The notes beneath the pieces are model-generated. The model was not told the DNA's origin. It searched no databases and saw only the letters and a list, made by a program, of their open reading frames with translations. Shown here one piece after another: positions 1 through 64,000 of a stretch of 64,000 nucleotides of DNA (the first letter of the stretch is position 1; each line of letters starts with the position of its first letter). Position numbers and translations under genes: made by a program. Where the stretch lies: positions 62,001-126,000 of the forward strand of contig NZ_JABUZG010000038.1 in NCBI RefSeq assembly GCF_014897815.1. Direction: 5' to 3'. The DNA comes from Psychrobacter sp. PG1. Its GTDB lineage: Bacteria > Pseudomonadota > Gammaproteobacteria > Pseudomonadales > Moraxellaceae.

Positions 1-892
1 CCCCGCCTGCGGTAAGGCCAATAGGAACCTCAAAAGGATAAATGACGAGCCGCCCAAAAATATCACAAATCAGCAGCAAACAAGCACCGCCTAAGGCGAC
101 TACTGGCAGTGTCCGCGACAGGTTTTCCCCGTACTTTAGAGCGACTAGATTTGGAATAACCAGCCCCACAAAAGGTATGGCGCCGATGGTGATGACTGAA
201 GCGGCCACCGTTACTGAGACTAGCATAAGCCCTAAGGCAGCTGTCGCCGCATAGCCGAGTCCTAGACTGGCGGCCATGTCCTCGCCCATACCCAGTACCG
301 TAAAGCGATGGGCATAAATATAGGCTAATACAATGATGGGCAAAATAATATAAATCAGCTCGTAATGACCTTGTACAACCCTTGAAAAATCTCCCAATAA
401 CCACCCTTGCATACTTTGTAAAATATTATGGCGATACGCATAAAACTCCGCAATTGAGCTCAGCACACTGCCATACATCAACCCAAGGACAGGAATAAGA
501 ACAGCGCTCTTAAACTTAATACGGCTAATAATGAGAATAAAAAGTAAGCTTGAGGCAAAGCAAAAAACCAGCGCAAAGATCATTTTACTACTCGTACTGG
601 CATTAGGAAGCATGGTGAGCGAGACCAAAATGCCAAGTTTGGCAGCATCCAAACCCCCTGAAGTTGCGGGCTCAACAAACTTGTTACGGACGATGTGCTG
701 TAAAATCACGCCGCTAACAGACAAACCCACTCCTGTCAGTACCAGCGCAATCAGCCGTGGTATACGGCTCGCCGTTAGGGTCAACCATGCATCGTTGGAG
801 AAATTAAAGAGGGCGATAAGTGAGGTCTGTTTTGAGCCCAGCATAAGAGAAACGGCACAGAGTAAAATGAGTAACAAAGATAGTGAGCGCAT
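1..892 (-). CDS. FecCD-family siderophore ABC transporter permease (3' end beyond window)
   Basis: This is an inner-membrane permease that would move an iron-siderophore complex into the cytoplasm. I translated it by hand from the ATG at 892; the frame stays open to base 1 for about 297 residues, so only the last few tens of residues should be missing. The protein is strongly hydrophobic. It carries family signatures: SRIPRLIALVLTGVGLSVSG near the N-terminus, GMGEDMAASLGL about two-thirds along, and IPFVGLVIPNLVALKYG near the end. The last resembles CeuB/VctD/YclN-type catecholate permeases, but the substrate cannot be told from sequence. The neighbouring AraC regulator, cupin gene and Fur-like sites fit an iron uptake locus. 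A binding protein, second permease and ATPase would be expected to the left of the window. Confidence 0.9.
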   Translation of the reverse strand, partial: MRSLSLLLILLCAVSLMLGSKQTSLIALFNFSNDAWLTLTASRIPRLIALVLTGVGLSVSGVILQHIVRNKFVEPATSGGLDAAKLGILVSLTMLPNASTSSKMIFALVFCFASSLLFILIISRIKFKSAVLIPVLGLMYGSVLSSIAEFYAYRHNILQSMQGWLLGDFSRVVQGHYELIYIILPIIVLAYIYAHRFTVLGMGEDMAASLGLGYAATAALGLMLVSVTVAASVITIGAIPFVGLVIPNLVALKYGENLSRTLPVVALGGACLLLICDIFGRLVIYPFEVPIGLTAGG

Positions 893-1229
893 TATTGAAG
901 TTCTTCTTACTTATTACGAATGACTTTTTACTACGCTGAAACATACCACCAACAGTCTATAAAACTCATTGCTAGGATTTTTCATTAAAGCATAAATGAG
1001 AATCAATCATACTATGCTTGTTTGAATAGGTAAGTTGAATATAAGGTGAAATTGGGAAGTTATACCGTGAATAAGGGAACTTATTCGGAACGACACCTCA
1101 GCATTTACCAAGGTTTAAAGATTGAATTAACTCAGGCGCAACATAGGTTTGGTATAAATAAGTCGTATATCAGCAATGCTTATTTAGCTGATTTTAGAAG
1201 ATTGTGGCAGCTTGACATCTATTGGTTGG
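893..1229. other. Intergenic region with no convincing gene
   Basis: This stretch separates the permease start from the 3' end of the AraC-type gene. It holds the Fur-like site at 992-1010. A 63-codon plus-strand frame opening with GTG near 1046 has no visible ribosome binding site or recognisable product, and I do not count it as a gene. Confidence 0.6.
992..1010. promoter_or_regulatory. Putative Fur box upstream of siderophore permease
   Basis: ATAAATGAGAATCAATCAT matches the 19-bp Fur consensus GATAATGATAATCATTATC at 12 positions, with an unbroken core around AATGAgAATCA. It lies about 100 bp upstream of the permease start on the minus strand, a suitable place for iron repression. The match was made by eye. 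Confidence 0.45.
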
Positions 1230-2186
1230 CTAGATAAGTTGTGTGGGTGTAACGCCATAAAATTTGGCAAAAGCTTTACTGAAATTGCTAGGATCACGAT
1301 AGCCAACATACCATGCAGTCTCTTGGACGCTTTTATATTCATCTAGCAACAAACGCATTGCTTCCTGCATACGCAGTTCACGGATAAAGCTGCCGATTGT
1401 TTTACCCGTTTGTTGTTTGAACTGTTGCTTGAGATAGCATTCGTTTATACCCACTCGTTGAGCCAACAAGGAAATTGTTAATTTATTACTGTACTCTTGG
1501 CGAATAATATCAACGGCCTGATCAATTTGGCTTTTTTGGTTTGCTAATCGGCCTGATATATCTTGAATGCCTAAAATATCTTGGCAAAGCAGCAATGCTT
1601 GACTCTCTAAAGCTAATCGATCACTCAAAGTACAGCAAGGTAAAGAGAGGATATAAGCTGCACGAGCAAGTAGACGCGGCTGGTTGGATAAGCTGACTTG
1701 AACCATTTCAGGATCTTGATTATTAAAAGGTAATAGCCATGTTGGAACAGCGAAGCTTTCTGCCCAGCGCGACAACAATGTTTGACTAAAATCGATTGTT
1801 ACGATATGGCTATTTATAGGAGAATTCTGCAAATATTCAGTATCAACTGTAGAGTTAATATCACCAAAATCTCCTGATCGTCGCCAAATTTGCTGCGAAT
1901 GAATACTTGTATCAGTCCGTAAATTACTAGCATGTAAGGTATAGTTCGCATCTACAATTAAGTGCATCCCTACATCACAAGCAAATGGTGCGGCGGGTTC
2001 CACCAAAGATTGGCTGCTAGCAATGCTGTTTCGACCGAGCACGATACCATTATGCAAGCTCAGTAAGTCACCATAACCAGAGCTGCCATCATAAGTTGGA
2101 CGTTTAATCAAATAGTCAGAATCAGGATGATCGAAAGACCAGTATTCGGTCTGATAGTGATCATAAAATGTGCTTAAGTTCGTCAT
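1230..2186 (-). CDS. AraC-family transcriptional regulator, PchR-like
   Basis: This is a 318-residue DNA-binding regulator. The C-terminal ~100 residues form an AraC double helix-turn-helix: the first helix pair around LTISLLAQRVGINECYLKQQ, then FKQQTGKTIGSFIRELRMQEA, then the conserved VGYRDPSNFSKAFAKFYGVTP. The N-terminal two-thirds is an unassigned sensing domain, as in PchR-type regulators that bind a ferric siderophore. It reads convergently toward nothing but sits beside the siderophore permease and opposite the cupin gene, so control of siderophore uptake is the likeliest role. That role is inferred; the fold assignment is firm. Confidence 0.88.
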   Translation of the reverse strand: MTNLSTFYDHYQTEYWSFDHPDSDYLIKRPTYDGSSGYGDLLSLHNGIVLGRNSIASSQSLVEPAAPFACDVGMHLIVDANYTLHASNLRTDTSIHSQQIWRRSGDFGDINSTVDTEYLQNSPINSHIVTIDFSQTLLSRWAESFAVPTWLLPFNNQDPEMVQVSLSNQPRLLARAAYILSLPCCTLSDRLALESQALLLCQDILGIQDISGRLANQKSQIDQAVDIIRQEYSNKLTISLLAQRVGINECYLKQQFKQQTGKTIGSFIRELRMQEAMRLLLDEYKSVQETAWYVGYRDPSNFSKAFAKFYGVTPTQLI

Positions 2187-2324
2187 ATAAATACAATCGC
2201 GATATTTTAGTTTGAATGATTAAATAACAGAGATTCTATGTTGTATTCAACTAGAAATAGCTTTACCTACATAAATAGCCAGTTATCAAATATTGAAGTA
2301 ATAATAGCATTATTAGTAACAAAC

Positions 2325-2355
2325 AATCATTTTAATACAAATGATTATCAATCAA
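2325..2355. promoter_or_regulatory. Putative Fur/regulator site between araC-type gene and cupin gene
   Basis: An inverted repeat, AATCATT (2325-2331) and AATGATT (2340-2346), overlaps a Fur-like sequence ACAAATGATTATCAATCAA (2337-2355, 11 of 19 consensus positions). It sits in the shared upstream region of two divergent genes, about 40 bp before the cupin start. It could bind Fur, the AraC-type regulator, or both. Confidence 0.4.
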
Positions 2356-2395
2356 AAATAATTAAATGGTATTAACATACCAAAAAGGAGTAATA

Positions 2396-2701
2396 ATGAG
2401 TCTGCATATAGCGAATATTAAAAACGAGCTTGATGATATTAAAGAACTTTGGAAGCCTACTGATATTGCTCAGTTTAATCAATTAACCGTAAAACTGGCT
2501 AAATTGAAAGGTGAATATGAATGGCATAATCACGAATATGAAGATAAGTTATTTCACGTATTGTCAGGACAGCTATTTATTATATTAGAAGACAAAACCG
2601 TAGAGGTGAACGCTGGTGAAGTTGTCGTTATTCCTAAGAACAGTAACCATAAACCTTATGCGCCTACTGAAACGAGTGTAATGTTTTTTGAACCTTTATG
2701 A
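2396..2701 (+). CDS. Small single-domain cupin protein
   Basis: This is a 101-residue cytoplasmic cupin. The first cupin motif is seen in EYEWHNHEYEDKLFHVLSG, with two His and a Glu suited to binding a metal, and the second in GEVVVIPKNSNHKPYAP. I chose the ATG at 2396 because AAAAAGGAG lies 7 bases upstream; a longer frame from 2366 has no such site. The N-terminus (DIKELWKPTDIAQFN) resembles other stand-alone cupins of unknown substrate. Its position opposite a PchR-like regulator and next to Fur-like sites suggests an iron-responsive gene. No enzymatic activity can be assigned. Confidence 0.85.
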   Translation: MSLHIANIKNELDDIKELWKPTDIAQFNQLTVKLAKLKGEYEWHNHEYEDKLFHVLSGQLFIILEDKTVEVNAGEVVVIPKNSNHKPYAPTETSVMFFEPL

Positions 2702-2706
2702 ATATA

Positions 2707-2812
2707 TAGCCGGTACAATATAATTCAGATACAAGGAAGGCGAGCGAAAGTACTACAAATAGTAGACTAAGCGAGCCTGACACCGTATCTGATTTATATA
2801 GGATTTACTATA
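2707..2812. repeat. MITE/REP-like imperfect palindrome (~105 bp)
   Basis: The two ends are imperfect inverted copies. The left end starts ATAG and runs through TATAATTCAGATAC; the right end, read on the minus strand, starts ATAG and runs through TATAAATCAGATAC. Inside are further partly complementary blocks (GGCGAGCG and AGCGAGCC) around TACTACAAATAGTAG. It lies just after the cupin stop, has no coding capacity and looks like a non-autonomous dispersed element. No second copy was seen in this window. Confidence 0.55.
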
Positions 2813-3243
2813 GAATTAAATCTATAACAATGTTTCTATTACAGCTATTTGATTGAAATGCATTTGAGCACTCAGTATTAATAATTTGTAAAGCCGTTAA
2901 AAATACCGCCGCCTTTGTAAATTAAATATCGAAAATGCAACATGCATAACAAACTTATCAACCATTTATTGAATACGCACTTTGCTTTTTAAAGAGTGGT
3001 TAGCCAATCACTCTTGCAGATTTTTCTCCTAATGAAGGTGTGAATATTAGCATTCTCATTACTCGCGTTTATATTATTTCAATATCAGGATATAACGAGG
3101 CTAAGTTAACCAAATCCCTCCAATGAGTAGGAGCTTCTCTGCCTGCTTATAAAGCTATCTGGAGATATGCATATGTCAAATAGATGGTTTTAAATAAGTC
3201 GTCATCTGCGTTTCAATTCTATTGTATTAGCATATAAACTTGA
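2813..3243. other. Intergenic region without a visible gene
   Basis: This A/T-rich DNA lies between the palindromic element and the 3' end of the next minus-strand gene. The only clear structure is a 10-bp hairpin at 2992-3015 (AAGAGTGGTT, loop AGCC, AATCACTCTT, one G-T pair), followed by TTTTT at 3021. It could terminate plus-strand transcription from the cupin gene. Confidence 0.5.
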
Positions 3244-3759
3244 TTATTTTTCCTCACGGTATAAGATGTTTTTTGCTTCTATTCTAAAATCTTCATGACT
3301 AATGGCAGGTTCAATGCTAGCTGTACTTAGGTTTATATGTGAGACAGACGCTTCTGGCTCACGATATAAGATATTCTGTGCTTCCTGTCTAAAATCACCA
3401 TAACTAATAGCAGTCTCGGCTTGAGCATACTTAGCTTCAACATTAGCCTTAATATGATTGTTTTTAACTTCTACTAGCGGTGAGCTATCTGCTACCGTCT
3501 TGTTGATTTGATGAGTAGCTACCGTAACAGGTAGATGAACACTTACCATGGATGTTTGAGGAATTGTTGAAAAAAAACGAGCAGACACAAATATAGTCGT
3601 TAATAACAAGACACCCACTATGGCAAACCATTTTACATGACTCAGCAAACTGCCTTTTGCTAGCTTTGCTGTGTCGGTTGCTAATAGTGGCTCGTTATTA
3701 GAATTACTGGATAAGCCAACACTTTTATTGATATCACTTTTATTGTCTGAGATAGTCAT
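3244..3759 (-). CDS. Unrecognised single-pass membrane protein with two DFRxE/LYRE motifs
   Basis: I do not recognise this family. The 171-residue protein has a polar N-terminal segment (1-42), one strong membrane helix (about 43-62, VKWFAIVGVLLLTTIFVSA) and a periplasmic-type tail. The tail carries two copies of a 17-residue motif: ISYGDFRQEAQNILYRE (118-134) and ISHEDFRIEAKNILYRE (153-169), the second almost at the C-terminus. The next gene upstream on the same strand (4070-5026) ends in the same motif, so the two are likely related or work together. Function is unknown; a peptidoglycan- or partner-binding peptide is one possibility. Confidence 0.7.
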   Translation of the reverse strand: MTISDNKSDINKSVGLSSNSNNEPLLATDTAKLAKGSLLSHVKWFAIVGVLLLTTIFVSARFFSTIPQTSMVSVHLPVTVATHQINKTVADSSPLVEVKNNHIKANVEAKYAQAETAISYGDFRQEAQNILYREPEASVSHINLSTASIEPAISHEDFRIEAKNILYREEK

Positions 3760-4069
3760 AATTCAATACCGAGTCAATCCATGTTATGAACGGCCTATCA
3801 CCGTATCCTTGATCTCAGGATACGGGCTCTCGGGTATGTTGCAATGATTTTTGGTATGAGCGATAGAATTGACTGATAAGCGGCTTGAAAGTACTATTAT
3901 TGTATGGCTAGTTGCTGATGAGCAATTTGAAAAATGGTAATAAAAATGAGATGAATTGCAGTCTAATAAGCAAAATAGCACAGGTTATCTCGAGGTATTA
4001 AGCAGATATTTAACGCTGCTTGGCATAACTCAGTCCATTTGAATTGAGAATATGCCTTAGATTGAGTGA
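3760..4069. other. Spacer between two motif-sharing membrane protein genes, with hairpin
   Basis: No gene is supported here; a 65-codon minus-strand frame lacks a start context or recognisable sequence. A perfect 8-bp stem, CCGTATCC (3801-3808) and GGATACGG (3818-3825) with a 9-base loop, lies just upstream of the 3244-3759 gene. It may be a processing or regulatory hairpin; there is no T-run for a classical terminator. Confidence 0.5.
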
Positions 4070-5026
4070 TTAATCATTGGTCTCGCGATACAAGGTACTT
4101 TGGGATTCTTCTCTAAAGTCATCATAAGTGATGGCTGCCTCAGCTGCTGGCATGGTCGATGGGGCTTCAGTAGTCTCTACCCCATTAGGATTGGTGTCTG
4201 GATTCTCAGTGGGGGGTTCCTCTGGTTGCGATATCACTGTCGATTTGTCTATCGCGCCTGTATCAGCAGAAGGTTGGTTGTCATCGGTTACTACTGCTTT
4301 GCCAGTGCTAACAGCTGGTGCTGCATCTGTCGTTGTTGTTTTCGTCTCTGCACTATCAGGTGCAATCGTTTTCGTTGAGGTCGATAGAACGCCGGTGAAA
4401 ATTAGTGTTGCTACAATAGTAGCAATCAATAATGAGCCAAAGATCATGCCAATAATAAGTGGTTTTTTGCTACTTACTTGCTTTTCCTTTGATTTTGCTA
4501 ATTGTTTAGCAATAGCATTGTCATTTACAGCGTCGTTATTATTAGATAGTTGTTCGTTTCTAACTTTTTCAGCTGCTAATCTTTCTGAATCTTGACGTTT
4601 TAAATCATCAGCATTCGCGCTGTCAGCGATATATAAAGAAGATTTATCGTTATTTGCATCAGAGTCTAAAGAGTTGTCAGTATTAGCTATCGGTGCATGA
4701 TTTGTTGAAAAACCCTCGTCTTTATCGTCATCAGAAAAATCTACATTAATACCTGTGCTCACGCTTTCTTGCTCTAAATTAGCAAATAATTCTAGCTCTG
4801 TGGCGCTTAATGGCTCGTATGATGAAAGATGGTTGGTATTTTTTAGTGGTTTTAATGCATTTTCTTTGAAAGCAGGGTTATCCTCATTACTATCAACATT
4901 TTCGACACGCGTGATGAAACGCTCGTAGATATTATCTTTACGCATACGCTTACGTGGCTTAGTATTAGCAATTTTGGCTAAATTTGCCTCTAACTGCGCA
5001 TTAGGGCTATTTTTTTTGTCGCTCAT
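4070..5026 (-). CDS. Unrecognised membrane protein with C-terminal DFRxE/LYRE motif
   Basis: This 318-residue protein is of unknown family. Residues 1-188 are hydrophilic and rich in Asp, Asn and Ser, with a basic patch (KPRKRMRK, about 23-30). One membrane helix follows (about 189-214, PLIIGMIFGSLLIATIVATL), then a low-complexity Thr/Pro/Ala-rich tail. The last 20 residues contain AITYDDFREESQSTLYRE, matching both motif copies in the downstream gene. The order cytoplasmic domain, single helix, disordered periplasmic linker and terminal motif suggests a tethered binding peptide. The gene is divergent from a LysR regulator 240 bp away. Confidence 0.7.
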   Translation of the reverse strand: MSDKKNSPNAQLEANLAKIANTKPRKRMRKDNIYERFITRVENVDSNEDNPAFKENALKPLKNTNHLSSYEPLSATELELFANLEQESVSTGINVDFSDDDKDEGFSTNHAPIANTDNSLDSDANNDKSSLYIADSANADDLKRQDSERLAAEKVRNEQLSNNNDAVNDNAIAKQLAKSKEKQVSSKKPLIIGMIFGSLLIATIVATLIFTGVLSTSTKTIAPDSAETKTTTTDAAPAVSTGKAVVTDDNQPSADTGAIDKSTVISQPEEPPTENPDTNPNGVETTEAPSTMPAAEAAITYDDFREESQSTLYRETND

Positions 5027-5265
5027 GAAGTAATACCAAACCAGTTTTTACCGCGAAAAAGTAGATAACAGCTAGAATTAAGAATAAAGTTTTTATTGTT
5101 TGCTAAAGTGTAACACTAACGTTAACAAACAATATAGTAGCTCGCCTCGTTCGCTTCAAGCATAATTTGTCGCTTACTGCTCTTATTCGGATAAAATAAT
5201 CAAAATAGCCAAGAGAAGATAAGCCACAAGCAACGGTGACATCATAAACAAGTGAGCATAAAGAT

Positions 5266-6279
5266 ATGGATTTAAAACAGCTCAACGCTTTTATTGCTAT
5301 CGCAGATTCACGGAGCTTTAGTGCCGCAGCGACTAAAACTGGATTGTCACAACCAAGCTTGAGTCGCCTGCTTAAACAGCTTGAAACGGATATGGGTGTA
5401 GAATTGGTCGATCGCTACCATAGACCGCTACATCTGACTGAAGCTGGTATATTCTTTTATGACAAAATCAGCGCCATATTGACAGAAATTGATACCGTCA
5501 CCAGCATGACGCAGCGGCTATCGACGCCCAGGAGCATGCTAAATATTGGCTTTGTCCCATCCGTGCTTTATGGATTGCTTCCTGAAATCATTGCCATGCT
5601 AAAGCAATCCAGCCCCGATATCGACGTCAATCTCAAAGACATCAGCTCATATCAACAAATAGAGGCGCTCAAATCTGGTGAGATAGACATCGGTTTTGGG
5701 CGTTTCCCGCATCAAGATCCATGGATTCAGCAAATACTACTGCGTCATGAACGTTATGTCGTCGCCTTACCAAAAGCCCATCCTTTGGCGCATATAAAGG
5801 AGCAGCGATTGATAGACTTAGCAAACAATCGACTGATTCTCTACCATCAAACCCATTTACCGATAGCGACGAGCGTAAGGTCAACCAGCGTAAAGGTGGA
5901 TAATAATACAAAATCCAGACGCACAAGCGCTGAGCAATCCACACTTAGCGCGCCTATTACTGAACCTTTACTACACTTATTCGCACAATACGGTATTTCG
6001 CCTTTTATGACTACGACGGTGAGTGACTTGCAAGTAGCGCTAGGCTTGGTGGCGGCTGGTGAAGGCATTACGCTTGTGCCTGCTAGCCTAAAGACTGTGC
6101 GTACCGACCAAATCAGTTATCAACGTTTAGTACACGAAAACGTCACCTCCCCTATTTATCTGCATACACTCAAAGATTTCGTTCATCCCAGCATTTCTGA
6201 TTTGCTGAGCGCCATCTATCAGGTATATGAGCAGCGCGGCATCACTTATCGGCAGCAAAAATTTGTGTCACAGCCTTAA
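5266..6279 (+). CDS. LysR-family transcriptional regulator
   Basis: This is a 337-residue LysR regulator. The winged helix-turn-helix occupies residues 1-60 (MDLKQLNAFIAIADSRSFSA, then ATKTGLSQPSLSRLLKQLE). The substrate-binding domain follows from about residue 90 (LNIGFVPSVLYGLLPEIIA). The protein carries a polar insert around residues 200-225 (SVKVDNNTKSRRTSAEQSTL) that is longer than usual. The gene is 287 bp upstream of a Nramp-like carrier in the same direction and divergent from a membrane protein gene, either of which could be its target. Its ligand is unknown. Confidence 0.9.
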   Translation: MDLKQLNAFIAIADSRSFSAAATKTGLSQPSLSRLLKQLETDMGVELVDRYHRPLHLTEAGIFFYDKISAILTEIDTVTSMTQRLSTPRSMLNIGFVPSVLYGLLPEIIAMLKQSSPDIDVNLKDISSYQQIEALKSGEIDIGFGRFPHQDPWIQQILLRHERYVVALPKAHPLAHIKEQRLIDLANNRLILYHQTHLPIATSVRSTSVKVDNNTKSRRTSAEQSTLSAPITEPLLHLFAQYGISPFMTTTVSDLQVALGLVAAGEGITLVPASLKTVRTDQISYQRLVHENVTSPIYLHTLKDFVHPSISDLLSAIYQVYEQRGITYRQQKFVSQP

Positions 6280-6565
6280 ATTATCAGATATTGAATGGAT
6301 ATTGTGTTATAAAGAACCGCTAAAAAATAATCAGCCTTAATGCTTGATATTAGCAACTGATTATGCTAACTAAAAAGAATGGCAATGCAAACAAATAGTA
6401 ATAACAACTAGAATAATCATTCTCCTGACTGGCTTCGGCGTGCTAAAGTCGATACAAGATGAATCGTTTTATATTTAAGCAGTTTATAAAGCGCTTCTCT
6501 CATGATCATTGGCAAGCTGACACAGGTAAGTGATAATTTGCCGTTTTAACCATTTAGAGGTATTC

Positions 6566-7864
6566 ATGACCACACAACCACTCAATAACCCACGCACCAA
6601 CCCAAATGCAACTGACGATACCGCGACCTCGCCGCAAGAAGGCTTTAGCTGGCGCATCTTTGGTCCCGGTATTTTGATGGCAACCGCTGCTATCGGTGGC
6701 TCACATTTGATTTCATCGACGCAGGCTGGCGCTATCTATGGCTGGCAACTGGCCATTATGATTATTTTAGCCAACGTTTTTAAGTATCCATTTTTTCGTT
6801 TTGCAACCGACTACGTCTATGACACTGGCGAGAGTTTGATTGCAGGCTATGCCAAACGCTCAAAGGTATATCTGTGGGTATATTTTATACTCTCTATCCT
6901 ATCGGCTGTCATTAGTACGGGCGCGGTCTCATTAATAGCAGCGGTTATCTTAGGTTTTATGCTACCAGCCTCCCTTGGTCTGTCGACGATGGCGCTGTCA
7001 TTGATTATCGTGGCGGTTTCTTGGTTCTTTTTAATTGCAGGTCACTATAAGCTGCTTGATGGTGTGACCAAATGGATTATGATTGCGCTGACCACAGCAA
7101 CGGTCGCAGCGGTCGTTATTGCCGCTGGCAAGCCGACAGTCATGGCTGCTGACTTTGTCGCCGCCTCTCCTTGGAATTTAGCAACTTTAGGTTTCATCGT
7201 GGCACTCATGGGCTGGATGCCAGCACCGCTTGAGTTTGCTGCCATTACCTCGATGTGGACATCCGCCAAAGTCAAAGCTGATCACACCACCCATCGCCAA
7301 GGTTTGCTTGATTTTAACGTCGGTTACGCCGTCTCAGCGATTTTGGCATTGTTCTTCTTATCGTTAGGTGTGTTTGTACAGTATGGCTCAGGACAAGAAA
7401 TTGAGCTGGTTGGTGGCGCTTATATCAATCAGTTGATCAACATGTATACCGCAACCATCGGTGAATGGTCACGTCTATTGGTCGCTTTCGTCGCCTTTAT
7501 GTGTATGTTTGGCACGACGATTACCTGTGCAGACGGTTATGGCCGTGCCAACGCTGAGTGCTGGCGTCTAATAAAAGGTGAAAGCGAAATCAACAAAAGG
7601 CAAATCGCTTTTTGGACGACCTATGCTATCGGTGGTGGATTGATGATTATCACTTTCTTTACTGGACAATTAGGTACTATGCTTAAGTTTGCCATGATAT
7701 CGGCGTTTGTCTCAGCGCCTATCTTTGGCTGGTTAAATTACTCACTGGTTAAAAACCATAAAAAACTGTCTTTTGGCATGAATGCACTCTCTATCGCGGG
7801 ACTCATCTTCTTAACGGGTTTTGCGCTGTTATTTTTAGCCAATCTTGCTGGACTATTTGGATAG
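6566..7864 (+). CDS. Nramp-like (SLC11-related) membrane transporter
   Basis: This polytopic protein of about 432 residues resembles Nramp-type carriers. GPGILMATAAIGGSHLISST corresponds to the first membrane helix and GWMPAPLEFAAITSMW to the sixth. Canonical Nramp proteins use DPGN in helix 1 and MPH in helix 6 to hold the metal; here these read GGSH and MPA, so classic Mn/Fe transport is doubtful. I chose the ATG at 6566 because AGAGG lies five bases before it; a GTG at 6530 is a weaker option. A strong terminator follows. The LysR gene upstream may regulate it. Its substrate is unknown, though its place before prpB allows an organic-acid-linked role. Confidence 0.8.
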   Translation: MTTQPLNNPRTNPNATDDTATSPQEGFSWRIFGPGILMATAAIGGSHLISSTQAGAIYGWQLAIMIILANVFKYPFFRFATDYVYDTGESLIAGYAKRSKVYLWVYFILSILSAVISTGAVSLIAAVILGFMLPASLGLSTMALSLIIVAVSWFFLIAGHYKLLDGVTKWIMIALTTATVAAVVIAAGKPTVMAADFVAASPWNLATLGFIVALMGWMPAPLEFAAITSMWTSAKVKADHTTHRQGLLDFNVGYAVSAILALFFLSLGVFVQYGSGQEIELVGGAYINQLINMYTATIGEWSRLLVAFVAFMCMFGTTITCADGYGRANAECWRLIKGESEINKRQIAFWTTYAIGGGLMIITFFTGQLGTMLKFAMISAFVSAPIFGWLNYSLVKNHKKLSFGMNALSIAGLIFLTGFALLFLANLAGLFG

Positions 7865-7896
7865 GTATCGGTTTTAAAAATATCTATTTATATCAT

Positions 7897-7931
7897 AAAA
7901 GCCCTTTTAGCTTAGCTATTAGGGCTTTTTA
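7897..7931 (+). terminator. Rho-independent terminator after Nramp-like gene
   Basis: AAAAGCCC (7897-7904) pairs with GGGCTTTTT (7922-7930), and a T-run closes the right arm. It isolates the carrier gene from prpB. Confidence 0.8.
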
Positions 7932-8218
7932 GTAAGCTAAAATCATGAATCGATAAAAATAAGCGCAACCGCTATTGTAAGTAAATGTAAATAATGGGCT
8001 ATACGTGTCGTTGCAAATTGAGCAATATGAATAATAGTTTGAGCAAACCATTAATTTATAGATAATGCTATTTATATAGTGAATAATATTAATTTCAATA
8101 AACTAGTTGTTTAAATTATCTAATTTATTGCACTCAAACAATGCTTTTCACTCACTGATTATTGAGTATAATCAGCTACAACAATTAGAATATTTTCCCT
8201 CCATGTAAGGACAATCAT
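7932..8218. promoter_or_regulatory. prpB upstream region with promoter-like sequence
   Basis: This A/T-rich DNA holds no gene. A TATAAT box at 8167-8172, preceded by TGAG, with a weak -35 candidate (TTTTCA, 8145-8150, 16-bp spacer), is the best promoter candidate for prpB. AAGGAC lies before the prpB start. No operator was recognised. Confidence 0.4.
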
Positions 8219-9109
8219 ATGACTTCATCTTCAGCAGGAGCGCGCTTTCGCAGTGCCCTCACTCAAAAAAATGATAATAACCAGCCACTACAGATTGCAG
8301 GTGCTATCAATGCCTATACTGCAATGATGGCAACCCAAGTCGGTCACCAAGCGTTATATCTCTCTGGTGCTGGCGTGGCAAACGCCTCATTTGGTCTTCC
8401 TGATTTGGGTATGACTAGCCTTGATAATGTGCTAGAAGATGCACGACGTATCACTGACGCAGTTGACACGCCGTTATTAGTAGATATCGACACTGGTTTT
8501 GGCGGTGCATTCAACATTGCACAAACCATCAGAAAAATGGAAAAAGCAGGTGTAGCAGCCGTACATATCGAAGATCAAGTCGCTCAAAAGCGCTGTGGTC
8601 ATCGCCCAAATAAAGAAATCGTCAGTATTTCAGAAATGGTTGATCGCTTAAAAGCGGCATTGGATGCCAAAACTGACCCTGATTTTGTGGTCATGGCACG
8701 TACGGATGCGTTATCGGTAGAAGGTCTTGATGCTGCTGTCGAGCGCGCTGTTGCCTTCCAAGAAGCAGGCGCAGACATGATTTTTGCTGAAGCCTTAACC
8801 GATATCGAAATGTATCGTAAGTTCACTGACGTATTGGATATCCCAGTACTCGCCAACATGACAGAGTTTGGTCAGACCGACCTTTACACCACTGATCAAC
8901 TATATAGCGTGGGTGTCGAGATGGTGTTGTACCCACTATCAGCATTCCGTGCGATGAACAAAGCGGCATTAAACGTTTATCAGCATCTATTGACTGATGG
9001 CACCCAAGAAAAAGTTGTTGATACCATGCAAACCCGCATGGAGCTGTATGATTTCTTAAATTATCATGAGTTTGAGCAGACGCTAGACAAGCTATTTGCT
9101 AATAAGTAG
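8219..9109 (+). CDS. prpB: 2-methylisocitrate lyase
   Basis: PrpB cleaves 2-methylisocitrate to pyruvate and succinate, the last step of the methylcitrate cycle, in the cytoplasm. The 296-residue length is typical. The catalytic loop [12 protein letters not shown] is intact with its Cys, and the metal and substrate residues are seen in [20 protein letters not shown] and [20 protein letters not shown] and [10 protein letters not shown] are further family signatures. An AAGGAC ribosome site precedes the ATG. A hairpin terminator follows the gene, so it may be transcribed partly on its own although prpC, acnD and prpF lie downstream in the same direction. Confidence 0.97.
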
Positions 9110-9134
9110 TTAAGCATTCGTCATTGGCAACACT

Positions 9135-9170
9135 GAAAAGATAGCTCACCTTTGAGTGTGTTATCTTTTC
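9135..9170 (+). terminator. Hairpin terminator after prpB
   Basis: GAAAAGATA (9135-9143) pairs perfectly with TATCTTTTC (9162-9170), with a smaller CTCA/TGAG pairing inside. It falls before the chosen start of the downstream lipoprotein gene (9203), which supports that start over one at 9152. Confidence 0.55.
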
Positions 9171-9202
9171 GAAATCCGTCTTCATTTATTTTTAGGTTAT
9201 TT

Positions 9203-9856
9203 ATGCCATTTTTTACTGCTAATACTGCTCTTAAAACGTCACTACTGAGCAGCACGCTTGCGGCGCTATTATTCATGACGGGCTGTGATAAAACACCAGA
9301 AACCGCCGACGATACGACCAGTGGTGCAAGAACTGCTGAAGTTGATACTACCAAACAGGCTCCTGCACCTGCCACTCAAGATGATTTGGTCATGACAACG
9401 ATTACGCTAGATACCGTCGACAGTCTATTGTTCGCACCAGTTATCAATAGTGGTGCGCTCAGTGCAGAGCAAGTCAGCTGTCTCGAATCACGTGACAAAG
9501 ACTTGGGTAAAGCCGAAGTCGATCGTTTCTATAAGAGTCAGTTTACCGATGCAGAGTTACAAGAGTTGGATGACTTTTACACGTCAGAGGTAGGGAAAAA
9601 GCTGATTACGTTTGGCAATGAGCAACTGCGTGTCATGAATGGTGAAGAGATTGCAACGCCAATGGCTGATCCTACCCCAGAAGAGATGACTGAGATTCAG
9701 ACGTTCATGGAATCACCACTGGGTGTCAAGTACATGAAAATCAATAATGCAGAAGGCGAAGGCAGCGCAATGGAAGTCTTGAACGTTCCTATTGAAGCCG
9801 AATTCAAGCGTTGTAATGTCGATTTAGATGGTCCACAGCTTGAACAGCCTGCGTAA
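9203..9856 (+). CDS. Putative lipoprotein with DUF2059-like domain
   Basis: This 217-residue protein begins with a lipoprotein signal (LAALLFMTGCDK; Cys as the lipidated residue). An acidic Thr-rich linker follows, then a helical domain with CLESRDKDLGKAEVDRFYKS and FTDAELQELDDFYTSEVGKK. The pattern FT-x-AEL-x-x-x-x-x-FY-x-(S/T)-x-x-G-K is the hallmark of DUF2059-like domains, whose function is unknown. I chose the ATG at 9203 rather than an upstream alternative because it gives a proper signal peptide and lies beyond the prpB terminator. It stands between prpB and prpC but has no obvious role in propionate use. Confidence 0.75.
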   Translation: MPFFTANTALKTSLLSSTLAALLFMTGCDKTPETADDTTSGARTAEVDTTKQAPAPATQDDLVMTTITLDTVDSLLFAPVINSGALSAEQVSCLESRDKDLGKAEVDRFYKSQFTDAELQELDDFYTSEVGKKLITFGNEQLRVMNGEEIATPMADPTPEEMTEIQTFMESPLGVKYMKINNAEGEGSAMEVLNVPIEAEFKRCNVDLDGPQLEQPA

Positions 9857-9901
9857 CACTTAACTAACGCTATAGTCAGTCATTAACCAATAAATTTATT
9901 A

Positions 9902-9965
9902 TTAGAAACTTAGAAACTTAGAAACTTAGAAACTTAGAAACTTAGAAACTTAGAAACTTAGAAAC
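9902..9965. repeat. Perfect tandem repeat, 8 copies of TTAGAAAC
   Basis: Eight uninterrupted copies of an 8-bp unit fill 64 bp immediately upstream of prpC; the array ends 43 bp before its start codon. Such arrays gain or lose units by slipped-strand mispairing. The position is where the prpC promoter or leader would lie. Confidence 0.95.
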
Positions 9966-10008
9966 ACTGTTTTTCACCCAAAAAGCTACCCACAAAAGGA
10001 ATTTCATC

Positions 10009-11148
10009 ATGGCAGCACAAAACTCATCAACAAAAGTATTGTCAGGTGCAGGTCTACGCGGACAAGTCGCAGGCAAAACCGCGCTATCTACCGTCGGCAA
10101 ATCAGGCTCTGGTCTGACCTATCGCGGTTATGACGTGTCAGAACTGGCAGACAAATGCATCTTTGAAGAAGTGGCTTACTTGCTGCTTTATGGCAACTTG
10201 CCAAACCAAAGCGAGCTTGACGCTTACCAAGCCAAGCTCAAAAGCTTACGTGGCTTACCGCAGTCATTAAAAGACGTCCTTGAGCGTATCCCTGCCGAAT
10301 CGCATCCAATGGATGTATTACGTACCGGTTGCTCTATGCTGGGTAACTTAGAAACCGAAATGAGTTTTGATGAAGAAAACGACCAAGCAGATCGCATGCT
10401 TGCGGTATTCCCTTCTATCATCAACTACTGGTATCGCTTCACGCATGACAACGTGCGTATCGAAACCGAAACGGATGATGCGACCATTGGTGGTCACTTC
10501 TTGCATCTATTAAAGGGTGAAAAACCAAACGAGCTGCATACAAAAGTAATGAACGTATCACTTATTTTGTATGCAGAGCATGAGTTTAACGCTTCAACCT
10601 TTACCGCACGTGTGTGTGCCTCTACGCTATCTGATATCCATTCTTGTATCACTGGCGCCATCGGTTCACTACGCGGTCCTCTGCATGGTGGCGCTAATGA
10701 GGCTGCGATGGACATGATTGAAGGCTTTAGTTCAGCTGATGAAGCCGAAACTGAGATGATGGGTATGCTGGCGCGTAAAGACAAAATTATGGGCTTTGGT
10801 CATGCTATCTATAGCGAATCAGATCCACGTAACGTGGTGATTAAAGGCTGGGCTGAAAAACTGGCAGCGGATGTTGGTGATGAAGTGCTATATCCAGTAT
10901 CAGTACGCTGTGAAGAAGTCATGTGGCGCGAGAAAAAGCTGTTCTGTAATGCTGACTTTTTCCATGCCTCAGCCTATCACTTTATGGGTATCCCAACCAA
11001 GCTGTTCACGCCAATCTTTGTTTGCTCGCGTCTAACAGGCTGGGCAGCACACGTGTTTGAACAACGCGCCAATAACCGTATCATTCGCCCAAGTGCGGAA
11101 TATACCGGTGAAGAGTTGCGTCCAGTACCAGAGATGAGCGCGCGTTAA
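10009..11148 (+). CDS. prpC: 2-methylcitrate synthase
   Basis: PrpC condenses propionyl-CoA with oxaloacetate to 2-methylcitrate, the entry step of the methylcitrate cycle. The 379-residue protein is of the short citrate-synthase type. Active-site signatures are complete: GPLHGGANEAAMDM (His), MGFGHAIYSESDPR (His) and the C-terminal SRLTGWAAHVFEQ with RIIRPSAEYTG. The opening GLRGQVAGKTALSTVG and GLTYRGYDVSELA are typical of PrpC rather than GltA. AAAGGAA precedes the ATG. An 8-bp repeat array lies directly upstream and a strong terminator-like hairpin directly downstream. Confidence 0.96.
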   Translation: MAAQNSSTKVLSGAGLRGQVAGKTALSTVGKSGSGLTYRGYDVSELADKCIFEEVAYLLLYGNLPNQSELDAYQAKLKSLRGLPQSLKDVLERIPAESHPMDVLRTGCSMLGNLETEMSFDEENDQADRMLAVFPSIINYWYRFTHDNVRIETETDDATIGGHFLHLLKGEKPNELHTKVMNVSLILYAEHEFNASTFTARVCASTLSDIHSCITGAIGSLRGPLHGGANEAAMDMIEGFSSADEAETEMMGMLARKDKIMGFGHAIYSESDPRNVVIKGWAEKLAADVGDEVLYPVSVRCEEVMWREKKLFCNADFFHASAYHFMGIPTKLFTPIFVCSRLTGWAAHVFEQRANNRIIRPSAEYTGEELRPVPEMSAR

Positions 11149-11194
11149 TATTTCTTGTGGTTATCGAGTATAAAAGTTTATGTTCGGTAACGGA

Positions 11195-11240
11195 TTTAAC
11201 GGCTAAATGCATTCACCATTTAGCCGTTAAATATTTTCTT
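11195..11240 (+). terminator. Strong hairpin terminator between prpC and acnD
   Basis: TTTAACGGCTAAATG (11195-11209) pairs perfectly with CATTTAGCCGTTAAA (11217-11231) across a 7-base loop, followed by TATTTTCTT. The 15-bp stem would end or attenuate prpC transcription, implying a separate promoter or read-through for acnD. Confidence 0.75.
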
Positions 11241-11370
11241 AGTAATCTCACTTTCTGTTTAAGCATATTTTTTTAGCAAAGCCTTCTTCTAACTTCTAAT
11301 TCCACTGACGATTTTGCTAAAAGAATGACTCTTTTTTAAATTTAAACCAGCCAACCGCCAAAGGTGACTT

Positions 11371-14028
11371 ATGGACAACGCCCTAGTACAGCCAATGAAT
11401 GAGCTCTTTAAAAAGCCACTACCCGATACCGATTTATATTATTTTGATACCCGTGAGGCTGTCGAGAGTATCGAAGCTGGTGCTTATGACAAGCTACCAT
11501 TCTGCTCAAAAGTATTGTGTGAAAACTTGGTACGCCGTTGCCCACCAGAAGAGCTAACCGCGGCGCTTAAGCAACATATCGAAGGTAAGCAAGATTTAGA
11601 TTTTCCTTGGTACCCTGCCCGCGTGGTCTGTCATGATATCTTGGGTCAGACTGCGTTTGTTGATTTGGCAGGCCTACGTGATGCCATCGCTGAGCAAGGC
11701 GGCGATCCGTCTAAAGTAAACCCTATTGTGCCAACTCAGCTTATTGTTGACCATTCATTGGCCGTTGAGCATGCTGGTTTTGAAGATGACGCCTTTGAGA
11801 AAAACCGTGCGATTGAAGAGCGCCGCAACGATGACCGTTTTCACTTTATCAACTGGTGTCAGTATGCCTTTGATAACGTCAACGTTGTACCACCTGGTAA
11901 CGGCATCATGCACCAAATTAACCTAGAAAAAATGTCACCGGTCGTGCAAGTGGTACAAAACAAAGCCGGTGAACAAGTCGCTTTTGCTGATACCTTAGTC
12001 GGTACTGACAGTCATACACCAATGGTTGATGCTTTAGGTGTCATCTCAATCGGTGTTGGCGGGCTTGAAGCTGAAAGCGTGATGTTGGGCAATCCATCAT
12101 ATATGCGCCTGCCTGATTACGTCGGCGTTAAGCTCACTGGTAAACTACAAAAAGGCATTACCGGTACGGATTTGGTACTGGCGATGACTGAGTTCTTACG
12201 TGATGCAGGCGTGGTCTCTACCTATATCGAATTCTTTGGTGAAGGTGCACGTCAGCTGAGTGTCGGTGACCGTGCCTCTATCTCTAACATGACGCCTGAA
12301 TATGGTGCCACTGCAGCGATGTTCTATATCGATGAGCAAACCATCGATTACTTGCGCCTAACTGGCCGCTCTGAGGCTCAGATTAAATTGGTTGAGCAGT
12401 ATGCCAAGCAAACGGGTCTATGGGCTGACGGCATGGAAAAAGCCGAATATGCTCGCGTGCTTGAATTTGATCTATCAGCAGTCGTACGTAATATGGCAGG
12501 CCCATCACGTCCACATGCTCGCGTATCAACCACCGATTTGGTAGCAAAAGGTATTGCCCACGGCGCTGATGAAAAGCTGCCTGAACCAAAAGACGGCATG
12601 ATGCCAGATGGTGCGGTGATTATCGCGGCTATTACCAGCTGTACCAACACCTCAAACCCACGTAACATGGTTGCTGCAGGCCTCGTTGCCCGTAACGCCA
12701 ATGCTAAAGGCTTGTTACGTAAGCCTTGGGTAAAATCATCATTAGCACCAGGCTCTAAAACCGTCAAAATGTACCTAGAAGAAGCAGGACTGATGCCTGA
12801 GTTACAAGAAATCGGCTTTGACGTGGTTGGCTTTGCTTGTACGACGTGTAATGGTATGAGTGGCGCACTTGATCCTGATATCGAAAAAGAAATCATCGAT
12901 CGTGACTTGTTTAGTACGGCAGTATTATCAGGCAACCGCAATTTCGATGGTCGTATCCATCCATACGCCAAGCAAGCATTTTTAGCGTCACCACCATTGG
13001 TGATTGCCTATGCTATTGCCGGTAACATCCGTTTTGATATCGAAAAAGACTCATTAGGAAAAGACCAAAACGGCAATGACGTTTATCTAAAAGACATCTG
13101 GTTCGATGATGATGAAGTTGATGCCATCGTGGCTAAAGCGGTAAAACCTGAACAATTTAACGCTGTTTATATTCCGATGTTTGACGAAGCCAAAAAAGAC
13201 ACGGGTAAAGCATTAAGTCCGCTCTATAACTGGCGTGAACAGACGACTTATATCCGCCGTCCGCCGTATTGGGAAGGCAAAATGGCAGCGATGAATAAGC
13301 TAAAAGGTATGCGCCCGTTAGCGGTGTTAGGTGACAATATCACTACTGACCATTTATCGCCATCTAATGCGATTTTGGGTGACTCAGCTGCTGGCGAGTA
13401 CCTTGATACCATGGGTCTGCCGGCGGAAGACTATAACTCATACGCCACGCATCGTGGCGACCACTTAACGGCGCAGCGTGCGACCTTTGCCAATCCTAAG
13501 CTATTGAATGAGATGGTACGTGACGAGAAAGGTGAAGTAATACAAGGTTCGCTTGCTAGAGTAGAGCCTGAAGGTCAAGTCATGCGTATGTGGGAAGCAA
13601 TTGAAACCTATATGAACCGCGAGCAACCATTGATCATCATCGCCGGTGACGGCTATGGTCAAGGCTCAAGCCGTGACTGGGCTGCTAAAGGTGTACGTTT
13701 AGCAGGTGTTGAAGTAGTGGTTGCTGAAGATTTTGAGCGTATTCACCGCCAAAACTTGGTCGGTATGGGCGCACTACCTTTGCAGTTTAAAGAAGGTGTC
13801 AATCGTAATACTCTAAATATCGGTGGCACCGAAGTATTTGATATCGAAGGCGAAGCGTCTGCTGGCGGTGAGATGACATTGGTCATTAACCGCACAGATG
13901 GCACTGTCGATAAAGCCTCAGTGAAATGTCGTTTAGATACCGCTGATGAAGTTAAAATGTATAACGCTGGCGGTATGCTACAGCGCTTTGCCAAAGAGTT
14001 TATCGAAGGTACGTTAGATATCGTTTAA
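11371..14028 (+). CDS. acnD: Fe/S-dependent 2-methylcitrate dehydratase (AcnD)
   Basis: AcnD dehydrates 2-methylcitrate to 2-methyl-trans-aconitate, which PrpF then isomerises. The 885-residue protein has the aconitase layout: the 4Fe-4S cysteines are in ITSCTNTSNPRNM and GFACTTCNGMSG, and the swivel domain carries GYGQGSSRDWAAKG. The first domain has VGTDSHTPMVDALGVISIGV. The start at 11371 is supported by AAAGGTG. Length and neighbours (prpC upstream, prpF downstream) favour AcnD over housekeeping AcnA or AcnB. A terminator follows, then a SEL1 lipoprotein gene before prpF. Confidence 0.95.
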   Translation: MDNALVQPMNELFKKPLPDTDLYYFDTREAVESIEAGAYDKLPFCSKVLCENLVRRCPPEELTAALKQHIEGKQDLDFPWYPARVVCHDILGQTAFVDLAGLRDAIAEQGGDPSKVNPIVPTQLIVDHSLAVEHAGFEDDAFEKNRAIEERRNDDRFHFINWCQYAFDNVNVVPPGNGIMHQINLEKMSPVVQVVQNKAGEQVAFADTLVGTDSHTPMVDALGVISIGVGGLEAESVMLGNPSYMRLPDYVGVKLTGKLQKGITGTDLVLAMTEFLRDAGVVSTYIEFFGEGARQLSVGDRASISNMTPEYGATAAMFYIDEQTIDYLRLTGRSEAQIKLVEQYAKQTGLWADGMEKAEYARVLEFDLSAVVRNMAGPSRPHARVSTTDLVAKGIAHGADEKLPEPKDGMMPDGAVIIAAITSCTNTSNPRNMVAAGLVARNANAKGLLRKPWVKSSLAPGSKTVKMYLEEAGLMPELQEIGFDVVGFACTTCNGMSGALDPDIEKEIIDRDLFSTAVLSGNRNFDGRIHPYAKQAFLASPPLVIAYAIAGNIRFDIEKDSLGKDQNGNDVYLKDIWFDDDEVDAIVAKAVKPEQFNAVYIPMFDEAKKDTGKALSPLYNWREQTTYIRRPPYWEGKMAAMNKLKGMRPLAVLGDNITTDHLSPSNAILGDSAAGEYLDTMGLPAEDYNSYATHRGDHLTAQRATFANPKLLNEMVRDEKGEVIQGSLARVEPEGQVMRMWEAIETYMNREQPLIIIAGDGYGQGSSRDWAAKGVRLAGVEVVVAEDFERIHRQNLVGMGALPLQFKEGVNRNTLNIGGTEVFDIEGEASAGGEMTLVINRTDGTVDKASVKCRLDTADEVKMYNAGGMLQRFAKEFIEGTLDIV

Positions 14029-14070
14029 TAGAAACGAATAAACAACAACGATAGCTGCCGTACACGTGAC

Positions 14071-14107
14071 AAAAGCCAATGTTATGTTTATATGGCATTG
14101 GCTTTTT
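14071..14107 (+). terminator. Rho-independent terminator after acnD
   Basis: AAAAGCCAATG (14071-14081) pairs with CATTGGCTTTT (14096-14106) and a T-run. It separates acnD from the SEL1 gene and prpF. Confidence 0.85.
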
Positions 14108-14265
14108 TAGTAGTCTCACAATAGATTCTGATACTCTTTAGTCTTATTAGGCTTCTATCCATTAAATACATTACTTATAGTATTTTATTTAAATGAATTT
14201 TCTTAAAAAATAAACATTTGTTTTTCTATTTAGTATAATTGTCATTTTTTATCATAAGAAGTGGC

Positions 14266-14943
14266 ATGAAAAACATCCATAGAACTTTTATTATTTTGAT
14301 TTCTGTATTGAATCTTAGCGGTTGTAGTAGTCTCACTGATTTATCAATGGTAGACGTCTCTATTTCCATTTTCGTTATTGCTATTATTATTGGTTGTTGG
14401 GTTTCTAATGTACGTACCGGCCGCGATATACAAGAGTCCGTTGATAGTATTATACAAATTCGACGGGAACAACTTGAAATGGCTAAGTCCGATTTGAGAC
14501 CTGGCATTGATGAAGGCGACCCAGTTTCGCAGTATCTCTTGGCGCTTAAATTTCATACTGGTGATGGTGTCGGTCAAGACTTAGTAGCAGCGTGTTACTG
14601 GTACAGTTTGTCCGCTGAAAGTGGATTTATTCATGCCGTGACAACTTTAGCCCTTATGTATATAAAAGGATGGGGTACCAAGCAAGATTTGACTAAAGCT
14701 GCTAAGCTTTTGTCTATTGCCTCAAAAGAAGGCGATCTGCAGGCACAGAACTTTTTAGCAGCAGCCTATTTAAACGGATGGGGTGTTCGAAAAAATGAAG
14801 AAAAAGCACGTTATTGGCTGCAACAAGCAGCTGCACAAAGCTCTGAAGAATCTAGTGAGTCTATAAATATGTTGTCGCCGCAATCTATTGAATCATTAAC
14901 AATGGTCATTCAAAACGGTGATGAATATATCGTACTAAAATAA
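14266..14943 (+). CDS. SEL1-repeat lipoprotein
   Basis: This protein of about 225 residues has a lipoprotein-like leader (ISVLNLSGCSS), a second hydrophobic segment (VSISIFVIAIIIGCWVSNV) and three SEL1-like repeats. The repeats are recognised from AEGDPVSQ-like openings (EGDPVSQYLLALKFHTGDGV, SGFIHAVTTLALMYIKGWGT, EGDLQAQNFLAAAYLNGWGV) and helices ending AACYWYSLSAE and ARYWLQQAAAQ. SEL1 repeats form protein-binding superhelices. I prefer the ATG at 14266 because it starts a clean signal; an in-frame start at 14239 exists. It ends 13 bp before prpF, so it may be co-transcribed, but a metabolic link is not evident. Confidence 0.8.
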   Translation: MKNIHRTFIILISVLNLSGCSSLTDLSMVDVSISIFVIAIIIGCWVSNVRTGRDIQESVDSIIQIRREQLEMAKSDLRPGIDEGDPVSQYLLALKFHTGDGVGQDLVAACYWYSLSAESGFIHAVTTLALMYIKGWGTKQDLTKAAKLLSIASKEGDLQAQNFLAAAYLNGWGVRKNEEKARYWLQQAAAQSSEESSESINMLSPQSIESLTMVIQNGDEYIVLK

Positions 14944-14956
14944 TAGGAATACAAAA

Positions 14957-16186
14957 ATGACCCGACCAAACCCTGCTTTTGCCCCGCAACTATCTGTCCC
15001 TGCCACCTATATGCGTGGTGGCACTTCAAAAGGTACGTTCTTTAAACTGTCTGACTTACCTGAGCGTTGCCAAGTCGCTGGCGAGTCACGTGATAAGTTT
15101 TTGCTACGTGTCATCGGTAGCCCTGATCCTTATGGTAAGCAAATAGACGGCTTAGGCAATGGCAGCTCCAGCACCTCTAAGACAGTCATTCTCTCTCAAT
15201 CTGATAAAGCAGATCATGATGTGAATTATCTGTTTGGGCAGGTTAATATCGCTAAGCCAATGATTGATTGGGCGGGTAACTGTGGCAACTTAACTGCGGC
15301 GGTTGGTGCCTGTGCCATCAATATGGGCTTAGTCGATACTGATAAGATCGTAAATAGTGCGAATACTGGCATTTGCGAAGTACGCATTTGGCAACAGAAT
15401 ATTGGTAAAACGATTATCGCTCATGTACCTGTTTACACTGATGAGCAAGGAAAAGTGCAAGTACAAGAAACCGGCGATTTTGAACTAGACGGCGTCACCT
15501 TCCCAGCCGCCGAAGTCAAAATCGAATTTATTGATCCCGTTGATTCATCAAACGACATGTTCCCGACCAACAATCTAATCGATGACTTTGATGTATCTGG
15601 CTGTGGCTTGGCTAGCAATAGTGTTAAAGCAACTTTTATTAGTGCTGGTATCCCAACCATTTTTATGAAAGCAGAAGATTTAGGCTTTACTGGCACTGAG
15701 TTGCAAGGTGATATTAATAGTAATAGCGAGCTACTTGCCAAGCTTGAAAAAATCCGTGCCAAAGGCGGCGTGGCGATGGGGCTATTTAAAGACGTCAGTG
15801 AAGCGCAAAGCAGTCAGCATATACCCAAGATTGCATGGGTTGGCGCTGCACAAAGTTACAGCGCATCAAGTGGTAAATCAGTCGATGCAGACGATATTGA
15901 CTTAGTCGTACGTGCCATGAGTATGGGTCAATTGCATCATGCGATGATGGGCACAGCAGCGGTCGCTATTGCCGCCGCAGCGACCACGCAAGGGACATTG
16001 GTCAATGAAGCAGCAGGTGCAGGCGAGCTGACCGAGGTGCGTTTTGGTCACCCTTCAGGAACCTTACTTGTAGGTGGAAAAACCGAGCAAGTCGATGGAC
16101 GCTGGCAAGCCAAAAAAGTCTCGATGAGCCGCTCGGCACGCCGTATTATGGTTGGTGAAGTGTTTGTACCAGCGGATGCTTTTTAG
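14957..16186 (+). CDS. prpF: 2-methylaconitate cis-trans isomerase
   Basis: PrpF is a cofactor-independent isomerase of the DAP-epimerase/PhzF fold. It turns the AcnD product into cis-2-methylaconitate, which aconitase then hydrates. Signatures: VPATYMRGGTSKGTFF at the N-terminus, GNGSSSTSKTVIL, and WAGNCGNLTAAVGACAINMG, where the Cys and the neighbouring residues belong to the active-site region. At 409 residues the length is right. AGGAA precedes the start. The gene lies 13 bp after the SEL1 lipoprotein gene and 14 bp before the nucleotidase gene, suggesting a small operon downstream of the acnD terminator. Confidence 0.95.
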   Translation: MTRPNPAFAPQLSVPATYMRGGTSKGTFFKLSDLPERCQVAGESRDKFLLRVIGSPDPYGKQIDGLGNGSSSTSKTVILSQSDKADHDVNYLFGQVNIAKPMIDWAGNCGNLTAAVGACAINMGLVDTDKIVNSANTGICEVRIWQQNIGKTIIAHVPVYTDEQGKVQVQETGDFELDGVTFPAAEVKIEFIDPVDSSNDMFPTNNLIDDFDVSGCGLASNSVKATFISAGIPTIFMKAEDLGFTGTELQGDINSNSELLAKLEKIRAKGGVAMGLFKDVSEAQSSQHIPKIAWVGAAQSYSASSGKSVDADDIDLVVRAMSMGQLHHAMMGTAAVAIAAAATTQGTLVNEAAGAGELTEVRFGHPSGTLLVGGKTEQVDGRWQAKKVSMSRSARRIMVGEVFVPADAF

Positions 16187-16200
16187 TTAAGGAGACTTAA

Positions 16201-17139
16201 ATGGCTTACGATCTTACAGAAAAACTAGTTATCGGTATTTCATCAAGCGCATTATTTGATCTTAAAGAATCAGATAGTATATTCAGGACAGAAGGCGAGC
16301 AAGCCTATAGAGAATATCAGAGAAAGAATCAAGATGATGCTCTTAATACTGGGGTCGCCTACCCTTTTATCAGGAGACTATTGAAGCTAAATGAGCTGCT
16401 TAAAGATCCGTTAGTAGAAGTTATTTTATTATCACGCAATGATCCTGACACCGGCCTCAGGGTTATTAACTCAATTGAACATTATAACCTTTCTATTACT
16501 CGTGCGGTTTTTTTGCAAGGTCGATCAGCACACGAATATATTCCAGCCTTTGATATTGAATTATTTTTATCTGCTAATGAGGGAGACATTAAACAAGCAA
16601 TAGAGGCAGGTTACCCAGCAGGTCAGATTTTACATGGAGATATTTCTGATAATATTGAAGATACGCAATTGAGAATAGCATTCGATTTTGATGGCGTGAT
16701 AATCGACGATGAATCTGAAAGTGTTTATAAAGAAAATAAAAACCTTGATGAGTTTCACCTCCATGAGTCTACTAAGGTTGATATAGCTCATAATCCAGGA
16801 CCACTAAAGAATTTTATTGACCGTATTTCTCATATTCAAAAACTTGAAAATGATTATAAGCTTGAAAACCCTAATTATGAACCAATGGTAAGAGTCTCTA
16901 TCGTCACTGCAAGAAACGCACCTTCACATAAACGTGCAATTAACACAATGCGTGAATGGGGTATTCTTGCGAATGAAGCTTTTTTTATGGGCGGAGTAGA
17001 CAAATCAAAGGTTCTTGAGATATTAAAGCCTCATATCTTTTTTGACGACCAGATGACACATTTGAAATCATCTGGTGTATTGCCATCAGTTCATATTCCT
17101 TTTGGAATCGCTAATAAAGTAGTACATAATGAAAGCTAA
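16201..17139 (+). CDS. 5'-nucleotidase of the cytosolic (PF06189-type) family
   Basis: This is a 312-residue HAD-like nucleotidase that would remove phosphate from nucleoside monophosphates. Family markers: VIGISSSALFDLKESD at the start, TGVAYPFIRRLLKLNEL, VILLSRNDPDTGLRVINSI and IAFDFDGVIIDDESE, whose two Asp residues form the catalytic motif. IVTARNAPSHKRAINTMREW supplies motif II-like residues and HIFFDDQMTHL the acidic motif. It starts 14 bp after prpF with a good AGGAG site, so it is likely co-expressed with prpF. No known step of propionate breakdown needs it; the pairing may be fortuitous. Confidence 0.85.
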   Translation: MAYDLTEKLVIGISSSALFDLKESDSIFRTEGEQAYREYQRKNQDDALNTGVAYPFIRRLLKLNELLKDPLVEVILLSRNDPDTGLRVINSIEHYNLSITRAVFLQGRSAHEYIPAFDIELFLSANEGDIKQAIEAGYPAGQILHGDISDNIEDTQLRIAFDFDGVIIDDESESVYKENKNLDEFHLHESTKVDIAHNPGPLKNFIDRISHIQKLENDYKLENPNYEPMVRVSIVTARNAPSHKRAINTMREWGILANEAFFMGGVDKSKVLEILKPHIFFDDQMTHLKSSGVLPSVHIPFGIANKVVHNES

Positions 17140-17161
17140 TTACTAATATTCATAAAAATAC

Positions 17162-19073
17162 ATGCCAACATCTCCCCAGCCACGCCATGTGCAGTTAGAT
17201 AAGAAGCCGCCACTCAAAAAAACGGAGCGGCGCGCTTTGCTGTGGGATATCCTCAAAAAGCTTGCCGTCTTTGCCGCGCCATATAAAGTTCTAATCATTG
17301 CCACTTTGATATTGACCGTACTGGGTTCGTTTACGGCTCAGGTTAATGCCTTTGTGCTGCGCTATGCAGTTGATACCTTGACCGAAATTGCCACGCTTGC
17401 CGAGCCGTGGCAGGCAGGCGTGCGTATGCTAGGTATCATCAGTGCCGTGCTCTTAACCAAAGAGATACTGTCGATATTTATCTCTTTTGGGCAACGCTTC
17501 TTTGGCGAAAAAATTCGTATCAATCTTTCGCGTGATTTATCGCAAAAAATCATTGAGCGCATCCTCACCTACCGCATGGCATTTTATACCAGTAGCGAAA
17601 ACGACAGCGGCAAGTTGCAAACGCGTATCGATTATGGCGTTAGTAGTCTTACAAGCTTAGTGCAAAACTTCTTTATCGATATGCTACCGCTGTTTGCCAG
17701 TGCGATCGTCTCACTCATCATTATGTTTTCGACCAATTTCTGGATAGGCTTAGTCGGTCTTATTATCATTCCCATTTACTTTTTCATAAGTCAAAAACAA
17801 GCGCGGCGTCTACAAGGGTTCCGTCGGCAGATGCGTGGCTATTGAGAAGCCAAAAGTGGCTTGGTTATCTCCTTGATCAACTCTATCAGCGTGGTGAAAT
17901 CCTTTGTCCGTGAGTCGATAGAAGCAGAAAAGCACTTAACCATTCAAAAAGACATGACTGACAATCAGCTGCGTATTCGCAGTATTGGTTTTATTTATGA
18001 TGCGATAAAAACCTTTATTGAGCAAATTGGTGTGGTCGTTATTATTCTGCTGACATCCTACTTTGTTTTAAAAGGCGAGATGACCATCGGTATGATTTTA
18101 TTCCATGTCATGCTATTCCGAAACGTCGCCGCCCCTATTCGTCAATTGCATCGTATCTATGATCAGATTAATAATGCCCTGACTTACGCTGAAGGTTTCT
18201 TTGATATATTAGAAGATGAAAGCCAAGTTGAAGATATCACGGGCAGAAGCAGTAAAAATTTAAAAAGTCATATTGAGCTGAAAAACGTCGATTTCACGTA
18301 CCCGAATGGCACGCAAGCGCTAAAAGATGTCAGTTTTACTATTAAACCCAATCGCATTACTGCGCTGGTGGGCTTAAGCGGCGCTGGCAAGAGTACGATT
18401 ATTAGCTTATTAGTAAAGTTTTATGCGCCAGATAGCGGCACCATATGGCTAGACGGACATAATTTAGCCGACTGCGATACTCATGAATTGCGTCAAAATA
18501 TTGGCTTGGTACTACAAAGTAATCATATCTTTTCGGGTACGATTAGCGAAAATATCCGCTATGGCGATATGAATGCGACAGATGAAGATATTATTATTGC
18601 AGCAAAAAAAGCCTCCATATGGCGATATGAATGCGACAGATGAAGATATTATTATTGCAGCAAAAAAAGCCTCCATTCATGAGCAAATTATTAATTTAGC
18701 AGAAGGCTATGAGAGTACAGCAAAGTCATTGTCTGGTGGTCAGCAGCAGCGTATCGCGCTGGCACGGATGTTTTTAAAAGATCCACCCATTGTGTTTTTG
18801 GATGAGCCAACCGCTAGCCTCGATGCCATCGCCAGCCAACAAGTGAAGAAAAGTCTAGATCTCATCAAAAAAGATCGTACCGTCATTATGGTTTCGCATA
18901 ATATTGCCCAAATTATCGATGCGGATGACTTGGTCGTGATAGAAGATGGTCGCGTGGTTGAAACCGGTACGCATGAAGCGCTATATGAGAAACACGGCAA
19001 GTATTTTGAGATATTCAATGCCATGTCGGATAGCTTAAATTTGGATAAAATCAGCCAGACTCTAAAGGGTTAG
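17162..19073 (+). pseudogene. Broken MsbA-like ABC exporter (TGA plus 58-bp duplication)
   Basis: The parts assemble into one half-size exporter of roughly 615 residues: a membrane domain of about six helices, then an ATPase domain with Walker A VGLSGAGKST, signature LSGGQQQQRIALAR-like segment (SLSGGQQQRIALAR) and Walker B PPIVFLDEPTASLD. Two lesions break it. An in-frame TGA at 17843-17845 interrupts RQMRGY-x-EAKSGLVIS; a single base change would restore an amino acid. A tandem 58-bp duplication (18561-18618 and 18619-18676) shifts the frame within the ATPase domain. Deleting one copy restores NIRYGDMNATDEDI...ASIHEQ. No intact product is expected. Substrate is unknown. Confidence 0.9.
18561..18676. 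repeat. Perfect 58-bp tandem duplication
   Basis: Two identical, directly adjacent 58-bp copies start with ATGGCGATATGAATGCGACA. As 58 is not a multiple of three, the second copy throws the ABC-exporter frame. Identity of the copies suggests a recent event. Confidence 0.97.
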
Positions 19074-19144
19074 GAATGGTTAATGTGTGCCTAAATCGTT
19101 ATAATGCCAATCTTTTACCGCCTATTTCCAGAAGCTAGCCCACT

Positions 19145-19771
19145 ATGACTTGTGAATTTTCTATCAAAACCTTTGATGAGCTGACCTCAGTTGATCTGTA
19201 TCATATTTTAAAAGCCCGATCACAAGTGTTTGTGGTTGAGCAAAACTGCGCCTATCAAGATATGGATGAGGTGGACTTTGACTGCCTACATCTTATCGCG
19301 CATCAAAACGAGGCGTTGGTAGGCTACTGCCGTATTATTCCGCCTGAATTTAATAAATTAAAATCCAATCTATCGGTCGCCGACCCTACGATTAAGACCA
19401 ATCATACTGCTATGCCTGCCATCGGTAGAGTGCTGGTCTTATCAGAGCACAGAGGTGACGGTATAGCACGGCAGATGATGATTCATGCCATTGCGCACTG
19501 CCGTAAAAAATACGGTAAAAAGCGCCCGATTATACTCTCTGCACAAGCCTACTTACTCAGCTTTTATGAGTCCTTGGGGTTTGTCCCTGAAGGCGATCAT
19601 TATCTCGAAGACAACATAGAGCATGTAAAAATGGTTCTATACGTTGCCAAGAAAAACAAAGTACAAAAAGAGCGTACTGAGTCTGCCTCCACAACGAACA
19701 AAGTCTTAAGTTTTCTGCTGTTCATCATGGCGGCTTTATTTGTGTTAGGTCTGCTATATTTGATGATTTAA
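19145..19771 (+). CDS. ElaA-like GNAT acetyltransferase with C-terminal membrane helix
   Basis: Residues 1-160 match the ElaA branch of GNAT acetyltransferases: LKARSQVFVVEQNCAYQDMD, HLIAHQNEALVGYCRI, the acetyl-CoA loop IGRVLVLSEHRGDGIARQMM and SFYESLGFVPEGDHYLEDNI. ElaA proteins usually stop around there. This one continues through a charged linker (KKNKVQKERTESASTTNK) to a hydrophobic helix (about 186-207, LSFLLFIMAALFVLGLLYLM) ending at the C-terminus, as in a tail-anchored protein. Its substrate is unknown. It stands alone between the broken exporter and prpD and has no strong ribosome binding site. Confidence 0.85.
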   Translation: MTCEFSIKTFDELTSVDLYHILKARSQVFVVEQNCAYQDMDEVDFDCLHLIAHQNEALVGYCRIIPPEFNKLKSNLSVADPTIKTNHTAMPAIGRVLVLSEHRGDGIARQMMIHAIAHCRKKYGKKRPIILSAQAYLLSFYESLGFVPEGDHYLEDNIEHVKMVLYVAKKNKVQKERTESASTTNKVLSFLLFIMAALFVLGLLYLMI

Positions 19772-19861
19772 GCGCGCCGCAAGGTTTTAATTTTTAACAT
19801 AATTCAGTTTGGTTGTTTCATATTGATTATGCTACTTTTAAATGATGGCTAATTTAAAAAA

Positions 19862-21460
19862 ATGACCGAGATAATGGGTCAAGGAAGTAGCACACTCAAG
19901 GAAGAGGAGACAATCATATCAAATGATAATTCAGATACAACACATTCAAATAAAAATGATGCCACGGTAGAAAGCAATGTCCGTCCAGAATATGACATTG
20001 AGATTCAAAAGATTGCTGATTATGTGCTTAATTATTCGATAGATAACGACTCCTCCAATAGCGCAGATGCTTGGAATACCGCACGTCATTGCTTGATGGA
20101 TACGCTTGGCTGCGGTCTGCTTGCGCTACGTTTCCCTGAATGTACTAAGCATTTGGGTCCTGATTGTGCCGATCAGCTTACACCTAATGGTGCGCGCGTT
20201 CCGGGTACAGCCCACAGAATAGATCCTATCAAAGCCGCCTTTGATATCGGCTGTATGGTGCGCTGGCTCGATTATAATGACACGTGGCTGGCTGCTGAAT
20301 GGGGACACCCTTCGGACAATTTAGGCGGTATCCTAGCAGTCGCCGATTATATCAGCCAACAAAGTGTCAGTCGCAATCATCCGCCATTAACGATGCGTGA
20401 GGTGCTTGAGGCTATGATTATGGCGCATGAGATTCAGGGGGTAATTGCACTGGAAAACTCATTCAACCGTGTGGGTCTTGACCATGTGTTTTTAGTTAAA
20501 TTGGCCTCTACCGCTGTGGTCGCCAAGCTCTATAAATTGCCACGTGAGCGTATCATGGCTGCCATCTCGCAGGCGATCGTTGATGGTCAGGCACTGCGCA
20601 CCTATCGTCATGCACCCAATGCCGGTAGCCGTAAATCTTGGGCGGCAGGCGACGCTACCAGTCGTGCGGTACGCTTGGTTGACATTACTCGTCGCGGTGA
20701 AATGGGTATTCCTGGAGCACTCTCTGCACCGCAGTGGGGGTTTTATGATGTATTGTTTAGCCATACCAATAAAGACTTAGCCCTTAAACCTGCAAACGAG
20801 CGCCGTTTTACTTTCCAGCGTGAGTTTGGCAGTTACGTGATGGAAAACATCTTATTTAAGTTAAGCTTCCCTGCCGAGTTTCATGCGCAGACTGCTTGTG
20901 AGGCCGCGGTGATTTTACATCCACGCATTGATGACAGAATCGACAATATTGAAAAAATTGTCCTGACCACTCATGAATCCGCGATTAGAATCATCTCTAA
21001 AGAAGGCACATTGGCCAACCCTGCTGATCGAGATCACTGCTTGCAATATATGGTCGCGGTGCCTCTGCTGACTGGCGATTTAATGGCAGAAAATTATGAA
21101 GACGATTATCATGCACAGCACCATGTTTTAATTGATGGTCTACGCCGCAAAATGATCGTAGAAGAAGATGCGGGTTATTCAAAAGATTACCATGACCCAA
21201 GTAAACGCTCGATTGCCAATGCCATTCAGATATTTTTTAAAGATGGTAGCAGTACCGACAAGGTTGTGGTCGAATACCCTATCGGACATAAGCGCCGCCG
21301 TACTGAGGGCTTGCCGATATTAGAAGCCAAGTTTCGTGCCAGTTTAGCAACGCGTTTTATCGACAGTCGCTGTCAGGATATTTTTGCCCTTTGTAGTGAT
21401 CAAACCCGCTTAGAGCACACACCTGTACATGAGTTTATGGACTTGTTTATGGCGAATTAA
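19862..21460 (+). CDS. prpD: 2-methylcitrate dehydratase, PrpD/MmgE family
   Basis: PrpD is the iron-sulfur-independent enzyme that dehydrates 2-methylcitrate. Core signatures are complete: WNTARHCLMDTLGCGLLAL, GARVPGTAHRIDPIKAAFD, VRWLDYNDTWLAAEWGHPSD with the conserved Asp/His cluster, and KSWAAGDATSRAVRL. The length (532) exceeds E. coli PrpD (483) by a polar N-terminal extension of about 50 residues. The start is uncertain: the ATG at 19862 lacks a ribosome site, while a strong AAGGAAGAGGAG lies inside the reading frame, seven bases before an ATA codon that leads into ISNDNSDTTHS. Having both AcnD/PrpF and PrpD gives two dehydratase routes. Confidence 0.93.
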   Translation: MTEIMGQGSSTLKEEETIISNDNSDTTHSNKNDATVESNVRPEYDIEIQKIADYVLNYSIDNDSSNSADAWNTARHCLMDTLGCGLLALRFPECTKHLGPDCADQLTPNGARVPGTAHRIDPIKAAFDIGCMVRWLDYNDTWLAAEWGHPSDNLGGILAVADYISQQSVSRNHPPLTMREVLEAMIMAHEIQGVIALENSFNRVGLDHVFLVKLASTAVVAKLYKLPRERIMAAISQAIVDGQALRTYRHAPNAGSRKSWAAGDATSRAVRLVDITRRGEMGIPGALSAPQWGFYDVLFSHTNKDLALKPANERRFTFQREFGSYVMENILFKLSFPAEFHAQTACEAAVILHPRIDDRIDNIEKIVLTTHESAIRIISKEGTLANPADRDHCLQYMVAVPLLTGDLMAENYEDDYHAQHHVLIDGLRRKMIVEEDAGYSKDYHDPSKRSIANAIQIFFKDGSSTDKVVVEYPIGHKRRRTEGLPILEAKFRASLATRFIDSRCQDIFALCSDQTRLEHTPVHEFMDLFMAN

Positions 21461-21498
21461 GCATTTGCCTATTTGAAAATTACCTTTATCTTATCAAT

Positions 21499-21539
21499 AA
21501 AATAGGGCGTGTTCTCATATTAAGGACACGCCCTATTTT
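21499..21539. terminator. Bidirectional terminator between prpD and SDR gene
   Basis: AAAATAGGGCGTGT (21499-21512) pairs perfectly with ACACGCCCTATTTT (21526-21539). The A- and T-flanked stem can end transcription from both convergent genes. Confidence 0.85.
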
Positions 21540-21581
21540 CATCTCTTGAATTGGCTTTGTGAACGTTTCAATCATTTAGAG

Positions 21582-22373
21582 CTACCAAGGTATGGATTCC
21601 CCTGCCCAGTCAACAAAGCTTCCTGATTGCACAGCTGTCATACGGTTAAGCACTTCTAATAAGCATTCCGCACTGTAGGCTGGCGAGAACAACTGACCTT
21701 CGGCCACATTACCTTGAAAAGGGGCTGATAGTTGCGTATTTACCGTTCCTGGTTGCATGACAACTACGCACACGTCTTTAAGCGAGCGACTCCATTCAAT
21801 ACTCAGGTTTTTCATGCCCATATTGAGCGCCGTCTTACTCATACGATAGCTATACCAGCCGCCCAGCTGGTTGTCACTGATACTACCAACACGTGCGGAT
21901 ATCGTCGCAAAGATTGCGGGCTTGTCATTACTACGCGCAGATTTGGCTAATAGTGGTCTAAAATGCTTGGCAATAAGCAAGCTGGCTAAGGCGTTCACTT
22001 GCATGTTTTGTAAAAAGAAATCAGTCTCAACCTGACGCAGCGCTTTTTCTGGCTGCTGCGTCGCCGTATGTAATAACCCTGCACAATTGATAATCCAATC
22101 AATATGAGTGGTTTGCTGCTGAATAACCTCGGCTGCTTGTTGGATACTCTGTTCGTCGCAGAGATTCATGGATATCCAATGCAGATTGTCAGCCTCAAAA
22201 TCAGGTACATTGCGATGATAAGTCGCAAAGACATGGATACCTTGTTTTCCATCATTATCGGTATTCGCATTCTCATCCTTATTGTCACTGGCAGTGCCAT
22301 CTACTAATTGCTCAATCATCGCTCTACCAATGCCGCCTGTACCACCAACGATTAGATACGTTCTGTTATTCAT
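21582..22373 (-). CDS. Short-chain dehydrogenase/reductase
   Basis: This 263-residue classical SDR has the NAD(P) motif LIVGGTGGIGRAMIEQL, the NCAG motif (IINCAGLL) and the catalytic SYRMSK (Tyr and Lys) following ATISARVGSISDNQLGGWYS (Ser). The layout resembles CsgA/C-factor-like SDRs. An insertion near residues 30-45 (TASDNKDENANTDNDGKQG) is low-complexity and acidic. AAGGAA precedes the ATG. The substrate is unknown, and its neighbours, a convergent prpD and a divergent DUF2868 gene, give no guidance. Confidence 0.9.
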   Translation of the reverse strand: MNNRTYLIVGGTGGIGRAMIEQLVDGTASDNKDENANTDNDGKQGIHVFATYHRNVPDFEADNLHWISMNLCDEQSIQQAAEVIQQQTTHIDWIINCAGLLHTATQQPEKALRQVETDFFLQNMQVNALASLLIAKHFRPLLAKSARSNDKPAIFATISARVGSISDNQLGGWYSYRMSKTALNMGMKNLSIEWSRSLKDVCVVVMQPGTVNTQLSAPFQGNVAEGQLFSPAYSAECLLEVLNRMTAVQSGSFVDWAGESIPW

Positions 22374-22613
22374 GATGATTCCTTTTTTGGATTCTCTTTA
22401 ACAGCGTTTTTTCACCCTCTGTTTTTTTACACTATTGTCATTATCATTTTGTTCATTATTCATTTTGGCTGATTTTTATTGTCTTTACCATGATAAAAAT
22501 GCTTAATAAATGTTCATTTTTTAACATTTGGCGAAGGCGTGTCCTCATATATACGCTACAATAATCAAGAATTATCTTCTACATAAACGCCTTTATATGG
22601 ATGTTATCGCATT

Positions 22614-23978
22614 ATGCTATCACCCCAAGATCAATTGACTGAGTTGGTACGCACGCTTGAGACGCAGCAACATGTGTTTGCCACTGACCCGCTACTTATC
22701 ACGGAAAAGCTACAAGATGAGGATGGCAAACCCATTCAAAAATTGCACCGCCGAGCCTCACGTATCGATAGTAACGGTGCGATGGCACGAATATTGGGCA
22801 AAATTGACGGGCGTATTAAAGGCATCATGGTGGTCATGAGCGTGGTGTGGTGTCTCTCGGGATTTTTGGGCTTATTCACCTTACTTCAGACCAATGTGGT
22901 GAATTTCTTTTATGTATTGGTTTGCTTGCTGGGTTTTCATACCATTATGCTGTTAGGCTGGCTGGTGATGAGCCTGATTAATCAAGGCAAGCCGTCTTCG
23001 AATTGGTTTGCCAATTTTGTCAGTCCCAGTTATCTGATACGTGGTAAAGACGATGTTACCAAGGCGGCAGTCGATTTGTACGAGCGCCAATTACAGCATA
23101 GCGGGATGCGCTGGTATTTGGGGAGATTTAGTCATCAGTTATGGCTGGCAACGTTGACAGGCATGCTGCTGGCGATTATTTTCCTATTGATTGTGCGTCA
23201 GTATAGCTTTAGCTGGGAGTCGACTTTACTATCCGATCAAGCGCTAATTACTTTGACACAGGTACTTGGCTGGTTACCAAGTATGGTGGGATTCGATGTG
23301 CCAGACAGCACCGCTATCGTACAGAGTCGCTTGGTGACTGATGCGATGCCATTGACTGTTGCGCGGCAATGGGCAGGCTTATTGGTTGGTAGTTTGCTGA
23401 TGTACGGTATTGTACCAAGAGCGATTGCTTGGGCGTTTTGCGCATTGATGTTCCGTCGTAAAAAGATGCGGTTGGACATCAAGCAGCCCTATTATCAAAA
23501 GATTTTAAACTTTTGGCAACGTCAGGTGGTAGATGCTGATGACTTTAATGAAGTGCCTGCGCCTATTGCGCCAAAAGCAGCGGTCAGTGCTGGCAAGAAG
23601 CTGGTTGCTTTGCTTGAGTATCCAGCAGAGCAGGATAACTGGTGGCTTGAAGGTTTGGATGCCAATATTAATAATAGTGAGATAGAGAATTTCGGTATCG
23701 TTGATGACCGTGACGATATGGCACGTCTGAAGACGTATTTAGACAATCATCCAGTGCAGGTCTTACTTGGTATTCATCATAAAGCCTTACCTGACCGTGG
23801 TACGCTACGCAAACTTGATCAAATCGCTGCTCACGCCAAAGATGGGCTCATTGTGCAACTGCTGAGTGAGTCAAGCGCTTTAGACTTAACCAAGCAGGTT
23901 GCAGACCATCAAGATGTTCGTTATCAGCAGTGGCAAACCGCCCTTGCCGCTCGGAAAATTGGTCTAGTGAATAATTGA
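22614..23978 (+). CDS. DUF2868 membrane protein
   Basis: This is a 454-residue inner-membrane protein of the DUF2868 family. It has an N-terminal soluble segment, a helix pair (VVMSVVWCLSGFLGLFTLLQ and FFYVLVCLLGFHTIMLLGWL), further helices around WLATLTGMLLAIIFLLIV and LLVGSLLMYGIVPRAIAWAF, and a soluble C-terminal domain. The C-terminal domain resembles a degenerate GTPase-like or regulatory fold (VQVLLGIHHKALPDRGTL). It lies just upstream of a DUF3482 GTPase, the usual partner of this family. The function of the pair is unestablished; a membrane-bound GTPase complex is likely. Confidence 0.85.
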   Translation: MLSPQDQLTELVRTLETQQHVFATDPLLITEKLQDEDGKPIQKLHRRASRIDSNGAMARILGKIDGRIKGIMVVMSVVWCLSGFLGLFTLLQTNVVNFFYVLVCLLGFHTIMLLGWLVMSLINQGKPSSNWFANFVSPSYLIRGKDDVTKAAVDLYERQLQHSGMRWYLGRFSHQLWLATLTGMLLAIIFLLIVRQYSFSWESTLLSDQALITLTQVLGWLPSMVGFDVPDSTAIVQSRLVTDAMPLTVARQWAGLLVGSLLMYGIVPRAIAWAFCALMFRRKKMRLDIKQPYYQKILNFWQRQVVDADDFNEVPAPIAPKAAVSAGKKLVALLEYPAEQDNWWLEGLDANINNSEIENFGIVDDRDDMARLKTYLDNHPVQVLLGIHHKALPDRGTLRKLDQIAAHAKDGLIVQLLSESSALDLTKQVADHQDVRYQQWQTALAARKIGLVNN

Positions 23979-24108
23979 TTGACTAGCCAAAATGGGATTA
24001 TTAGTTACTTAAGACAAATGGTTAGTATTAATACCGAAATAGCACATAATTTGTTCTACAATAAAAGCCACTGTATGTTTTGATCATTAATAAATATAAG
24101 ACGATATT

Positions 24109-25746
24109 ATGAATAATGATAATAAAAAAGAGAATTATGAACACAATAAGCCTGCTGGTCTCTTTGCAGATAAGGCTTATGAGGCAACCTCTAATACCGC
24201 AAACAGCACTTTAAAATCAGCTGTAACTGAGTCAGTGGAAACTCAAGACAATCAACCTTTATCAACTGAACCATTAACAACAACGACAAGTATGACAAGG
24301 AAAACCATCGCCAGTGGTGAACCGCTAAAATTGGCTGTCGTTGGTCATACCAATACGGGCAAGACATCCATACTGCGTACACTATTGCGTGACGTCTATT
24401 TTGGTGAAGTCAAAAACGAAGCCGCGACTACCCGTCATGTAGAGCAAGCCAAATTAACAGACAGCCAAACGGGCGAAGTGTTGGTGGTATTGTATGACAC
24501 ACCGGGTTTAGAAGATGCGTCAGGATTGATGGATTGGTTAGAGGACAATACCGCCAGTCGGCGTGATGGCATTGAGCGTTTACAACAGTTTTTGGCAGCA
24601 GATATTGCCCAAGGTGGTGAGGCACTAAATAGCAATGAGGACTATAGCCAAGAGGCCAAAGTAATTCGGCAGCTGTTGGCAAGTGATATGGCCATTTATG
24701 TCGTCGATGCACGTGAGCCGGTACTCGGTAAATATAAAGACGAGTTAGCTATTTTATCTTGGGCAGCGATTCCTGTGATGCCAGTATTTAATTTCACTGA
24801 CGCTCAGGATGCCAATATAGATGAGTGGCAGACCATGCTGGCAAGACGTAATTTACATATCTCAACGCGCTTTGATTCTGTTGCCTTTGAATTTAACGAT
24901 GAAATGCGTCTATGGCAAAATTTAGCCACCATGCTCACCCACTCAGAGATGCTTGAGCAATTAATGGCGCGCCGCACTGAAAACTGGGCGCAGCTAAATG
25001 ACGAGGCCAATATTATCATTGCTGATTTTTTAATCAATGTTGCTGCTTTTGTTCGTGAGATTAGTGAAGATGACGACCCAATGCCAGTATTACAGCAAAT
25101 GCAAGAAGCTGTTCGCCAAAGTGAACGGGCGATGCAGAACAACTTGCTCAATTTATATAAGTTTTATGACAATGACGTAGCAGCAACGCCGCTTGAGCTA
25201 AAAGCCTATCAACAAGATCCGTTTGACCCTGAACTGCTAAAAAGCTATGGCATACGCACGACTTCTGGAGCAGCAGCTGGTGCACTATTAGGCTTAGGGA
25301 TTGATGCGGCCGCTCTTGGTACAACCTTGGGGTTGGGTGCTGCCATTGGTGGTATCGCAGGTGGGCTGTTATCTAATACCAGTAGTATTGCCGATAGAAT
25401 CACTGGGGTAAAACGTTTGTATATCGACCCTGCTACCCTAACCTTGCTGGCCACTCGAGCCATAGATTTATTGACAGCATTGCGCCATCGTGGTCATGCT
25501 GCAACTGATGCCACGCAATTGCTGTATAAAGGTGAGAAATCCAGTATTGAACAGTCGTTAGATGACGAAAGCGCCACTGTCACACCATGGCCGACACATA
25601 AATTGCCCAGTGAGCTAAAAAAAGCTCGTAGTAAACCGCAGTGGTCATCACTCAGTAGTGGTAAATCTGAACAAGCTCAATTATTACGCGCAGATATGGC
25701 ATGGTCGCTGGCAAGTAAGCTGTCGTCGTATCAGGGTCAGCCATAG
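24109..25746 (+). CDS. GTPase with DUF3482 C-terminal domain
   Basis: This 545-residue protein has an Era/TrmE-like G domain: G1 LAVVGHTNTGKTSILRTL, G3 VVLYDTPGLEDASG and a weak G4 (VFNFTDAQD). The first ~65 residues are polar and probably disordered. The C-terminal DUF3482 part contains a glycine-rich hydrophobic zipper (GAAAGALLGLGIDAAALGTT and GAAIGGIAGGLLS) that could insert in or associate with a membrane. It follows the DUF2868 gene by 130 bp, a conserved pairing. It faces the ArsA-type gene convergently. The cellular process served is not known. Confidence 0.87.
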   Translation: MNNDNKKENYEHNKPAGLFADKAYEATSNTANSTLKSAVTESVETQDNQPLSTEPLTTTTSMTRKTIASGEPLKLAVVGHTNTGKTSILRTLLRDVYFGEVKNEAATTRHVEQAKLTDSQTGEVLVVLYDTPGLEDASGLMDWLEDNTASRRDGIERLQQFLAADIAQGGEALNSNEDYSQEAKVIRQLLASDMAIYVVDAREPVLGKYKDELAILSWAAIPVMPVFNFTDAQDANIDEWQTMLARRNLHISTRFDSVAFEFNDEMRLWQNLATMLTHSEMLEQLMARRTENWAQLNDEANIIIADFLINVAAFVREISEDDDPMPVLQQMQEAVRQSERAMQNNLLNLYKFYDNDVAATPLELKAYQQDPFDPELLKSYGIRTTSGAAAGALLGLGIDAAALGTTLGLGAAIGGIAGGLLSNTSSIADRITGVKRLYIDPATLTLLATRAIDLLTALRHRGHAATDATQLLYKGEKSSIEQSLDDESATVTPWPTHKLPSELKKARSKPQWSSLSSGKSEQAQLLRADMAWSLASKLSSYQGQP

Positions 25747-25787
25747 TGCATAAACATGTTTGAGATAAAATTTCTTACTGACGGGCT

Positions 25788-26804
25788 TTATGATGCTGGG
25801 CTTACTAATGCACTTAAGGCAAAAGTACCGCGTACGTCCGTTTGTTGCAGATATATTGGGTATAGCGGATACTTGGGAAAGCTTTGCTCAATATTTTGCA
25901 TTAATTGTTGCTGGCGCTCAGCTCGATGACGCCAAAACGTATCAGACTGGGTCGGTGCTATCAACTGATTAATAACGATTGCGGCTGGCATGAGCTTACT
26001 GTCTTCTAACTGCTCTATCGCTCGCTTTGTTTCAGCCAGTGGCAATACATCAGCCGTCATAACCAATACAATGGCGGTTTGTGTACGGTCATGCAGTAGC
26101 AATCCTGCCTGACGAAATAGCTGTTTGCGTTTCTCTAGTACGGATACTGCTTGCTCCCAGCGATCATTCTTCTTTTCAGCAAACGGATTGGCTAAATCAT
26201 TTTTGTTATTGTGTTGTTCATGACTGCCCAAATGATTTGCCACTGAGCGAAGTTTTGCTTGCCTTCGCTGCTGTGCCAGTAGCCCATCCGTCCACGCACC
26301 CATCATTTCAGGCAGCACTAATAAACGCAGTGTATGTCCCGTCGGTGCGGTATCAAAAATAATATGCTCATAGCCGGCATCTGCTGCTGCAACCAAGTGC
26401 TGGCACATAGATTCGAGCATGGCGGCTTCTTGTGCACCAGGCGCTGATTTTGATAGCCGTAGATGCTCGCGAATTTTTGGCATCATGTCTGGATTGGCAT
26501 AAGAAGTAATGGTACGTTCAACTTGGGCAAAATGCTCATCAACGATGATATCAGGGTTTAGTTCAATAGCATCTAGACAAGGAGTTACTACTGTTTTTTG
26601 GTTTTTGAGCGGGACGTTTAACACATCGCCCAAGCTGTGTGCTGGATCGGTCGAGACAATCAGTGTCTTTTTGCCTTGGTTGGCATAATAGCTGGCAAGT
26701 GCAGCGGCAGTGGTGGTTTTACCGACACCGCCCTTGCCACCGATAAATATAATCGGTTGTGTTGCCAGTTGCTCTACCAATGCGGGTAAAGGGTGTAATG
26801 CCAT
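25788..26804 (-). CDS. ArsA/Get3-family ATPase
   Basis: This 338-residue cytoplasmic ATPase has a single nucleotide-binding domain. The deviant Walker A is FIGGKGGVGKTTTAAALA, followed by LIVSTDPAHSLGDVLNVPL (switch I) and FDTAPTGHTLRLLVLPEMM (switch II and A-loop). Family members energise ArsB arsenite export or, in the Get3 branch, handle tail-anchored proteins. No arsB, arsC or arsR is nearby, and the Cys triad of arsenite-binding ArsA is not evident, so arsenic resistance is not supported. It lies 33 bp after a small Cys-Cys-ending protein, with which it probably acts. Confidence 0.88.
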   Translation of the reverse strand: MALHPLPALVEQLATQPIIFIGGKGGVGKTTTAAALASYYANQGKKTLIVSTDPAHSLGDVLNVPLKNQKTVVTPCLDAIELNPDIIVDEHFAQVERTITSYANPDMMPKIREHLRLSKSAPGAQEAAMLESMCQHLVAAADAGYEHIIFDTAPTGHTLRLLVLPEMMGAWTDGLLAQQRRQAKLRSVANHLGSHEQHNNKNDLANPFAEKKNDRWEQAVSVLEKRKQLFRQAGLLLHDRTQTAIVLVMTADVLPLAETKRAIEQLEDSKLMPAAIVINQLIAPTQSDTFWRHRAERQQQLMQNIEQSFPKYPLYPIYLQQTDVRGTFALSALVSPAS

Positions 26805-26837
26805 ACTTATATCTCATTTTGATGAATTCAACGTAAA

Positions 26838-27131
26838 CTAGCAGCAACCTACGTGGTCAAAAGGGCATCTATCCATGCCCATACGTGTATGCCACTCATG
26901 GAAGTTTTCTAAAAACAATGGCTGCAACTCTAATGTATAAAAGCTTGCCGGATTGTCGATACCCAAGCTTTCCGCAAACATGAGTAGCATAAAAAAATCT
27001 TCCTCATCACGCGCAGCGCGTGCCATCGTTTGACGATAAGGCGCATGATAAAACTCATTTAACCCTGCCGCAAATCTTTGCCACCATGGCTCAATATTTT
27101 TTATAGGCTTTGTCATATCCGTGTTTTCCAT
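26838..27131 (-). CDS. Small CC-terminal protein (cory-CC-star-like), partner of ArsA-type ATPase
   Basis: This 97-residue protein ends in DRCPFDHVGCC, with two cysteines as the last residues. From memory, this matches the small 'cory-CC-star' family found beside ArsA-type ATPases; I could not check this. The body is helical and acidic/aromatic (WWQRFAAGLNEFYHAPYRQT, ARDEEDFFMLLMFAESLGI). I chose the ATG at 27131, which has AAGAAGAG upstream, over a GTG two codons earlier. The terminal CC and the C-P-F-D segment suggest a metal or thiol site. It is the first gene of a two-gene operon with the ATPase. Its function is unknown. Confidence 0.75.
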   Translation of the reverse strand: MENTDMTKPIKNIEPWWQRFAAGLNEFYHAPYRQTMARAARDEEDFFMLLMFAESLGIDNPASFYTLELQPLFLENFHEWHTRMGMDRCPFDHVGCC

Positions 27132-27181
27132 AATCACTCTTCTTTTTCGGATGCTTATTAACTATCATGCCTATATGAGAC

Positions 27182-27214
27182 AAAAAACGCCAGCAATTGC
27201 TGCTAGCGTTTTTT
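27182..27214 (-). terminator. Terminator after cstA-type gene
   Basis: AAAAAACGC (27182-27190) pairs with GCGTTTTTT (27206-27214), enclosing a small palindrome CAGCAATTGCTG. It lies just past the stop of the minus-strand carbon-starvation gene. Confidence 0.75.
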
Positions 27215-27230
27215 ATACATTTAACATGGC

Positions 27231-28910
27231 TTAGAGGTTGCTTTTGCCTCTGTGTATTGACCATTCTTTGCGGAGTACCGATAGACTCTCAAACGTTACT
27301 AAGATTGTGGCTATCAAGATAATGATATCCATAATAATAAGTAACCAGTTACCGTCATTGAAAAAGGTTTTTAGCTGAATCAATAACGCAAAAACCGTCA
27401 TGACCAGTAAGAATGACAATGGCCCCAAGGTATACCACACAGGTCTGCCTTTACGTAACAATATAACGGTGACAATCATCAAGGTTAATGCAGCCATTAG
27501 CTGATTCGTCGTGCCAAATAACGGCCAAATAATCATACCGCCAGCACCATCGATGCCACCAGCACCAAAGGCTAATAACAAACAGCTACCAACGGCAAGC
27601 AATGTTGCCACCACACTCTTATTCAGCACGGGCAGTTTATAAATCTCACCAAATTCTTGGAAGATATAGCGTTGCAAACGTACCCCAGTATCCATCGTGG
27701 TGCCAGCGAACAATGCTGCCATTACCGTCAGCATCGTCTGTGATAAAACCATATCAATACCGACGCCTGCATTCAAGATAGTCGCACCGCCATCAATAAA
27801 GGCACCAATAGAGCCATCGCCAAATTTTTGATACACTGCTTGCCAATCACCAAGAGTTGCAAAGCCTGCCGTTGCCGCAAGTATCGCACCCAGTGCCAGC
27901 ATCCCCTCACCCATGGCACCGAAGTAACCAACGAATCGCACATCTTCTTCTTTATCAATCTGCTTAGACGTCGTACCCGTTGCCACCAAACCATGAAAGC
28001 CTGAAATTGCACCACAAGCAATGGTGACAAACAATAAAGGCACCATAGATGGTGTACCGATTGGCAATGCCGTGTTTATCGCTGGCGCGACAATATTCGG
28101 CGTCGCAATAAAGATGGCAGCGTATAGCAAAATTAGACCGACAAATAATTGTAAGCCATTGATATAATCGCGCGGCTGCAAGAGCATCCAAACCGGTAAT
28201 AAAGAAGCGATTGCCGCATAAGCAAACAAGATGATAATCCAAACAGCATTGTCAGGTAAGCCTAAGAATGTCTCAGGTAATACGACAGGGAACATAGGAC
28301 CAAGATAGATAAGCCCATATAAAGCCGTGACCCCAATGATTGATACCCAAACCAGATTCATCTTATAGCGATAAATACACTGACCGATAATAAAGGCGAC
28401 TATCAAAGCCCCCCAAACAGGTAGCACAGCGGATGGGGTTTTTATCATCATATTAGCAATAGCGACGCCAAATACCGCATTTACCATGAGTAATAATAGG
28501 AAGATAACGATCATCATCAAGCTACGTACACGTGTACCCATGACGGTACCGGCAATCGAGCCAATCGACTGGCCTCGATTACGCATACTAGCCCAAATAG
28601 CTGACATATCGTGGACACCTGCCATAAAAATCGTGCCCAATACTACCCAAATGATAGCAGGTACCCAGCCCCAAATAACCGCAATGGCAGGACCAATAAT
28701 CGGCGCTGCCCCTGCGACTGAAGTAAAATGATGTCCCCATAGCACGTATTTATTAGTGGGAATATAATCCACCCCATCTTTCATAGTGTGCGCTGGCGTG
28801 GGGATACTGTTATCCAATGCCAAGATTTTAGTAGCGATAAATTTTGAGTAAAACAGATAACCGCAAAGCATCGCGGCAACAGCAAACACTAGCACGATTG
28901 CACTATTCAT
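27231..28910 (-). CDS. cstA: CstA-family carbon starvation / pyruvate transporter
   Basis: This 559-residue polytopic inner-membrane protein belongs to the CstA/BtsT family, whose characterised members take up pyruvate and peptides under carbon limitation. Signatures: VDYIPTNKYVLWGHHFTSVA, GAAPIIGPAIAVIWGWVPAI, GTIFMAGVHDMSAIWASMR and IACGAISGFHGLVATGTTSK. It is shorter than E. coli CstA (about 700 residues), lacking part of the C-terminus, as in many relatives. AAGGAGA precedes the ATG. No sensor kinase such as BtsS is adjacent. It is transcribed alone. Confidence 0.9.
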   Translation of the reverse strand: MNSAIVLVFAVAAMLCGYLFYSKFIATKILALDNSIPTPAHTMKDGVDYIPTNKYVLWGHHFTSVAGAAPIIGPAIAVIWGWVPAIIWVVLGTIFMAGVHDMSAIWASMRNRGQSIGSIAGTVMGTRVRSLMMIVIFLLLLMVNAVFGVAIANMMIKTPSAVLPVWGALIVAFIIGQCIYRYKMNLVWVSIIGVTALYGLIYLGPMFPVVLPETFLGLPDNAVWIIILFAYAAIASLLPVWMLLQPRDYINGLQLFVGLILLYAAIFIATPNIVAPAINTALPIGTPSMVPLLFVTIACGAISGFHGLVATGTTSKQIDKEEDVRFVGYFGAMGEGMLALGAILAATAGFATLGDWQAVYQKFGDGSIGAFIDGGATILNAGVGIDMVLSQTMLTVMAALFAGTTMDTGVRLQRYIFQEFGEIYKLPVLNKSVVATLLAVGSCLLLAFGAGGIDGAGGMIIWPLFGTTNQLMAALTLMIVTVILLRKGRPVWYTLGPLSFLLVMTVFALLIQLKTFFNDGNWLLIIMDIIILIATILVTFESLSVLRKEWSIHRGKSNL

Positions 28911-29206
28911 CTTATCTCTCCTTAGACAAGTAATAGGTAGCCTTATAAGTTCAAGCTTTTTAATTTAGAATATAAAAACTATGTTAAATTAGTCGGCGAC
29001 TAGTGACTTAGCGCACCTGTCCAAAGGCTGTTTATAGAAGTACTGTAGTATTATCATCCATTAATAAGGCTTTGCATTCTATCGTTAGCACATGTCACTA
29101 GTCAGCATATGGTGAGTCTTTGACTGCAACCCATTTAGATACTAACTGATTTAACGACAAATGTAACGCTGGTTAAACATGAAAAACAACAAATAAAGGA
29201 AGCACC

Positions 29207-29875
29207 ATGGCGCATTATTTTGGGTTTGTACCTTCAGATAAATTGAAAGCATTAATCATTGACGCTGAGCAAGTGATTGCCTCAAATGAGGAGGTGGAAT
29301 ACTACCCATATCGTGATGCCCTAACGCATCAAACAGCACGTGATCTAATCGACAATTTGTTGATTGGATTGGTAGATATTATTCCAAACCCTGAACGTCA
29401 AGCTTCGATGCGCAAAATTGTTGGCACAGTTGAAAAAGCGACAGATACGCTGTTTAACATCTTACTCGGTAAAGAGAATAACGAAGAAGTGATGCCAAGC
29501 TTTCATTTCTTGAGAGATCGGGCGACGTTTATTGATAACGAAGGTGTAAAACGAGTGGGTTTCAAATTATCTGATGTAGATGCGCAAACCATCGAAAAAG
29601 GCTTTGCTGCTATCACACCTGAGCAAGTAGATATGAAAGCCTTTAAAACAGCGCTTGAAACCATGAATGAAGAGACATTGACTCATTTTATCAGCCGCTA
29701 TGCTGAAACACTGAAACTTGGCATGATTAAACGCAAAGCTGTCCCAGTTGCCAAAGCCGCCATTGATAAAGGCATGAGTATGGCCTTAAATAAGTTGCTA
29801 CCCGACCTACCTGATCGCTCTTTAAATCGTTTAGCAAACTATTACCGCCCTTTCATCGTAGAAAAGCCGGAATAA
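29207..29875 (+). CDS. Conserved-looking protein of unknown function
   Basis: I do not recognise this 222-residue protein. It is soluble and mostly helical, without a signal peptide or membrane helix. Recurring features are YYPYRDALTHQTARDLIDNL, an IIPNPERQASM segment, and a basic C-terminal half (KLGMIKRKAVPVAKAAIDKG) ending LPDRSLNRLANYYRPFIVEK. A good AAGGAAG ribosome site 6 bases before the ATG and normal codon texture support a real gene. It lies 100 bp upstream of the phosphoribosyltransferase gene in the same direction. Confidence 0.75.
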   Translation: MAHYFGFVPSDKLKALIIDAEQVIASNEEVEYYPYRDALTHQTARDLIDNLLIGLVDIIPNPERQASMRKIVGTVEKATDTLFNILLGKENNEEVMPSFHFLRDRATFIDNEGVKRVGFKLSDVDAQTIEKGFAAITPEQVDMKAFKTALETMNEETLTHFISRYAETLKLGMIKRKAVPVAKAAIDKGMSMALNKLLPDLPDRSLNRLANYYRPFIVEKPE

Positions 29876-29977
29876 ATGCCAGTATTTGATTAATTTTGTC
29901 TCAAAAGACAGATGGTATTGGGCAAATTCACTAAAATTTGCTAAAATAAGCGGCACTTTTTACCGAAGGCGCACCCG

Positions 29978-30541
29978 ATGACCCAAATCAGCAACCAAGA
30001 AATTGAAAAAACATTACGCAACTCAGAGTGCCTTATCAGTAGCATCGAAGTAGCCGCTGCTTATGAGCGCCTTGCCGCCCAGCTCAACCTACATTATGCT
30101 GGTTTAAACCCAATCGTTATGGTTGTTATGAATGGTGGACTTATTCCAGCTGGTCAACTATTGACTCATTTGACGTTCTATCATCGCATGCATTATATTC
30201 ATGCATCGCGCTATCGTGATAATGCAGGCACCAATGAGCTAGATTGGAAATTCAAACCTGATGTTAGTATCGAAGGTGAGCATGTATTGCTGATTGACGA
30301 TATTTTTGATGAAGGTATTACGCTAAAAACAGTTGTTGAAGAATTAAGCAAAGAAAAACCTTTATCACTTGAATGTTGTGTGTTGCTTAATAAAGAGCAT
30401 GATCGTAAAGTTGAAGATTTTGATGTTGATTTTGTCGGTATCAATGTTGCAGATCGTTATGTCTATGGCTGTGGTATGGATTTCCATGGTTACTTACGTC
30501 ATCTGCCTGGCATCTATGCCATCAAAGAAGACAAAGTTTAA
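29978..30541 (+). CDS. Hypoxanthine-guanine phosphoribosyltransferase-like protein
   Basis: This 187-residue type I phosphoribosyltransferase has the PRPP-binding loop HVLLIDDIFDEGITLKTVVE, where the two Asp after LLI are diagnostic. Upstream are the second loop (VVMNGGLIPAGQLLTHL) and the flexible region with YIHASRYRD. The C-terminal VDFVGINVADRYVYGCGMDF is the usual hood segment of Hpt-type enzymes. The expected role is purine salvage: base plus PRPP to nucleotide. In this lineage such proteins are often annotated hypoxanthine-guanine phosphoribosyltransferase, but base specificity cannot be read here. A strong terminator follows. Confidence 0.88.
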   Translation: MTQISNQEIEKTLRNSECLISSIEVAAAYERLAAQLNLHYAGLNPIVMVVMNGGLIPAGQLLTHLTFYHRMHYIHASRYRDNAGTNELDWKFKPDVSIEGEHVLLIDDIFDEGITLKTVVEELSKEKPLSLECCVLLNKEHDRKVEDFDVDFVGINVADRYVYGCGMDFHGYLRHLPGIYAIKEDKV

Positions 30542-30558
30542 GTTCTACATTTGAGTTC

Positions 30559-30588
30559 AAAAAAAGCATCCGATTTGGATGCTTTTTT
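30559..30588. terminator. Bidirectional terminator between phosphoribosyltransferase and MepB-family genes
   Basis: GCATCC (30566-30571) pairs with GGATGC (30577-30582), flanked by an A-run on the left and a T-run on the right, so it can act on both converging transcripts. Confidence 0.85.
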
Positions 30589-30621
30589 ATTGCTTAGATT
30601 TTGTATGTGCTGTTAATTTTG

Positions 30622-31140
30622 CTACTCATACAAAGCCCGTATTTTTTCTGTAGGCAGTATGTTTTTACCAGTCACCATGAAGAAATAATCGAGTTGCCAA
30701 TTCTGTGTCTTCTTAGCGGTATTACTGATTGGCTTATCCCAGCTAGGATACACCCTGATAGCCATCTTACCTTTTGTAAAATGAGACTGAAGAATATGAT
30801 GTCTAAGCAAGACATTTTTTGGAAAAACAAACTGCCCAAATGTATGGTTGTCTTTAAATGTGGTGATTACCAACAAGTCTGGTGACGAATCATATTGAAA
30901 AGGTTGATTAATACTTTTGGAATCCTTTTCCCAAAAGGTAACAAATTGCCCTACTTTGGTAGGTGTTTGTTTAGCTACTCTGAATCTAACTATTTTGACA
31001 GTCAGTCTGTTCATTAATTCAAATGTACCAGCAGCATATTCTAGATTTTGTTGTTCTTCCTTAGCTGAAGCAATAATCAATTGGTTGGGCTTATAAATAA
31101 TTTCATTAATATGCTCTAGCGCAGTATCAAAGGTATACAA
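30622..31140 (-). CDS. MepB-family protein, likely TTG start
   Basis: The protein resembles MepB, encoded with the S. aureus MepRAB efflux operon and of unknown function. Family features: EYAAGTFELMNRLTVKIVRF, RVAKQTPTKVGQFVTFWEKD, then LLVITTFKDNHTFGQFVFPK and YPSWDKPISNTAKKTQNWQL. I placed the start at the TTG at 31140 (MYTFDTALEHINEI) because AGAGG lies 7 bases upstream and it avoids overlap with recD; the reading frame itself stays open as far as 31245 inside recD. This gives 172 residues. It follows recD by 37 bp, so it is probably the last gene of the recCBD operon. Confidence 0.75.
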   Translation of the reverse strand: MYTFDTALEHINEIIYKPNQLIIASAKEEQQNLEYAAGTFELMNRLTVKIVRFRVAKQTPTKVGQFVTFWEKDSKSINQPFQYDSSPDLLVITTFKDNHTFGQFVFPKNVLLRHHILQSHFTKGKMAIRVYPSWDKPISNTAKKTQNWQLDYFFMVTGKNILPTEKIRALYE

Positions 31141-31177
31141 CTCTAGTCCTCTTTTTATATTTCTTAGTATTTGTCTA

Positions 31178-33391
31178 TTAATGCTTAGAAAACTGTAATG
31201 CCAAACCTGTATGGCGCTCAGTAGGTGTTTGAACAGCCTTTTCAAAAGCAGATTCTGTACTATATATGGTTACCTGTTTCTTAGCACGGGTCACCGCCGT
31301 ATAAATAAGCTCTTTGCTTAGCAATCTAGCATGACTATTATCAAAAGTAATGGCAACGTGCTTAAACTCAGATCCTTGTGATTTATGAATGGTCATCGCA
31401 TATGCGGTGGCAACTACCTCTTCGTTTAGCAGATTGACAGGAATACCCTGTGTTTTATTCTCGAAAAACACTTCTAATCGACTTCTTTCATCCGATGTTT
31501 GTAAGCAAAAACCAATGTCACCATTAAATAATCCTAACTCATAGTTATTTTGTAAAACCATCACAGGACGACCATGGAACCATGTGTTTTGGCCCAGTGG
31601 CAGCTTTAGTTCAGTTAGGTGCCACTGAGTGAGATAGTTATTAATGTAGTGATCGCCCCATTCACCATTATGACCAGCACTTAGAATTCTAAACTCATTA
31701 AATGTCTCCATTAGTGACGTAATCGTATTTTTTACTGATTCTGGCATGGATTTTTCTATTGGATCTTTCAGGATTTCTTTTACTTTATTTATATATTTGA
31801 TATATTTTAACGACATTTTTGGAATAATTTTTTTATTACTTAGGCTATTTCTTGTCTTATTATCTTTAAGCTCATTTGTTTGCAGCGTATTTACATACTG
31901 AAAACTCAAGGCTTCATCCTGCCTTAACAGCTGCCAGATGGCTTGAGTATCTAACTTTGCCTGATTAATTTGGTAGGCAAGTTTGCCAATACCTGATTCT
32001 GCGCTGAATCTGCGGCTTTCGGTTAACTCTGCATGAATGGGTTGTAACAGTGGAATACGGCACAAGTCAGCCAACACTGCTCCTGCATCTACCGCTGCTA
32101 GCTGGTTCGCGTCGCCCAATAGTATCAGCCTTGCACCTGGTTTCACTGCACTCACGAGATAATTAGCCAACTCGACCCCGAGCATCGATGCCTCATCAAC
32201 GATGATGATATCTTCACCGAGTGGATTGTTAGTATCGTAGCGCGGTCTGCCCGTCCGACCAATACCTAACAAACGATGGATGGTTTTAGCTTCTTGTAAC
32301 TGTAGATCAATATTTGCTGCATCGAGAGCCGCCTGTAAAGATTCTTGCATGCGCTGGGCGGCCTTACCAGTTGGTGCTGCCAAAGCTAGACTGGCACTGT
32401 CCGTACTGAATCTAATATTTTCAGCCCCGTATCCCTCACTCTCTGTCGCTTGTTGCAGCGCAATGACTAACTGCGCCACGGTATAGGTTTTACCTGTACC
32501 TGGACCACCAGTGATGATGCTAAATGCATTATTATTAGCCACATTAATAGCTGCTATCTGCTGATCGTTTAAATTTTTGGGTATTGATATATTTAGAGGG
32601 GTTATCTGTTGATTTAAAATAGTATTAATGTGCTGTGCTAAGTTAAACTCGGCTTGCCATGCACGATGTAGCCAAAAAGTTAGTGATACTACTGAACCTT
32701 CGGTGTTTTGACTGTTAACCTGTTTGTAAATAATAGGTTGATTTTTTTTGCTTAGGCTATTTACTTTATCGTTATTATTAATGCTACTATTAACTTCAGC
32801 AAACAAATCATGTTCGTTAACTAGGCGTATAAAAAAACTTAAGTCCGTATTTTTCAGTAATTGATATAGCGTAGCAATCATGTCAAAACGCTTGGTTAGC
32901 ACCTCTTTTTCGTGGTTGCTAAGCGCCAATTGCATCCACAGCTGCTCTTTCTTATCAAATAGTGTGTCTAGCAATACGAATAGCGACCTTTCAGTTATAG
33001 AGTCATCTTCTGATTGCGTATTTAGTTTGCTATCTATCAGCGCAAAGATTGGCATTGCTAGCATCTCTAATAACTGTTGCTGCCAAGCATATAGCGTAAC
33101 TACCTCATTATTTATTTGACCTTGCAATGCTTCTTCATGCTCAGAGGACTCAATGGTTAATACGGTATGCCCCTCTTCCAAATGAGTCGCTAACATAACG
33201 AATAGAGCGGTGAATAAATTACTTTCTTCTGTTTTATCGACTTGCTTGCTATCAGTATTAGCTTTTGCATCCGTTGCCTTATACGCTAAATACGTTTGCT
33301 CGCGGCGTAGCAATATATAATCACTGATGTTACTAGCCCAGCTTTGTTGTAGCCCAATTACTGCCTTGCTCTCTTTTTTATTATTACTCAT
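31178..33391 (-). CDS. recD: Exodeoxyribonuclease V alpha subunit (RecD)
   Basis: RecD is the fast 5'-3' helicase of RecBCD, which processes DNA double-strand ends for recombination and degrades foreign linear DNA. The 737-residue protein has Walker A FSIITGGPGTGKTYTVAQL, the Walker B region EDIIIVDEASMLGVEL, ARLILLGDANQLAAVDAGAV and the C-terminal helicase motif TAYAMTIHKSQGSEFKHVAI with YTAVTRAKKQV. It is longer than E. coli RecD (608), with a polar insert after the second domain (around residues 500-560). It lies 73 bp after recB, in the order recC-recB-recD. Confidence 0.95.
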   Translation of the reverse strand: MSNNKKESKAVIGLQQSWASNISDYILLRREQTYLAYKATDAKANTDSKQVDKTEESNLFTALFVMLATHLEEGHTVLTIESSEHEEALQGQINNEVVTLYAWQQQLLEMLAMPIFALIDSKLNTQSEDDSITERSLFVLLDTLFDKKEQLWMQLALSNHEKEVLTKRFDMIATLYQLLKNTDLSFFIRLVNEHDLFAEVNSSINNNDKVNSLSKKNQPIIYKQVNSQNTEGSVVSLTFWLHRAWQAEFNLAQHINTILNQQITPLNISIPKNLNDQQIAAINVANNNAFSIITGGPGTGKTYTVAQLVIALQQATESEGYGAENIRFSTDSASLALAAPTGKAAQRMQESLQAALDAANIDLQLQEAKTIHRLLGIGRTGRPRYDTNNPLGEDIIIVDEASMLGVELANYLVSAVKPGARLILLGDANQLAAVDAGAVLADLCRIPLLQPIHAELTESRRFSAESGIGKLAYQINQAKLDTQAIWQLLRQDEALSFQYVNTLQTNELKDNKTRNSLSNKKIIPKMSLKYIKYINKVKEILKDPIEKSMPESVKNTITSLMETFNEFRILSAGHNGEWGDHYINNYLTQWHLTELKLPLGQNTWFHGRPVMVLQNNYELGLFNGDIGFCLQTSDERSRLEVFFENKTQGIPVNLLNEEVVATAYAMTIHKSQGSEFKHVAITFDNSHARLLSKELIYTAVTRAKKQVTIYSTESAFEKAVQTPTERHTGLALQFSKH

Positions 33392-33464
33392 CGTATGCTT
33401 GTCTCTATGTTGAAATAGTTAATCGATATCATGTTTTTAACATTTAATCATTACTTATAGCCTA

Positions 33465-36400
33465 CTAGTTGGGCATGCCAAACAACGCATCTAGAGCCTT
33501 AATGAACTCAATTGGAATATCCCAAGTCACTAATCCATAACGGTCGTTGTGCATTGAGTGGCTATTATCAGCCTCTTTAACATCTTGTGATATATCATCA
33601 GCTATTTGAGAATTGGGATCATACACACCTCGTAAAAAGACATACTCCACAGCGCCTAAGTACTTATCTTCATTGCCTGCATAATCATGAATCCTCATTG
33701 AAAGGAATCGGTGTAATGCTACTTGATAAATCGCTGCTTGTAACCAGTACCCTGCCTTGGACATTGCTTGCTTAAGTGTATCTTTATTATAATCGCTTAG
33801 GCTATTTCCTAGAAAATTACTTTTATAATCGACAACGTAATACTTGCCAGCATGTTCGTACACTAAGTCAATTTCGCCGCGTAAATAACGATATAAATGT
33901 GCTTTGTTTTGCGGAATAAGAGTGACGTGTTTGTCCATCTCATTAGGGAGATATTGTTGGAAGAGTTTACTGATATCCTGTGCTTTAAAGCTCTCTGACA
34001 ACCCCATATTGAACTCTAACTCAGAAAATCGCTGACCTGCATTAAGAGAGTTTAATGCTTGATTGGAGGCCAATAGCGGCGCATGTAGCACCTCTTCAAT
34101 CCAATTGATTAGTGCCTCATGCTTGGTAGCATCTATTGAAGCAAGATCAAGTGAACTAGTATTGAATGAACCGTCATCGCCTTGCTCTTGTTTCTTCGCT
34201 TGCGATCGACGGCCTTGCTGCTCAGCGCTACTATAAACTAGAGGCAGTTGATAGCTGCTGATAGCTCTATCGATAACCTGAGACCACTGCGCTTTATTGC
34301 TGAAATCAATTTTTTCAAATATCTCATGCAAGAACGTACCCGCATTAGCACCTTTTACAAAGGTAAAGCGGATATCATCTTCTGACTTGAGGCTTAGTTC
34401 ACTGTCTTTTTCGAGAAACTCTTTGCTATTAAGTGAATGGAGATCTGAAACTGAAGACTCTGTCATATCGATGTCTATCGCATCATCAATACGCTCATCG
34501 ACTATCGCCATTGCTTGTGTAGATTCATCGAGCTGACGTGCCAAAGCGGTAAAGCTGGTCTTAGCCCAACCATAAAAATAATTGGTTTTCATAACCTCTG
34601 CAAAAGGCGCATACTCAATAGTCTCTGTGGCAGGCTTATGAGCATTTGACTTGGTAACAGCGAGCTGAACATTGTCATTTACGCCTGCTGATTTAGCATC
34701 GTTGCTTGCGTAATTCTTGTCGTAGAACTCATTAACCTTATGCCCTCTGAGCATGCCTATGGTACCTTTGAGTCTATCAGGCAGCTCAAATTTCGCTTCT
34801 GGTGATTCAAACCAATAAAACACTGGTTTTCGCTTCATATCTCTTGTGTCATTAGGGTCTCTCAAAACAACATAAAGCTGCTCACTGGCGCGAGTAAATG
34901 CCACATAACCAAGCCGTCGCAGCTCATCAAAGTCTTCTTGAGTTTCGATATTGGTGTAATAGTCCTCTGTAGTCGCTGAGCCTTTTAAGGATGAGAAGCG
35001 GCGCTGGTTTCCCGTTGATTCACTATCTATCGAATGATGAACTTCTGTCGACTTTATCACTAGAGCTGAAGGCGCTTGTTGGGCATTGTACAAGTACAAT
35101 CCATAGTCTTCCTTATTGCCTGACTTCCTACTGGCATCACCCATTCCCAGTACATAGACAATGGGGAACTCAAGCCCTTTTGACTTATGAATGGTCATCA
35201 GCTGTACGCCAGACTCTGTCGGTAGCGGATATTGCTTAGCCCAATCGCTATTGGGCGCGGCATCTATATTTTGTCTAAACCAAGCCAATAGTTCATGCTC
35301 ACCCATACCTAAGCCATATTGCGCCAAAACATCCATTACATGACGCAAATCCATGATATGACGATCGCCTTCTGGATGAGCCGCTAGCGCTTGCCAAACG
35401 CCTTGCGGCTGTATGGGATTTTTATCTAACAAGTAATGCAATGCTGACAAGATGCCAAAATGCTGCCAACGCTGTGTACCCTCTTTTAGATAGGTAATAA
35501 AGTCTTGATAGCTCTTTTTATTATCAGTAACTTCATTGGCTGGGAGGTCTTTCGAATTAGAGTTGTGTGAATGGGCGCTTGTGGTACTGCTGCTATCAGT
35601 AACTCCTGACTCATGATCCGTCATCATGGCTTTGATGTTTTTGATACTTAAGCCATATAAATGACTGGTCAACACCCGATTAATCATGTCATGACGATAC
35701 GGATATAGCATGGCACTCAGCAGCGCCGCCACATCTTCTGCCATAATCGTTTCAAAGATACTGACATCACTGGTGGTTAAAGTCGGTACATTAAGCTTAA
35801 CCAACTCATCTTCAACACGCTTTAAGTCTTTTTTAGTACGTGCCAGCACGCCGATATCACTGGGCTGAATCGGCTTGCCTTTTAAGGTCTGACCACTACT
35901 GAGCAAAGTGGCTATATGACGCGCCGTGATTTCATGCTCATCGTACTCAAGCTCTTTGTCTTTATCATAAGGCAAATGTAATACGCTCACTGGCTGGGCA
36001 GAGAGCACCTCAGTCACTAAAGTAGTGCTGTGAGCGTCTGGTTCATTAAACCAAGACAGCTGATTTTCTGGTTTTGCCGCTTTGATATGCTGGTAATAAA
36101 TACCTGCGCCTAATTGAGCTAATTTGTTCTCGCCAGTGGTTACATCAGCCATGCCGAACCAACAGTTTAGGGCATTAATCACACCAGCATTTGAGCGGCG
36201 GTTAATATCGAGCGTCCAAAGCGTGCTTTTATCAAATTGGGCTTTCATGTAGTTATAGTTGGCCACATCACCACCACGAAACCCATAAATAGCCTGCTTG
36301 GGGTCACCAACCAATAGCAAAAACTCATGGCTGGCTTTTTTAGTAGCTGACTGTTTATCATTGTCAGCAACCTTGCCCTTTTTCTTTGGCAAATAGATAC

Positions 36401-38024
36401 TTTCAATCATAATGGCTTGCGCGCCATTGATATCTTGTGATTCATCAATCAACGCTACTGGATAATGATGACGAATATAACGTGCCAGCTTCTCTCCTTG
36501 ACGACCAGTTAATGCTTGGTTTAAACGTACCATCTGTAGACTAAAGGTCGTCTCACCACGCTCTTCCAAAATAATTGGTAGCCTGTCACGTACCGCAAGC
36601 ACGATATGACGATTAAGATTGGCTAATACCAATAAAATATGCTGATTTAACCCTTCGACCATATCTAAGAGCACCATTAACTTACTAATGGTTTCTAACT
36701 CAAAAAGTGTCTGATGCTCTTTTTCTCTATCTTTGTTAAAGTTCTTAATTTTGCCATCTTCATTTGGATATCTCGCATCCTGCAAAGATGTCAGAATCTT
36801 ATTTTCACGCTCGTTCAAATGGCTGTTAAATGCTAGCTGATATTGCGCTACCTTTTGATGAACATCTACAAGAGCATCGAAATGATTGGTTAAATTAGAA
36901 TTTCCACGAAATCCTTGAGACTTTCTATAATCAGGGTTTAAATAAGGCTGAATGTCTGCTAAATCTAATTGAGCAAACTCATAAATTAATTTCTCATACG
37001 CAGTAAAGTCAAAACCTTGCTCCAGCTTTATCTCATCAATCGGTGCTGAAATAAAGTTAAGCGAGCGATTCACATATTTTTTATGATCACCAACTGCAGT
37101 CAGCTTGCCTTGTTGATCCATTAACGCATACAGTTTAGGCTGCTCATGATGCAAGCGGCTTTGAAACTGACGCAGCTCATCATGAATAATACTATCAGTC
37201 ACCTGCTCGATACTGCTCTCTTCGATAATAGCCATACCTTGCTGATGACCCGTCTCGCTACTGTACTCCTTCAGCCATTTTTGCGCCAAGCTATCGAGCG
37301 TACCCACAAACAGTTTATCCAACGTGGTTAAAACCAGTGCGGTACGCCTGATAGCTTCCGTCATTGGATAGCTATACACGTGATCCAGCAAATAACCGAC
37401 GAGATGCAGGTTAATGGGATCTTGCATGATGCCATCCAAGCGCACATATTTAGCCTGTGCTACCAACCAATCTTCACGGTCTTTTTTTGCTTGTACACGC
37501 TTTGTGACAGCAGCTTGCTTATCAGAGGCAAGGTCTTGGTTTAACTCATCAGCGCCTATCTCAGTATTTAAATCCGTACTTGATTTTTTGCCCTCTTGTT
37601 TATCCTTATCGCTTTCAGGCATCACCTGCAATATATTGGGATACAAAGCCTCCTTATTACTGGTATCAGCACTTAAACTGTTGACCCACTGCAATAATTG
37701 ATAAAAATCCACCAAACGATCATGAATACGCTGACGCATCTCAGCGGCAGCGGCTCGCGTAAAGGTCGTGGCAATAATTTGCTCTGGCGCACGTCGTGCT
37801 TCAATTAGCAGGCGCAATACAATGCCTGTTAGCGTCCAAGTTTTACCAGTACCAGCAGACGCTTCAATCAGGTGCTTACCCGTTAGGTCAACATCAACTG
37901 CTGGTATCACATCAGCCTTACGCTCATTCATAGGTTCTGAGTGAGGCGCATCTGAGTGCTCATCGAATAAATGTGGCTGTGTAGAAAGTTCAATGATATT
38001 GGTTGGATCAGTCAAGTCTGTCAT
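33465..38024 (-). CDS. recB: Exodeoxyribonuclease V beta subunit (RecB)
   Basis: RecB is the 3'-5' helicase and sole nuclease of RecBCD. Walker A is LIEASAGTGKTWTLTGIVLR; motif II PVALIDESQDINGAQAIMIE; motif III LLVGDPKQAIYGFRGGD; motif V-VI region VQLMTIHKSKGLEFPIVYVL and VAFTRASEQLYVVL. The C-terminal nuclease keeps RGEIDLVYEHAGKYYVVDYK, with the catalytic Asp and Lys of the D-Y-K triad. At 1519 residues it is far longer than E. coli RecB (1180). Extra length lies in low-complexity polar inserts, for example around residues 135-185, 840-860 and 1150-1230. Confidence 0.96.
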   Translation of the reverse strand: MTDLTDPTNIIELSTQPHLFDEHSDAPHSEPMNERKADVIPAVDVDLTGKHLIEASAGTGKTWTLTGIVLRLLIEARRAPEQIIATTFTRAAAAEMRQRIHDRLVDFYQLLQWVNSLSADTSNKEALYPNILQVMPESDKDKQEGKKSSTDLNTEIGADELNQDLASDKQAAVTKRVQAKKDREDWLVAQAKYVRLDGIMQDPINLHLVGYLLDHVYSYPMTEAIRRTALVLTTLDKLFVGTLDSLAQKWLKEYSSETGHQQGMAIIEESSIEQVTDSIIHDELRQFQSRLHHEQPKLYALMDQQGKLTAVGDHKKYVNRSLNFISAPIDEIKLEQGFDFTAYEKLIYEFAQLDLADIQPYLNPDYRKSQGFRGNSNLTNHFDALVDVHQKVAQYQLAFNSHLNERENKILTSLQDARYPNEDGKIKNFNKDREKEHQTLFELETISKLMVLLDMVEGLNQHILLVLANLNRHIVLAVRDRLPIILEERGETTFSLQMVRLNQALTGRQGEKLARYIRHHYPVALIDESQDINGAQAIMIESIYLPKKKGKVADNDKQSATKKASHEFLLLVGDPKQAIYGFRGGDVANYNYMKAQFDKSTLWTLDINRRSNAGVINALNCWFGMADVTTGENKLAQLGAGIYYQHIKAAKPENQLSWFNEPDAHSTTLVTEVLSAQPVSVLHLPYDKDKELEYDEHEITARHIATLLSSGQTLKGKPIQPSDIGVLARTKKDLKRVEDELVKLNVPTLTTSDVSIFETIMAEDVAALLSAMLYPYRHDMINRVLTSHLYGLSIKNIKAMMTDHESGVTDSSSTTSAHSHNSNSKDLPANEVTDNKKSYQDFITYLKEGTQRWQHFGILSALHYLLDKNPIQPQGVWQALAAHPEGDRHIMDLRHVMDVLAQYGLGMGEHELLAWFRQNIDAAPNSDWAKQYPLPTESGVQLMTIHKSKGLEFPIVYVLGMGDASRKSGNKEDYGLYLYNAQQAPSALVIKSTEVHHSIDSESTGNQRRFSSLKGSATTEDYYTNIETQEDFDELRRLGYVAFTRASEQLYVVLRDPNDTRDMKRKPVFYWFESPEAKFELPDRLKGTIGMLRGHKVNEFYDKNYASNDAKSAGVNDNVQLAVTKSNAHKPATETIEYAPFAEVMKTNYFYGWAKTSFTALARQLDESTQAMAIVDERIDDAIDIDMTESSVSDLHSLNSKEFLEKDSELSLKSEDDIRFTFVKGANAGTFLHEIFEKIDFSNKAQWSQVIDRAISSYQLPLVYSSAEQQGRRSQAKKQEQGDDGSFNTSSLDLASIDATKHEALINWIEEVLHAPLLASNQALNSLNAGQRFSELEFNMGLSESFKAQDISKLFQQYLPNEMDKHVTLIPQNKAHLYRYLRGEIDLVYEHAGKYYVVDYKSNFLGNSLSDYNKDTLKQAMSKAGYWLQAAIYQVALHRFLSMRIHDYAGNEDKYLGAVEYVFLRGVYDPNSQIADDISQDVKEADNSHSMHNDRYGLVTWDIPIEFIKALDALFGMPN

Positions 38025-38093
38025 ATGGGCGCATACTTTTAATTATTATCTATTAGAGCAAGAGAGCAAAAATTGATTATTCTAAATGGCTAG

Positions 38094-41000
38094 CTAGCCA
38101 TCTAAGTCAATTAACGCAGTAAACATCGGCTCGTACAATGGTCGCGCCAAGGTGGTCAACGCCCTTGACAAAGCCTTAAATGCATCTTGATCACGCAGTA
38201 CGTACTGCCAAATGGCATGCTGCGAGCAAGTATCGTAGACTGTGTCCGAGTGATAACTAGATCTTAACCAGTCTGAAAAGTCTGCTCGTTTTGGCCAATA
38301 ACTGCCGCCTTCACTATCTTCAGATTTTGAGCACTGATCAAGGTAATTGAGTGCATATTCTGGGAGTAATGTAATAGGCACTTGCCCAGATAGCTTGGAA
38401 AAAATCGCCCATTTTATCAGCTCAATCACAGCGTCTTCATAGACAATGGGGCTTAGTTTAAATGCGATTACTTTCTCGTACTTTTTGACTTGCGAGCTAG
38501 GCTTATTAAAGCGCCAAATACTCACCCCATCATTTAATGCCGCTTGCTCGGCAGTGGTACGTCTGGCTACTTGCCAATACAAATGTGACAACCAAAACTT
38601 GAGTAAATGCCTAGGACTGGCAGAATTGGGCAATATGTTTAACCACTGCTTGGGTGATTGCTGAGCATAAGGCACGCCCGCCTGAATAACTGATATGGAT
38701 GTTAATATTGGTACTGAGCCTTTTATCTTGATGGCTTTAGGCAACAACTTAAGCAGTGCGCCCATACCCATCATGTCCGTCTTATTGCTTGACTCGTTAT
38801 TAACACGATTAAGCAAAACTGCCAGTTCTATCTGGACAGGATGCTCGGCGGTTGGCGTTAGTAGCTGCAAACCTGTCGTACCCTCTATCCCATCTTCATT
38901 GGGTACAATATTTTCGCCAAAACCATTAGCTATTAACTGCTCTTTAAATTCCAAACATTGCTGTTGCAGTTTTTGTTGTTGATTGGGTAGCGTGGTTTGG
39001 CGAGCCACACCTGCTGGCATGATTTTTTGATACATCAGGATTGGAGTAGTGGTTTCAGCCGCTGCATTACTATTATTCTTACTCTCATCAGTAACCAACT
39101 GTTTAATCAAGTGCTCTTTGATTTGATAGGTAGTCAAACTGTTTAGAAATAATGGCTCTTGATGCGACAGTGCTTCTTCACCTTGTACCACATGCACCTT
39201 TTGAGCCCGTAAGAACGCTTTGGCAGGATGGCGTACTTGGTAAGCCAACACCCCTTCAATATCTATCTCTCCGATGTTAAATACGCTATCAGATAAATCT
39301 TGGATGAGCACCTCTGTCATGCTATTGACATCGCTAGCATCAACAGCTGTATCTAGCGCCAATAGTTCGACCAATGCAGACAAGGTTTGGTTGTCTACTC
39401 GACCTAACTGACCCAAGCCTTGACCAAGCATCTTAGCGATTGCTTCGTACTGTGCTCTTGTGGGTAAGCCAACCAGTTGCATAGGCTCACTAGCCACTCG
39501 CCCTTTCAATGTATCAAACACCGCTTGCCAAAGCGGCGCAGGTGGAAACTGTTTTTTCTGAGCCAGTTTGGTTTTACGCATCGCTGTATTTAATAAAGCA
39601 TCCAGTTCATCAATCATATCAACAGGGCTTGCATCCTGAGCATTGATATTAACGTTTGCATTGTCATCAATATCAGGAGACGCTTGCTCAAAAACATCAG
39701 TGCCTTCAATTTCTGTCTCAAACAGACTCTCATGAAAAGGTAGTGCAGGATGCTCAGTCACTAGCCACTGCTTAATCAATTTTGGTAAGTAGCGCTTGAG
39801 ACTTTCGGTGGTGGGATCAATATTCTCAGGTAATGTCGCCAGCGAGTTCACCTGCCACTGCACCTCACCTTGCAAAAACTGTAGCAATTCGCTTACTGGG
39901 TTGGCTGGCAGGTGCTCGTGGGTGTCCGTCAAGCTTTGGCCATTGTAGAACATCCAGCATGCACTGCGCGCGCATAACAGCGCATCTAAAAATGCGCCAT
40001 TATCATCGTCCTCACTGACTCTGTCACCACGACGTGAGTTAGTCGCTTTCATCAAATCATAGCGGTTATCACGGTCACGCCCAGGGAACTCTGAGAGATC
40101 CATGTTGAGCATGACCACCAACTCAAAAGGCACGTTTCTTAAGGCACCAAACTTACCAAAGGTAATCACCCCAGTCGGCTCCGCACTGACTTGCTGACTC
40201 TCAAGCTCGTTTTCGATACTGTCTAACATAAAGCTTAATTTAAGCGGTAGTTGCTCTACACCTGCTAGCCTCTGCTCTACTTCTCTGTTGGCGCTATCGC
40301 CACTGGAGTACTGTCTGTAGTGACGATTGGCTCGTAGACTTGATTTAAAGCCATTCATCGCATTGTAGATGGCTCGCATGGTACGTGTTTGATCCACATC
40401 ACCAAAGTAACGATGAATCACTTGTCTCTCAATCTGATCGAGCCAATATTCCGCTTTCATTTTTTGTATATGGTCATCCCGTCGTGCGACCAAACCGGTA
40501 TAAATGCGGCAAAGCGCTTCAACAATCAACGCATCATTTAAGCTGACTTGTGGTAGCGGTAAAGTCATTTCTGGTAAGGCAGTGCTTGGCCATTCATCTT
40601 CATTTAGAGCATACAAGCAGTCGCTCAACTCAGCCTCTGGCATGACCAGACCTAGGGTCAATCTGTCTAACGCTTGCGCAAAACTAAAGCGATAGTCATA
40701 GTCATTACTATCCAAAGTTTGCTTAAGATGCAGCTCATCAAAACCACGGATAAAGCCTGCCTCTACCAACAAATCACAGCCACGGCTCATCTGTTCATGA
40801 GTCAGTCCAAAGCTTTCAAACAAGGGCGGCAACATCAACCAGTCTAAGACTTCAGCTGCTTCAAAACGGGCGCTATGGCTACCCAATAGTTTGTAAAAAC
40901 CGATAATCGCTTCCCATAACTGCCGAATATCGGCATCAACAACACCAGTTACCTTAGCAGGCAAAGTCAAACCATCTTGACCTTTGCCACTGACAAAGAT

Positions 41001-42587
41001 AGAGCCAATCAGTGCATGATGACGCTCAACATCGGGTAGCAACACAACAATATCGGATATGTGGCGTTTTTTCTCACCAGATTTGATAGGCTCATTTAGC
41101 CAACGACCAATCATAATCCGCAACACTTCAAGTTGACGCTGCAAACTATGACACGAGTGAATGCTTAGGCTATTATCTTGCGAAGAGATTGCCCAAAAAC
41201 GGTCTTTCTCAAAGCGCTTCTTCTCCAACGCCTCATCGTCATACCAAGCCGTTGCTTGCTTATCCTCATCGAGGCTTGGCGCTATCTGCTGACTCACTGC
41301 TTGCGAGACCGTAGCAGCCGTTGCTTGCTGGGTCGATTGCTCATCAAGCATCAGTACATCGTTCTGCAAACGCTTTAACAGACTTGGATTGTTTTGGCTG
41401 TTTTGAGCGCTACTAACATTATCAACATACTCAGTAGCAACCTCATTATTAGAATCAATACCCAGCGTATCATCAAAATTATCTTGCCATTCAACCAGTG
41501 CATCGTCGTATTGCTCATTACCTGATAAGTTGGCAAGCATCGCAAACGCATCGCGTGACTGCTTACCCAGACGTGACAGCAAACTATGACCATAATCACG
41601 CAAAAATACACTCTCAGGGTTAATAATCTGCTGGCGTTGTAACCACGATTTATCGACGATATCTGCCCAAAACAGCTTTGACGGATTATAATGTAATAGC
41701 GTGATATCCATGTATTTTGACAAGCGCTGTAAAAAATCAAGCTCGGTCTGTGGCAGTTGCTGAATGGTAAATATACGCAGCACTTTGGGCAACTGAGCGC
41801 GCTCATTCGCCTTATTATCTTTTAAGGCTGACCAGAAAGCACGCTCCAGTGCCACGCGGTGTAAATGAACGTCAGCAAACAAATGCGACCATAAGAATCG
41901 TTGCGCCGCCTCTAACTCAACATAATGCCCCACCAGCCATTCAGGCGTGCCGCGCGCATATTTATCAAAACGCAGTGACAATGCATCTTTATCCGCTATC
42001 AACTCACCTACATTCAGTGGTTTATTGTGCGACCACAGCGCCAGCCAATCCTCACGATGGGTCAAATAGCGGTTAAACACCCTCGCCAAATCACTTGCCA
42101 GCTGCCAGATACGTGCATCTTGTTGCGCCTTATCTTGTCGCACATTGTCTTGCTGAGCACCTGCTTGCGGTTCATCAATCAAAGACGCCAGCAACGGATG
42201 GACCGAATGTTTTTCATCTGCCACAATCGACTCTTGATAATAAGTCAAATATCCAAACAATCGCCATTGCATCACCGTTGGTGACAACACCGCCACTTCA
42301 GGCACATTAAGAGTTTCCGCTTCAGGGTTTTGCGCTAGCAAAGAAGCGTTATGGCGGGTTAATACATCTTGCATGAGCGTCCATTGATACTGACCCCAGA
42401 ACTTAGTACGCACCAACGTACTAATACCAGCACGGCTGGCAATGGTTTTATCCAACCAGTCGCCCAAAACCATTGACGGTACAATGACAATAAAAGGCTC
42501 AAAAACAGGCTGATCCTTGGACTGATATTGTACAAGCAATTGATCAACAAGGTTTTCGGTGCGGTGCGATTGAATAATGGTAAACAT
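38094..42587 (-). CDS. recC: Exodeoxyribonuclease V gamma subunit (RecC)
   Basis: RecC recognises the Chi sequence and holds the RecBCD complex together. The 1497-residue protein starts with FTIIQSHRTENLVDQLL, an arrangement typical of RecC, and has PFIVIVPSMVLGDWLDKTIA, then the helicase-like relics HISDIVVLLPDVERHHALI and the hallmark FGALRNVPFELVVMLNMDLS with FPGRDRDNRYDLMK. E. coli RecC is 1122 residues; the excess is mostly in acidic or Gln/Asn-rich inserts, for example around 360-470. It heads the operon, and 457 bp of intergenic DNA precede it. Confidence 0.95.
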   Translation of the reverse strand: MFTIIQSHRTENLVDQLLVQYQSKDQPVFEPFIVIVPSMVLGDWLDKTIASRAGISTLVRTKFWGQYQWTLMQDVLTRHNASLLAQNPEAETLNVPEVAVLSPTVMQWRLFGYLTYYQESIVADEKHSVHPLLASLIDEPQAGAQQDNVRQDKAQQDARIWQLASDLARVFNRYLTHREDWLALWSHNKPLNVGELIADKDALSLRFDKYARGTPEWLVGHYVELEAAQRFLWSHLFADVHLHRVALERAFWSALKDNKANERAQLPKVLRIFTIQQLPQTELDFLQRLSKYMDITLLHYNPSKLFWADIVDKSWLQRQQIINPESVFLRDYGHSLLSRLGKQSRDAFAMLANLSGNEQYDDALVEWQDNFDDTLGIDSNNEVATEYVDNVSSAQNSQNNPSLLKRLQNDVLMLDEQSTQQATAATVSQAVSQQIAPSLDEDKQATAWYDDEALEKKRFEKDRFWAISSQDNSLSIHSCHSLQRQLEVLRIMIGRWLNEPIKSGEKKRHISDIVVLLPDVERHHALIGSIFVSGKGQDGLTLPAKVTGVVDADIRQLWEAIIGFYKLLGSHSARFEAAEVLDWLMLPPLFESFGLTHEQMSRGCDLLVEAGFIRGFDELHLKQTLDSNDYDYRFSFAQALDRLTLGLVMPEAELSDCLYALNEDEWPSTALPEMTLPLPQVSLNDALIVEALCRIYTGLVARRDDHIQKMKAEYWLDQIERQVIHRYFGDVDQTRTMRAIYNAMNGFKSSLRANRHYRQYSSGDSANREVEQRLAGVEQLPLKLSFMLDSIENELESQQVSAEPTGVITFGKFGALRNVPFELVVMLNMDLSEFPGRDRDNRYDLMKATNSRRGDRVSEDDDNGAFLDALLCARSACWMFYNGQSLTDTHEHLPANPVSELLQFLQGEVQWQVNSLATLPENIDPTTESLKRYLPKLIKQWLVTEHPALPFHESLFETEIEGTDVFEQASPDIDDNANVNINAQDASPVDMIDELDALLNTAMRKTKLAQKKQFPPAPLWQAVFDTLKGRVASEPMQLVGLPTRAQYEAIAKMLGQGLGQLGRVDNQTLSALVELLALDTAVDASDVNSMTEVLIQDLSDSVFNIGEIDIEGVLAYQVRHPAKAFLRAQKVHVVQGEEALSHQEPLFLNSLTTYQIKEHLIKQLVTDESKNNSNAAAETTTPILMYQKIMPAGVARQTTLPNQQQKLQQQCLEFKEQLIANGFGENIVPNEDGIEGTTGLQLLTPTAEHPVQIELAVLLNRVNNESSNKTDMMGMGALLKLLPKAIKIKGSVPILTSISVIQAGVPYAQQSPKQWLNILPNSASPRHLLKFWLSHLYWQVARRTTAEQAALNDGVSIWRFNKPSSQVKKYEKVIAFKLSPIVYEDAVIELIKWAIFSKLSGQVPITLLPEYALNYLDQCSKSEDSEGGSYWPKRADFSDWLRSSYHSDTVYDTCSQHAIWQYVLRDQDAFKALSRALTTLARPLYEPMFTALIDLDG

Positions 42588-43044
42588 AGAGGATAGTCTG
42601 ATTGAAGTAATAGTATGAGTGATAATGTGATGTAGACGGTCGTGAATGCCTGAAATGGAATAGCATTTGCGTTAACTTTCTAATGCATATTGATGGCTGC
42701 TAAGGAATACCACGAAGGATACTCACCAATCTATGTTTCGCGGTCGTTACTACAATGTATTTCTGCTAGCATGGCTGTCATGAACACGATGCAAATGATA
42801 ACAATGATTAACTATCATTGCATCATCAGTGATTATTTATAACAATCATAAAATAGGCTGCTGATTAGTGTGCCATCGATAGCTATCGTTTACTAGTATA
42901 TGTGCCACTATTATAATATCTTACGACAGATAGTGTCGCATTGATAAGTCTCATATTTATGAATAGAGAAGTCAGTGCTGCTGTCAGATTAATTGCTGTA
43001 ATTTTTATGTCCATAACCCTTTTTTAACGGAATAACTTAATACT
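42588..43044. other. 457-bp intergenic region between divergent recC and an unknown gene
   Basis: This A/T-rich DNA must hold the promoters of two divergent genes. I see short AT-rich inverted sequences (for example around ATGATAACAATGATTAACTATCATTG, 42795-42820) but no gene, tRNA or clear terminator. Confidence 0.6.
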
Positions 43045-43566
43045 ATGCCCTTGCGTCCCATTGATGCCATTTTCGTTCATCCTAAACGACGTCTATATGT
43101 TGTATACTATCGCGGTGAATTGTGGCAATTGCCACGTATGAAAATTGACGACAGATCGTGGCAAAACAGACAGCCCTATACTGATGACAGTCGCTCGCTT
43201 TATTTGAGCATCCATCAAGCCATTAACGACCCCATACTTGCACAAAAACTGCGAACATTGAATCTGCCTGTCGCGGTGCGTGGGAGCACGCTGCCACGCT
43301 TTGAAGCATGGTGGGAAGCCCATGGTTTTGAATGGCTTAAAGACAAGCTTACGATGGGCGAATCGCCATTAGCTGCACACCAAATAAAAGCCATTGACAA
43401 TAATGTTACCTCCCATTCAAACGATCAACCTGTGCTATCCAATCAAAACAGTACAATTATTCATGAGAATAATAGCAAGAAAAAACTTTTACCTGATTCA
43501 GAAACCGATGTTTTTGCAGATATGCTTGCGGACTTAGCAGATGAAGTGTTGCACCAACAGCTTTAA
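43045..43566 (+). CDS. Small basic/polar protein of unknown function
   Basis: I do not recognise this 173-residue protein. The first ~110 residues look folded: PIDAIFVHPKRRLYVVYYRG, ELWQLPRMKIDDRSWQNRQ, then LPVAVRGSTLPRFEAWWEAH. The remainder is Ser/Asn-rich and probably disordered, with an acidic end (ETDVFADMLADLADEVLHQQ) that could form a helix. There is no signal peptide or membrane helix. It is followed 69 bp later by a membrane-anchored protein in the same direction. The ribosome site (ACGGAATA) is weak. Confidence 0.6.
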   Translation: MPLRPIDAIFVHPKRRLYVVYYRGELWQLPRMKIDDRSWQNRQPYTDDSRSLYLSIHQAINDPILAQKLRTLNLPVAVRGSTLPRFEAWWEAHGFEWLKDKLTMGESPLAAHQIKAIDNNVTSHSNDQPVLSNQNSTIIHENNSKKKLLPDSETDVFADMLADLADEVLHQQL

Positions 43567-43635
43567 AAATAATACGTTATACACCGCATTTTATGTAAAC
43601 TTGACACAAACCCATTAAGAGAAGAGCAGTAACAT

Positions 43636-44433
43636 ATGAGAGACTACAAGCTGCTACTGGCTGGGCTAATTTTACTGCTGCTGATAATCTTTATTGCAAT
43701 CTTTACGTGGTTATGGAGCAATAACCGTAAAAATATAGACCCCCTACCGATCATGGCAAATGCAAATGAGCCGTCAGCCACCACTCAAGACGAGGTAAAT
43801 ACCCTGACCGACAGTACATTGTATATCAAGGCAGAAGAGGACTTACAAGCACCCTTGGACGATATCATCGTTAGCTTCGAATCTCGTTATCCTCATGTGC
43901 AGGTTGTACCAAGTTATGTACCCGCCAGCGACCTCTTAACCTTATCAAACGCCAATCCTAGCGATAATGAACGCTCAGAATTGGACGCTGATATAGACAT
44001 GATCATCGCTCACGACAGCCTATCTGCAGACCGTCTGACACCGTTACAAGCAGAGCTAAAAACGGCTCACGATAAAATAAACCAAGACAAAGCAAATATC
44101 AGCAATACTGATGATAAAAAAGTAGAGACTGCTGAGACTGATACCATTGAAACTGACAATATAGAGGCACGTACCCTAAATTCTTTCAGCTATGCATTGA
44201 AAGAAAAGCAAGCGCTTGAAGGGGTTATTTTGACAGAGAATACTGCTGCTATTAACTTCCGTAATTTTTTACTTTCGAGTACCGGACAAGATATATTAGA
44301 AAAGTACGATTATTATAATATCGAAGGTTATAAAAACAGTGTAAATGACTTGTTTAATCCAACATCACGTGCACAAGAAGCAGCAAATGCCAACACTGTG
44401 AATGTCGCTGACGCCTTGAGTAATGGCAAGTAA
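43636..44433 (+). CDS. Membrane-anchored, shortened periplasmic-binding-protein-like protein
   Basis: The 265-residue protein starts with an uncleaved-looking helix (LLLAGLILLLLIIFIAIFTW). It then shows the edges of a ModA-type binding protein: TLYIKAEEDLQAPLDDIIVS and FESRYPHVQVVPSYVPASDL near the front, and TAAINFRNFLLSSTGQDILE, KYDYYNIEGY near the back. The middle, where a ModA protein has about a hundred residues forming the ligand cleft, is replaced by an acidic Asp/Thr/Glu-rich stretch (KADDKKVETAETDTIETDN-like region, about 145-180). Molybdate binding is therefore doubtful. The ribosome site GAGAAGAG is fair. The assignment is tentative. Confidence 0.55.
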   Translation: MRDYKLLLAGLILLLLIIFIAIFTWLWSNNRKNIDPLPIMANANEPSATTQDEVNTLTDSTLYIKAEEDLQAPLDDIIVSFESRYPHVQVVPSYVPASDLLTLSNANPSDNERSELDADIDMIIAHDSLSADRLTPLQAELKTAHDKINQDKANISNTDDKKVETAETDTIETDNIEARTLNSFSYALKEKQALEGVILTENTAAINFRNFLLSSTGQDILEKYDYYNIEGYKNSVNDLFNPTSRAQEAANANTVNVADALSNGK

Positions 44434-44500
44434 TGATAAAATCTTTATATTTTGTTGATTGCTTTTATGAGCGATTTTTCCTACAATGTTATTCCAAAAT

Positions 44501-44576
44501 GCGCCTATAGCTCAACAGGATAGAGCAGTTGCCTCCTAAGCGATCGATCCGAGTTCGAGTCTTGGTGGGCGCACCA
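44501..44576 (+). tRNA. tRNA-Arg (anticodon CCT)
   Basis: The full cloverleaf folds by eye. The acceptor arm GCGCCTA pairs with TGGGCGC, the D arm is GCTC/GAGC, the anticodon stem GTTGC/GCGAT holds loop CTCCTAA (anticodon CCT, reading AGG), and the T arm is CCGAG-TTCGAGT-CTTGG. CCA is encoded at the 3' end. A strong hairpin follows. Confidence 0.95.
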
Positions 44577-44590
44577 TCAAACATTGTCAA

Positions 44591-44642
44591 AAGACATTAA
44601 AAGACCTCACAGCCTATCAGTTGTGGGGTCTTTTAATGTCTT
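44591..44642 (+). terminator. Long-stem hairpin after tRNA-Arg
   Basis: The arms at 44591-44611 (AAGACATTAAAAGACC...) and 44622-44642 (...GGTCTTTTAATGTCTT) are complementary over 21 bp with a single G-T pair. It probably terminates the tRNA transcript; its length is unusual for a terminator. Confidence 0.7.
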
Positions 44643-44702
44643 ATCGCATCATAATATTGCATAACTGACGATATATTTTCATACAGCATACCTTCAAAAC
44701 AA

Positions 44703-44749
44703 AAAAAAGCCTTTCAAGCTTTATATTTCATAGCTTGAAAGGCTTTTTT
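44703..44749. terminator. Bidirectional terminator after FAD dehydrogenase gene
   Basis: AAAAAAGCCTTTCAAGCT (44703-44720) pairs perfectly with AGCTTGAAAGGCTTTTTT (44732-44749). It serves the minus-strand gene ending at 44821 and backs up the tRNA hairpin. Confidence 0.85.
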
Positions 44750-44820
44750 ACTCTCATGTTTTTATCTAGGTAAGCGGTTTAATATTAATATTGGGGTTTG
44801 CTTACAATTTACAGCCGCTC

Positions 44821-46437
44821 TTACTCTATGTTCAACATCGATTTCGCTACAGCTTCTGCCACTTTGATGCCATCAATCCCTGCTGATAATATGCCGCCTG
44901 CGTAGCCAGCGCCTTCGCCTGCAGGGAATAAACCTTTGGTGTTAATGCTTTGGAATTCTTTATTGCGTTTAATGCTGATTGGTGACGATGTTCTGGTTTC
45001 TACGCCAGTGAGTAACCCATCATCAGATGAAAATCCTTGGATTTTTCTATTAAACGCTGGAATAGCTTCACGTATGGCATCTACGGCAAAATCTGGCAGT
45101 GCTTTGCTTAAGTCAGTTAAGGTAATACCCGGTGTGTACGAGGGTTTTACATCGCCTAACTCTGAATCTGGTTTACCTTTTAAGAAGTCGCCAATGGTTT
45201 GCGCTGGTGCACTGTAATCTTTGCCGCCCAATTCAAACGCTAAAGTTTCTAGTTGTCTTTGTAATTCGATACCAGCAAGAGGATGGTTTGGGTAATCTCG
45301 CTCTGGATTGATGCCTACAACGATAGCACTGTTGGCGTTACGCTCGTTTCTTGAATATTGGCTCATGCCATTAGTGACCACACGGCCTTCTTCTGATGCT
45401 GCGGCAACCACCGTTCCACCTGGACACATACAGAAGCTATAGACAGAACGACCATTTTTACAATGATGAACCAGTTTGTAATCCGCAGCACCAAGTATCT
45501 CGTTCCCAGCATTGTTACCAAAGCGTGCTTTGTCTATGGTTGACTGTTTATGTTCAATCCTAAAGCCAATCGAGAAAGGTTTTGCTTCAACATACACGCC
45601 TTTATCATGGATCATTTGGAAGGTATCACGGGCGCTATGACCAACAGCAAGAACAACATGGTTGGTTTTTAAGGTTTCGCCAGTATTAAGTGTCACGCCA
45701 GTTACTTTTGAGTCAGTGATATGCAAGTCATCTACGCGAGTCGCAAAACGGACTTCCCCACCGAGTGCTATGATCTCAGCACGCATTTTTTCTACCATGG
45801 TGACTAACTTATAAGTACCTATGTGCGGCTTACTGACAAATAAAATCTCATCTGGTGCGCCAGCTTTTACAAATTCGGTCATGACTTTACGACCATAATG
45901 ATTTGGATCTTTTACTTGGCTGTACAGTTTTCCGTCAGAAAAAGTACCCGCTCCGCCTTCACCAAATTGTACGTTAGATTCTGTGTTTAATTTACGCTGA
46001 CGCCAAAAGCCAAAGGTGTCTTTGGTGCGTTGTCTGACTTCATTACCACGTTCGATGATAATAGGTTTAAAACCCATTTGAGCAAGGGTAAGTGCTGCTA
46101 ACAAACCACAAGGTCCAAAACCAATAACGACTGGACGCTCAGTTAAATTCTTTGGCGCTTCACCTACATATTTGTAGCTGGTATCTGGTGTGGCTTTAAC
46201 GTGGTTGTCTGACTCAAACTGAACCAGTAAATCATTGGTTAAATCCGAGTCGGTCAGGGTGATGTCTAGCGTATAAATCAATTGGATATTTCTTTTATTA
46301 CGAGCATCATAACCACGTTTAAACATCACAAATGACGCCATTTGCTCAGCAGAGATTTTAAGTTTTGTCGTTATAGCAGTCGTTAGATCTTCAGGTGCAT
46401 GATTTAATGGCAATTTAATTTCAGTTAAACGTATCAT
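44821..46437 (-). CDS. FAD-dependent dehydrogenase (COG2509-like)
   Basis: This 538-residue flavoprotein matches a widespread family of uncharacterised FAD-dependent dehydrogenases. It has a small N-terminal domain (LPLNHAPEDLTTAITTKLKI) and then the FAD Rossmann motif VIGFGPCGLLAALTLAQMGF. Other family marks are QFGEGGAGTFSDGKLYS, VVLAVGHSARDTFQMI, SFCMCPGGTVVAAASEEGRV and the C-terminal LFPAGEGAGYAGGILSAGID. The substrate is unknown. A Cys in CMCPGG is conserved in the family. It is a single-gene unit; 528 bp of regulatory-looking DNA lie between its start and urtA. Confidence 0.9.
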   Translation of the reverse strand: MIRLTEIKLPLNHAPEDLTTAITTKLKISAEQMASFVMFKRGYDARNKRNIQLIYTLDITLTDSDLTNDLLVQFESDNHVKATPDTSYKYVGEAPKNLTERPVVIGFGPCGLLAALTLAQMGFKPIIIERGNEVRQRTKDTFGFWRQRKLNTESNVQFGEGGAGTFSDGKLYSQVKDPNHYGRKVMTEFVKAGAPDEILFVSKPHIGTYKLVTMVEKMRAEIIALGGEVRFATRVDDLHITDSKVTGVTLNTGETLKTNHVVLAVGHSARDTFQMIHDKGVYVEAKPFSIGFRIEHKQSTIDKARFGNNAGNEILGAADYKLVHHCKNGRSVYSFCMCPGGTVVAAASEEGRVVTNGMSQYSRNERNANSAIVVGINPERDYPNHPLAGIELQRQLETLAFELGGKDYSAPAQTIGDFLKGKPDSELGDVKPSYTPGITLTDLSKALPDFAVDAIREAIPAFNRKIQGFSSDDGLLTGVETRTSSPISIKRNKEFQSINTKGLFPAGEGAGYAGGILSAGIDGIKVAEAVAKSMLNIE

Positions 46438-46770
46438 TGGGTACTCATAAACTCGTGTAGAAAACAGTCTCGCATTTTACTGGTACTGGTACAAATAAGC
46501 GAATGAATATTTTACTTATGCAGGGTAAATTTATGGTTTCTTCAGCATAGATCAGCACCCTATTATAAAAACTAAATGTCTGACCTCACCCCAAGCTAGC
46601 TACCAAGGGTAATGGCTAACGTGCTTTAGCCAAAAAAAACTTATCTTTAGTTGGGTTAATATCATTTAGTACGTTTGCTTCTTAATTCCCTTCTGTTAAC
46701 ACTTTCTGACCTCAAAAAAACATCGCTTCTGATGTCGTCATTTTTTATACCACTTTAGCATTTCTTAACC

Positions 46771-46857
46771 AGACATAAATGGTGCATAGAAAATCATAAC
46801 AACCAATTATGGTGCAAAGAAGTGCCCTAGCTCCTGATAAAGACCAATATTGGTGCA
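46771..46857 (+). promoter_or_regulatory. Three putative NtrC half-site/dyad elements upstream of urtA
   Basis: [AT]TGGTGCA occurs at 46779-46786, 46809-46816 and 46850-46857, spaced 30 and 41 bp, close to whole helical turns. Two are preceded by a complementary ACCA half (ACCAATTATGGT at 46802-46813 and ACCAATATTGGT at 46842-46853), resembling the NtrC dyad TGCACCA-N-TGGTGCA. This would place an activator upstream of a sigma-54 promoter. Confidence 0.5.
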
Positions 46858-46875
46858 TTTGTCTTGTATTTTATA

Positions 46876-46892
46876 TTGGCATAGATATTGAA
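46876..46892 (+). promoter_or_regulatory. Putative sigma-54 promoter (-24/-12) of urtA
   Basis: TTGGCATAGATATTGAA keeps the GG of the -24 element and the exact 5-base spacing to a TTGA at the -12 element (consensus TGGCAC-N5-TTGC). The -12 GC is GA here, so the match is imperfect. It lies about 75 bp before the urtA ATG. Confidence 0.45.
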
Positions 46893-46965
46893 GTATTAAT
46901 CATAGTTAGGAATGGCTCGTTCACTCGGCCTACCAGGCTGCTACTTTATCTTTTTGGAGAAATAT

Positions 46966-48330
46966 ATGTCTTTATTGCCAACGCTTATTACTGCTACTCC
47001 TATAAGTACAAATTATCGTATCGACTCAAAATTGACATCACGTTTGTCTCTACTAGCAGTAGCTGTTGTCGGCAGCTTAAGTCTTATAGGTTGTCAAAAA
47101 CCTGCGGAAACTAGTGCAGAAACCAATTCTACCGCCACAAAAACGGAAACCTCTGCGACGACTGCTACCTCTGCGGCAGATGGTGACACCATCAAAGTTG
47201 GTATCTTGCATTCTTTATCTGGAACGATGGCCATCTCTGAGACGTCATTAAAAGATACGGCGCTCATGACCATTGATGAAATTAATGCCAATGGCGGCGT
47301 GTTGGGTAAACAGCTAGAGCCAATCGTCGTAGATCCCGCCTCTGATTGGCCGTTATTCGCTGAAAAAGCACGTCAGCTGTTAACCCAAGATAAAGTTGAT
47401 GTGATATTTGGGGGTTGGACGTCAGTGTCACGTAAGTCAGTGCTGCCTGTCGTTGAAGAACTAAATGGTTTGATGTTTTATCCGGTGCAGTACGAGGGTC
47501 AAGAACAATCAGAAAATATTTTCTACACTGGTGCTGCACCTAACCAACAAGCCATTCCTGCCGTTGAATATTTGATGAGTCCAGAGGGCGGTAATGCAGA
47601 ACGCTTCGTTTTACTTGGAACAGACTATGTTTATCCTCGGACTACTAACCAGATACTGCGGGCTTTCTTAAAATCTAAAGGAGTCGCTGAAACAGATATC
47701 ATGGAAGAGTACACCCCTTTCGGTTTTAGCAACTATCAGACAATCGTTGGCAATATTAAAAGCTTCTCTACTGGTAAGAAGACGGCGGTTATCTCTACCA
47801 TTAATGGGGATTCAAACGTACCCTTTTATCGTGAACTTGCCAACCAAGGTATTAAAGCCTCTGATATCCCAGTCATGGCATTCTCAGTAGGAGAAGAAGA
47901 GCTTCGCGGTATCGATACCAGCTTATTGCAAGGGCATTTGGCGTCATGGAACTACTTTATGTCGGTTAAAAATCCTGTCAACAGCGACTTCACTAAAAAG
48001 TATAAGAAATATGCGCTGGATCATAAGCTACCCAATGCTAACAAAGTCGTGACCAATGATCCTATGGAAGCCACCTACGTGGGTATCAATATGTGGAAAC
48101 AAGCAGTCGAAAAAGCTGGTACGACTAATGTCGATAAAGTGCGTATTAGTATGGGAGGTCAGACTTTTGACGCGCCATCAGGGTATACATTGAAAATGGA
48201 TGAGGAAAACCATCATTTATGGAAGCCTGTCATGATCGGTCAAATCCGTGCCGATGGTCAGTTCGATGTAATTAGCAAAACGCCAACAGTCATTCGTGCT
48301 GAGCCATGGAGTCAGTACATCCCTAAATAA
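46966..48330 (+). CDS. urtA: Urea ABC transporter substrate-binding protein
   Basis: UrtA is the periplasmic urea receptor of a high-affinity branched-chain-type ABC importer. I chose the ATG at 46966 because TTTTTGGAG lies before it; it starts a signal ending in the lipobox LSLIGC, so the protein is a membrane-anchored lipoprotein of 454 residues. Family marks: DTIKVGILHSLSGTMAISET, VVDPASDWPLFAEKARQL, VIFGGWTSVSRKSVLPVVE, LFYPVQYEGQEQSE (as MFYPVQYEGQE) and GLSNYQTIV-like FGFSNYQTIVGNIK. A stretch of Ala/Thr/Glu links the anchor to the domain. It heads the urtABCDE-ure cluster. Confidence 0.96.
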   Translation: MSLLPTLITATPISTNYRIDSKLTSRLSLLAVAVVGSLSLIGCQKPAETSAETNSTATKTETSATTATSAADGDTIKVGILHSLSGTMAISETSLKDTALMTIDEINANGGVLGKQLEPIVVDPASDWPLFAEKARQLLTQDKVDVIFGGWTSVSRKSVLPVVEELNGLMFYPVQYEGQEQSENIFYTGAAPNQQAIPAVEYLMSPEGGNAERFVLLGTDYVYPRTTNQILRAFLKSKGVAETDIMEEYTPFGFSNYQTIVGNIKSFSTGKKTAVISTINGDSNVPFYRELANQGIKASDIPVMAFSVGEEELRGIDTSLLQGHLASWNYFMSVKNPVNSDFTKKYKKYALDHKLPNANKVVTNDPMEATYVGINMWKQAVEKAGTTNVDKVRISMGGQTFDAPSGYTLKMDEENHHLWKPVMIGQIRADGQFDVISKTPTVIRAEPWSQYIPK

Positions 48331-48387
48331 GGTTGTGGTCACTTAAACCGTAATCCTTAGCCCCTTAATGGTATCAAAACCAGCAAC

Positions 48388-48432
48388 CCTTTAACTTCTA
48401 CTGATAAAACAGTTTTTAGTAGAGGTTAAAGG
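48388..48432 (+). promoter_or_regulatory. Stem-loop between urtA and urtB
   Basis: CCTTTAACTTCTACT (48388-48402) pairs with AGTAGAGGTTAAAGG (48418-48432) over 15 bp with one G-T pair and a 15-base loop. It has no T-run, so it more likely stabilises the abundant urtA message or attenuates read-through than ends transcription fully. Confidence 0.6.
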
Positions 48433-48459
48433 AGTGTTGACTGCAAAAAAGGAATCATC

Positions 48460-50265
48460 ATGTCACATTACTCTTCCTATTATAAAAGTGACGCGCAAGC
48501 CAATTATTCTAATAAGACTTTTATAATCGCCTTATTATCTTTACTTCTCCTCATTGCTATCACATCAGCTGCTCATGCTCACGAGACGCCAGTAGTACAC
48601 AGCCACGAGCGCGATGAGGCAGTATCTACTAATACTGTGGCAGCGACATCCAATGCTGTAAGTGAAGAGACCTTACTTGCTCAAGACGACACCTTACTTG
48701 CTCAGAACAAGCAGTCTGTAACGACATCAGCTGATCTTGCGATAAGTAAAGGGGATGCTATCGAACAGTTCGTTGCTGCTGACTTCACCAAGCGCCAAAC
48801 CATGCTCAATCAGTGGCCGGGGTCAGTTGAGAGCTTGGATACTTTAGTTGAGCTTATAAAAAACGATGAGCTATACCAAGATAATGCTGGGCAAACCTAC
48901 CTACTTAACAGCGAAGATGAGTTATTTACTTACCCTGCTAAGCAGCTGACCACAGAGTGGCCCAGCGACTTGGCACAAGTAACTTTGACCAATGCACTAC
49001 GCTCAGCCTTAGTGTTTGGACAAGCTAAGGTTAAGCTTGCGTCAAACGATCCTACGCAACGTATGCAGGCAGTTGCTATCTTAGCGGACAATATCGAACA
49101 GCTAGATCCAGCACTTATAAGCGCTGCTGCCACTAATGAGGAAGACGTCGACGTCAAAACGGCGTTAAATACCTTGCAAGCGAGGATTGATTTTAGGGAT
49201 GGCGACGTCGCCAAACAAATTGCCGCGCTTACCGTGCTTGCCAATAGCGATAGCCCACAAGTCTTAGTGGATGTTAAAAATGCATTGGCGGCAGACGATA
49301 GCGATCCTGTACTCAAATCTGCGTTATTAGACGCTGAAGATAGTATTGAGCAGCGCATTACCATCAGTACTTGGATCGGTCATCTTTTCACCGGTCTTAG
49401 CACTGCGAGTGTCTTACTTCTCGCCGCTTTAGGGCTTGCCATTACCTTTGGACTGCTTGGTGTCATCAATATGGCTCACGGTGAGCTGATTATGATTGGC
49501 GCTTACTCTACTTATGTAGTGCAAAATCTGTTTCAAGCTTACTTTCCCAGTATGACAGGGTGGTATCTGGTTGCCGCTATACCTGTTGCTTTTTTAGTTA
49601 GTGCCATTATTGGCATGGTTATCGAACGGATCGTTATTCGACCACTTTATGGTCGTGAGCTTGAAACCTTACTAGCAACCTTCGGTGTCAGTCTGATTCT
49701 TATGCAGTTGGTTCGGATGATATTTGGCGCGCAAAATGTCGAAGTCAGCAATGTCGACTGGTTGAGCGGCGCCTATCAAGTGTCCTCAAGCCTTGTACTC
49801 CCCTTCAACCGTATCGCTATTATCGGCTTTACCATCATCATTCTTATGCTACTGGTGTACTTACTTAACAAGACTCGCTTTGGGCTATTTGTGCGCGCTG
49901 TGACTCAAAACCGGCAAATGGCACGTGCAGTTGGTATCTCCTCTGCTCGCATCGACATGTTGGCATTCGGCCTTGGTTCAGGGTTGGCCGGTCTCGCTGG
50001 CTGCGCTCTAGCACAAGTGGGTAACGTCGGACCCGACTTAGGTCAAACTTATATTATTGATGCGTTCTTAGTCGTCGTGGTTGGCGGTGTTGGGCAAGTA
50101 TGGGGCGCGGTATTGGCATCTTTAGGTCTTGGTGTCAGTGGTACGGTGCTTGAGATTGGCATTGGTGCTGTGATGGCTAAGATTGTGTTACTGGTTCTTG
50201 TGATTTTGTTTATTCAAAAACGTCCACAAGGTTTATTCGCCCTCAAAGGCCGTTTTGTGGATTAA
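48460..50265 (+). CDS. urtB: Urea ABC transporter permease UrtB
   Basis: UrtB is one of two membrane subunits of the urea importer. The 601-residue protein begins with a signal-like helix (IIALLSLLLLIAITSAAHAH). A periplasmic N-terminal domain of about 270 residues follows, with HEAT-like segments (TNALRSALVFGQAKVKLASN, VLVDVKNALAADDSDPVLKS). The LivH-type permease follows from about residue 305: GLAITFGLLGVINMAHGELI, MIGAYSTYVV, IVIRPLYGRELETLLATFGV. A tandem TLLAQDDTLLAQ lies near residue 70. The extension is a known feature of UrtB. AAGGAA precedes the ATG, and urtC follows 10 bp downstream. Confidence 0.95.
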   Translation: MSHYSSYYKSDAQANYSNKTFIIALLSLLLLIAITSAAHAHETPVVHSHERDEAVSTNTVAATSNAVSEETLLAQDDTLLAQNKQSVTTSADLAISKGDAIEQFVAADFTKRQTMLNQWPGSVESLDTLVELIKNDELYQDNAGQTYLLNSEDELFTYPAKQLTTEWPSDLAQVTLTNALRSALVFGQAKVKLASNDPTQRMQAVAILADNIEQLDPALISAAATNEEDVDVKTALNTLQARIDFRDGDVAKQIAALTVLANSDSPQVLVDVKNALAADDSDPVLKSALLDAEDSIEQRITISTWIGHLFTGLSTASVLLLAALGLAITFGLLGVINMAHGELIMIGAYSTYVVQNLFQAYFPSMTGWYLVAAIPVAFLVSAIIGMVIERIVIRPLYGRELETLLATFGVSLILMQLVRMIFGAQNVEVSNVDWLSGAYQVSSSLVLPFNRIAIIGFTIIILMLLVYLLNKTRFGLFVRAVTQNRQMARAVGISSARIDMLAFGLGSGLAGLAGCALAQVGNVGPDLGQTYIIDAFLVVVVGGVGQVWGAVLASLGLGVSGTVLEIGIGAVMAKIVLLVLVILFIQKRPQGLFALKGRFVD

Positions 50266-50275
50266 GGAGAACCTC

Positions 50276-51346
50276 ATGCGTTTGACTCAATTATTATCTG
50301 ATTCCCCACGTAATGCTATTTTGATTGGTTTGTGTTTTTTAGTGCTACTGATATTGCCTTGGCTCCATTTGTTACCTGAAACCTCTAGTTTTCACCTGTC
50401 TGCTTATTGGATAACTTTGATTGGTAAAATAATGGCGCTCGCCATGGTAGCACTGGCTTTAGACTTGGTCTGGGGCTATGCCGGCATTCTAAGCTTAGGT
50501 CATGGTCTTTATTTTGCGCTAGGAGGTTATGCTTTTGGTATGTACTTGACGCGTGAAACTGCTGGCACGGGCTTGCCAGATTTTATGCGTTTTTTGAGTT
50601 GGACCGAATTGCCGTGGTACTGGGCAGGCACTCAACATTTCTGGTGGGCGATGGCTTTAGTGGTGCTAGTTCCCGGTCTGGTCGCTTTTATCTTTGGCTA
50701 TTTTGCTTTTCGCTCAAAAATCAAAGGGGTTTATTTTTCGATTATCACCCAAGCCATGACCTATGCTGCCGCCTTATTATTCTTCCGTAACGAAACAGGC
50801 TTCGGTGGTAACAATGGCTTCACAGGTTTTACCACGCTATTAGGCTATGACATCACCGCCTCTTCAACGAGGGCTGTGCTGTGTTTTACGACTGCTTTGG
50901 CGCTGCTACTGTCCTATCTTGGACTACGCTATCTGATGAGCCAGCCTTATGGGCGTGTGCTTGGTGCCATCCGTGATAGTGAAAATCGCTTGCAATATCT
51001 AGGCTATCGCACGCTTTGGTACAAGCTTTCAGCTTGGGTATTGTCTGCAATGATAGCTGGTATCGCTGGTGCTCTATATGTACCGCAAGTTGGTATCATT
51101 AACCCAGGCGAGATGAACCCCGTCAACTCTATCGAGATGGCAGTCTGGGTGGCTGCTGGAGGCAGAGGTTCATTAATCGGTGCCATTGTAGGCGCTGGTA
51201 CAGTCAATGTGATTAAAACCTATTTTACCGTCGCCTACCCAGAGTTCTGGTTACTTATTCTAGGCGGATTATTTGTAGTGGTTACTATATTTCTCCCTAA
51301 CGGCATCATTGGTGTACTCGATCGTTTTAAGAAGGAAAAAGAATAA
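50276..51346 (+). CDS. urtC: Urea ABC transporter permease UrtC
   Basis: UrtC is the LivM-type partner permease of about 356 residues. The ATG at 50276 is chosen because TAAGGAGA precedes it; an upstream in-frame start at 50255 would overlap urtB. Marks: LGKIMALAMVALALDLVWGY-like sequence, AGILSLGHGLYFALGGYAFG, GNNGFTGFTTLLGY, RVLGAIRDSENRLQYLGYRT (the EAA-type loop contacting the ATPase) and MAVWVAAGGRGSLIGAIVGA. Its stop overlaps the urtD start by one base (TAATG), indicating translational coupling. Confidence 0.95.
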   Translation: MRLTQLLSDSPRNAILIGLCFLVLLILPWLHLLPETSSFHLSAYWITLIGKIMALAMVALALDLVWGYAGILSLGHGLYFALGGYAFGMYLTRETAGTGLPDFMRFLSWTELPWYWAGTQHFWWAMALVVLVPGLVAFIFGYFAFRSKIKGVYFSIITQAMTYAAALLFFRNETGFGGNNGFTGFTTLLGYDITASSTRAVLCFTTALALLLSYLGLRYLMSQPYGRVLGAIRDSENRLQYLGYRTLWYKLSAWVLSAMIAGIAGALYVPQVGIINPGEMNPVNSIEMAVWVAAGGRGSLIGAIVGAGTVNVIKTYFTVAYPEFWLLILGGLFVVVTIFLPNGIIGVLDRFKKEKE

Positions 51347-52311
51347 TGTCAATAATATGTAATAATGCTGCTTCCCAAAAAACAGCTAACGGTGCGCTTA
51401 TTAAAAATCAAAATGATCCTAGTATACATAAGCCAATGGGAAGTTTTGACAATACAAATAACATAACGATTGCAGAAACCAAGCCTACCCGACCAGTCAC
51501 TAGTTTGGCTGAAGATTATGGAGATAGCGGTGGCTTAGCGCATCCTGTTTCTAAATCAGGTCCAGATATGAGACATGGTATTGCGCTTTATTTGGAAGAC
51601 GTTAGCGTGTGGTTTGACTCGTTTCGTGCACTCAATGATTTGTCTTTATACATTGAGGCGGGCGAGCTACGCTGCATCATCGGCCCTAATGGCGCAGGTA
51701 AGACGACGTTAATGGATGTTATTACGGGTAAAACGCGCCCGACCACAGGCAGCGCATTTTTCGGTCAAGTACATAATTTAGCCAAACTATCTACCGAAGA
51801 AATAGCGGAAGCAGGCATTGGCCGTAAGTTTCAAAAACCCACCGTATTTGAGAAATTTACCGTACTTGATAACTTAATGCTGGCTGCACCAAAGGACAAA
51901 CGGGTATCAAAAAGCTGGTTTACTAAAATTGACGCAGAAATCCAAGATACTCTTGACTCAACGCTTGATCAAATACGCCTAAAAGAGCTGATTAACAAGC
52001 CAGCAGGATTATTGTCTCATGGTCAAAAACAGTGGCTAGAGATTGGAATGTTACTGATGCAAAGACCAAAACTTATCTTACTTGATGAACCAGTAGCAGG
52101 CATGACCGATGCCGAAACGGAACATACTGCTGAGTTATGTCTACGCCTTAAAAAGAATCACACCTTAATCGTAGTTGAACATGACATGACTTTCATTGAT
52201 GCCATAAGTGAAAAAGTAACGGTCTTAGCAAATGGCGCTATTTTGGCTGAAGGCACGTTGAGTGAAGTACAGAATAATGAGGCCGTTATTGAGACCTATT
52301 TGGGTCGATAG
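51346..52311 (+). CDS. urtD: Urea ABC transporter ATP-binding protein UrtD
   Basis: UrtD is the LivG-type ATPase of the urea importer. The 321-residue protein has Walker A IIGPNGAGKTTLMDVITGKT (113-120 for GPNGAGKT), signature LLSHGQKQWLEIGMLLMQ and Walker B KLILLDEPVAGMTDAETEH. UrtD proteins normally begin near residue 77 of this frame (HGIALYLEDVSVWFDS); the first ~75 residues are a polar Asn/Thr-rich extension. An internal ATG at residue 75 offers an alternative start, but the overlapping TAATG at the urtC stop favours the long form. urtE follows after 46 bp. Confidence 0.94.
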   Translation: MSIICNNAASQKTANGALIKNQNDPSIHKPMGSFDNTNNITIAETKPTRPVTSLAEDYGDSGGLAHPVSKSGPDMRHGIALYLEDVSVWFDSFRALNDLSLYIEAGELRCIIGPNGAGKTTLMDVITGKTRPTTGSAFFGQVHNLAKLSTEEIAEAGIGRKFQKPTVFEKFTVLDNLMLAAPKDKRVSKSWFTKIDAEIQDTLDSTLDQIRLKELINKPAGLLSHGQKQWLEIGMLLMQRPKLILLDEPVAGMTDAETEHTAELCLRLKKNHTLIVVEHDMTFIDAISEKVTVLANGAILAEGTLSEVQNNEAVIETYLGR

Positions 52312-52357
52312 TCGATAGTAGTGCTTAGAAATAGACCTAAAAAATAAGGGTAGTTAT

Positions 52358-53056
52358 ATGTTAGAAATTAATGCTATAAATCAATATTACGGCGGCAGTC
52401 ACATCTTACGTGATGTCACCCTAGCCGCACCGGTAGGAGAATGTAGCGTCGTACTGGGTCGTAATGGCGTCGGTAAAACCACCTTGCTTAAATGCTTGAT
52501 GGGCATCCTACCAATAAAATCCGGTGAAATTTTATTAGACGGTAAGGATATTAGTAAGATGACGCCTGAGCAGCGTGTGCGCGCAGGACTGGCTTATGTG
52601 CCGCAAGGACGTGATATCTTTTCCACTTTGACCGTTGAAGAAAACATCCTCATTGGAATGGCAAAATTCTCTCAACGTAAAGCGAGTAAAGTACCTAAAC
52701 ACTTATATGATGTATTTCCAGTGCTGGATGAAATGAAACATCGCCGCGGTGGTGATCTATCAGGCGGTCAGCAGCAGCAACTCGCTATTGCTCGTGCACT
52801 TGCTTCAGAGCCTCGCGTGCTAGTACTTGATGAGCCTACTGAAGGTATTCAACCGTCCATTATTAAAGACATTGGTAGAGTCATTCGTAGTCTTGCTAAT
52901 AAAGGCGAGATGGCAATTGTTTTAGTCGAGCAGTTTTATGAGTTCGCAGAAGAGCTTGCCGATAACTATACCGTGCTCTCTAGAGGACGAGTGGTAGCTC
53001 AAGGGGCTGGATGTGACATGGCAGAAAACAATATTCAAGAGTTGGTGGCAATCTAA
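52358..53056 (+). CDS. urtE: Urea ABC transporter ATP-binding protein UrtE
   Basis: UrtE is the LivF-type second ATPase; the length of 232 residues is normal. Walker A is VLGRNGVGKTTLLKCLMG, Q-loop region AYVPQGRDIFSTLTVEENI, signature DLSGGQQQQLAIARALA and Walker B VLVLDEPTEGIQPSIIK. The start INAINQYYGGSHILRDV is typical of UrtE. An AAGGG site precedes the ATG. Immediately at its stop codon begins the 15-bp repeat array leading to ureD. Confidence 0.95.
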   Translation: MLEINAINQYYGGSHILRDVTLAAPVGECSVVLGRNGVGKTTLLKCLMGILPIKSGEILLDGKDISKMTPEQRVRAGLAYVPQGRDIFSTLTVEENILIGMAKFSQRKASKVPKHLYDVFPVLDEMKHRRGGDLSGGQQQQLAIARALASEPRVLVLDEPTEGIQPSIIKDIGRVIRSLANKGEMAIVLVEQFYEFAEELADNYTVLSRGRVVAQGAGCDMAENNIQELVAI

Positions 53057-53181
53057 AAGGACACTTTATAAAAGGACACTTTATAAAAGGACACTTTCTA
53101 AAAGGACACTTTATAAAAAGACACTTTCTAAAAGGACACTTTCTAAAAAGACACTTTCTAAAAGGACGCTTTCTAAAAGGA
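53055..53181 (+). repeat. Tandem 15-bp repeat array carrying Shine-Dalgarno-like sequences
   Basis: Eight full copies of AAAAGGACACTTT[AC]T (53055-53174, one base changed in some copies: AAAAAGA at two, GACGC at one) and a partial ninth, AAAAGGA (53175-53181), run from the urtE stop to ureD. Most copies contain the core AAGGA. The last AGGA lies 9 bases before the TTG start of ureD and is the likely ribosome site. Units of 15 bp keep the reading frame. Confidence 0.95.
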
Positions 53182-53190
53182 AATACAGTT

Positions 53191-54180
53191 TTGACTTGGC
53201 AATCCTCACTACAGCTTCATTTCGACTGCGCCTCTAATGCTGCAAAAACTCGGCTGTGTCATCGTGCTCATACTGGCGCACTCATGGTGCAGCGCGCGCT
53301 GTATCCTGAGCCTGATAGTACTGACAACAGCCAAGCAGGGATTTGCCATATTTATGTATTGTATCCTCCTGCTGGTATCGCCGATGATGACCGTTTAACA
53401 TTGGAATTTGACCTACACTCTAATAGCCATGCGGTGATTACTACTCCTGGAGCTGAAAAATGGTACGGGCAACGCAAATCGTTACGATCCTCTAGACCTA
53501 GCGACTCATCAAAATTTAATAACGGTACTCAATCGGCAAACAGCAACACTTCTAACGACTGTTTTAATGATGGTGTCAGCGCAGAACAGCATATCGACGC
53601 CCGCCTCGATGACCACGCTGTCTTAGAATGGCTACCTCAAGAAAGTATTTATTACGATTATTCCAACTCTAATGCGAATAACCGATTTTATTTAGCTAAG
53701 ACAGCAAGTTTGTTGACTTGGGATATTGCTGTGTTCGGACGTCAAGCGTATCAAGAGACTTTTGCTAATGGTCATTATGCCAACCGCTTAGAGATATGGC
53801 GTGAGAGTAATTTATTGGTCAGTGAGTGCACCTCCCAGCAAGCAAATACGCGCTGGTTTATCTCACCATTAGGACTGAACAATCAACATGTACATGGCTC
53901 TTTTTGGGCAATACCTAGCACAGAGGTCATTGCATCTGAGTTACAGAATAATCCGCTCAAGCTTGGTCAATATTTAGATGCCACTATTACCGAGCTACGC
54001 CATCTCATTGATACGCAGTCATTACCTATTCACTGTACTCACAATTTTCAAGGTATTAATTGCCGTTATTTAGGAGCAGATGTGCGCGCTTGCTTCGAGG
54101 CTTTTTACCAAGTCCGCGAGCTTATCAGGTCTAAATGGTACGCACTTGAGCCTCATCGACCAAGGATTTGGGATACCTAA
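53191..54180 (+). CDS. ureD: Urease accessory protein UreD, TTG start
   Basis: UreD (UreH) is a scaffold that binds apo-urease with UreF and UreG during nickel insertion. The 329-residue protein has the family features LTWQSSLQLHFDC-like start, KTRLCHRAHTGALMVQRALY, CHIYVLYPPAGIADDDRLTL, NSHAVITTPGAEKWYG and LEWLPQESIYYDYSNS. An insert (SLRSSRPSDSSKFNNGTQSA and following) interrupts the usual sequence near residues 98-130 and is Ser/Asn-rich. The TTG at 53191 is the chosen start; no ATG or GTG in the frame gives a sensible N-terminus, and AGGA of the upstream array lies 9 bases before it. Confidence 0.92.
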   Translation: MTWQSSLQLHFDCASNAAKTRLCHRAHTGALMVQRALYPEPDSTDNSQAGICHIYVLYPPAGIADDDRLTLEFDLHSNSHAVITTPGAEKWYGQRKSLRSSRPSDSSKFNNGTQSANSNTSNDCFNDGVSAEQHIDARLDDHAVLEWLPQESIYYDYSNSNANNRFYLAKTASLLTWDIAVFGRQAYQETFANGHYANRLEIWRESNLLVSECTSQQANTRWFISPLGLNNQHVHGSFWAIPSTEVIASELQNNPLKLGQYLDATITELRHLIDTQSLPIHCTHNFQGINCRYLGADVRACFEAFYQVRELIRSKWYALEPHRPRIWDT

Positions 54181-54330
54181 TACCATGTGCTCCCACTTAA
54201 TCTCATCCCTGAACAATGCTTAATAAAATCAGAATGACTCTACTTAGTACATTTAACTTAGCCTATTTACTTTATAAAGATTAAAAACGAATCATAGCCT
54301 TCAAAAGACAATAATTATTAAGGAAGTTTT

Positions 54331-54633
54331 ATGCAGTTAAATCCTACCGAAAAAGATAAGCTCTTACTATTTACCGCAGGCATGGTGGCGGAACGTCGTA
54401 AAAATCGCGGTGTAAAACTTAATTATCCTGAGTCTATCGCTTATATCAGCATGCTACTGATGGAAGGCGCGCGTGATGGCAAAACCGTGGCGCAACTAAT
54501 GAGTGAAGGAGCCACTTACCTCTCTGCCGATGACGTCATGGAAGGCATTGCAGAGATGATACATGATGTCCAAGTTGAAGCCACTTTCCCCGATGGCACT
54601 AAGCTGGTGACGGTACATAACCCCATCGTATAG
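54331..54633 (+). CDS. ureA: Urease gamma subunit
   Basis: UreA is the small gamma subunit of urease, needed for the (alpha-beta-gamma) trimer. The 100-residue length and sequence ([60 protein letters not shown]) are standard. AAGGAAG precedes the ATG. It is separate from beta, unlike the gamma-beta fusion of Helicobacter UreA. The fused beta-alpha gene starts 74 bp downstream, after a good AAGGATAA site. Confidence 0.97.
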
Positions 54634-54707
54634 CTTGCTTGTTGTAAAGCCGTATAAAACGATATTGAACGAGAGCCATTGCCGTAAGACGATTAAGGAT
54701 AATAAAA

Positions 54708-56828
54708 ATGACGATGAAAGCAGGCGAATATAATATTAAAGCAGGCGATATGGCTTTGAACGCTGGTCGATATGTTCAAACCATAACGGTAATCAATACT
54801 GGCGACCGCCCTATTCAAATCGGTTCTCATTATCACTTCTATGAAGTCAATGCAGCACTGAGCTTTGATCGAGAGTGGACGCTTGGCTATCGACTCAATA
54901 TCTTATCTGGTACTGCGGTACGCTTTGAGCCGGGCCAAGCACGAGAAGTTGAGCTAGTCGCTATCGCCGGTAAACAACACATCTATGGTTTTTCAGGCAA
55001 GGTTATGGGCGTTGTAGACCCTAAAATCTCTCAAAATACCTCGAAAAAACGCATTGACCGACGTATTTATGCCGAACATTTTGGCCCTACTACAGGAGAT
55101 AAGGTACGCTTAGCCGATACAAATTTATGGCTTGAGGTTGAATATGATTTGACCAGTCACAGTGACCAACGTACTGATAGCATCGGTGAAGAGGTCAAAT
55201 TTGGTGGCGGCAAGGTAATCCGCGATGGGATGGGTCAATCACAGCTGCTGGGTGACCAAGTTGCCGATACCATTATTACCAATGCTCTGATTGTCGACTA
55301 TAGCGGTATCTATAAGGCAGATATCGCTATTAAGGGCGGTCGCATTAGCGGCATCGGTAAAGCCGGTAACCCTGATATTCAGCCTAACGTGACGTTACCT
55401 ATTGGCGCGGCTACCGAAATTATCGCAGGAGAAGGTAAAATATTAACTGCTGGCGGGATCGATAGTCATATTCACTTCATTGCACCGCAGCAGTGTGAAA
55501 CGGCATTGATGTCTGGTGTAACCACGATGTTAGGCGGTGGGACGGGACCTGCTGAAGGCACTCTTGCCACCACTTGTACGCCTGGTGCCTATCATATTCA
55601 CAGCATGCTAAAAGCCACTGATGCTATTCCGATGAATATTGGATTGTTAGGTAAAGGCAATGTTAGTTTACCAGCGCCAATTGTTGAGCAAATCGAAGCA
55701 GGAGCTATCGGGCTTAAGCTTCATGAAGACTGGGGCTCCACGCCCAAAGCCATTGATAACTGCCTTAGCGTGGCCGAAGAATATGATGTGCAAGTGGCGA
55801 TTCATACTGATACGTTAAATGAAAGCGGCTATTTAGATAGCACTCTCGGCGCGTTTAAAGACCGCTGTATTCACACCTTCCATACCGAAGGCGCTGGCGG
55901 CGGTCATGCCCCAGATATCTTAAAAGCTATTGGCGAAACCAACGTTTTACCCTCATCAACCAATCCAACGCGCCCTTTTACTATTAATACCATTGACGAG
56001 CATCTCGACATGCTCATGGTTTGTCACCACTTAAGCCCAGCCATTGCTGAAGATGTCGCTTTTGCCGAAAGTCGTATTCGTAAAGAAACCATTGCCGCCG
56101 AAGACATTTTACAAGATATGGGTGCCATCTCCATGATGAGTAGTGATTCGCAAGCGATGGGACGCGTGGGAGAAGTCATTATTCGCACGTGGCAAACGGC
56201 TGATAAAATGAAAACCCAACGTGGTCATCTGGCTCCTGATCAATCGGCTAAAACTGAGCAATCCTTAGAAAATATCATGCTAAGTCCCACTGACTCTGAT
56301 AGCAGCAATGATAATTTTCGTATCAAACGCTACCTCGCAAAATACACCATCAATCCTGCCATCACTCATGGCATTAGTGACGAAGTGGGATCCATTGAAG
56401 TAGATAAATGGGCGGATTTAATTTTATGGTCGCCGGCATTTTTTGGCGTAAAGCCCGACCTTATCATTAAAGGCGGCTTGATTGCGGCAGCGTCCATGGG
56501 CGACCTCAATGCTTCCATTTCAACCCCGCAGCCTGTGCACTATCGCAGCATGTTTGGTAGCTTCCCCAAAACAGTGGCGCAGACTTGCATCACCTTTATG
56601 TCAAGTGCGGCTATTGATAAGGGTGTTGATAAGCAATTAGGGTTAGAAAAGGTCATTAAAGCGGTACACAACATTCGTAAGGTACGTAAACAAGACATGA
56701 AGTTTAATAGCTACTGTCCTAAGATGGAGGTCAATCCTGAGACCTATGAAGTGTACGCCGATGGTGAGCTGCTGACCTGTGAGCCTGCCGACTATCTACC
56801 GATGGCACAGCGCTATTTTTTATTCTAG
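54708..56828 (+). CDS. ureBC: Fused urease beta-alpha subunit (UreB-UreC)
   Basis: One 706-residue frame encodes urease beta and alpha. Residues 1-~103 are the beta subunit ([40 protein letters not shown]), then a linker about residues 104-120 ([17 protein letters not shown]) and the alpha subunit from [15 protein letters not shown]. All alpha active-site elements are present: [13 protein letters not shown] (two His), [10 protein letters not shown] (carbamylated Lys), [32 protein letters not shown] (flap Cys and His) and SSDSQAMGR (Asp). There is no stop or restart between the parts. A Ser/Asp-rich insert of about a dozen residues lies before [17 protein letters not shown]. It hydrolyses urea to ammonia and carbamate. 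Confidence 0.95.
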
Positions 56829-56902
56829 CTACTTTTTATTGTCGTGCTGATAATCCACCATCAGCTGTCAACCATCTACTTTAACGGACTATAAACATAA
56901 TT

Positions 56903-57451
56903 ATGAACATTTATACGCAACGTCTTGATCTATCAACCCTTAGCGCTGAACAACAAGCAATTATTGATAAGCAAAAACAGGCAGAAAATTTTTTATATTT
57001 AGATTTCGATACCCGTCAGCGTAGCCGTTTTAAAGCAGAAACTCAGCACCAAGAATCCATTGGTGTTGATTTGCCACGTACGGAAACCATTAAGAATGGC
57101 AGTGTGCTAGCAGACCATCAAGGCAATTTAATACAGATTATGGCTGCCAAGCAGGGATTAATCGAAGTGACTGCCGATAATGATTTTGACCTTATGAAGG
57201 GCGCTTACCATTTAGGCAACCGCCATGTGCCTTTAATGCTGACACCTAATGCACTCTACTTTGAGCCTGACCATGTTTTAGAAGCGATGTTACATCAACT
57301 TGGCCTACATACCCAAGCCGTACAAGCGCCATTTGAGCCAGAGACTGGTGCTTATAAAGGCAATCAAGGCGGACATTCTCACTCTCATGGTCATAATCAT
57401 AGTCATCACTATCACGACCATTCACACACCCACGGCAACTCTCATGACTAA
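56903..57451 (+). CDS. ureE: Urease nickel metallochaperone UreE
   Basis: UreE delivers nickel to the urease activation complex. The 182-residue protein has the UreE fold (LYLDFDTRQRSRFKAETQHQ, GVDLPRTETIKNGSVLADHQ, AYHLGNRHVPLMLTPNALYF, where the His of GNRH is the dimer metal site). It ends with a His-rich tail of about 27 residues (GGHSHSHGHNHSHHYHDHSH...), which would store nickel ions. The start is not backed by a strong ribosome site. The stop codon overlaps the ureF start (ATGACTAA), so the two are translationally coupled. Confidence 0.95.
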   Translation: MNIYTQRLDLSTLSAEQQAIIDKQKQAENFLYLDFDTRQRSRFKAETQHQESIGVDLPRTETIKNGSVLADHQGNLIQIMAAKQGLIEVTADNDFDLMKGAYHLGNRHVPLMLTPNALYFEPDHVLEAMLHQLGLHTQAVQAPFEPETGAYKGNQGGHSHSHGHNHSHHYHDHSHTHGNSHD

Positions 57452-58259
57452 TCATGCCACGCACTCCCAGCATCCTGCCAGTACCGCACAAGGTATAAAT
57501 GTTCTGAATAATACAGAGGTAACTGGACGTTTGCTCATGCTGGCGTCAAGCAACCTACCTATTGGTAGTTATACCTACTCGCAAGGCATAGAGCCTGCTA
57601 TCGAGTCAGGGCTTATTCATGATGAAAGCAGTTGCTTAGCATTTATGAGTGACTACTTGGAGCTGGCATTGTGTCGTTATGAGCTACCATTATTGGCGCT
57701 GATGATAGAGGCACTTATGATTGATGACGTCGCACTTGCTGATGCTTTAGGTGCAGATTACCACGCTAGCCGCGAAACCAAAGAGTTCGTCTATGAGTCA
57801 AGTCAATTGGCACTGTCTTTATCCGCATGGCTAGATAATGTCCTTGAGCTCAATGTGCCTGATAGCTTACTCGCTCATGGATTTTTGCCACTGTTTGCTC
57901 ATATCAGCTCGCACTGGCAACTTAAGCCTGTACAAGCCATGACCACCTACGCTTTTGGTCAAATAGAAAATATGGTGCTGGCTGCGGTCAAAACCGTACC
58001 GCTTGGACAAATGGCAGGACAGCGCATCATTTGGCAGCTGCAACAGTTATTAAGTCAGCAAATACAGCCACTGGCTGCCAACGTCCAGCAAAAATTTTCG
58101 CACGTTCAACGTATGGCGTTAATGACTGATTGCTCTGATATAACAACATTTGAGCTAAATCTTCTCTATCAACAGCTACATATGTCCGCCAACATACCAA
58201 ATTTAGCCATACTGTCTTGCCAGCATGAAAGGCAATATAGCCGCCTATTTCGCTCTTAA
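57444..58259 (+). CDS. ureF: Urease accessory protein UreF
   Basis: UreF gates the fidelity of nickel insertion with UreD and UreG. The 271-residue protein has [20 protein letters not shown] near residue 32, [19 protein letters not shown] and [20 protein letters not shown], all conserved UreF segments. I chose the ATG at 57444, which overlaps the ureE stop by 8 bases; the same frame reaches back to an ATG at 57300 inside ureE, which would give an implausible N-terminus. The first ~28 residues ([17 protein letters not shown]...) are a polar extension relative to common UreF proteins. ureG follows after 38 bp. Confidence 0.94.
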
Positions 58260-58297
58260 TCGCTAATATACACAACTCTCATCAAGGAACTTTATTT

Positions 58298-58951
58298 ATG
58301 GCACTAACACCCAAAGTCAAAAACAAAAATTTAGAAACGACGCTCTCTCCGCTACGCTTAGGCATTGGCGGCCCTGTAGGCTCAGGAAAAACGGCATTGA
58401 CGCTGAGACTATGTCAACGCCTGCGGGATGACATCAATATGGCCGTGGTAACTAATGATATTTATACCAAAGAAGACTCTGAATTTTTAACCCGCAATGA
58501 GGCGATGCCAGCTGAGCGCATTCGCGGTGTTGAAACCGGTGGCTGCCCGCATACTGCCATCCGTGAAGATGCCTCAATTAACTTATCTGCCATCGCCGAA
58601 TTACAGCAGCAATTTGCAGGTCTTGAGCTCATTATCATCGAGTCGGGTGGTGATAATTTGGCAGCAACTTTTAGCCCTGAATTGTCCGACTTGACACTAT
58701 ATGTCATTGACGTGTCTGCAGGCGATAAAATTCCTCGCAAAGGCGGCCCTGGTATCATGAAATCGGACTTGCTCATTATCAATAAAACCGACCTTGCCCC
58801 TTTCGTAGGCGCGTCACTTGAGGTGATGGCACATGATGCCAAAAAAATGCGCGGTGATAAGCCTGTGGTATTTAGTAACATGAAAACAGGCGAAGGTCTT
58901 GATGACATTGTTGCTTTTATCTTAGATAAAGGCATGTTAAGTGTGGCGTAG
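58298..58951 (+). CDS. ureG: Urease accessory GTPase UreG
   Basis: UreG hydrolyses GTP to drive nickel transfer into urease. The 217-residue protein has P-loop [36 protein letters not shown], the metal-binding CPH in [34 protein letters not shown] and the base-recognition [10 protein letters not shown]. All key residues are present. An AAGGAA site precedes the ATG. It is the last of the ureDABCEFG genes, with the HupE/UreJ gene 105 bp downstream. Confidence 0.97.
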
Positions 58952-59056
58952 AATGCCTTAGGTAATGGCATCAATAAGTGCTCTACAAACCGCTGATGGA
59001 TCAGTGGATTATCATTCAGTTTTTATATCGATTTGTTTATTTATTAAGGATTTATC

Positions 59057-59734
59057 ATGACAACAGACACAGCCAAAACGATGACACGCAAAAATATCTT
59101 CCAAAAAACCACCATAATCAGTAGCTTAGCACTGTTATCGTTGCTACCAACACTCGCATTTGCTCATCCTGGGCATGGCTTGATGGCAGCAGATGGCTCA
59201 TTTAGCCTTTCAATATTGTCTGGTATATTGCACCCTTTGACTGGGTTCGACCATCTGATGTTAGCGCTGGGCATGGGCATGCTATTTACTCAAATGTACA
59301 GCTTTAAAAAAGGCTTTGTAGCACTGTTAATTGGTCTAGTAACAGGATTTTTACTGAGTTTAAGTGTGAGCTTGAATAGCCTGTTTATTGAATACGGCAT
59401 TCTACTCTCCATCGTACTCCTGACTATGGCACTTATGAGCCGCTACTTTAATGTGGCATTGAATCAAAGCCACGAGATGTCCGTCAAAACCGTGTATAAA
59501 TTCTTAGTCATTGGCTTTGGTGCGCTTGCTATGTTCCACGGTGCAGCTCATGCAATCGAAGTGCCTGCAAACAGTAATACCGCTGGCTTCTTTACGGGTA
59601 TGATTGTTGCCATGCTAGGTCTATATACTATCGGCAAAGGATTTGCCACTTATCTAAACACTCACCTGCAAGACAGTTTGATTATTCAACGTGTTATAGC
59701 TGTTGTCGGTTTATGCGGTGTGCTGTTAGGGTAA
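59057..59734 (+). CDS. ureJ: HupE/UreJ-family membrane protein, likely nickel uptake
   Basis: This 225-residue polytopic protein belongs to the HupE/UreJ family of secondary nickel transporters. It has a signal-like N-terminus (SSLALLSLLPTLAFAHPGHG) with the characteristic His-rich HPGHG immediately after it, then ILHPLTGFDHLMLALGMGML, the conserved family signature containing His and Asp residues thought to bind metal, and FGALAMFHGAAHAIEVP in the second half. About six membrane helices are expected. It ends the urease cluster and probably supplies nickel. AAGGA precedes the ATG. Confidence 0.9.
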   Translation: MTTDTAKTMTRKNIFQKTTIISSLALLSLLPTLAFAHPGHGLMAADGSFSLSILSGILHPLTGFDHLMLALGMGMLFTQMYSFKKGFVALLIGLVTGFLLSLSVSLNSLFIEYGILLSIVLLTMALMSRYFNVALNQSHEMSVKTVYKFLVIGFGALAMFHGAAHAIEVPANSNTAGFFTGMIVAMLGLYTIGKGFATYLNTHLQDSLIIQRVIAVVGLCGVLLG

Positions 59735-60066
59735 CTTTGTTAATTTATACACAGAGTTGTTTAACACGGTAGTAAGTTGAAGTGGCTGGCTGTGCAGCGA
59801 TCTATCATAACAATGAGTATTGATGCCATACTTACCAAAATGCACGCAGGTGACATTATATAAATTGCCTTATGCCCCTGAGCTTATGACAGCTCTTAAA
59901 GAAACTCTTAAAGAAATAAGGCCGCTCAAGCGACCGCTTAGCTCACAGCAGGATTAGCATTCAAAAAGGTTTGGGCTATAAGAAGCTTGAGATAATAAGT
60001 AAAAATGGTCATCAGAGAAAAAGGACAAATTAATGTCCTTTTTCTGGCTTTTGATTTACTTAATGC
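59735..60066. other. Intergenic region after the urease cluster
   Basis: No gene is supported in this 332-bp stretch. It holds a short direct repeat (CTCTTAAAGAAAC and CTCTTAAAGAAAT, around 59893-59920) and ends with the bidirectional terminator at 60016-60045. No further coding remnant was recognised. Confidence 0.5.
60016..60045. terminator. Bidirectional terminator downstream of adhesin gene
   Basis: AGAAAAAGGACA (60016-60027) pairs perfectly with TGTCCTTTTTCT (60034-60045) around the loop AATTAA. It lies 22 bp past the minus-strand adhesin stop and can also end the urease transcript. Confidence 0.85.
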
Positions 60067-61923
60067 TTACCAGCTAAAGCCCATACCCATGCCACCAGAG
60101 TTCTCATCTTTTGTGAAAGCACCACCGAGACTAAAGCTGGTATTGGGATTAATGACACGCTGATACCCTAAGGAAACCGCTTGCTCGGAGCCCTGAAAAC
60201 CTGCACCCACGCCTATACGGTTCTTACCTTGTAAACCTGACGTGCTGGTTGCCATGTTTAACATCGCAGCACTCATCGCACCTTGACGATCAAAACGATC
60301 ATCAATTTCCTTAAAACGCTGTCCATTGTCTTGCAGATAATTGTGAATAGAGTCATTTAGAGCATTAAATTTAGTATCAGTATAAGTGTTCGAGGTTTCG
60401 ATAGCGCTTGTTTTTGCGTCTTGTAACTGACTGACATTGACTGCGTCATTATCAGCGGTACCATTAGCAACATTGATAATCTGACGCTGGTTAAGATCCG
60501 AGCCAACCGACACTGTGTTTTCACGGCTAGAGCTAGATTCATTGCCGAGTACCACGGCGTTTTTTGCAGTAGTATTGACATTATTGCCGAGCACAAAAGT
60601 ATTATCGCCAGACACGGTATTATTATTGCCCATACTATAGCTGTTATTGCCACTGACCGTACTTGGATCGCCAATTGCACCTGAATGATTTCCAGTCACT
60701 TTATTACCAGTGCCAATGCTGATAGCTTGCTCGCCGATTGCTTGAGCACCATCTCCTATTGCAATAGATTGCTTGCCCTGCGCCGCCGCGTTAGCGCCTA
60801 AAGCCATTGCGTTGTCTCCACTAGCAATCGCTTCTGCAGACGTACCACCATTGATGCTTAGGTATTTATGCTGTGCAGCAATGTCCTGTTTAACGATTAG
60901 CACCTGATCATTTGTATAACTTTGTGACAATGCTAGAGTCTCGGTGGCTTTGCCATCAGTATAACTTTGTGACGATGCTAGAGTCTCGGTTGCTTTACCA
61001 TCGGTGTAACCTTTGGAGGCAGTCAAAGTCTCGGTTGCTTTACCATCGGTATAGCCTTTGGAGGCGGTTAAAGTTTCAGTTGCTTTGTCGTCGGTGTATC
61101 GTTTATTTACCGCATCTTTATCATTTGTCGCATCTGCCACGTTAGTGATACGTTTTTCGAAACCCTTGCTACCAACTGAAATCGTATCTCTTTCATCTGC
61201 AATGGAGAAACTACCTATGGCGGTTGCGCCTGTCGCAGTGGCTTGGCTATTACTGCCAAACACGCTGCTGTCTGTACTTGATGCGGTATTCTGATAACCA
61301 ACTGCAACACTGTAGTCACCCTCTGATGTATTTTCAAAACCGACGGCACTACTGTCTTTACCTGATGCTTTATTATTATAACCGACGGCACTGCTATTTA
61401 CATTCGAGGCGGTATTTTTATAGCCAATTGCACTGCTATTTATGTTCGATGCCGTGTTGTTATAACCAAATGCACTACTATAACCCTCTGAGGCGATATT
61501 ATTAGATCCTACCGCACTACTATTGATACGCGATGCGGTATTGTTATAACCAACGGCACTACTATACTTAACTGATGCTTCATTATTAGCACCTAACGCA
61601 CTACTATAATCACCTGATGCTACATTAGTATAACCAACCGCACTGCTATAACCACCCGAGGACTTATTGAAAAATCCCACTGCATTGCTAGAGTTACCTG
61701 TTGCTTCATTTGCATGACCTAGCGCACTAGTCGCTTCATTGTCAATACCTAAAGCACTGCTATTGAGACCGTCTGCTGCATTATTTATTCCACAGGCTAC
61801 TGCAATTACACCTGTTGCCGTACTTCCTCCAGAAACAGGATCCGATACGCATACCACGCCTGCCCACACTGTCGAACCACTGATCGCTGCGATACTGAAG
61901 GCAAGCCCTTTTAGTGTCAACAT
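60067..61923 (-). CDS. Trimeric autotransporter adhesin (YadA-like), body frame
   Basis: This 618-residue frame encodes a YadA-type trimeric adhesin. The head (about 20-260) is built of 14-residue SAVGYxNTAS-like Hep/Hag repeats. A stalk follows with five 15-residue repeats on the pattern KATETLTASKGYTDG (about 270-345), a second head (SIAIGDGAQAIGEQAISIGT), the neck TADNDAVNVSQL, and the C-terminal membrane anchor (RFDRQGAMSAAMLNMATS to GGMGMGFSW, about 545-618). The body frame alone starts at MLTLKGLAFSIAAISG, keeping a short signal peptide. Its usual extended leader lies upstream in another frame (61944-62060). So it is either inactive, phase-variable or a sequencing artefact. Confidence 0.85.
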   Translation of the reverse strand: MLTLKGLAFSIAAISGSTVWAGVVCVSDPVSGGSTATGVIAVACGINNAADGLNSSALGIDNEATSALGHANEATGNSSNAVGFFNKSSGGYSSAVGYTNVASGDYSSALGANNEASVKYSSAVGYNNTASRINSSAVGSNNIASEGYSSAFGYNNTASNINSSAIGYKNTASNVNSSAVGYNNKASGKDSSAVGFENTSEGDYSVAVGYQNTASSTDSSVFGSNSQATATGATAIGSFSIADERDTISVGSKGFEKRITNVADATNDKDAVNKRYTDDKATETLTASKGYTDGKATETLTASKGYTDGKATETLASSQSYTDGKATETLALSQSYTNDQVLIVKQDIAAQHKYLSINGGTSAEAIASGDNAMALGANAAAQGKQSIAIGDGAQAIGEQAISIGTGNKVTGNHSGAIGDPSTVSGNNSYSMGNNNTVSGDNTFVLGNNVNTTAKNAVVLGNESSSSRENTVSVGSDLNQRQIINVANGTADNDAVNVSQLQDAKTSAIETSNTYTDTKFNALNDSIHNYLQDNGQRFKEIDDRFDRQGAMSAAMLNMATSTSGLQGKNRIGVGAGFQGSEQAVSLGYQRVINPNTSFSLGGAFTKDENSGGMGMGFSW

Positions 61924-61943
61924 CTTATAGTCATTTGAGCGAG

Positions 61944-62060
61944 CTATTTGGGCGATAGTGCCAGTCGTGCCGCTAGTCTTACCAGCGCTCTAGTATTTTC
62001 AGATACCACCACTATACAACCTAGTGATTGACTCCAAATCTTTTTAAATACTTTATTCAT
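61944..62060 (-). pseudogene. Out-of-frame ESPR leader of the adhesin
   Basis: An ATG at 62060, with GGAG just upstream, begins MNKVFKKIWSQSLGCIVVVS, the extended signal peptide region (ESPR) of autotransporters. It then runs out of frame to a TAG at 61944-61946. In the body frame the sequence reads SAGKTSGTTGTIAQIARSND and continues straight into MLTLKGLAF. The two starts are 137 bp apart, one base short of in-frame; adding one A at the run near 61984-61997 (AGCGCTCTAGTATT) would join them. Confidence 0.85.
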
Positions 62061-62504
62061 AGCTCGCTCCATAAGTCCAAAAACTACTCGTCGATAAAAT
62101 CAAGGCTATCTATGCCACTTACACTAACCATGCTCGTAAATGACAACTGTCATTTATTAAAGCACAAAGCTAACATACCTGTATATTTATATTAAAGGAT
62201 GTTTAATCTTCAGGGCTGTCTTAGATAAGCAAAATAATCTGGGATAGTTTTATGGAGAAATAGCATTATGAGTAAGATTCGCCTACCCAAACGCTCACAG
62301 CACAGTTAGCATAACGATTGTTATATCGGTAAGAGTGAGCGCGTCCGGTAGGATTGCAAGTGCCGTTATGGCACTCGCAAGGTCTGGCAGCAGATCAACC
62401 TGATGGCGTATCTAAGGAAATTTGGAATGGCATAGAGAGTGTTGAACAAGTAACCCTTGAGTGGATGGACTGATTTCATAACCCAAACAATCCACCTAAA
62501 TGAT
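62061..62504. other. Intergenic region with inverted repeats and transposase remnant
   Basis: No intact gene lies here. An inverted repeat has arms at 62282-62298 (CCTACCCAAACGCTCAC) and 62335-62352 (GTGAGCGCGTCCGGTAGG). A second hairpin (TTGCAAGTGCC, GGCACTCGCAA, 62354-62380) follows at once, then a transposase fragment listed separately. Together these suggest a degraded mobile element. Confidence 0.5.
62384..62482 (+). pseudogene. C-terminal remnant of an IS3-like transposase
   Basis: The frame reads LAADQPDGVSKEIWNGIESV then EQVTLEWMD, an in-frame TGA at 62471-62473, and FHN. It resembles the end of IS3-family OrfB proteins (W...VE-x-ATLEWVDWFNH), with the expected Trp codon turned into TGA. 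No other part of the transposase is visible. The match is from memory and short. Confidence 0.45.
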
Positions 62505-63647
62505 TCACTCACGTAAATCATCCACGACCGCCAACATAGCCACTAATGAGGCTTCCCCTAATTTCATAGAGCGCTCTGGTGACCAACCCGTATCGGCATC
62601 GGGGACATTATTGTTATCTATAAATGGCATCTCCAAGGTATTGGCAAGGCAGTCAAAACGTTCGGCAACCCAGTGAGTCGCAAGCGTCATGTTCGCTTTA
62701 CCCGGTGCATCTACGTCATAGCCTTCTTCCGTCTGAAAGTCAGCACTGGCGAGCTTTAACACTTCTGAGAATCTATCGCGTAGACGCGCGAGGCGGTCGC
62801 TATAATTTGGCGTACCCTGAGAGCCAGCAAGGAATACAAAAGGTATTTCTTCATCACCGTGTACATCATAAAACAGGTCAACACCCGTCTCTTCCATTTT
62901 ATTAATGACATGAAAGACTTCTGGGCTGGTTTCCAAACTTGGATTTGACCAAGCACGGTTTAGGTTAGTCCCGACTGCATTAGTACGCAGATGACCGCGC
63001 ACGCTGCCATCTGGGTTCATATTGGGCACGATGTAAAAGTTAGCTTTATCTAATAATAATTTACCCGTGGCATTATCACCATCTAACAGGCTATGCAGTA
63101 GTCCATCGACCAACCACTCAGCCATCGTTTCACCAGGATGTTGACGTGCCGTAATCCAAATATTGCGTTTAGGCGCATCGTTATTGCTAGCGCCATCACT
63201 AATTTTGACTAAGGTTAAATCGCGCTTATCAAGGGTTTCTCCCAAATGCTCTAACGTCACTAATGGATGCATTTGCACCGCTGCTAATAAATCTTGATGA
63301 CGCTCATCACTGTAAGGGGCAAAAAAAGCAATTTGAATAGTTTCACATTCCAACTCTGCCGTTATGGTTAGTTTGCCGTCTTTATAAGAGGTGGGCAGAC
63401 GAAACCAATAGTCGCGATCGTACGACGCCACCGCTTGGTAATTCTCCCACCCTGCAGGAAATGCCGCACCCCCTGCATTCATAATATTGAGCACATATTG
63501 CTCGCCAACTTGACCTGTCAGGCGAAAATTAAACCACTGAAAAAACTCGCCACCGACGTCCGGACGAATAGCCAATTGGATATTTTTTTTATCTTCTAAA
63601 TTAATAACCTCAATATTACCAGCATCGAAATTAGCAGTGATATGCAT
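62505..63647 (-). CDS. M14-family zinc carboxypeptidase
   Basis: This 380-residue protein is an M14 metallopeptidase of the cytosolic-carboxypeptidase-like branch. A beta-rich N-terminal domain (1-~125) precedes the catalytic domain. Zinc ligands appear in ITARQHPGETMAEWL (His and Glu, the HxxE motif) and in FYDVHGDEEIPFVFLAG (His). Substrate residues lie in MNPDGSVRGHLRTNAVGTNL-NRAW and the catalytic Glu in NTLEMPFI. No signal peptide is visible, so it is likely cytoplasmic. AAGGA precedes the ATG. The physiological substrate is unknown. It is a single-gene unit. Confidence 0.9.
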   Translation of the reverse strand: MHITANFDAGNIEVINLEDKKNIQLAIRPDVGGEFFQWFNFRLTGQVGEQYVLNIMNAGGAAFPAGWENYQAVASYDRDYWFRLPTSYKDGKLTITAELECETIQIAFFAPYSDERHQDLLAAVQMHPLVTLEHLGETLDKRDLTLVKISDGASNNDAPKRNIWITARQHPGETMAEWLVDGLLHSLLDGDNATGKLLLDKANFYIVPNMNPDGSVRGHLRTNAVGTNLNRAWSNPSLETSPEVFHVINKMEETGVDLFYDVHGDEEIPFVFLAGSQGTPNYSDRLARLRDRFSEVLKLASADFQTEEGYDVDAPGKANMTLATHWVAERFDCLANTLEMPFIDNNNVPDADTGWSPERSMKLGEASLVAMLAVVDDLRE

Positions 63648-64000
63648 AAATTTTCCTTAATTATTTTTTAGATATCTTAGTGAGTATTTGTAAAGTACCT
63701 CAGCATAAACGATTAAAAACAAGCAGGATAGAGAGGCTAACAAATCATCTTAAAAAATAGTAAAAATAATTATTAATAATTGTAGCACCGCTGCTTTTTT
63801 TAATTAAAATAACGTAAAAACATTCCAAGCACTATGACAGGCATAGCATTAGCCAATTTTTTATATTTATCACATTACTGAATGAATGTGTCAGATATTG
63901 GATATTATAGCTCATAATCCTATATAGCACTGTTCATCATATATAGTACTATTCTCTATAGCTACAAAAGCCATTCAACTGGTAGCCACCCTACTACTGT
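63648..64000. other. A/T-rich intergenic DNA at the window end
   Basis: No gene, RNA or clear terminator was found. The sequence is strongly A/T-rich, and probably contains the carboxypeptidase promoter and the region before the next gene. Confidence 0.6.

Follow-up and report, generated by a model that had tools for sequence, protein, structure and literature searches.

Moraxella catarrhalis belongs to the same bacterial family as the organism considered here. Its uspA2 gene has AGAT repeats in the untranslated leader, where the array described below also lies with respect to ureD, and their number varies between strains and alters uspA2 expression, an effect shown by mutation according to PMC4679880. 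The uspA2 repeat has a 4-bp unit with neither a Shine-Dalgarno (SD) motif nor a stop codon and precedes a surface-protein gene, whereas the ureD array has a 15-bp unit and lies inside an apparent operon. The same source describes the TAACTGA repeats of marine Beggiatoaceae and cyanobacteria, which are likewise intergenic direct repeats near start codons; a pair of closely related cyanobacteria are distinguished chiefly by indels of 7 nt. These repeats consist of one heptamer with little SD character that occurs in ∼169 sets in a genome, whereas the ureD array occupies one place and has the SD in its unit. Mycobacterial interspersed repetitive units (MIRUs) also lie at gene starts and leave the neighboring gene expressible, but they are apparently mobile, occupy many sites, and contain a small ORF coupled at −4 nt spacing (PMC12548453), whereas the ureD array has one site and no ORF start. 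Finally, ribosome standby sites, such as that of tisB and others, are stretches of upstream RNA that possibly receive the 30S subunit before initiation (PMC7708055). A single-stranded region ∼100 nt upstream of a sequestered ribosome-binding site is required at tisB; at ureD, the terminal SD is predicted to be partly paired (∼0.4 unpaired) at every unit number. No published description of an array at the urtE-ureD junction was found in the open-access literature, as judged by titles and the openings of abstracts, and a urease paper, PMC2806259, was a false lead.

The window, by which is meant the whole 64,000-nucleotide stretch of DNA analyzed, comes from a 3.49-Mb draft genome of 84 contigs, and the count of eight internal units given below comes from that draft assembly. 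The gene upstream of the array encodes an ABC transporter ATPase by Pfam, and we take it to be urtE from its operon context; on the same grounds, urtE and ureD are presumed to be parts of a urea-uptake and urease cluster. The features of the junction are as follows.

52358 to 53056, forward strand: urtE, urea ABC transporter ATP-binding protein (Pfam ABC_tran).
53054 to 53173, forward strand: eight internal 15-bp units, consensus TAAAAGGACACTTTM.
53174 to 53190, forward strand: terminal 17-bp unit TAAAAGGAAATACAGTT, which carries what is likely the working SD (AAGG in 15 of 15 terminal units).
53191 to 54180, forward strand: ureD, urease accessory protein, with a TTG start at 53191 (Pfam UreD, 1.9e-38).

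The register of the array was set from the urtE stop codon, a TAA at 53054 to 53056 that forms the first codon of unit 1. TRF finds the tandem repeat at 53052 to 53181 (period 15, 8.7 copies, 92% matches, score 218), filling the spacer between the two genes. AAGGA is intact in internal units 1, 2, 3, 4, 6, and 8, with AAAGA in units 5 and 7, and recurs in the terminal unit at 53177 to 53181, 9 nt 5′ of the ureD TTG, so that seven of the nine units contain it. The initial annotation had described about eight and a half 15-bp copies, most with AAGGA, between the transporter and urease genes, the last of them serving the TTG start. All of this is borne out, the role of the last copy by the relatives: the TTG is at the same place in all 22 loci with urtE upstream, and the terminal AAGG is kept in every array.

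That the head-to-tail array is real and beyond chance is confirmed by 100 order-3 Markov simulations of the window, in which the best TRF score per simulation had a mean of 45.7 and a maximum of 70. A search for the unit with up to two mismatches across the whole draft genome returned eight matches in the array and three lone two-mismatch matches elsewhere; the unit array is confined to this junction in the genome, and a dispersed element, MIRU or other, is thereby ruled out. A simple scan of 52600 to 54800 found neither promoter nor terminator within the array, giving one promoter-like site on the minus strand (54449 to 54422; shuffles, mean 5.1) and no terminators (shuffles, mean 1.9).

Of the 105 genomes of the genus, 80 have a match to ureD; the 30 best matches were taken as loci. 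urtE lies directly upstream in 22 of the 30, with none in the fetched flank of the other eight. Seven of the 22 (L017–L019 and L021–L024) have unrelated spacers of 44–273 nt and were left out of the array counts. The remaining 15, hence at least 15 of the 105 genomes, have a unit-type junction. The 15 relatives identified by name are all Psychrobacter. One genome stands for each species, so the comparison is one between species. A pattern scan of all 105 genomes, independent of the ureD loci, found the unit pair in 14; the fifteenth junction, L020, is a decayed form that exceeds the mismatch limit of the scan, and further decayed forms may exist beyond the best 30 ureD matches and the pattern scan. 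In Psychrobacter sp. WY6 (L028/L056), the ureD match falls into three pieces (residues 1–168, 165–237, and 237–329), consistent with frame breaks that reflect either gene decay or sequencing error.

Copy number is confirmed to vary between species in 15-bp steps. One unit is present in six arrays (L010, L011, L012, L014, L016, and L020), two in seven (L005, L006, L007, L009, L013, L015, and L028), four in L008, and eight in the window genome, the spacers being 29, 44, 74, and 134 nt for one, two, four, and eight units, respectively; L005, L006, and L007 have the same or almost the same flanks and do not count as independent. The initial annotation had set a fixed copy number in all relatives against its own proposal, and across these 15 species-level genomes the number is not fixed. 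A tree built from the flanks with the junction removed, in which nine of 18 inner branches are unresolved, requires a minimum of seven changes of unit number, and the firmly supported sister pair L008/L012 has four units versus one. The last two units and the terminal unit of the window and L008 are exactly alike, and the two are 98.7% identical over the first 150 bp of ureD, yet L008 groups firmly with L012. Flank identity around the junction (L004, L008, and L012) forms a mosaic between species. Given this shared array end and the mosaic flanks, local recombination has probably also moved the junction between species. Units appear to have been lost as well as gained: the single AAAGA unit of L016 is what would remain if the two-unit form found in L013 and L015 had its first unit deleted.

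The growth of the spacer from 29 to 134 nt could itself be what matters, with the SD motifs irrelevant and a longer untranslated stretch making ureD less tightly coupled to urtE translation or leaving the transcript open to termination or decay. According to PMC10666635, a 38-nt spacing in E. coli reduced reinitiation by 80–90% for two pairs of genes and eliminated it for another. Against this, work cited in PMC12548453 saw nothing lost between −4 and +25 nt and a gradual loss from +50 to +850 nt; coupling at 29 nt may already be weak, which would leave little to lose; and the seven relatives with unrelated spacers have 44–273 nt at the same junction. We regard spacer length as the governing factor to be distinctly improbable.

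The terminal motif and its internal copies differ in conservation. Terminal AAGG is AAGGA in four of the 15 arrays and AAGGG in 11. Internally, AAGG (always as AAGGA) is kept in 19 of 32 units and lost in 13; with each set of identical haplotypes reduced to one, it is kept in 13 of 22. In 11 of the 15 arrays, one or more internal units lack AAGG, and in two, L016 and L020, all of them do. Column 15 is the most variable internal column and the first G the next; all 32 units are identical except at columns 3, 5, 6, 7, 9, 10, and 15. We read the invariant columns as the mark of recent copying, a picture that constraint would give as well. The usual change, AAGGA to AAAGA, takes the computed pairing with the 16S tail, for which we assumed the sequence, from −5.3 to −0.9 kcal/mol. 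An A at column 6 occurs in 12 internal units, variants that are common by descent and stand for perhaps two or three independent mutations. Because the variants share descent and the other columns are nearly invariant, the case from the sequences that the internal SDs are not under selection is fair but not overwhelming.

The explanation that we prefer, and consider very probable, is that the array is an intergenic minisatellite in which the terminal SD starts ureD and the internal SD-like copies are mostly passengers. It shows two marks of such a locus (VNTR), namely head-to-tail copies beyond chance and a between-genome difference in copy number at one place. In essence, a 15-bp segment would have been duplicated in tandem by replication slippage or unequal recombination. 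The likely seed is a one-unit junction such as sister species have. There, the sequence at the end of urtE (TAAAAGG...) recurs in imperfect form 15 bp further on, at the ribosome site of ureD, as a direct repeat. If the repeat halves slipped or exchanged unequally, 15 bp would be added or removed, with the first copy always ending urtE and the last always serving ureD. Each unit combines the urtE stop codon with an SD-like AAGGA; whatever is gained or lost, a stop codon would stay at the front and an SD properly spaced from the TTG at the back, and both genes would survive any copy number. This joining of stop and SD can explain how the array is built, why it changes in 15-bp steps, and why the motifs are unequally conserved, with no function for the internal copies. 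From a comparison of one genome per species, we infer that slippage was the mechanism and that one unit is ancestral; the neutrality of the internal copies is argued from the conservation pattern. The longer spacer may have a modest side effect on coupling, transcript stability, or 30S recruitment, and any regulatory effect of the array is probably small.

The initial annotation had proposed instead that a run of ribosome-binding sites could act as standby sites and adjust ureD output as slippage changes the copy number. In such a standby or tuning array, the internal units would hold 30S subunits near ureD. Several features would fit. AAGGA is present in six of the eight internal units of the window, and their computed pairing is nearly that of the terminal SD (−5.3 versus −5.6 kcal/mol). 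The models leave the terminal SD just ∼40% unpaired, which makes upstream help conceivable. Unit number differs between species, and in the uspA2 leader the number of repeats alters expression. The loss of AAGG from 13 of 32 internal units and its complete absence from two of 15 arrays speak against such a role, since the internal motifs are not maintained as those of a standby site or SD array would be (19/32 versus 15/15 for the terminal one), as does the finding that 13 of the 15 arrays have only one or two units. Furthermore, the terminal SD is modeled to be about equally accessible at all unit numbers: the predicted probability that the terminal SD is unpaired at 37 °C is 0.42, 0.44, 0.39, 0.38, and 0.38 for one, two, four, six, and eight units, with values close to these at 15 and 4 °C. 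A standby or tuning array therefore seems unlikely. In its more specific form, the SD units would constitute an evolvable rheostat, each added unit recruiting or holding a 30S subunit, protecting the untranslated spacer, and raising ureD initiation. We retain this at quite a small probability because of the reported effects of spacer distance on coupling and of the leader repeats on uspA2.

AAGGA also fits ANGGA, the binding motif of CsrA, and the array could be a CsrA-type target in which the motifs, possibly displayed in the loops of UAUAAA-AGGACAC-UUUAUA hairpins, bind the protein and repress ureD. A csrA gene is present in the genome (PF02599, 4.4e-25), several GGA motifs follow one another at 15-nt spacing, and GGA-centered CsrA sites are stated in PMC4679880. 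However, 15 of the 32 units have C or T at column 15, where the stem requires an A; 13 of them no longer contain GGA, taking all 32 together; the array RNA folds no better than shuffles (z −0.23); and the unit is unique to this one junction in the genome. GGA in conserved hairpin loops, the hallmark of a CsrA target, is thus not what the array presents, and repression by this route is very improbable.

The suggestion that the unit length keeps the ureD frame open is correct, the frame being open for 58 codons upstream of the TTG, and one further frame is also open through the array, whereas the urtE frame meets a TAA in every unit. Translation of the array, whether to extend UreD at its N terminus or to make a leader peptide, does not follow from this. 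There is no ATG, GTG, TTG, or CTG in any frame from 53054 to 53190, and a check of the ureD frame for ATT, ATC, and ATA found just three ATA codons in the array. With no common start codon, we reject a translated array as having almost no chance of being right.

Other repeats of the genome serve as controls and favor slippage. A second leader array in the window, eight perfect copies of TTAGAAAC at 9902–9965, precedes a gene at 10009 that belongs to the citrate synthase family by Pfam and that we presume from context to be prpC. It shares with the ureD array its clade, an intergenic leader position, and variable copy number; it differs in having perfect 8-bp units with no SD, the SD-like AAAAGGA of the gene lying outside the array, versus 15-bp units with one. 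In the 30 loci fetched of 104 matching genomes, the 13 closest have 1–14 perfect copies, and more distant ones have 0 or 1. Both loci could be compared in 12 of the 15 array genomes, G013, G018, and G028 being absent from the fetched octamer loci, and octamer number does not track ureD units (14 versus 1 in G050, 12 versus 2 in G020, and 1 versus 4 in G021). G020, G022, and G051 have 12, 5, and 2 octamers though their urtE-ureD flanks are identical or nearly so, and the octamer looks like the more active simple-sequence locus.

Across 463 kb of the window genome (20 stretches totaling 399 kb, plus the window), there are 13 arrays of at least 2.8 copies with a period of 6–40, two of them in the window. 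By simple ORF calling, nine are intergenic and four lie inside ORFs, and one (L126:15112–15147) likewise overlaps the stop codon of the preceding ORF. By score, the ureD array ranks first among the 13, a point that, together with AAGGA in six of eight internal units of the window, counts against the passenger reading; it is not different in kind from the others. Two further repeats were noted in the window. A perfect 58-bp tandem duplication at 18560–18676 lies, as judged by eye, in an apparent ABC-exporter gene; its length is not divisible by 3, the reading falls into two overlapping ORFs (17861–18643 and 18573–19073), and the duplication may reversibly disrupt the gene or stem from the assembly. 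On the minus strand at 60067–61923, a 618-amino acid protein has repeated SSAVGYNN-like motifs, with DNA repeats of 42–126 bp, and we take these to resemble the head repeats of trimeric autotransporters.

Among the matches listed, a pattern of three AAGGA motifs at 4–22-nt spacing occurs in at least 78 of the 105 genus genomes; the reversed control pattern also matches often, and for this reason no enrichment is claimed. Twenty stretches were picked by eye among these matches for tandem-repeat inspection. With crude ORF calling, an AAGGA array lies 6–8 bp 5′ of a same-strand ORF start in two of them, L139 (2.4 copies) and L157 (3.5 copies). Four others are inside ORFs, six are of an iteron-like 22-bp type, and the remainder lie well away from any start, on the opposite strand, or where a gene ends. 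The 22-bp, AAGGACGTTTAGTTACCCATAT-like arrays (L142, L143, L144, L146, L148, and L149) are, we assume, akin to plasmid origin iterons; five of the stretches are on four contigs of 5.7–7.5 kb, the sixth lies at one end of a contig of 15.5 kb, and contig G036:C48 has such an array near both ends.

The ureD array thus looks like an ordinary minisatellite, and it exemplifies a repeat unit that joins a stop codon to a ribosome site and whose expansion is harmless by construction. The octamer array, also in a leader of the window, is still more variable among relatives, so minisatellites of this type could be common in gene leaders of this Psychrobacter group. The natural series of one, two, four, and eight units lends itself to finding out whether additional SD motifs ahead of a start codon have any effect. 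Were the rheostat to prove real, slippage would let lineages set UreD, and hence urease activation, relative to urea uptake.
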